Assembly (NCBI RefSeq): GCF_048128805.1
Contig: NC_136012.1
Span: 11,717,725 to 11,781,724, forward strand
Direction of reading: 5' to 3'
DNA: 64,000 bases
DNA from: Centroberyx gerrardi
Taxonomy: Eukaryota; Chordata; Actinopteri; Beryciformes; Berycidae
Each line of letters begins with the position of its first letter. The first letter of the stretch is position 1. Both the position numbers and the translations under genes were made by a program. Below, one piece after another: positions 1 to 64,000 of the stretch. The notes under the pieces are model-generated. The model had not been told where the DNA came from. It saw nothing but the letters and a program-made list of their open reading frames with translations, and ran no database searches.

Positions 1-1440
1 ACTTACAATGACTGCAGTAGGAGTAGTAGGAATATTAAGTAAGGAGTGCAAAGGTCAGAGCCATAGTGCCATGACCTGTGACTCTACAGTGACTATGTAA
101 GAATAAAGTACCAGGAAAATAATAACTGGGACATGAATAGCAGGCTATATTAGAAATTTAGCAGAAATAATCTCATTGGCTGAGTTAAACCGCTCTGGGC
201 AGGGCCAAAGAACCACAGTTTCTCTGGTTAAGTAACATTGAGGCCTAGTGAAAAATCCAAGGGTAAGAGAGGAGGTAGTTAATATTATGAAGTCTACTAA
301 AGCCTACTAAAAAAATAAACCAAAAACTGCAACCTAGCCATACCAAGTTATCTAGCTAGAGGCCGGCTCCAAAAAGACAAATGCAATGGGACCACAACCC
401 AACTTCTCACTCAAAATATAAAGTCAATATTTTTTCCACAAGAGATTAGCCTCTGTAGCTAGTTTCACTTCTTCTAATGTGTGTCCTTATGGAGATTTTC
501 AAAATAATTGTGTCATTAACGGGATATAATGGATATAAAACGGGGTTGTCTATTTTCCTAGCGATTGATTGACAGGTCACCTGTCCAGTCGCCGATTATG
601 GGCCGAGAGTAGGCGGAGCTGCTGCTCTGCAAACCCGAACCCCATCCTTTGCCTGGCTCTGGCTGCTCTGGCTGCTCTGGCTGCTCTGGCTGCTCTGGCT
701 CCAAAACATGTCAACAAGGCCGCCTGGTTAATTCTTATTGGCAGAAGTTTTGCCACGACACTGAGTTTCTGGAAGTCTTGTTTTCCGGTTATTTTGGCCA
801 GTGTAACGCACCTGAGTTTCCAGATGAAAAAAATCAGAATGTGCAAAGAATAGTCCGAGAGCGAGCAGGAAAAGAACTGTTCGCGAGCGGGTTGAAAAGT
901 TGAGAGCAAGAGGGCATCTGAGTGCGGGTAGACGCGATTCAAGAGTCTGGAACCAGACTACAACCACGTAACAAGTTAATTGCAGCATGTTTTCTATAGT
1001 GGTGTTCAAACTCAGCGTGACTGTAGGCCTAATGGACCCTCTGGTGGCCATATTGGAGGTTCCCAGCTCTTGGCAGTGCCCACAGTTATAAGACTATGAT
1101 ATAGGATTACTAATAATACTAGTGCCAGTAACACTAATTGCAATACTAATACCACAAAATATATAGGCCTACTTAAATTAAGATTGATTGGTTGATATGG
1201 AAAAGGTCCTTAGCTATAGTCCCATCTAGAAGTATCTGTTTTTATTATTGTTGCTTGCTCACTGCCATATTATACAGGCGCTTGAGCACCTTAGAAGTCT
1301 CAGCTGTCCGGCTCAAATCCTCTTTCGCTATGAAGGAAGAATACACCCCTCTCCTCCATTCAGTCTATTATACACTCGAAGGCAGTTGGTCATATTGCCT
1401 GTGAATGCTGAAGTGAGACTGATAAACACTTCCTTTTTCT
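1..1440. other. Intergenic sequence, no gene recognised
   Basis: I see no coding exon, RNA gene or convincing transposon here. The open frames between about 570 and 1050 run through a 9-bp minisatellite and have no splice or domain support. The stretch just before the TATA-like site at 1451 probably belongs to the upstream control region of the Ig-receptor gene. Confidence 0.5.
653..702. repeat. 9-bp minisatellite (GGCTGCTCT)n
   Basis: About five consecutive copies of a 9-base unit reading GGCTGCTCT. It makes all three forward frames look open (Leu-Ala-Ala or Gly-Cys-Ser repeats), which explains the spurious overlapping ORFs here. Confidence 0.85.
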
Positions 1441-1450
1441 TCTCTCTACC

Positions 1451-1458
1451 TATAAATA
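1451..1458 (+). promoter_or_regulatory. TATA-like box upstream of the Ig-receptor gene
   Basis: The sequence TATAAATA lies about 190 bases before the start codon at 1641. A transcription start about 30 bases downstream would leave a 5' untranslated leader of roughly 160 bases. The motif is seen; its use as a promoter is inferred. Confidence 0.4.
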
Positions 1459-1640
1459 GGCCTACCACATCATTTTCCTTGGTTAGACATTTCACAATGT
1501 TTGCTCAGCAGCAGCGATGACCAAATGACAGTGTAACATATCAGGCTTGTCGGGGTAGGGTATGCATGTTGGGCACAGGGTGAAATAGAGGAGTTTGTCT
1601 GGAACGGGTGACTGACTCAGCTGAGGGACAGGGAAGAGAC

Positions 1641-4600
1641 ATGGAGGCTGTGATTGGACTGTTGATGGTGCTACTTGGAGTCTCTCATGGTGAGCTCTTT
1701 CACTAGTCGACACATTAATATTCATGAGTGTATATAGTGTGAGTAAACTGTTTTGTGTTGAACCAGTAATCCATACTTTTGAATGAATACAAATACAGGA
1801 TAATTATTGATCAAGTATAGTCATGACCTCATCTTCAGTGATGTTTACTGAAGCTGAATGAGCTTCTCTGGCTGGAAATGAGCCGTGTGTCCTGGAGAAT
1901 CGCCCGCTTTTGTCGATAAATTCATTTACAAAAATCTATTCACAACTAGCGTGAAAGTGATATTTGAGATTCTTGAAGGTTCAGTAGCTTTTTATCACTA
2001 GTCATTATTTTTTAAGTAGCAACAGTGCAGGAATTCAGAAATTAATTTAACAGAAGTAGGCTATGCATCGAAATATCCTGGTACAGCCCACTACACATTA
2101 ATGATATTTTCAGGACTGCAGCTCTTGACCTTTGACAGTTTGTATCTTTAATTAAGAATAGAAGGTGAGCAATAGTAGAGTACAAATCTAGCACAGGAAC
2201 TACCAAGGCAAGACAGCGGTCTAGCATGGTCTAGTTTGTCTGGACCTCAGCTCTTCTTCTCTTCCCTCCTCTTCTGCACGTTAGAGCTGGCTTACATTCA
2301 AACCAGAACTCTATTTTCCCCCTATAACTAGGGATCACTGGAATTGATTCCTCACAGTATTCTCACTGTAAAAAAAGAAAGAATGTCACTTCATTAAACT
2401 GTCAAAAATGTAATCAGTAATAATAATAATAATAATAAAATGTATTCTTCCACCAAACAATATAGTTTTTGAACAGTAGCTAAACAGCTGATACTAGTAT
2501 GAGTTGTGATTTACAGTTAGTGTATGAATATGTAAATGAACTGTCACAGTCACAGGTGTTTGTGTGGCTGCGTTGCCCAAGAATAACCTTCTGTCTGCAT
2601 ACTGTGGTCTGAGAGTCAGTTACACCTATTATTCACAAATATATCCCTATAGTTTCATATTCAATACATTAATATGTGCACATGCCTACAATCTTGCAGC
2701 GGTCATTAATGTTGCTGCTGGCATTGTAAGAAATGGATACAGATTGTGATATTTACTTTTTTTTCGTCTTGTGTTTTTTTAATTTCCAGGTGTGGAAACC
2801 TCCTGTGATGGGAGACAGGACACAACTCAGTGTTATGGCGCTCTGGGAGGAACTGTGGGTATTCAGCTGATTACTGAAGCCACAAACCTCACTTTCGATT
2901 GGCTTAAAAATCAAACATTCAAAATTCTCTCTGTGAGAAACAATATTGTTCGGGTTAATAAGTTAAAAAACAGATCCTCCCTTACTCTCAGTAATGGAAC
3001 ATTTAGGATAAGTAACCTCAGCTACACTGACAGTGCTGAATATTCCCTTAAAATCTTCAATTTAGATGGACGGGAAACAGAAAACCGAGAACTAAACATG
3101 TCCATACAAGGTAAATAAGTACTTTAATGAATTGTTGGAGAAATTAGTAATAATGATAGACCACATATTCCAGTATCTCATAGCCACTTGTCAATTTCCA
3201 GCACAAAATAGAAGGCATGCAGTCTCGGTTTGGGCTTTTGGGAACAAACAATGTCTGTTAGTAATATAACTGTCAATAATGTGATGTGTGATTAATATAA
3301 TTTATATAATATAATTCAGTGTCAGTAATATGATTTTACAGATTACAGATAAATTAGTAAAAACGAATTCTGCAATATTAAACTAGTTGAGTGAGCTATA
3401 CATTTTACCATTTGCAAACAAATGCAACAGTACCATGACAAAAATACAGTTGTACATCACTGTTGCTTGAAAATCCAATGTTGGTAATTTTCATGTTTTC
3501 ACTTTAATTGAAGGATTACGTGCTCCTCCATGGGTTAAGAACATTTTCATACCTCTTGGGTTTTATGAAACCCTTTTAAAAACCCACTCGATAAACTCAA
3601 AAATGCACGGTGGTCAAGCTCAAACAAGGCAGTTTTTCTGAGTTCCTGAAAAGTTGACATTTTGGAGACAAGGTTTTCACACAACAGTGACGACATACTG
3701 ACTTAGACCATACGGCTCAAAGAAATTGCATTGACAAAAAATTCTGCCAATGTCCAAACTCATCTGAGTCGATTTCCCCCAGCGCCTGTGTCCACTCCCC
3801 AGCTGGACGATGAGTGTCTGCCCCAGGGAGAGGTGAAGGTGTCCTGCTCCTCTGAGGCGGGGGACAGTCATCAGTACAGCTGGACTCTGGACGGACAAAC
3901 ACTGCCGGACACCGTGCTCCGCTTTCCTGATAGCACAACAAACACCATCACTCTGAGACCAGGCCTGACGGGACAGCTTGACTGCTTGGTCAAGAATAAC
4001 ATCAATAATGCCACTGCAAGCAAGAACATATCAATCTGTAAAGGTGAGCCAGAACATATGAAAAAGTGTGATGTTGATGAACGTGACACCGATGATTATG
4101 ATGACGTGCCTGTCGTATTTGCCCACAGGCTTCACGTGGGATAACTGCACCTTATCCAATGGGACACGGGTAGAGCGGGTGGTGCGTGAAGTCGATGCCC
4201 AGTGTCCTAATTTAACAACAGCTGCAACCACGACCCAAGAAACTTCAAGTGAGGCCACCACCACGGGTAAGGAGACTGGCACGACAGAGTCCGCCGTTAG
4301 ATCCTCCACTCACATCATATCCTCCAATCACACCTCGGCCGTCAAACCCACAGACCAACCATGGTACATTAGTAAGTGATGATTCATTCACTGATGTCAT
4401 TTTCTTTTTGTATTTGTCTTTGCATCTCCTGGCGAGCACATTTAGCAATCAGCAGGCTAACTCAGTACCCTCTGTGATCTCTTGTCATTTGAACAGGACA
4501 CATCCTGCCCATCGCTGGCTCTCTGTCGGTGATGGTCGTTCTCTTAGTGGTTGTGGTGGGAGTCCGCTGTGTTCTGATGAAAAAGAAGAAGAAGGAAGGA

Positions 4601-5151
4601 ACAAGGAAGGAACAAGGTCCACAAAACAAATTTTTTTTTCACTCGTCATCGCTGCATTCAGAGCGCTTTGAGAATTTGCTCTTTTGTATTCACAGTAGGG
4701 TGTGTACGTATCTGCTGTTGCTAATGATATAGGCTGCAGTTCATCCCCAGATGTGCTCAGTGTGAGGAGAACCGACAGACAGCATGGCTTACACTGAACA
4801 CATGCAGCACCTTTGCTTGCTATCACTGGGCCTTTTGTGATCGTGCCATGTTTAATGTGACATGTTTTGGCCACCGATTGACCTCCGTCCCTCCTCTCCG
4901 CAGAGAGCGAAGACGCCCAGGACGTGACCTACGCTGACGTCCGGATCATGCAGCGTCAGGCGAAGCCGCGGCAGGAAAAGGCCCACATGGAGGTGGAGTA
5001 CGGCCAGGTCAAGGTGTCGGGGGGACGCAGGCAGCCCGCCGAGGCCCAGTTGGAGGTGGAGTACGGCCAGGTGAAGGTGTCGGGGAGGCGCAGGCAGCCC
5101 GCCGAACCGACTGAGGACGACTGCGTGTACGCCAAGGTGGTGAAGAGATAA
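1641..5151 (+). CDS. SLAM/CD2-like Ig-superfamily receptor with cytoplasmic ITIMs
   Basis: Six exons join in frame: 1641-1689, 2790-3110, 3783-4043, 4129-4371, 4497-4616, 4904-5151 (413 residues). Every junction is phase 1, as is usual for Ig-domain exons. Exon 1 encodes a hydrophobic signal peptide. Exon 2 (about residues 17-123) is a V-type domain without the usual disulfide, with YSL where a Y-x-C would be expected. Exon 3 (to about 210) is a C2 domain with four cysteines; this pair of domains is the pattern of the CD2/SLAM family. Exon 4 is a Thr/Ser-rich stalk with N-glycosylation sites. Exon 5 holds one membrane segment (about 294-315) followed by a lysine cluster. The tail carries VTYADV (Tyr341) and VEYGQV twice (Tyr364, Tyr385), which fit the ITIM pattern, plus CVYAKV (Tyr407). 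An inhibitory leukocyte surface receptor recruiting SH2 phosphatases is inferred. True SLAM receptors carry TxYxxV/I motifs, absent here, so the exact family member is unresolved. The exon-5 donor (GTCCAC) is weak but is the only one that keeps frame. Confidence 0.82.
3460..3690 (+). repeat. Dispersed repeat family R1, copy 1 (intronic)
   Basis: This intron segment matches 35065-35285 (same strand) and 48230-48450 (opposite strand). Shared landmarks in order are GAAGGATTAC, TGCTCCTC, CTTGGG, TTATGAAACCC, ATAAACTCAAA, GGTCAAGCT and AAGGTTTTCAC. I found no terminal repeats and cannot assign a class. Confidence 0.65.
4987..5112 (+). repeat. 63-bp coding tandem duplication carrying an ITIM
   Basis: Two head-to-tail 21-codon units (4987-5049 and 5050-5112) in the last exon of the Ig receptor. 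Each encodes VEYGQVKVSG followed by an Arg/Gln/Pro-rich linker. The first 56 bases of the two units differ at only four positions, so the copy is fairly recent. The duplication raises the number of ITIM-like tyrosines from two to three. Confidence 0.9.
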
Positions 5152-5299
5152 ACTGCTCAGTATTTACAGTGTAGGCAGAACTGCTGAGGTTCTGCTGAGG
5201 TTGAGCATATGCATCGTTTACTACATCATATACATACTATACTAGATCAAATACGTCACATACTCACGCCTATGGGCGCGAACAAGGGGAGAACAAAGA

Positions 5300-5305
5300 A
5301 ATAAA
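5300..5305 (+). terminator. Candidate poly(A) signal of the Ig-receptor gene
   Basis: AATAAA about 150 bases after the stop codon at 5151. It is the first canonical signal downstream and precedes a retroelement tail that also contains AATAAA near 5596. Confidence 0.45.
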
Positions 5306-5339
5306 GTAGCTCATTGGGTTTTTACTTCATGTTTCACTC

Positions 5340-5705
5340 TGGGCTTTAGGCTCAGCAACCTGCCTGAGGAGCTGACGCTAGCACAAACATCCCCATCTTT
5401 TAAATCACCTCTTAAAACCTATTGTATAGACTATTTTTTATGTGATGTGTTCTTTACAAATATTTTTTCAAATATTCCATTGTTTTAACTTTCTATTCTT
5501 ATTTTTGTACCTTGTAGTGCCTGCTTGTTTTTAATTTATTTATAAGTAGTTTGTAAGCAGTTTGTAAACTGTTTTACTGTAAAAAGTGGTGTACAAATAA
5601 AGTTTATTATTATTATTTTGTTATTATTGTTATTGTTGTTATTATCATTATTATTATTACTATTATTTCTTTTTGTATTTCTATTATTATTATTATTATT
5701 ATTTT
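5340..5705 (+). mobile_element. 5'-truncated LINE (L2/CR1-type) 3' end
   Basis: Around 5350-5425 one frame reads NLPEEL...AQTSPSFKSPLKTY, the pattern found at the extreme C terminus of fish L2/CR1-type reverse transcriptase proteins. It is followed by a T-rich 3' region, a GTGGTGTACAAATAAAG tail and an (ATT)n run to about 5703. Extreme 5' truncation with a simple-repeat tail is typical of this class. Family assignment is by recognition, not search. Confidence 0.55.
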
Positions 5706-6246
5706 GTAGTAATATTACTCTACAGTGAGGGACGTATTGAACAGCAGGCTATACTTATTCTGAGGTAAAAAAGAGTGTCATCAGTATATTTTGTATCAGG
5801 ATCGTCTGATGAAGGTTTTAACACCCAAATGTCAATATATTTTCACTTGCAATAGAAGAGTGCAGTGAGCGGGCATTTATTTGAAATTTTGTGTAAGTTT
5901 TCACTTTGTTTTTCTGTTATGTTTCCATTATGCAAGCACTTCTCCTTTTTCTTAACCATAAATATATGTAATAATAACCCTTCTCACAAAACTGGTATAT
6001 CATTTTTGTGTGGTATTTGCTTCCTCCTTGCTTCATTTGAACCATATGGCTCAATTCACTGGAACAAGAAAGGAGAAATATCCCCTGAGAGTGCTGACAA
6101 ATTTAAATGGGTTGTGTTTTTTTTTGTTAATTGTGCTGCTTACTCTTACATTAAAAGTATCGTAATGGCAGGATTTATTTATTTTAGTTGCAGAGGTGGA
6201 TAACACCTGATCTGTCTGTATATACATAATTACAGCTACATTATTA

Positions 6247-6547
6247 CCTCCGCCAAGGAGGTTATGTTTTCGGTGCCGTTTGTTTGTTTGTCTGTTTGTC
6301 TGTTTGTTTGTCTGTTTGTTTGTCTGTTTGTTTGTCTGTTTGTTTGTCTGTTTGTTTGTCTGTTTGTTTGTCTGTTTGTTTGTCTGTTTGTTTGTCTGTT
6401 AGCAGGATTACGGAAAAACTACTGGCCTGATTTTCATGAAACTTTGTGGAAGGGTGTAGCATGGGCCAAGGAAGAACCCATTAAATTTTGGAGCAGATCC
6501 GGATCTGACTCACAAACAAGCAATAATAGCACGAACCTTGGTGGAGG
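6247..6547. mobile_element. Short inverted-repeat (MITE-like) element with internal microsatellite
   Basis: It begins with CCTCCGCCAAGG (6247-6258) and ends with CCTTGGTGGAGG (6536-6547), the reverse complement with one mismatch. The interior holds a long TGTT/TGTC microsatellite, then a segment starting near 6402 that I recognise as a widely dispersed fish repeat (AGCAGGATTACGGAAAAACT). The element may extend about 25 bases past the right terminus (CTCTCCGAGTGCCCTTCTAG). It has no coding capacity. The superfamily is not determined. Confidence 0.6.
6279..6400. repeat. (TGTTTGTCTGTT)n-type microsatellite
   Basis: About 120 bases of TGTT and TGTC tetramers, mostly as an 8-base unit TGTTTGTC. 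On the minus strand it reads as a Thr-Asp-Lys-Gln repeat with no stop, which produces false ORFs in both directions. It sits inside the inverted-repeat element at 6247-6547. Confidence 0.9.
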
Positions 6548-7059
6548 TCTGTGCTCTCCGAGTGCCCTTCTAGTTACTGCTTAGAATTGCCTGCAACTAC
6601 ATGCAATGTAGTTTTTCTTATGAAATTATTCCATTAGTACACTTACATTCCTTTATCGGGGGAAGGAGGTGTATCTAAGCTCTGATGGGATTTGATCTCA
6701 ACTCTGTAGAAGCAGGAGATTCACCACTTAACTTAACATTCATTTTTCAAGGAGAGTGTGCAGTCCATTCCCCTTATCATTTCCAGAGCCAAGAGGGCTA
6801 TGGAGCAGATAAAGGAAAGGTTCTGGCAGGATTCAATACCAGCAGGGTTACATGTGATTCAGGACGTGACTTCATCACTTCACTGACTCCAGGCGTGAGA
6901 TGGGTTTATCTTTCAACACCATCAAGTGTGATTACATCCTTTAGTTTGATGTGTGTGTGTGTGTGTGTTTCCTGTCTCTTCACATGGCTTGCTGTTCAGA
7001 ATGGCGCTGATAGAGCTGATAAATAGGGGGATTTTCTGAAGTCTTTACACTGGACAGTT

Positions 7060-7515
7060 AGTTACTCACTCACTTGGACCTGCTCAGTCACTTCACACCA
7101 GTTTCTCTGGAAGAACTAACAGATACCGTATCACACGAGACGATCCACAAGTCCACTAGAGATTACACCCACTGAATTCCTCAAAGTCATATAGGACCGG
7201 CTCTACTCTCTCTCTACTGTAAATCACTCCCTGACCACTGGTTGTGTCCCTGGCTATTTTAAGATGTCAAGTGCCTCTTCTGAAGAATCCCAACCTTGGT
7301 TCAACCATCCTTAATGACTATACGCCTCTTTCTAAATTCTAAATTAGTTTAGTTCTTAGTTTTGCTTTGTTTCGTTTAAATTTCCTCACTATTGCGGTTT
7401 TTATTTCTGCTGCATTTCTTTTTATGGGTTTGCTGAGCACTTTGTTACTTCTGCTTTGGAAAGTGCTATATAAATAAAGTTTCATTATTATTCATTATTC
7501 ATTATTGTTAATGAT
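7060..7515 (+). mobile_element. Probable decayed non-LTR retroelement tail
   Basis: The segment ends with AAAGTGCTATATAAATAAAG followed by degenerate ATT repeats. This is the same type of tail as at 5560-5705 and is typical of fish L2-type elements. The part upstream of about 7320 shows no readable reverse-transcriptase frame, so the 5' limit is approximate. Confidence 0.4.
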
Positions 7516-7519
7516 ACAT

Positions 7520-9287
7520 TCACATTCATTTATGCACACATTCTCACACTGCCCCTTTCCAATCTGTAATTTGGGGTATTTTCCTTTTTCTTTTTTGGGA
7601 CATTAAATCCTCTCTGTAGCTTAGGTGACATCTTGTGCTTAAATTTGAGTTTTGAGTTGTTTACTAGCTGTGGGTTTAATCAAAGACAGAGGTTACATGA
7701 TTGGTTTGGTTTGATAGTTTGAGGTTAAAGGTTGACAGCCATGGACTACCATTCAGCTGATTCACAGTGCCATAAAAACAGAGTTTATGGTCCATCATGG
7801 CTGAACTGTCCTTAAACAACCACCTGAGATCCGTTTGTAGTTGAACTCTTGTTGAAATGTAATTGAACTTCTGGCTGACATACTCTGACTCTCCTTTGCA
7901 AATAATTAACAACAAAGAGCAGGTATGATAAAGTGTGATAAAAAAAAATAATCAAACAATCCAGTATCCTGATAGTATTTGCCATCAATCAGTCAGCGTT
8001 ACTTTGTTTCATACATACATTTTATTGATGCCAAATTGTTCAGCATTCATTCTGCATTCAGTCTTTCTATAATGTAGTTTAGTGTTTACATAATGTAGTG
8101 CATCCAAAGAGATGAGTTAGACCATTATTCTTTAACTTTGATAGGTTTGATTGAACCATAATTAAACATTTATGTTTTCCCATAAAAAGTGAAACAGGTG
8201 ATTTTTTTTATTGTGATCACGAGCCTTGCCATGCCTTGGTTATATCACTATGTCAACCAAATCTTAGGTGACTAACACCAAAGTCAATGTGAACAAATAA
8301 CTATCCCTGTTCTATAATGTGATGACTGCGGCCACTGCCATTTATAAATGAAACAGAATATCAACCAGATTGATCAACCTCTATGGAAAAGATTGCAGCA
8401 CAAGGATGGTTTTGCAAACAGCAAATGTACCATCAACTTGAACAGATGAAGTAACAAGTCAAGGCAATAATTTGTCACTGTTGAAAAAACAGGGAAATTC
8501 TTTCACTGCACACTTGGGTTGCATAAATACACAGGATGCAAGAAGTTGCAGTTTATTTTGAAGACAACAGTTTTTTTTAGACTTTGGTTGACTCTGGTCA
8601 GACACTAGATTTACACTTACTGCATATGTCACTTTTACTTCCTCTTCTTTCATAAGACCTAGAACCAGGATGGCAAGAAGGTCAGTGTGTTTGTACAGTA
8701 TGTGGTGTGTTAACAATTCTTACATGTACTAGGCTACATACTAGAATCACAGAAGTCCAAAAAAACTAGAAAAGCAGGGCATCGTTTCCACTTGAATTAC
8801 TCTAAAAAGTCAGTGTACACCATGATTCATAAGGTTAGGCAATCTGCAGTGGTTCTTCAGGATGTGGGGGAAACACATCTGATCTGATCTTTTTTCAAAC
8901 TATTTTTGCTTTCAGTTCCTTGCTGTTATCATAACGTTCTACTGCAGTAACAAATAGAAAAAGGATATCATTTAACCAATAGTTCTCACATAAGGCACAT
9001 AACTCCCCTGACTAGCTATCTAGTGATTCATGCTCTTCATCCTAAAATCAACATCTGGAGCTGGTGGCGATCCACATTAACACATTACTTTCCTGTGATT
9101 GGCAAATGCCCAGTAGTGCAACAGACATGAGGTGCTTGTTATCGTAAAAAAAAAGGCAGGAGGTGCATCATTATCATGTCGATGTAAATCATCTTTCGTT
9201 CACTTTGTGATAAACGTGAAAAAAATAAACAATATGTACACGTTGCTTGTTTTCCGGTGCTACATCCAGTCCTCCATGAGAAATCCC
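7520..9287. other. Cdx1 3' flank, probable 3' untranslated region
   Basis: No coding exon found. Read on the minus strand this follows the cdx1 stop codon. Minus-strand AATAAA signals lie at 8552-8557 and 8021-8026, which would give 3' untranslated regions of about 0.7 and 1.3 kb. Which one is used cannot be told from sequence. Confidence 0.4.
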
Positions 9288-12200
9288 CTAGTATTCCTCC
9301 GATATCGTGTCGGACAAAATGTTGCTGCTGGGGCTGGTTGCCATGGGAGCGTCGGTGGGGCCGCCCGGCACAGGTGGGGTGGGAGTGGTGGTGGAGGCCT
9401 GCTGGGAGAGCTGCAGCTTCTTCCGGTTTAACTTCCGTTCTTTGGCGCGCCTGTTCTGGAACCATATCTTCACCTGAACCACAGACAGATCAACATCAAT
9501 ATACACTATACACAGAATCTATCAGCGCTATGGCAACGAAGAGTCGCATGATAAAAACGGCATTGGATCGCCACTGGTTTTCATTGTAGCCTGTTAATAA
9601 AACAATTACTCTTTCTCACGCTTGCCTCTGTGCTATCTCTTACACTGTTATATATCATCAATGTGTGATGATCAATGAATTCCAGGAGGTATTTTGTAGT
9701 GAAGTGTTGTTATTTACTTTTCTGGTGGACCCACTTTCCCTCAAGCTGCCTCGTCTACTTCTACTCCAGTTAGTGATTTCCCACATGCCTGGACTTGTTG
9801 CATTCTGCTGTAGGTTTTATGTGTAAGAGAGAGAGCAACAGTGATGGTGATTGCATTGTAAGCGCAAGAGAGCGAGAGTTTCTTCTTCTTCTTTTTTCTA
9901 TTTCTGCATCTTCTACATTGGATTTCTCCCCGTGTGATTGTTGAATGTCGGTGCAAAACGGCGGCTGTAGAAAGAAGCCCTTGCTCTTTGATTGTGAGGG
10001 ACTGACACCAGAACCTGACGTTTACTGCTTATGATTTAGATAGCTGAAAAGTTTTTTGCTATTACAGTAAACTCCATTGTAGCAGTGCTGGAAGTATCTC
10101 AAAGTGACATCACATCGCTGTCTATGTTTAGCCAGTTATCCATGGAAGAAGAAAAATACACCACCAATCAACAAACATCGCCAACAATTGTATTTTTTTT
10201 AACAGTGTTAAAGTGTTTGAAGTCAGATTTTGTCCTTTCAGTTCTCTCCTATCTTTAACTGTCATCCGTCCAACTGACTCTCACCTGTTCCTCTGCTTCT
10301 CACCTGTCTCTCTTGCCAATTTCTCCACCTCTCCTGTGTTTTCCTCTCACCTGTCTCTCTTACCTATTTCTCCACCTCTCCACCTCTCCTGTGTGTGTTC
10401 TTCTCACCTGTCTCTCTTGCCAATTTCTCCACCTCTCCTGTGTGTTTTCCTCTCACCTGTCTCTCTTACCTATTTCTCCACCTCTCCGCCTCTCCTGTGT
10501 GTGTTCCTCTCACCTGTCTCTCTGAGAGGCTCAGGCCCTGCGACAGTTCGGTCTTCCTCCTGATGGTGATGTAGCGGCTGAACTGAAACTCCTTCTCCAG
10601 CTCCAGCCGCTGGTGGTCGGTGTACACCACCCGGTACTTGTCTTTAGTGCGAGTCTTCCCTCCTGGATCAGCAACAACAACAAGGCTGAATGAGTAAAGG
10701 AATGGATACCGGCTTGATTGATTGATGAATTGACTGAGTGGGTGCGTGTGAGTGGGTGAGTTCTTCCTTCTGTATGTGTGTTAGGTCTTCACTCCTAACA
10801 CGAACTAGAACAGTTAGTATTTCAGTGAGTCATGTTCAGACTGCTAATTTGAAGATGTCTGGTGCCACGTTCAAGTTCAGGCGCCGCTTAAAGCCTCATC
10901 AGCCCTATTAATCATGTGCACCACAGCTAATGCAAAGACTCCCCACAGCATTGCAACAGCGGCTCTCCTTATCGCTGTGAGTGGTGTTTACATAGGTGTT
11001 TACACAGGCAGCTATTCATTGACACGCATGTACACGCGCACACACTCTTGGGAAGGGAATGAGGGGTGAGTCAGTGTTATTGATCTGCAGGAGAAGTCGT
11101 GACTGCACCATGGGACGGCATTGATTGAGGCAGGACACACACGCACACACACACACACATACACACACACACATCAGTGAGGCCTGTGGATTCCCCCCGG
11201 TAGAGGAGATTCAGTTTGTCTCAACCAGACTTCCTGTACCGTCAGTGTTATCTAGCCATCTTGTCACCCTTCAGCACCCACCCAGTGGACAGAGAGGGTG
11301 GGGAGCGACACTTTGCAGACTCCGTGGCTTCCACTGTTAGCTTTGCATTGACATCTTACACCATGCTGGCGGAAGGGAGAAGTGTAAAGCCAGCGCTTGA
11401 TAATAATAATGACAATAACAGATATGCGTGTGTGTGGTCTGTCCCCCCTTTGTGCAATATGTTGAAACTGTTGCTGAATGTGTCAATGGAAATGTGTTTA
11501 ATTTCCTCTGTCATCTGTACCTACTCAAGAGCTGACATATCACTTTGTCATGTGACTGATAGAGGAAGTAGAGCTATTTTCATAAATTGTCAGATAATGT
11601 TTGAAAAATACATCAACTAGAAAATTCTTAAAGATAGTTATAGGGTAAGTGTTATAGATTACACCTTTCCTCCTAACCCATTAATATGTAGAAAATCTAA
11701 TTAACCCCATGTAGGTAGGCCTGTGGTGTGTTTGTATTGTGTTCACACTAATTATAACGCAAAAAAGGTTTGACAGGTCTTATCAACTGTTCGAACAACT
11801 TCAGATAAGCCCTGTAAGAGTTGTTTCTATGTCAAAGGAACTGTAAGAATCTCATAATACAAGTCTTAAATTTTCCATTGATATAATACAAGGATGAATT
11901 GTTATTGTATGCAAGTATGTCATTACAACATATATAATACACATCATATTGTGGGCCTTCTCTTGTCTAATGTTTTTTTTCTCCAGTATGTTCCATAATG
12001 AAGTGAAGCCCCACCTGAAACTGCCGGGTGCCCACTTTGTCTGACCCATTCATATGATTTCCTCCTGGAGGAGTTGGGGGAGTCCTGCCCGGGGGGGAAG
12101 CTGTAAGCGGTGAAAGACGCCCCTCCGGCGGCGGTAGGCATGCCGGTCAAGTCCGGGGAAGTGAAGCTGACCTGTACGCTGTTGGGACTTGACCCCGGGA

Positions 12201-12453
12201 AGCCGTGACCGTACGGTGAATACTCCTCCCGGGCCGCCGCGTAAGCCGGGGTCCAGGCACCTGTCGACGGGTTGTTATGGAGCAAGTCACCGACTCCCGG
12301 GACGTGATGATAACCGGTGAAATCTCCATACGGCGGCGGGATGTACTGATTGTTCAGTGACAATGTCTGCGCCGGGTGTCTCGCCGGGTGTGAGTTGGAG
12401 TACATGCCGGTGTCCTGGTCCGAAAGGTAGGCTTTAACTCTCAGGTGTATCAA
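9288..12453 (-). CDS. cdx1: Caudal-type homeobox transcription factor Cdx1
   Basis: Three minus-strand exons join in frame: 12015-12453, 10514-10662 and 9288-9473 (257 residues). Exon 1 encodes the Cdx N-terminal activation region ([10 protein letters not shown] at the start, [10 protein letters not shown] in the middle) and the YEW hexapeptide-like motif just before the splice. Exons 2 and 3 encode the homeodomain (about residues 150-211): [20 protein letters not shown], then [16 protein letters not shown], with the intron between Gln196 and Val197 exactly where Cdx genes have it. The C terminus has ASTTTPTPP and ends in EEY. Cdx factors bind TTTAT-type sites and control posterior Hox genes and intestinal fate. 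Position beside pdgfrb matches human CDX1. Whether it is the 1a or 1b fish duplicate is unresolved. Helix 2 is unusual (TELSQGLSL). The ATG at 12453 is the only in-frame start before the conserved block. Confidence 0.93.
10270..10523. repeat. Minisatellite built from the cdx1 exon-2 splice donor
   Basis: The 15-mer CTCACCTGTCTCTCT (minus strand AGAGAGACAG|GTGAG) occurs at 10299, 10346, 10403, 10452 and 10509. The last copy is the real donor of cdx1 exon 2. A variant copy lies near 10278. Spacings alternate 47, 57, 49 and 57 bases, so the higher-order unit is about 106 bases. Confidence 0.88.
11134..11174. repeat. (CA)n microsatellite in cdx1 intron 1
   Basis: About 40 bases of nearly uninterrupted CA dinucleotides with a few substitutions. 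No coding content. Confidence 0.85.
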
Positions 12454-12591
12454 TTAAACCTCCTCGCGCATATTATAGCCTAGTATTTATTCCCAGCAGG
12501 CTCTCGCGCTCTGTCTCCACTTCAGTCGAAGGTGCAGGCTAAGTAGTTATTGTTGGGCTACCTGTGGAGTAACTCTACACACCTTTATAGA

Positions 12592-12599
12592 TTTACTGC
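12592..12599 (-). promoter_or_regulatory. TATA-like box of cdx1
   Basis: The minus strand reads TATAAAGG about 140 bases upstream of the cdx1 start codon. A start site about 30 bases downstream would give a leader of roughly 110 bases. The motif is seen; its function is inferred from position. Confidence 0.45.
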
Positions 12600-12774
12600 T
12601 TAGGAGTTCAAAAGTATCATCATGACGTCAGGTTTTACCTGAGACCCACCTGGCTGCTCATGGCGACGTGAGTTCACTGACCCTAATTTACCCTGATCAT
12701 TTTGATAAGGGCACGTAAGGTGTGCGTGTATGGCAAACCGTTTTAACATTTAATCGAACCACACTCCTATCTGT

Positions 12775-13267
12775 AATTACATTTTAGATATCCATAATAG
12801 CATTTCTCCTAGTCAAAATTGTATTCTCACTAGTCAGAATGGTAATTAAAGATATCCACAATAACATTCTTACTAGTAGAAATTATATTTCAAGATATCA
12901 ACAACTTTGATTGTACTAGTCAAAACTAAATTTAAGATATCTAAAAATCCTTAAGTGCAAGTGTGGCCGTTTTAACATTTAATAGCTAGACTGGATATGT
13001 ATTGCAGATATGTGTAATTCAATTCTTCCTAGTCAAAAAGAACATATCAGATATCCACAATGACATTCTTCCTATCCACAATTGTAATTTCAGATATCCA
13101 CAACGTCATTTTACCTAGGACAAATGACGTCACTTTTGCCATTCATGTGTATTGGGCTTTCAATTTCAGATATCCACAATTGCATTTTTGATATCCAGAA
13201 TGAACATTATGGATATCTGCAATAGAATTCTTACTAGGAAAAACTTTCAGATATCTACAATCCAATT
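12775..13267. repeat. Degenerate GATATC/ACTAG satellite, left block
   Basis: Repeated cores AGATATCCACAAT and TTACTAGTCAAAAT alternate every 45-60 bases with heavy divergence. Both cores contain palindromes (GATATC, ACTAGT). The array resumes at 14062 after a transposon insertion. No coding content. Confidence 0.75.
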
Positions 13268-13275
13268 GTTACTAG

Positions 13276-14053
13276 CAGGGGTTAAAGTGGGATTTGGCAG
13301 GTGGGGGAACCCTGTTTCGGGGGGGGGGGGGGGGGTTGTAAGATACATAATTGGTTGGGGGGTCAGAAAAAAATAAAATTTCCTGCATTTCTACACCACC
13401 TAACCTCTTGGATTAAGTCAAGAAACAGCAACCCTGTATAATGTTAACCAAAAATGTTAAATTATGTTATATTACTAGATTTCAGCATTGAGGTGCTTAC
13501 ATTCATGATTTTGCATAGGCATACTAACCTAAAAACCTATTACTAGGAATCTTGAGAAAGCTTCAGAGCGACAGACACAGAGCGTCCCCGTAACCATAGC
13601 AACTCACTCTCACTCCTGCCTGCGTGCGCACGGCGCGAGAGGAGAGGGAGAGACGCAGAAGAGCCGCTGACTGAGATTACTCTGAGCACCATGCATGGGA
13701 ATAAATTACAATATAATAGATTTGTGTATATTTCTCGCTATTCAGATGGTCTGAATAACTCGCTGCTGCACGGTGCTGCTCTGCCTCGTCTCGTGCGCTG
13801 TCAGCGTCTCTTTTCACGCTGCGATGTTATCAGTTATGAATTTGTTTTTCACTGCGTGAGAAAATGGACTTGTGGCGTGAGAGCGTGTGAAAAATGTCAA
13901 TTGCGTGAGTCTCACGGTCAATGCGTGAGAGTTGGCAACCCTGTGAACAAGCTTGACATTATTATGTATGAAACTGCCAATCAGAATTATTTACTTATTA
14001 ATCGAAGGTGCCGGAACGCCGTTCCGGATCGTTCCGGCCCACTTTAACCCCTG
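13276..14053. mobile_element. Non-autonomous hAT-like DNA transposon
   Basis: The element starts with CAGGGGTTAAAGTGGG and ends with its exact reverse complement, a perfect 16-base terminal inverted repeat. It is flanked on both sides by GTTACTAG (13268-13275 and 14054-14061), an 8-base target duplication characteristic of hAT elements, as is a terminus beginning CAGGG. At 778 bp it cannot encode a transposase; the 118-codon frame inside is not recognisable. It includes a run of about 17 G near 13319 and several GCGTGAGA direct repeats near 13855-13930. It inserted into the GATATC satellite and split it. Confidence 0.85.
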
Positions 14054-14061
14054 GTTACTAG

Positions 14062-14285
14062 TCATAATTTTAATTTCAGATATCCAAAATGAAAAACCAT
14101 TCCAGATATCCATAATGTAATTTTGAATATCCAAAATACATTGTGACTAAATGTCATTACGGATATCCTCAATTGGCATTATGACTAGTAAAAATGCAAT
14201 TTCAGATATCTACAATTAGAATTATGACTAGAAACAATGCAATTGCAGATATCCACAAATGTATTGTGGATATCTGTTGACGGGT
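14062..14285. repeat. Degenerate GATATC/ACTAG satellite, right block
   Basis: Continuation of the array at 12775-13267, with the same AGATATCCACAA and TGACTAG cores, displaced by the 778-bp insertion. Confidence 0.75.
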
Positions 14286-15936
14286 AGATAGGAATGGTTT
14301 TTCATTTTCTCACTTTTGACACTGAACAAGCATTGTGGGTAGAGGATTCTAACAGCACTTAGGTCAACTCAAAATGCATGCTGACGTAAGTAATGCTAGC
14401 ATGGCAGCATGATCACATCATTTTTAGTATCCTATTCATATCCTAATTAATATTCTAGGTCAATATTAGATTAATGTAAATATGTTAATATTCCCATGAA
14501 ATACTTAGGCCTATAGATTCAAAATGTTATTTTATAATGTTAGGAGTGTGAACTGGTCAAGTTGAGCTCTGATAGTAAGACTGCTGGTAGCTGAAGTTAT
14601 CCCTCAGTGTTATGAGGAGTTTTACAGGTCTTTGAATGTGTCCCAGGATCAATAAGTGATGTGTCCTGGGACACATACAAAAATGTAGGCTATTATACTA
14701 GCAAAAGAAAAAAAACAACTAGTAGTTTAGAATCAAAACTAGTTTCTTATGTCTATAGAGGTTTATTAAAAAGGTTTATTAAGTAAGAAAAAATGTATCA
14801 ATCAATTTGATATGTTCCATGTAGCCTACAATTTTAAAGGCCTTGGTGAAAGTTGCTGAGCATTACTTCAAGATAAAGATATTCATTCTGATCTTGCTTT
14901 ATATTTCAGTGTTTATTGAAGTGTAATTGCTAGATTTGTATTAAAATGAATGTGTTTTACAATTGTTTACTTACATACGCCCATATTCTGCATGGCTGTA
15001 TTGGGACAATGTTTGTGCCAAAAAGGCGTATTTCACACTTTTGCCATTTTTAAAAAAGTTAACAAATATAATTCAACTTAAACTGTAGCAGTATTGTTTT
15101 TATAGTAATGCTCAATCTGATAACACAAAAAGTTAAAATATTGTGCTTAGTATGTGGTAACGGCAGCTGATCCAAGTTTGATCAAAATTTGTTTTGGCTC
15201 TCCTGTAAAATCTACTATAACGCACTTACGCCCCTTTGGCTCCAAGCCCTCGATATATGAGTTTATATCAAACTGAAACATTGGGTAATCTCTATTCTGA
15301 AATAAAAGAGGTGGGTAAAAAGTGAGTTTAGGTGGGTTTGTCTTACACTACTTCCCTGCTTAAAACGACCACATGATGGCAGCAAATAACTAAGCACTGG
15401 TAGATAATTTACCAGGCTGGACTCCCTTAGACACACCAACAGTCAGACTGATACCAACGGGCTCTTTAGGTGCCAAATATATTCTTCGTCCCAGTTGCTG
15501 GTGGTTTTAGACGCTTTGAGGTTGATGTAATACTCAAAATATTGCGTCATATATTCCACTTGTCAAAACTTACTGTTATCAAGCAAAGACACTCTTGCTC
15601 CATCTGTAAACAGGAAGGACAAGCGGTCATAAAAGATTCATGTCAGTATCTTAGTCAAAACATCCATTAACGACAATCAGCTGTTAGCATGAACCAGCCC
15701 AATGCTAATGGAGGTGAACCTGCTGCAGGCCTGGACTTTAAGGACAAGTGCACCATGATGAGTGCATCACACAAGCATCATGGTCCGCTGACCGTAACAC
15801 ACCAAGGGATTAGACTAAAGAGAATTAGACTAAGAAATGCATATGGTTTTAGCACTTATATCTCAGAGCATGTATTGTAGACATAAGAGTTACAATTGAC
15901 AAGCATTCTCTCTTCACACATGTGGACACACACACA

Positions 15937-15974
<38 letters not shown>

Positions 15975-18267
15975 GCCTTGAGTAAATCCAACTGTCTGAC
16001 CTTTACTCGCATCAAAAAATGTCTTCAAACATTCAAACCCCAGAAAGCTTGAAATATATCCTTATAGTTTAAATTTAAGGCACTTCCCTCCTGCTGTGCC
16101 AAAACTGAAAGCATGACCTTTCTATGACTGCCATAAATCTCCTAATATTTATCTAAATGAGGGGTTGCTATAGTGAGTAACCCATGTATAGAGCATCACA
16201 TAAACAGCGTCACTATAGGTCTCCTTGTAGTTGTCAAGACATTCAAGTGCATCTAAGGGGAACTAATAAGAGGCTTGTATCCTCTGTCAACCACTTCTAA
16301 CAGCTCACATGTGTCAGAAACAGTGTAATGAGCTGCTGTTGCTGCCCAGACAAACCCAATGCTTTCATCTTCCACAGCCAAGCTGCCTCTAAAGAGATAT
16401 TACAGTGTGCACAAGGGCTGCACAGTGCTTCACTAGTACCAATATCTGTGATACCAAACACTCTGCTGTACTGTGGTAGTCAAATATTGAAGAGTGTAGG
16501 ACTGCTTCAGTATTTTAATGTTATTCAACAAGTAGTGCTCAGCATTCTGTGGCATGGTGTCATGATACTCGACTTGGTGTGGTACTGAAATAAATGTAGA
16601 GTGAATATATAGAGTGAAGTTTACTCAGTGTGACAACTCACTGTCTCTAAACAGCCCTGACTTTTCCTAATTCATATTTGACCATAATGTATGACATACT
16701 GTATATTCACCCTCCATGTCTATAGATTGTGTTATGAATTGCCTAATTAATGGCAAGACAGCATATGCATTTTAATTTAAATGATGTCTACACTGACACT
16801 TGTTGTTTCAATGCAAATTTTAACCTCTGATCATGCCAGGGTGCATCAAGTGACGGGTCTGGATGCAAAAAAAATCAGATTTTTCTTTACTTACATTGCT
16901 ACTGAATCTTCAAAATCAGATTCGGATGTGGTCAGTTTCACATTGTGATTTGAATTCGACGTAGTCTGGACGCAAGCAAGCCACAATGTCAAAACAACAA
17001 TGTAAAGAGATGCAGAGGGAGAGAGGGAAAAGATAATGCAGATATAGATTTAAATAAATATGTTGAAATGACAAGTGTAACCATAGCCAGGGGCTTTTGA
17101 GCCGTCCTAGTATTCCCCTGGCTCAGTTTCAGGTTTGTGCCTCTAAGCCAAACCACTGACTCGTATCCTTTATCGCTAGAGCTTATAATGTATCTGAACC
17201 CAGATCAGACATTATATGGCTTCATCCATCTTCATCCATCAATGTTGATGCTGGGTTCAGCTCCAGGACCGGGCCTCGGCCCCGGTGTTTCCTGCCTCCG
17301 CCTCTCTCTGTGGCCTCTGGGGGCCCCTCGCTGTCAGGCGGAGAGAGATAACCTCTAGCTATATCTGAGACCCAGCGAAACACAAACACACGACCAGCGT
17401 ACGGGGCGGCAGCACTGGGTAGCTATGGCAACGAGCCAGATCAGGAGTGAGAGAAAGCCCCCATTTTGCTGTTCAAATAGGCTGAATAGGCTGGGTATTG
17501 TGGGAGAAGAATGGTGCGGAGTCCAGTTTGTTAAGTGGTTTGTTACTCTGTCAAGCTTTATGAATAAACAAGGACAGTTGCCAAATCTAAAACAATCGAC
17601 ACTCTCTCTTTTTCCCTTTCTCTGCCACTCTGAGATTCTTTGCCATTGTAGCAACATCGGTGCGCTCTAACCATCGGCAAAACCACGCAAAATGACAGAT
17701 GATGATAAAATGCGAGGCCCTCCCTAGACATGTGCGTCCCCCGTCCAGTTCATCTCTCTCTTTGCATTCTTAAAAATTAAAATATTTCTACTCAGTGCGT
17801 CCCCAGAGAGCTGTGGGTTGCTGGAGGATGTTTAGACAGGGTGTGTGTGCCTCTTCAGCTGATAAGGGAGTGTGTGTGTGGGAGTGTTTGCATTTGTGTG
17901 TTGGATGTGTACTATCACTGTCTATTATCTGTTATTGCTGCATTTTAATTGTCACTATCGAAAGGTGGCATATCGTTGTTAGCACTAGATACATGGGAGC
18001 AGGTTTATGGAGGTTTATTTACTGATTTAGAGTAGATTTATTGTAGTCCTAAACAAAGTGTGATATTGCTGCGGCAGCGGGGAGAGACGGTGAGGTGGGA
18101 CTGTCCTGTGTGGTGTCGATCCCCTCCTATCTAATAACTGGGCCTTCACTGGCTCTCTAATTACTGCTAGCAGGGCCTTTAGATGTGCCCTCGCAATTAG
18201 AGGAGAGCATGGTTACTGTCCAATTTACCCCCTCCTCATCTCTGTCCCACAGCCTCCCCCCCCCCCC

Positions 18268-18304
<37 letters not shown>

Positions 18305-18433
18305 CCAGAGAGAAAAGGCCTTAGTCAGCTGCAGGCTTGCGTTATGAATTTCAAGCTGGCCACTCATATCCTGGGAAAGGAAGAAATTAGGAAGAGGGCC
18401 AAGATTGAAAACAGACATGGACGCATTTGCATG

Positions 18434-18473
<40 letters not shown>

Positions 18474-19140
18474 GAGACAGAGAAAGACAGGAGGGGGTAC
18501 AGAGAGAGGGATAGAGGTGTTGTGTTATTTTATGTGCGTCTAAGAGAGAAAGAGAGGGAATGAAAGAAGAAGGAAAAGGAGATATAAAGTGTGAGAAAAA
18601 CAGACTTACTCAAGCTTTAAAAGCCTCCTGTGTTTTTTTTTTTTTTTTTTTTTTTTACCTCTTTCACACCTGATTTTTGGTAGAGTGATTATATAAGTGA
18701 GTTATTTTCCTGAGAAAGACACTTTCATGTTTGTGTCCAAAGCGGGCCGCCGTGAGCTCTGCCAAAACCTTTTCTCCCCCGGACCTCTCACTCACTCTCT
18801 CTCTCACTCGCTCTCTCAGTCTTTCTCTTTCCTTTTTTATTGTGCTTGTTGTTTTGTGGAGGGTTCGACGCGGTCCAGATTGCTGTTGCCAGTAGAGACT
18901 GTCTGAGCCGGTTCAGCTCAGCTACACCTCCTCTAGCTCGTCTAGCTGGCTCCATTCATAAACAAATCGCTCCGGCCCGGGACCCCTCCACTGCTACCTA
19001 AGAGCAACAAACACAACTTGATCTGTATTTTTTGAAGTTCTCTCCCCTCTGCCTCTTTCCCGGCTCGTTCCTTTGTTTTTTTCTTTTTTTTGAAACTTCC
19101 CTCCTTTTGCAACTCCCTCCCTCCCTCCTCCTCTCCCTCC
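14286..19140. other. Cdx1-pdgfrb intergenic region
   Basis: No exon recognised. It contains (CA)n at 15928-15971 and 18270-18302, (GT)n at 18438-18468, a T run at 18633-18656 and CT/CCCTCC-rich sequence at about 19090-19150. The two flanking genes are transcribed away from each other, so this 6.7-kb gap (12454-19140 as a whole) is where shared or separate promoters and enhancers should lie. I cannot point to a specific conserved element. Confidence 0.5.
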
Positions 19141-19338
19141 TCTCCCTCCTCACTCCTACTCTTCAGAGTTGCAGCAGAGCCGGACCACTGACACTCTCTT
19201 CTGTGTGAATCCGTCAGGGCAGGAGTGTGTGTGTATGTATGCGTGTGTGTGTGTGTGTGTCTCCATTGGGAGCGCTTTCACTTTTTTTTTTTAAACTTAC
19301 AGAACTCTTTGGGAGCAGTGGGCAGGCTTTTTTCAGAA

Positions 19339-19384
<46 letters not shown>

Positions 19385-19696
19385 GAGACCCCCATGGTGC
19401 TGTGATTTGACTAAACAAACAGCCGGGCTCGGAGCGGTTCCTCCTCCAGCGGACTCCCAGCACACCAGAGATTAACCTCCCAGCCCTCAGACCCCCGAAC
19501 ATCTGAGGGATCTATACGTCTACACCAGCAGCCCTCCTGCAGAGAGAGCCGGCTGGAAAGCTCTCCTCTGATTCCAGAAGGAGACCGGCCAGCGAAAACT
19601 TATCAGACAAGAAGAGGGAAAGAGAGGGAAACACACACACAGACACACACACACTCATCCTGAGAGACGTGTCTGTGCTCCAGGATAACGCTGAAG
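19140..19696 (+). other. pdgfrb: Putative non-coding first exon of pdgfrb
   Basis: A GC-richer block ends in GCTGAAG|GTAAGG, a strong splice donor at 19697. The pdgfrb start codon lies in a later exon whose acceptor is at 29576, so a non-coding leader exon is needed; mammalian PDGFRB has one too. The left limit is a guess because no TATA box is evident and the block contains (GT)n and (GA)n tracts at about 19239-19260 and 19338-19382. The implied first intron is 9.9 kb. Confidence 0.4.
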
Positions 19697-20357
19697 GTAA
19701 GGGGCCTTTGTTTTCTCGCACTCTCTTTTTCTTTCACTTTCAAGGTTTCTCGTTTTTAGTCGCGGCTGCCCGGCAGGTGCTGGCAGAAGTGAAGATGTAC
19801 CGCACAAGGCAAGGCGGTGAAAATTCACTTAGTCTGCATGGGGAGCCTGCCGTGACCGATTCAATTTCATAGCTGTCTGTCTCAGGATGGATGCACCTCA
19901 TCCCTACAGCGCTGGACTATTGGTCCATAGGTGTTGTTGATTTGAATTGATATGTTACTCAGATTTAAACTTACTCACAAAAACACCCAAAGCTGAATGA
20001 CAAATGGGTTTAACACAGATTCATGTCTGGTGCTGCCTTGTTTTTATTGTTGACATTGCTGCCAGTCAGCAGTGAGAATCTGCGTTTGTGGTATTTGTTG
20101 CCCACATACTTGAATGTGTACACATCAAGCATTACAATGTGAAAGGGTGTGAGCAACCTGTTCAAACATCAACATGGCGACGGCTTGAGTTGTCCTTTAC
20201 AACGCACACAACATTGGACCGCCACACTGACAGGCATCTCTTTACACACACACACACACACACACACATCTTTTTGGAGCCTTTTCACAGTGCAACTCTA
20301 ACAATGTTTATCTTCTCGCTAAGGAGAATACGTTTGACAAGGTGTCCTGGGGTCTGT

Positions 20358-20399
<42 letters not shown>

Positions 20400-23300
20400 T
20401 ACACACACACACAGAGCTTTATAACCCAAGCTGTTTGTATGCTCTCCACTTTGTGCTTCACTGCTAAAGGGCTTGTTTGTACAGCCCTCTCCAGTCACCC
20501 TGAGTGAACCGTCGCTCCTCAGCACTGAACCATCCGTCTCCTGCCTCCCTGGTGAATGACCCCAACAGAATCAATCTTCTCTGCATAGCTACATGGTGGA
20601 TGCTCATACACAGGCCGCGGCTGCATAGCGTTATCAGACCCGGCATCAGTCACTGTCACCGGCAGCCTCTTTAGCCGTGGACGGATCTCTTTTTAGTGAT
20701 AACCACAGAGAGACACATACCAGCTCACGTAAATCCGGAGTTATTGCTTCGCCTTGGGTCACCCTTTGTAAATCTCTCATAAACCTGTGAGCCGGTCTCG
20801 TCTGCGCGGTGCGGAGCAGACATAAACAACCGGCTGAATCATCCCGTCCCATTCATCACAAGAGAAGGTTTTAGTACCTGGAATGAGTTGCGTTATGACA
20901 ATGCGAGCTATTTCATGACGGAGGCACATGTGGCATGCACGTCTTTTCAGTCTAATCCGGCCATATGTTTTGCACTTGAAAGCCCTGTAGTCGACACAGG
21001 GCCTTGTGCGCTGCTGCTGTAGTGGTGTTGGGCATTCGGGTGGTTAGCTGCATGCAGAGATCATTCATTTACTGTATACAGATGACCTTTTTGATTTGAA
21101 AGCATTAGCATCTCCTGAACAGATGTCTTCTTGTAACGGAAACAATGTTGGCATGTGTTTTGTCATATGTCTCCTCCTCTTTGCCTGCAGTAAGTTGCCC
21201 CCTTTTGAAGTTTCTGATCTTCTGTGGCCATCTTGTTCGGAGATGGCTCTGTGGTTATTTTGGTCCGGGTCTGGCATTGTCTAGTAGCCTACTGTTGTTG
21301 CAAATGAGCCATTGGAAAATTGCATTCATGTCATAGTTTTGCTGTCAGTGGGATAGCATCTCTTGTGGAACATTTCCTAGCACGGACTGAAAAAACAGTA
21401 TATGTTAGATATACTCTGGCAAATTTATATGGTGGGGAGTTGCAAAACACAGAGATGTTTTACTCTTTTTCTGAGCGCTGGGGATTTTTCTCCTGTGCGT
21501 CAGGGTGCTGGTATGCACAGCAGCCCGGCTCTCTCCCCGGCCCCGTCGCAGTCCTGCCCCGCCGGCTCCGTTCCCCCGGCCCAGACCTAATCCTTCGTCA
21601 TCAGCTGTTTCCTGGCTGTCCCGGCTCTCTGCATGCCAGCCGCTCTGAGAAAATGTGCTTCGCATTATGACCATGCAGAAAACATGCCGGGAGTCTGATT
21701 CGGCTCACATGTGCCGTGGAGCGGCGATACGGCAACGCTCTCTGAGTTTTGAAACACATTGATCCCATTCTGTCCTCTTGTGATTTATCTTTTGTGAGCC
21801 AAACACACAGCTGTTGTCCAGCAACTATGTATTGAAGACTAGTGTGGAGTTGTTTAGATCTGGATGGGCTTCAGAGAGTTTAACAGCTGGTTTTAAAGCA
21901 CTCTTTGAATTTTTGTCATCAAATGACCGACATAACATATATTGATGATGAGTGTATCTTCCGTTTTATATTTTAAATATAACAATCTCTGACTCATTTT
22001 CTGGTGGTCATTTATCCAGTGATTCATAATTCATCACTCATACTTTCGGACTGAGCTGTAGCTTCTCTCGCTGGACCATCAGTCTTTTTACCCTCCTATA
22101 GGGCACCACTTCTTTATCGCTGTACTTAGACACTTATTCGAGCCGTATCGTAGCTTTTCATATAGAGCACTAAGTGGTACTGAGATAGAGCATCCCGTAT
22201 GGCTGCCCCTCCATCTGTCCTCTCTCCTCTCTCCTCCCCCTCGCTCCCTCCTTCCTTCACTCCCACCCACTCACACAGCGCTGACAGGCAGCTGCATCCC
22301 ATCTTTGGAGAGTGGAGGAGAAATACGGCCACTCCTAGAGGACAACTCCTAGAGGAAGTTGGGGGGAAAAAAGAAGTTTTCTCTTTTATGATAACAAAGT
22401 TTAAGAGGGAAAACAGCATAAAACGTGCAAAGAAAGGTGTCATTTTCAGTTGCATGCATGTAAGACAGAGACCCAAACAAGCTAATTTGAGTCTAGAATA
22501 ATACCAGAAAGATATTATAATGTCCTGTCTGTGAATTAAATTCATTCAGGAAACAGTGTATTGATAGTACTGCTTAAGGAAAAATCCAGATTTTCAGCAG
22601 GAAGTTTTGGTCTCCATCACATTCTTTTAACGCACTACTCTTTTCTCTGGAGTTTTCACTGTCCTGCGTCCAACTAAAACATGCCAGGACTGGTGATATA
22701 CAGAGCAGTGGGACAGGACGACGAAGGAAAACACCCTGTTGCTTTTACAAGACGATAAGAATATTCCGCACAATGGAAAATGTGGGCTAATTCTAATTTC
22801 TTTCAGTCTGTCTTGCCTGAATTAGGCCCAAAGTTATGGGGCCGTTTTCAAAGCTGATGGTAACATCTAACATAACGTTTCCTCTGATTTATGACAGTTA
22901 ATAAGAAACTCACCTATATATTATGAGACGATGTGAGCTATTCTGAGATTTTCTCCTCCTCACCTCTACAAAGGTCAGAGTGAACATAACTCTGCACAGC
23001 AGCACGCCAAAACCCAAGAAATAGTGTCAATGATCACTTTTCTCTCTCACTCTTATGCTCCCCCCCCCCCCCCCCCCCGCCCCCCCTCCCTTCCACACAC
23101 TGTTGTGTTTTGGGAAGCCGCCATGGAAAACGAGTGGAATTTAAAGCCAGTCAGAGTCCTAATTGTATTCAGCTGTTTCTTTTTCTTTCTTTTTTTGGGG
23201 GGTGTGTGTATGTGTAGGTGGGGGGGGGGCTTAGGCTATTTCTCACGGAGCAGGGTGGGGGGGCTGTTCCCTGAAGTGTTTGTGGGACGGTGTGCAGGAA

Positions 23301-26300
23301 GAAGGAGGGGAGTTGGGGTGTTGCTCCGTCCAGATGGGGAGGTCTTAGTTGAAAACGGGGATGGGGTGCTGTCTAATCCTAGAGACTCTATATCTGTATA
23401 ACAGTTTACCTGGGACTTCTACATGATTCTGCACTGCACTGCTTTTTAAGGTCTGTTTACGCTCACAGCATGCACACTGTGTGGTGCTTAGAAAGGAAAA
23501 CACATTACAGCCCAACTAGTAGCAACCCAAAGATTTACTGCTTGAGAAAAAGGGGGGAAATTTAACTCCAATGACACTTAAAGTCACAGCTACTTTGGTA
23601 TTAAAGGTCCTCTTTGATATCTTAATCCTTTTCCCCTCATTTAGGCTCCCAAATGAGTAGAAAATTAGATCATTAAACTGATATCAAACGTTAGCCACAT
23701 CTGAGACTGTCAGTCTACAACCTTCAGTTTTACCCAGAGGCCCCTTGCATCCTCTGCCCCCCCCCAACCCACCACCACAACCAGCATTTACAAGTCTATT
23801 TGAAGGGGAGTAAACCAAAATCCACTGATTCCCGAACATATGTTGCCTCAGCATGACTATGGAGGGACTTCGGTTGCTGAGGCGAGACCGCTCATAGTCA
23901 CTCTGCCATGCTGAAGCAAAACCAAAGGGAGTTGTGTGACGGTAAAAAGACAAGGGGACTTTTTGTTAATGCATCAGAATCTGATGATGCAAACTTGAAA
24001 TGGCTTTAGTGTGGTTTCAAGTTACAGAATAGGAGATCTTACCGTATATTGACAGTGAACAGCAGTCTTTGCAAGGCCCTGTGTGCCCACAGCAGTGTCC
24101 AGTGGTCTAATTGTGACTTCTAGTAGGAGGTCAGTGTAAGCTGTCAGAGGATGAGAGCCAAAAAGACTTCAACTTGTTACTGTAGGCTACTGGAGCTGTG
24201 GTCGTTATAAAACAACAAAGTCGTCTCTCCAGCCTCGACCTAAGTCCTGTAAACAGTTACAGCACATTTGCCAAAAATACTACGACACTGTAACAGACAC
24301 GTTTCTGGAGTGGGAAAATATGTGGGGCATTTCCATGATGGTGAAAGATTTTTTTTTTTTTATTTGACCAGTGTTGTCAGACACTTTCTTCACAATAGCA
24401 GTGGAGGTCAAATGCGCCCATAGTATTACATGTGTCACAAGGCATTAAGAGCTCAAATACATATTTCCACCCCTTAGAGGAAGACGTCTAAAGCCTCACA
24501 AGCTAGAAGTGCAACTGTCCATTTCTTTCCTTTTACAATCTGGAAGATGGATCGTTATGCACCCAAAACAGACTCCATGAGCAGACTGCCACACTTAAGC
24601 ATTTCCTGTTTATAATAGCTCAGACACGCAGACAGCATGTTGATGACATGTGTGCTATCTTAACTGAGATCACCTTTTACTCACAAGCCTGCAGTTTATC
24701 AATTAGAATTACAGCTCTGGCACTGTATCTGTATTGGTCAAGCTGGGGTGGAAGCAGTGCATCGTGGGTCTGCTGCCAAGGGACCAGAAGGTTTGTCTCG
24801 GGGGAGGAGGGGGAAGGGGGGGGGGGGGGGGGGGGTCATCTGTCCAAGAGGAGTGATAAAAACGGTGGTTTATTTTAACAAAGACTCACTGGGTCATTTT
24901 TTTCCCACAGAGCATGCCAAAGTCCTGCAGCAGAGAGACACATTCTGAGACCCCGACTTCCGGCTAAAAAAGAGGGATCTGCAGAAAAAAAAACCAAAAA
25001 AAAAAACATGAACACTTATACTGTGCTGCAGCTATTCTAGTGATATCATTTGGAATATGTCCTAATAAAGTAAAGTGTCCAGTGTCAGCGGCTGTTAATA
25101 ATCTGCCTTTATCCTGGCTGTGGCTGTTTGTATTGGACAGAAGTGACCACCAAATTGGAGATGTTTGTTTTGCGGATCACGACTTCCTGCACACATCAGT
25201 AGAGTAAACATCGTCGTCTCTGATCTGAGGCTGTGCTCGCGCTCCCTCTGCCATCCCACTCTACGCTTTGATGTGGTGTGTGTCGTAAATTGTATTCTTT
25301 ATGTCTGCGCGCCCCCCAAGCAGTTTTGTCCACTGTCTGGTGTCGTGTGCAGTATTCTTGCGGTGTGTACATGGTTTGTCATACTTTGTCATTGGTCTCA
25401 CTCATGTGATCTCGCATGTTGTTTGTTTTTTTCCTATGTGTGGTTTTCTCTTTTTTTGCTCTTTCTTCTTTCCTCATCTGCTTTACACATTTCTCATTCT
25501 AAGTTTACATCTTTCCATTGCTGTGCAGTTCTTTATTTGTACCTCGCTCTCTCTTCACAGAAGTCTCTCTATGTGTGACTGGTCCTCTCCTCATTGCAGC
25601 GTCTGTCGTGTCTGGCTAGTGGTTGTGGTGGTCTGCTGCATCACTGATGCACCGCTGACTCACACCCACACAAGGCCAGCAAATTTCCCCATACAGGAAG
25701 TCAGAGCTCTCCAGCTGCACTTCAGGAGGGTTTTTGGATATCTTTCTCTCTTTTGTTATTTAGTGTGTTTTTTTCTTCTTTTTCTCAAAGTGCAACCTTT
25801 CCCCCCTGGGACACGCTCAGAAAGGCAAACGCTTGGCTGCAAATGTGGTTCGGAAAGTGGTTCCCACCTCATCACGGGCCGCTTCATCATTGCCAGATGT
25901 TTAAATGAAACATGCAGCTCCAGTATATATAGATAATCCCAGGAGTGGGATTACAGGCTGCTGAGGGAAGTGAGTTTACGCACGCTGTAGCTGTGTCCCG
26001 GGGCTGTGCGTGGGCCGCGTGCGTCCTGCTGAGGCTGAGTGGAGCATTCTGCCTTGTTAGCTGGTGACACTTTGAGTGTGGTGGGGTTGTTTATGAGAAC
26101 CGGGAAGGGTCAATCAGCCACCAAATTCCCATCATCTCTGGGAAAACTCATACGTCGGAATCACAGTTTATCCCTCATGGTGATTACTGTGCCATTCCTA
26201 ACGTAAACACTGGCTCTTCTTCAGACCTCCATGGTCAAGCTGGGAATGAGAACCATTATGGTTTACAACAAGCCTGAAAGCCCACCAATGTCACGCTCAG

Positions 26301-27702
26301 CAGTAAAACCTAACAAAATGTCCATAATTGTGACATCTCAGTAAAGAAAATTAGTCTTCAAAATACTGATAATTGTTGATTTTGGCATCAATTGGCCTTT
26401 TGTTGCCCCACAGCAACATGGCTCTGGATGATTGGTCCTGTGGTTAGTAGGGTGGATGTTACTGTACATTATCACATCATTATATTGCTTCACAGCACAT
26501 CTCTGTGGTTCAGACAGAGAATAGCTCTGTCCCTCAGGGATCAAACTGCTACCAAGTGTTTTTATTAAGTGGGCAGTACAGAGTTACTGACATGCTGCCA
26601 AACCTTCTTGGCAGATTCTCTGGGGGTTCATTGTTATCGAGTGTCCTGCCAGAGCTCTGACCCTCTTAACGCTTCATAAAACGGTCCGTTCCTTTCTTGC
26701 ACAAAGACCTGATCAGGGCGTAGATTAGCAAATAAGCGGCTATGTTTTCAACAGCGTGGATCTCACTGCGGTATGTTCTTGAATCGCGGGTTAATCTCCA
26801 GCAGTAGCGTCCACTCTCTTTTTGAAGTGGTCCAGTGGGTCCCTTTGGCCCTCTGATCCTAGACAGTCGATCCCATTTTGAGGGTCAGACTCCTTCTCAA
26901 AGGCCTCTGTTCAACGTCCCCCACTGCCCATCGGTCAACATAAAGCCTCATCATGTTGCAGTAGCCAAACATTATTTTTCCGTCCCCCCCCCCCCCCTCT
27001 TCTCTGAGGTTTCAAAAACTCAGAATAAGATTTGAACACACCTAGATTCTTGTTCAACATCGAAGGTTTCCTGTAGTTTGATATCAGATGTAAATTCATA
27101 TCCTGCACAGGGCAGTTAGTCCTAGCCTTGCTCTTTGACTTATTTTAGTAAAAATAGCGTCAGCAGCCAGCCACAATAAGATCATTTGGCCAAGTGACAC
27201 ATGCCTTTGGCGTCAGAGTATTTGTCAGCTGTCATGCAAAGTCGTCATCATTGACACCAAGGTTAGTGGCACTCATAAGACTTGATGTATGGCTTCCTCG
27301 GTCGACGGTCCCTCTGAGTGTGCTGTGGCCCTCGAGGGATGAGGTGACCCCCCTACCCACCCACCCCCTCGACCCCTCCGCTCCCGCCGCTGTCACCAGC
27401 ACGGTCCCAAGTGTATCAGCGATCCTGGGAAAGTTTCTGAGAAATACTGTGGGAACGTGAACTGTACACAGACACCAATGACGAACAAGGGGAAGAGGGG
27501 GAGGGTATGTTTGTGTGTGTATGTGTGTGTGTGTGTGTGTGTGTGGAGGTGGTGGGTGAAGGAGGGAGGGTTGGGGTGTAGAGCAGAGTGTGCTTGTGTG
27601 TGCAATTGTGTGGCATTATGAATGTTTATGTGTATATGTGTGTGTAGCAAGAGAAAAAGCACAATCCAATCAAAGTTGGATCAATCAAACCTCTAGTGTA
27701 TC

Positions 27703-27742
<40 letters not shown>

Positions 27743-29576
27743 CTTCACCCCTTTTTATTAGAACCAGGAGGCGGGGGAGGAGGAAATGGACGAGTCATGT
27801 TTTTGGAGCAACTCAAGAGTTCTTCGTTTTGGGAGCGGAAATGCCAAAGGCAGTTAATTTAGGGAGACAACGTGTATCTGGTTTGAGTAACTGGCTTGGG
27901 GTTAGTCATGGAACTTCTCCTTGTACCTCACTGCCATTGCCACGCTGATAAGGCCATTCATCTTTTTTACATCTAGAAATACACTTACCCATTAAAAATT
28001 TGATAACAGCAGAGTTTATGCTCTTGGTATAAGTGGAGTTGACCATTTTATTAAAGATGACGTCATATATGTTCAATCAATCAACTTTAGTCATGACATG
28101 AAACGTGTATGGAGAAATAGCTGGATAAAGTTCAAAACATGTTTTCAATCACAGACTGCAAAACGATACTCCAAGCTCTTAAAATAGAAATTACACAATT
28201 GGAGTTGATCATCAAGTAAAAACATTTAAGGGGGCAAAACTGTCCTCAAGATGGATTTCGCAATTTTTCCACTGGCTCCCTCGCAGGATCCCTCCCTCTC
28301 TTCCTCCTCCACCCTCTCTCTTCCCAAGGCTCCCTCTTCCGCCCTCTCTCTCTTTCCCACCCTCTTGCATGCAGGCCTGTGATCTGTCCTTAACTGTTTC
28401 CAGACGCCTGTGTGCTGCACCCCTTCTGCCCCCCCCCCACCCCCCCACCCCCCCTAATCACAACAACAAACCACCCCTCCTCTGCTCATTCTGGATCTTT
28501 CCCTCTGCCCTTTAGCTTTATGTATGCAGTGGAATTAGAAATATTTTGGAGCTCTCTCATTGGCTGACAGTGGTCAATGTGGGGAGATGAGCATTACTCA
28601 CCTTTGACCCCAATAGCTGTTGTCTTTATTCCCGAAAGTTGATATCACATTAGTGTAAAACATGACTTCCTGTTGGTGTTACAAAGCCATAGCAACCTGT
28701 CAAAACTCCAAATATGTTCCCCTGTCACTGGCTTTGGTGAATGCCCTCATTTTCACTTTTGTTTACACCAAAACCAATTAATGGCTCAGCACGACGCTAG
28801 AATAGCTCGGGCGCAGCATTGTTGCCACTGAGCGTGTTGCAAAGCTGCACACAGTGACCCGTTTGTTAGTGGACAGAACGCTGGTGAACCAAGAACCAAA
28901 AGTGCCAGACATTGTTGCTCTGTCCGGGTGCAGCGAGGCATCAAATACCTCCAATGTGAACTGATTCTGCACCTAAGACTCTGTGAGCAGGCCAGAAACC
29001 ATTAGAGAAAGCAGCAAACCAAATACTTTTTTTTGTTAGTTTCTGTTTGTATGAACACAGCAAAGTTTTATGGCATTTCTCTATCATTGGGAGCAGATTG
29101 CACTGACATGAAATGTGATTTATTTTGGAAACTCCCACTTGACCTGACCCATTGGGTCTCATAAGGGCAGGAGTCCATCCGTCATGATATGAAGCTTATC
29201 TCATATGGAAAGAAATGAATGAGATGTTCAGAATCCTGAGGGTTCAGCGCTCGCTCAGTTATCAATCAGCTATTTTATTTGTCTACAGCTTGTAAAGGGG
29301 GTCAATGTATTTACAAAGTAGATTTTTCTGATATATTTTATGCTTTCACTCACTTTCTTGACTTCCCATTACATTTTAATAGAAAAGAATACTTTGTGAA
29401 GACCTTTGCTTACAAAATAGTTTTAGTGTTTTTGGATAGAATCGTTTTTGTGGAAATATAGACAGATGGATTTCAGGGAGCAACATTTTTTCAACTGGAG
29501 AAGTCCCATCACAGTCTTGGATTCTTGACTGTAATTGAATTGATCAAGCATTGCTATCCCTTCTGTCTGTTTGCAG
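19697..29576 (+). other. Putative pdgfrb intron 1
   Basis: No coding exon found. Simple repeats include (CA)n at about 20243-20268 and 20359-20413, a C run at 23060-23090, a G run at 24816-24835, (GT)n at 27507-27543, (CT)n at 27707-27739 and C runs at 28428-28455. Open frames here, including one of 211 codons at 25301-25936, are T-rich low-complexity sequence without domains or splice support. Regulatory elements are likely but not identifiable by eye. Confidence 0.45.
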
Positions 29577-29603
29577 ATCAAAAGCGCCTTGAAGACATCC
29601 ACC

Positions 29604-43748
<14,145 letters not shown>

Positions 43749-44622
43749 CCTCATGTGGGAACTTTTGGGAACATAGATGCCTTTCCTTTCCCGGGAGTGG
43801 CTCCATACGTACCTGAAGAGGGAATGTGACTAAAATAGAGAATGTAGCAAACTTCACTGAGCAGGCGATCGTTATATCTTCATGAAGCACTCCTACGGTT
43901 TTGCCCTTCTTTGAGTTTTCGTATCAGATTTAGTACCTCTGAACATACAAAATGATTACAAATTATGAGCATGATGTTATTGCCCAGTTTGATATTGGAA
44001 GCTTGCCCTAGTGTAAATACGGTACTCTGCTCACACTCCTCTAGAAATGAAACAGTCCTTTGGGTTTAGATGTCCAATATGTCTTTGTTTTCCATTTTAG
44101 CCAGGGATTTATAATTGTGCTGAGAGACCTAATGGGTTATTTTGTGTCTATCAGTGCTTTATTATGCACATGTTTAACCGTATTACTTTTTTGTCTCTCA
44201 TTATTATTTCATCCCCTCTTTTTTCTAGACAGATGTTAGTCTACAACCTTACAGTAGATGTTTGCAATGTCAAACAGGCGATTGAGTAAAGCTTTCGGTT
44301 TTATTTCTCCCTTTCCTAAACTGCAAGCCGTGGTATTGACCCTGGTGTGCTACTCCTTTGGGTGTTATTTTCAGGACATGCCAACGTAGACAGATTTTGA
44401 GTTTCTTTCGGGTTACATATTATGCATATGCAGTAGTTGCAGGTCAAAACAAGCAGTTCTCTTTCGTTCTATTCTTTTGTGAGAATAACATGAAATGTTT
44501 ATGTCATGTGTGAATTTTGAATAGAATTTTGAATTTTGAATACATGTTTTGTATAGAATAAATGACATAGTTCTGTACCAGTTTTTGCACTTTATTAGCT
44601 TTAGGAAAACATGCATTTTCAC

Positions 44623-44628
44623 AATAAA
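44623..44628 (+). terminator. Candidate proximal poly(A) signal of pdgfrb
   Basis: AATAAA about 875 bases after the stop codon at 43748. A second signal lies at 45158; alternative 3' ends are possible. Confidence 0.4.
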
Positions 44629-45157
44629 GATATAAAGGTACGTTATGCAATAGAATGATACAATTAAGAGTCGTAAAGAACTTCTGTGGTTGCACAGTGA
44701 AGAGTGATACCAAGTTCTTTCTTCTGTGGTTATTGACAGTTATTGACTCTTTTCGCAGTAAAAACAATAATTTCAGCATATCACTGCCGTAGCACAAGAT
44801 GGTGCATGTAGATGTGCCTTTGCATTCATTGGGTATGACTGATTTTTCAGCTATCAGGTATTGTTGCTTGTTAATGGGAAATGAAGGGCTACTGTACTTA
44901 TGAAACCTAGATAGCCATTTGTGTACATGTACATTATGCTTTGTGTCGTCACTTTTTGCGTAATATTCACTCACAGAGGTCCTACTTTCATTACTTTACA
45001 CTACCATTTTAAGCAAAATGTTATGCTACCTTGTAGTATTTGTTTCACAATCTAAAATGCAGAACACAGACTGTATCACAAGCTATGGTACCAAAGCTTC
45101 TCTTAACGTTTACAAATGTATTTTTATATGTTGTATTTTATATGTTGCAAATGTGAC

Positions 45158-45163
45158 AATAAA
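45158..45163 (+). terminator. Candidate distal poly(A) signal of pdgfrb
   Basis: AATAAA at the end of an AT-rich 3' untranslated stretch, about 1.4 kb after the stop codon and followed by TGTAT/TTATTG-rich sequence. This leaves only about 1 kb before the first csf1r exon. Confidence 0.45.
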
Positions 45164-46195
45164 CGTGTATTATCATCATATTATTGTAAACTTGTATCTT
45201 TTATGAAAGAAGCATTGCCTATATTCATGTGGGCTATATTCTCTGTCTGCCTCTACTTTCCCACTGTCTAAATAACACAAAAAAAAATGAGTGGACCCAA
45301 AAAATCAATGTTTGATAAAAAACCCCACTGTTTTATAGATGGATTACTGTCCTGAAGGTCCAAACCTCTTACTGATTTCCAGCATAATCCATCTGTGAAA
45401 CCATATATCCCACTACAACCTACTTTTCCTTTTCTCTCTCTACACGCTTCCATCTCTCCGTCCTCTTCTCTAATTCCTGGGGTCAGACTACTAAGAGCCC
45501 TTTCACTGGGGAGCGTGGAAGCTATGGCTCGGCAGCCAATGACGAGGTGATTAGTCTCACCTCCACGGCTGCTATAGGGGAGAATCGCCTCTTTCTGGGG
45601 CAAATTGGCACCGGCTCATTAGTTTGCTGAGCGTGATATCCTGACCCTCCTCCCCACGCGGTCCCCTCCACCCCACCCTCTACTTGTTGTCTCAAAGATT
45701 TCATGTCTTGCTGTGAGACTTCTGTGGCTGAGAGACTGTAAACAGCAGAAGGGAGAAGGGCAGAGGGGAACAGAAAGGGAAGAAGGGACTTCGATGTCAG
45801 CGCTGGATGCTGGAAACATCCAACTCAGGGAGGTCGTCACACACCTCTAAACTCAAGATATCTGCAGGTTGGTGCATTTGATAGAACTGAATGATGCTTC
45901 CACAATGCCATCATTAAAAGGTATTTTGAGGTGTAGTCAATTAATGTATTAATATATTGATTGATTCTCCAAGGTATGAAAGTGTAAGGCCTCCTCACAG
46001 TGTCTTAGAAGTCACTGTTTCCAGTTTGTGATGCACACATGTTGTAACAGAATGCATTGCTTTTCAGCACAGATTAATCTCTACTGGGAAAAGCCGATCT
46101 GACCAGCCGGAGAGGGAAAAGAGAAGTGAACAAGGGGTGTGAGTGATAGCACAACTTCTGAGGCGTTCTTCTCATTTCTGTCTCCTTAACCACAG
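45164..46195 (+). promoter_or_regulatory. pdgfrb-csf1r intergenic gap, likely csf1r promoter
   Basis: The only non-genic space between the end of pdgfrb and the exon carrying the csf1r start codon. It contains purine-rich stretches (45745-45790 and 46105-46130, the latter including AAAAGAGAAGTG) that resemble Ets/PU.1-type sites used by myeloid csf1r promoters. No TATA box stands out. A splice acceptor (AACCACAG) at 46195 suggests an upstream non-coding exon may lie in this gap or inside the pdgfrb 3' region. Confidence 0.4.
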
Positions 46196-46264
46196 ATCAA
46201 AAGAAGAGTGTTTCCAGCACACACGCCGTCTACATTCGCAGTGCAGATTTGGAGTTGATCCAGG

Positions 46265-57681
<11,417 letters not shown>

Positions 57682-59158
57682 GAGCCTAACGCTCCGTCAA
57701 TCAAGCGATGAATTATCAAGAATCGTCAAGAATCCGGGATCAGCTCTGCTCCCTCGGCGAAGCGGCACAGCCTGTTCCACGCCTGGATAGTTGCTGAGAG
57801 TTGGAGTTGCCTTCAAAGCTATTTTTTGCTGCCTGGGTCTGTTTGCCAGACAGACAGACAGGCAGCTGAAGCAGGCATGTGACTTGCTTCTTCGCAGACC
57901 ATGACTAGAAATTGCCACGTCTAGCACCGACCTCTGACATGAAAGGCAGAAACATGTCATCAAATGACGCGTGTATCCAAAGCTGTGCCTTAATATTTTA
58001 TCCAAAGCTACTTATTCACTCCCCGACTGTTTATTATGTGTTCTGTTGTGCATTTAGGGAATCTCTCCTGTGAATTTGATTAACCAGAAATAATCGGTTA
58101 CTGTACATCCAGAGGAGAATGCATGTTTGTTTGTTCATTCTTCTGACAATGTTCTTATGTACTGTACACAATGTTTATTGTTGCTTTTTTTAAAAATGGC
58201 ATGTTTTTGTGGTGTTTTCATTCACTGTTGTCAGCAGGTTCACTTCCGTACCAGATTTTTTTTCAATGCGTATACGGTTTTTCAAAGGAAGCAACCCAAC
58301 AGTTAAAACCACTGGATTCAAGACACTGCATCTACGTGAGGTGTTCCTATTATAATGTTGTACAGACAAAGTAACATATATTTTATACTCTGATGGACAT
58401 CACCTTATTTAAAATCCCCCCCAAGTGCTTTTCCTCGGTTTAAACATGCTAAATCGACCATGGAAAAGGCTTTTTAGGCCCTACGTCTGAAAGAATGATC
58501 ATATTGTTTTCCCTCTGTGCTTTAGTCACAGCTGTATTTCTTGTGACACTGCCATGATATCTGCCAGTTGATGGCAACATGTGATTGTTCCCCTCCAGTC
58601 CAATTAATTAGCAAACAGTGTTCAGTGTGATTTAGTAGCAGGGAGTACAACTGAACTGAGCAGGGAAGTGTGTCTGGATCCGTTATGGATCAGATGAACG
58701 ATGTTTTATATTTGACAGTGTGAAAGACGATGTTTTTGCTCGGCACAGTTTACTATTTTTATTTCCTTTTGAGTTAAGACTACTGAGTGGTTTGATGTAA
58801 GCTTCGTAGACGTCTATATGTAGCAGTCAGCCTACACTGCCCAATGGTGATGACTTCAGAATGACATGTAAGCCAAATGTATGTAATGTAAAAGTATAGA
58901 CTGCCAATTTGTATGAGATCAGCCATTTCAAATGTGCTTACAGCTGAGTGAAATGATGTGAGATGTCTATGTAATAATGTATATATCTCATGATGTAAAT
59001 CAAGAATTGTTTATGAATCTTTATTTTCACTTAGGTGTTTTAGAGTAGATGGATAGTAGTACATAAATATTTCATAAATGTTTTGTGTGGATTCTGTGCA
59101 AATGAGCAAATCAATGCAAGATCTGCAAATCAAATGACTGGAAAATTGCAGAAGCTTT

Positions 59159-59164
59159 AATAAA
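59159..59164 (+). terminator. Candidate poly(A) signal of csf1r
   Basis: AATAAA about 1.5 kb after the stop codon, at the end of AT-rich sequence without other canonical signals. The stretch 57682-59158 is probably the csf1r 3' untranslated region; no other gene is seen in it. Confidence 0.5.
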
Positions 59165-59577
59165 GCTATATTGTTGAAATTTTGGATTCCAATGTAAAGT
59201 TACATACTGGAATATAATGTGTTGTGACAAACATTTATAGGCTATATTTTTCATTATTGCACATTTGCAACTATGATGGCTGTAACTGGGACCAAACTGC
59301 TGCCTTTATGTTCTTCTCTCCTCAGTTCCCATTTTTTATTGGATAATGCCCAATCTGCATTTCCTCTGTTCCATTCTCTCAGACGGTCAACATTGCACAA
59401 CTCTAAACCTTTTGGAGGGAAGTAGAAATCCCACCACTGAGACTACAGAAACTCAAAATTATCAAAACACTTTTCGTCCCTTTACGTGGGATTCTTTAAA
59501 TTCTCCAGAAGTACCACAGCTCACAATTTACCTTAGTCACACGGCGGCCATTTTGAACACTCTGGGTCAGAAGCTCT

Positions 59578-59800
59578 ACCTTTTTTTTTTTCACCTTTAT
59601 TTATTCAGGGGAGTTTCACTGAGAGCAATGCTTCACACCTGGAAGCTGACCAGTACAACCACAGTCTAATCTGCTGGCCACTGAGCAGCTCCACTGGAGC
59701 GGTTGGGGTTAAGGGCCTTGCTCAAGGGCACCTCAGTGGTGGTAATGAGGGAGGGGCAAGCGCTGCTTTTCACTTTGTGAAAAGCAACTGCTTGAATTTA
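59578..59800 (-). mobile_element. Retroelement 3' end, minus orientation
   Basis: A T run followed by CACCTTTATTTATTCAGG (minus strand: CCTGAATAAATAAAGGTG then poly-A), then a segment with GGGCCTTGCTCAAGGGCACC, a phrase common to many teleost L2/SINE-derived repeats. No readable protein. Confidence 0.5.
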
Positions 59801-61120
59801 GTGGGGAAGTTAGTTAGCTAGCTTACTAGTTAGTAAGCTACTAGCTAGCTAGGCTAGACTCTGGTAGCTAGCGATAATGGCCTATATATTAAAATGTAAA
59901 CCCATTTCCCTCTGGATTCTTCAGATCCATTTGTTTCTAATATGTTTTTCAGTGGGGAAGCTGTGAAATGATAAATGTTTGAGTTTCCCACCCTGAGTGT
60001 TCAAGATGGCCGTTGTGTGAATACGGTCAATTCACCTTTACACACCTCAAGTGCATGAAGCACACAAGGTTAGTAGCCTATACATTTATTCTCACAGGCT
60101 GGCTGCTGATTGGTTGATAGGATTAAGGACCACTGATTGGGTGTGTCCTTGTATGGAAGACACTCTAATCCAAAATAAAGCAAAAGGAATAAAGTCCATC
60201 ACCACATCATGATGCAGTATGATGTACAGATATACATTTTATCATCACTTTACAAACAAAATCAGTCCAAAAGGCAACAAGTGGTAACTGAGAGGTAAGA
60301 GTGTAAAACATAAAGCAGAAGCCTCTGATCATAAAAGGGCGTTAAATACACAGTTCACTTCATGATTAGACATTTACATTATGGTTAGAAGTGCCTGACC
60401 TATTCAAATCATGTGTACATTCCTTGAGTCACAGGAAACCATTTAAATTTAGCATTAAAGTTTACATCTCTTTCACTTTCTCTCACACACGCAATTAGCC
60501 TGACCACTTCCTCTTTTAACTCCTGGCACCCTGCTGGGCAATACAACAACATATGTATTAGGCTACATTCTTTCAGTCATTTCAAACCAGGATGTTCAAG
60601 TTCTCCATTTTCTCGAGTTTGACTTTCTCTCACACTCAGAGTTAGCTTGGACACTTTAATCTAAATAAGTCTGAAAAGCAGACTCAAACGTTTCCGAGGA
60701 AAAACACAAAATGATGCAGAGTTTTAGGTGGAGATGACAAAAAACAAGAATGACCTTTAAAAAAAACTCCGCTACCTGAACTTTTCAGAGTGAACCCTAC
60801 AGACCACTCTGTTAATATATCACTGCTCTCCTCTCCTTACCTACTACCATAAGGCCCACTTCTGCAAAATTCAACACATTTTATCCATCGCCTATCTATT
60901 TTATCATATCAGTAAAACCTGTCATGATTAAATGCCCAGTGGCACCTGCTAGGCTTCAAAAATTAACTATTACACTGCACTCCAATAGCTCCTTATTTTT
61001 GTGCACCACCAGCTGCTTTTCCTCATGCAGTCTCTCTATTATCCACACTCCTCTCTTTCCAGGCAGCCATCTTGACATACTGTCTGTCCTCCATCCAGCC
61101 ATCCAGCCCCGCTTCTTTAT
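59801..61120. other. csf1r-hmgxb3 convergent intergenic region
   Basis: No coding exon. The first 60 bases are rich in CTAG/TAGCTAGC. The right part is probably the hmgxb3 3' untranslated region, with a minus-strand AATAAA at 60085-60090 that would make it about 1.0 kb long. Confidence 0.4.
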
Positions 61121-62522
61121 TCAGGGAACCACCACTTCATATACACTTTCCACCCCTCCCTGCTGTCCTTGTCCCTCCATCCCACTCCCTTCGTCCTCCT
61201 CTCTCTCGGTGTTGATCTGAGCCACTCCCAGCCGGTAGAGGGCGTCCCTGATCACCACCTCTCCCGGCTGGCAGGCCTTCAGCACCTGATTGATCTGCTG
61301 GCTCACGATGTCCCTGCTGGCCAGGAAATCCACCAGACGGTTGTACAGGTAGTAATACGCCGCGTTGTTGAAAACCAAAGGTCGCCGCTCAGCTCGGCTC
61401 ACCGAGGAACCGACCTCCGATTTCTCTGTGAGGTCGTTCTCGGCACCGTCCGTCTGCTCCGCCTGTTCTGCCCCCTCCTCCTCCTCCTCCCCCTCTTCCC
61501 TCAGCTCAGCCACCAGGCTGCTGTAGGGCTCCAGCTCTCTGCAGAGGCCCATAGCGTGGTGCTCCAGAGCAGGAGGCTCCTGGGCCCGGGCCGTGCCGGC
61601 AGGGTGCACCAGCCAGCAAGAGGAGGATTTGGTGATGGGGTGGAGCTGCTGGTTCTCCCCCACCGAGGATAGGTCAGCGCTGTACGGCTGGTCCTGCAGC
61701 TCAGCGCACGACACAAACTGAAGAACGAAGGGGAGAGGCTGCATGAGTGACAAATGGAATCCTGAGACTTCCAATTTATCTTAACACAAAATAGATGTCT
61801 TCATTTCTTTTTTTTCCCCAACATAATTAATTAGCACAAGTTTGCGTTCCCTAAGAGATTTATTATTTATTTGATTTAAATTCCCCACCTCTGGCTTGTC
61901 AAAGGGGTCGGAGAAGCAGCCTTGGTTCCTGCCCCACATCTGGGTTGCCAGTTCTGGGTACTGCGTGTCAGCACACAGCGCCACCTGGCGGGCAGAGTCG
62001 GTAACGTAGACTGGGGGCCAGTAGCGAGAGGACACCAGCAGGTCAACGTGGTCTCGAGCCGTCTCGCCCCTCACCATGTACTTAGAACCACACACCACCT
62101 GCATACAGGCAGGGGACAGGAGTGGACAAGTAATGGTGAAAGCCCTTCCCAAAAGACTTACAGAGTGATGAATTCAAATATAACAGAAACATCTGAAACA
62201 TTTGAGTGTCAGAGCTTTACAGTGCATATGTAACCCACTCTGATGACTGGGTGACTGGTTAAAGAGGAATTTACCTTGTGGGGGCAGACCTTGGACAGCT
62301 TGCCAGCGGTGAGGTGTGGAGGGGGCTGGGGGGCGGTGGAGAGGCCGGTATGAACACGCGTGTACAGGGAGATCAGAGAGGTCAGCAACTCATTCTAACA
62401 CAGAGGGAAAGAGGAGGAGGGAAGCTTATATTTAGACAAACACCCAGACAGACACAAAGAAATCAGAGTAAGCAGACAGAAGAACATTAGTTGAGAGGGC
62501 AGCAGAGCAGCCTGCGTCCAGC

Positions 62523-62589
<67 letters not shown>

Positions 62590-64000
62590 GGGTGGAGTCC
62601 GGTGCGGCGGTCTCCCCGCAGCAGTCCAGCAGGCTTCTCAGCTCCTCCTCACTGTGCTCTTCGATCCTGTCGAGTCTCAGCTGGCCCTCGTGGATCAGAC
62701 GCACCACGACTGACGGGTCTCCTGAAACAGACAAGCATTTTAGTTAATGGGGAAATACGTTCTATTGAAGAAGTAAAAATATGTTTGTTTATGGTCTATA
62801 TAAGCCATTCCAATCAGAACAAAGTTAATATGAATAAATCTGTCTCTAGAAATCAATGAACAATGTCTACAGGCAATAAGTGGGAGACTAAATTAAGGCT
62901 AATGCAATATTAGTTGGAACTGTGACCCCTGTATAACATTTATATCATCCTACTGCTAGCTCTGTGGAGCTATGTGATTATATGACAGATTAGGAAGGGG
63001 AACAAACTCTTCTCTCTTGTTTCTGGCTTTCGGGGAAAATACTGAATGTTCGCTACTGAAACCCAAACGGAGGTCATTGGATTAACACATTTAAAAGCTG
63101 AAGTCCAGCAGTAGTTTGACAAAGCGGGTACCTGAGGGCTGCTGCGCGTGCGAGAGGACCTTGTCCTTCTCTGTGTTGATGACAGTGGGGCTCCTCATCA
63201 GCGGGGGGATGAAGGGGGCGATGATGGAAGCATCTACCCGCGTGATGGGGATGTCCGAGGGGAAAGCCGCCTGCTCGATGGCCTCACTCTCCATGGTCAG
63301 CCAGAAGTCGTCCACGTGCACCTCGTCCGAGACGGAAAACTCGGGCCAAGTAAACTGTGGTGAGAAAAAAAAAACTGTGTAAGCATGTGGAGGTTTCATA
63401 ATAATATGGAGTACAAGGGCATGCAGGCACACAAACACATCTGACATGTTCCCAAGCTGAGGTGTAACGTGTGTCAGAGATCTGTATGACACCGTCACTG
63501 CTGGATAGCTCTCAGTCTGTTGTCTCACTTTATTTATGGGTTTCATTTTCCCCATTTCTTTCTGTCATTAGCGCATCACCGTCTCTCACCTCCACATTCT
63601 TGAGCTCCAGCACGTTGTGTGTGTTGCGCTGGGCAATCTCCAGCTTGGGCGCGATGCCGCACACACCGCAGATCATGTCGTTGTAATCTCGTACTGTCGT
63701 GCACTCAAAGGCCCAGTAGCCACTCAGCAGGAGCTCTTGGATTTGGGACGACTCCTCTGGACTCAGAGCGTGGACTGATGGACGGACGGAGAGAGGCAGA
63801 GGCGGATAGAAAGACAGAAAATATGAAAGACAGAAGGAAAGAAAATGGCACATGCAGAAAACTTAAACAACCGTTCCAAAAGCCAGACAAAATCAGACTG
63901 AGACAGTAGCAGAATCCAGCCGGGTTGGGTGTTTACCGGGGTGATTGGGGACATGGTCCAGGATGGTCCTGACAGCCTGAGGTGGGTGATGGCCCAGTTT
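61121..64000 (-). CDS. hmgxb3: HMG-box containing 3 (Hmgxb3), C-terminal part, cut by the window edge
   Basis: Seven minus-strand exons join in frame: 63937-64000 (continues past the edge), 63590-63774, 63132-63354, 62588-62721, 62275-62394, 61889-62098 and 61121-61717 (510 residues to the stop). The HMG box itself is not in the window. Visible landmarks are LLLSGYWAFECTTVRDY and a CGVCG pair in exon 63590-63774, MWGRNQGCFSDPFDKPE in exon 61889-62098, an acidic Glu/Ala stretch, and the conserved-looking NAAYYYLYNRLVDFL and GEVVIRDALYRLGVAQI near the end. I name it from recalled similarity of that C terminus to human HMGXB3 and from its place next to csf1r, as in human. It is a nuclear protein of poorly known function. 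Confidence 0.75.
62525..62587. repeat. (CT)n(CA)n compound microsatellite in hmgxb3
   Basis: CT units run to about 62559, then CA units to 62587, ending right at the donor of hmgxb3 exon 62588-62721. Read on the minus strand, the intron begins GTGTGTGTG. Confidence 0.85.

Follow-up and report, generated by a model that had tools for sequence, protein, structure and literature searches.

A minisatellite copies the exon 2 splice donor of a fish cdx1 gene into intron 2, probably with mostly silent decoys

Introduction

In the 64 kb stretch of DNA analysed here (the window), taken from its gene content to be that of a fish, the donor that ends exon 2 of a cdx1 gene is followed in the intron by a tandem array in which the same donor recurs. 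The locus raises two questions: how such an array arose, and whether the copied donors (referred to below as decoys) are silent or draw splicing away from the true site. The array is a clean natural test of spliceosome choice among identical donors, approximately 20–60 bases apart. Six identical 9-base sites lie in a developmental gene, and any wrong choice leads to the same dead end.

Results and Discussion

Structure and identity of the cdx1 gene

The gene lies on the minus strand. The coding part of exon 1 (12015..12405, 391 nt, donor CAG|GTGGGG) opens the joined reading frame; exon 2 (10514..10662, 149 nt, donor CAG|GTGAGA) carries the homeodomain as far as the Q that precedes VKIWFQ, and the coding part of exon 3 (9288..9473) completes the frame. 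Joined in the order 12405-12015, 10662-10514 and 9473-9288, the exons encode a protein of 241 residues with the frame intact. Intron 2 is 1040 nt long, and its boundary with exon 2 reads CTCTCAGAGAGACAG|GTGAGAGGAACAC on the minus strand (9600-11400 was read). In Pfam, the protein matches Caudal_act (3.3e-21, residues 1-128) and the homeodomain (2.3e-20), and the six top chains among solved structures for the homeodomain are CDX-2 and CDX-1. The caudal activation region and the Cdx homeodomain, which together mark a caudal-type (Cdx) homeobox gene, are thus both present. The first-pass annotation had proposed a caudal-type homeobox gene and had given its exon number and donor position; the joined frame, the Pfam matches and the structure matches all support it.

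The same window holds PDGFRB-like kinase exons at approximately 36-42 kb and CSF1R-like exons at approximately 53-57 kb. In a published comparison of the teleost paralogons, D1 comprises cdx1a, pdgfrb1 and csf1ra, and D2 comprises cdx1b, pdgfrb2 and csf1rb (PMC2020491). The neighbours found here are compatible with D1, but D2 likewise holds pdgfrb2, csf1rb and cdx1b. We call the gene cdx1a where a distinction is needed, for convenience, and the a/b assignment is tentative; the names of its paralogues (cdx1b-like, cdx4-like) are similarly drawn from similarity and neighbours.

Architecture of the repeat array

The 15-mer across the exon 2 donor, AGAGAGACAGGTGAG, is found at exactly five places in the window, each time on the minus strand. 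One is the true donor (10509-10523, last exon base 10514), and the others lie downstream at 10452-10466, 10403-10417, 10346-10360 and 10299-10313, with spacings between successive copies of 57, 49, 57 and 47 bases. These coordinates and spacings confirm what had been reported at first pass, namely that the 15-mer recurs four more times at intervals of 47-57 bases. With the diverged copy described below there are six matches to the 15-mer, a number that no dinucleotide shuffle of the window reached in 100 (mean 0.25).

Tandem Repeats Finder describes the region 10296-10523 as 2.2 copies of a 106-base unit with 96% matches, and the array is best seen as a dimer of 57+49 bases that is present about twice. 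All units are on the minus strand. Unit 0 (10467..10523, 57 nt) consists of the last 10 exonic bases, the true donor and the start of intron 2. Unit 1 (10418..10466, 49 nt) carries a decoy whose last 'exon' base is 10457, the position by which decoys are named here. Unit 2 (10361..10417, 57 nt; decoy 10408) matches unit 0 except at 2 of 57 positions, and unit 3 (10314..10360, 47 nt; decoy 10351) equals unit 1 apart from a single 2-base deletion. The core of unit 4 (10299..10313; decoy 10304) follows, and resemblance to the other units is lost about 18 nt into it. Beyond this a diverged sixth copy (10280..10294; decoy 10285) has mismatches at 2 of 15 positions, with the 9-base donor still identical. 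Alignment of the two dimers, units 0-1 against units 2-3, gives 102 identities, 2 mismatches and one 2-base gap.

A 16-base core does not vary among units 0-3 (0 of 16 columns, compared with 5 of 31 other gap-free columns). This difference is not significant (Fisher p = 0.15), and the idea of constraint on the decoy core was dropped.

Other repeats in the window

Three further repeats were seen in the window. A 57-base tandem duplication at 50577-50693 (2.1 copies, 100% identical) sits in the CSF1R-like gene, in a short intron, comes within a few bases of TCTAG|GGCTGCG, the inferred acceptor, and copies the region upstream of that site; the window thus holds two duplications beside a splice boundary. 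On the plus strand, 63 bases are duplicated in tandem and in frame at 4979-5105 (2.0 copies, 92%), within a likely immunoglobulin-type receptor gene (approximately 2783-5148) that adjoins cdx1. The V-set and Ig_3 matches of this gene are below the curated cut-offs, and its duplicated part has no Pfam match. The duplication doubles a VEYGQVKV stretch, which we take to resemble an ITIM. Between this gene and cdx1, at 6278-6400, is a 12-base repeat, GTTTGTTTGTCT, with 10.2 copies and 97% matches.

Number, strength and rarity of the decoy donors

The window contains the 9-base donor CAG|GTGAGA six times, true donor included, always on the minus strand. Five decoys (10457, 10408, 10351, 10304 and 10285) are therefore identical to the true site. 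Two extra donor-like TAG|GTAAGA sites lie on the same strand, at 10464..10472 (last 'exon' base 10470; 8.9 bits, compared with 11.2) and at 10358..10366 (last 'exon' base 10364). The count of decoys given at first pass stands for the four copies of the 15-mer and missed one strong and two weaker sites; its statement that the decoys match as well as the true donor holds, the five CAG decoys being equal to it in score and in U1 pairing. The score covers 9 bases and uses approximate human frequencies. The predicted U1 duplex is -12.7 kcal/mol for each of the six CAG|GTGAGA sites, all of which fall within 240 nt.

The predicted probability of being unpaired is 0.57 for the true donor, the highest among the six CAG|GTGAGA sites (0.22-0.53 for the others) and a weak point in favour of its use, and 0.63 for the TAG|GTAAGA at 10470, which is above the true donor. 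Folding as a reason for donor choice was dropped, the differences in predicted accessibility being small.

Such crowding of strong donors is rare in the surroundings. Over both strands of the window, 16 sites have a score equal to or above that of the true donor, and 6 of the 16 are in the cdx1 array. No two of the 7 such sites on the plus strand fall within one 260-base stretch, and the minus strand of the window has no second cluster of three. As a control we used 26 exon ends of the receptor-kinase genes, 24 from sequence matches and two (50834, 51085) by reading the sequence. Their donors were inferred, and 7 of the 26 were dropped, with no site reaching 4 bits. For the remaining 19, the number of equal-or-better sites within 260 nt downstream is none in 15, one in 2 and two in 2; for the cdx1 exon 2 donor it is five. 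Over the same 260 nt, no equal-or-better site is found near the donors of cdx1a exon 1, cdx1b-like exon 2 or cdx4-like exon 2.

Origin of the array

The window's own genome (778.9 Mb, 278 contigs) was searched for related genes. A homeodomain search gave 101 matches, with three loci prominent by identity in exon 2: the cdx1 of the window (88%), the cdx1b-like gene at C11:1.14 Mb (86%) and the cdx4-like gene at C16:17.6 Mb (81%). The intron is at the same codon in all three. Exon 2 of the cdx1b-like gene ends TCAGAGAGACAG, identical over 12 bases, and continues with GTAGAT; that of the cdx4-like gene ends in the similar TCGGAAAGACAG and continues with GTAGGC. In 600 nt of the cdx1b-like intron there is no array, and GAGACAG and CAGGTGAG have no occurrence, compared with 4 and 5 in cdx1; no repeats are visible in the stretch of the cdx4-like intron that was inspected. 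A 20-base probe of the repeat unit has 3 exact matches in the genome, all inside the cdx1 array.

Because a paralogue with no array has the same exonic bases, we conclude that the array arose by tandem duplication across the exon/intron boundary. The sequence comparison gives good support to the view that the exonic bases within each repeat are old and that the boundary gave rise to the array. The first-pass annotation had proposed growth out of the splice site, and the array-less exon ends of the cdx1b-like and cdx4-like genes support this equally well. A local tandem duplication, with its upstream edge 10 bases inside exon 2, would have taken in the end of the exon, its donor and approximately 40-47 intron bases; after this early duplication, the resulting 57+49-base pair would have been duplicated once more as a dimer. 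The near identity of the dimers suggests recent growth of the array, the order and timing of these steps being inferred from the repeats. We are highly confident of the structure and origin of the cdx1 array, taken together.

Predicted consequences of decoy use

Reading through the true donor meets an in-frame TAA at 10466..10468 (minus strand), 15 codons on. The first-pass annotation had predicted this stop and a protein cut inside the homeodomain, and translation of the decoy products bears it out. All seven of these products stop after the same residue, with 195 residues in place of 241, and lack the recognition helix of the homeodomain. With decoy 10470 it is a TGA spanning the new junction, and not the TAA, that ends the protein at this residue.

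The stop lies at the last junction for decoy 10470 and 9 nt before it for decoy 10457; for the remaining decoys the distances are 58, 102, 115, 162 and 181 nt. By the 50-55-nt rule for nonsense-mediated decay, five of the seven decoy mRNAs are candidates for decay, the 58-nt one narrowly, on the condition that no exon follows exon 3. With a decoy in use, exon 2 would grow to a computed 193-378 nt. Exons of this length are of ordinary size and not too long for recognition.

Silent or leaky decoys

The array is best explained, and in our judgement probably, as a 'mirage'-type minisatellite at the exon/intron boundary whose decoys are mostly silent. Splicing would chiefly use the true donor, because no other copy directly follows the whole coding exon; leakage would be low at most and would yield a single type of dead-end product. 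That the decoys are mostly silent is, as a separate point, likely from the sequence and from published mirages. The amphioxus mirages duplicate splice signals too and are described as leaving regular splicing undisturbed (PMC3087553, PMC3902484), as RT-PCR suggests for the globins (PMC3087553). The first-pass annotation had raised both leaky splicing and silencing through exon definition, without naming the class of element; published mirages favour undisturbed splicing, whereas human IFI6 is a case of repeat units serving as donors.

It is rather unlikely that the decoys are used at a meaningful rate, with the length of the array tuning the amount of productive cdx1 mRNA, possibly differently between individuals. 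The case for such leakage begins with the five decoys whose score and U1 pairing are no different from those of the true donor. In classic minigene work, intron-proximal copies can reportedly win among equal donors. The same 195-residue truncation is predicted from all seven decoys and the extended exon 2 would be of ordinary size; the human IFI6 gene is a precedent, and repeat-retaining transcripts are reported at human boundary repeats (both are discussed below). This has to be set against the amphioxus mirages, which are reported to have no effect on splicing, and against the selection expected to act on strong leakage in a developmental homeobox gene, although a paralogue exists. A further version, which we regard as quite improbable, is a length-variable poison switch, where U1 occupancy would shift between donors and repeat number would set the level of productive cdx1 mRNA. 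If this were true, Cdx1 dosage would differ among individuals or tissues by way of an intronic minisatellite.

Very improbably, the repeats could be a landing cluster for U1 snRNP that remains uncut and either aids the definition of exon 2 or blocks premature polyadenylation. The six identical donors, each with the same predicted pairing energy and packed into 240 nt, would suit this role, and suppression of polyadenylation is among the activities described for U1 (PMC3826338). Nevertheless, the cdx1b-like and cdx4-like paralogues manage with no such array, and intron 2 is only 1040 nt long and therefore has little need of protection from polyadenylation.

Donor-like repeats elsewhere in the genome

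A triple CAGGTGAGA pattern is far commoner genome-wide than its reversed pattern, with 386 forward and 435 reverse places compared with 6 and 19. This abundance is what could be said for a generic purine-rich minisatellite that entered the intron by chance, its likeness to the exon end coming from common CAGGTGAGA-type repeats. Such an entry is already disfavoured and we give it a very small probability: all four intronic 15-mers have 10 exonic bases in exact register with the donor, the cdx1b-like paralogue has the same exonic bases, and the three exact matches of the 20-base unit probe are to the cdx1 array alone. An assembly artefact that made the repeat number wrong is just as improbable, since the array spans approximately 240 bases within a 30 Mb contig, shorter than ordinary long reads, and its units differ by substitutions and indels.

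Among the CAGGTGAGA matches listed there are seven clusters on C1-C3, four of them within the first 2 Mb of C3. By eye, from the sequence and its open frames, none of the seven has a clear exon at its first copy, and the one at C2:38.168 Mb is doubtful. Tandem CAGGTGAGA arrays also occur elsewhere in the genome, so the motif as such may have a tendency to expand. A triple CAGGTAAGT pattern has 1276 and 1559 places genome-wide, compared with 0 and 2 for its reversed pattern, and the matches listed are all in one C10 satellite, where units of approximately 50 bases often have an acceptor-like TTTTGTTTCCACAG and a donor GTAAGT. Because place counts are not independent events, we do not conclude from them that donor motifs are favoured in general. 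The idea that donor-seeded arrays form a class across the genome was considered and dropped: the places listed sit in a few dense arrays, clustering for which the reversed-pattern control cannot correct, and the seven arrays are those with no clear first-copy exon.

The C10 satellite (C10:28432665-28461000) was seen at 28.4327-28.4413, 28.445-28.446 and 28.460-28.461 Mb and perhaps extends over at least 28 kb. Its units often hold near-complete splice signals, with the acceptor-like TTTTGTTTCCACAG and the donor CAG|GTAAGT placed around approximately 9 bases, and two 1-kb samples contain 25 and 21 CAGGTAAG sites. At C2:38164000-38171500, a 10-base CAGGTGAGAC array directly follows a coding-looking stretch (ETATESGAAAAPSSVTEQ, one frame); from its sequence, this could be another donor-seeded array.

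Comparison with known splice-boundary repeats

Two features connect the cdx1 array with the mirage minisatellites of amphioxus. The unit spans exonic and intronic sequence, 10 exonic bases and the donor being found in four intronic copies, and the duplicates carry splice signals, with six CAG|GTGAGA sites counting the true donor. Amphioxus mirages are known in Adh3, in the globins BflGb6 and BflGb9, and in TnC and PGBD5, as far as the sources describe them. Unit lengths and length differences between haplotypes are described for the globin mirages (PMC3087553), and TnC and PGBD5 are the cases added later (PMC3902484). The Adh3 units, given as 10-72 bp, bracket the cdx1 units of 47-57 bp. In contrast to these, the cdx1 array belongs to a fish and to a homeobox gene, and each unit includes no more than 10 bases of exon. 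The amphioxus mirages are reported to vary in length and to leave splicing normal, whereas the cdx1 array is known from the sequence of one assembled haplotype; the 96% identity of its dimers is compatible with recent length change. Among the papers that a search on mirage minisatellites listed, the relevant ones were those on lancelets, the others being judged by title and the start of the abstract.

Vertebrates offer related cases. The IFI6 minisatellite has a unit of 12 nt, and its multiple splice donors were reportedly first described by Turri in 1995. In human IFI6 (6-16), two downstream repeat units are described as donors, giving three mRNAs (PMC4526556). The likeness to cdx1 is that of a vertebrate minisatellite bearing splice donors; the difference is that the IFI6 alternatives are described as distinct isoforms, while the predicted cdx1 decoy products are all truncated after the same residue.

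Human variable tandem repeats at exon-intron boundaries are described as having units of approximately 30 bp and 4 copies on average and as altering exon/intron structure; they are said to form novel introns, and most cases also have transcripts that keep the repeat (PMC2812944). They resemble the cdx1 array in their minisatellite scale and, for some, in their site at an exon-intron boundary. By that account they differ in belonging to recent paralogues and segmental duplications, with new introns or longer exons, whereas in cdx1 the intron is an old one and the coding part has not changed. Introns can also be gained by tandem duplication of AGGT-containing segments (PMC4974935). Splice signals are copied by tandem duplication there as well, to judge from the account given, but gain of the intron in this way was rejected for cdx1, the intron being at the same codon in both paralogues.

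Copied splice boundaries are thus already known from lancelets and from human genes, and the cdx1 array is a further example, in a fish; with IFI6 and the human boundary repeats as related cases, it is not claimed as a vertebrate first. It places a boundary-duplicating minisatellite of the lancelet type in a fish gene, with a paralogue that displays the array-less state.
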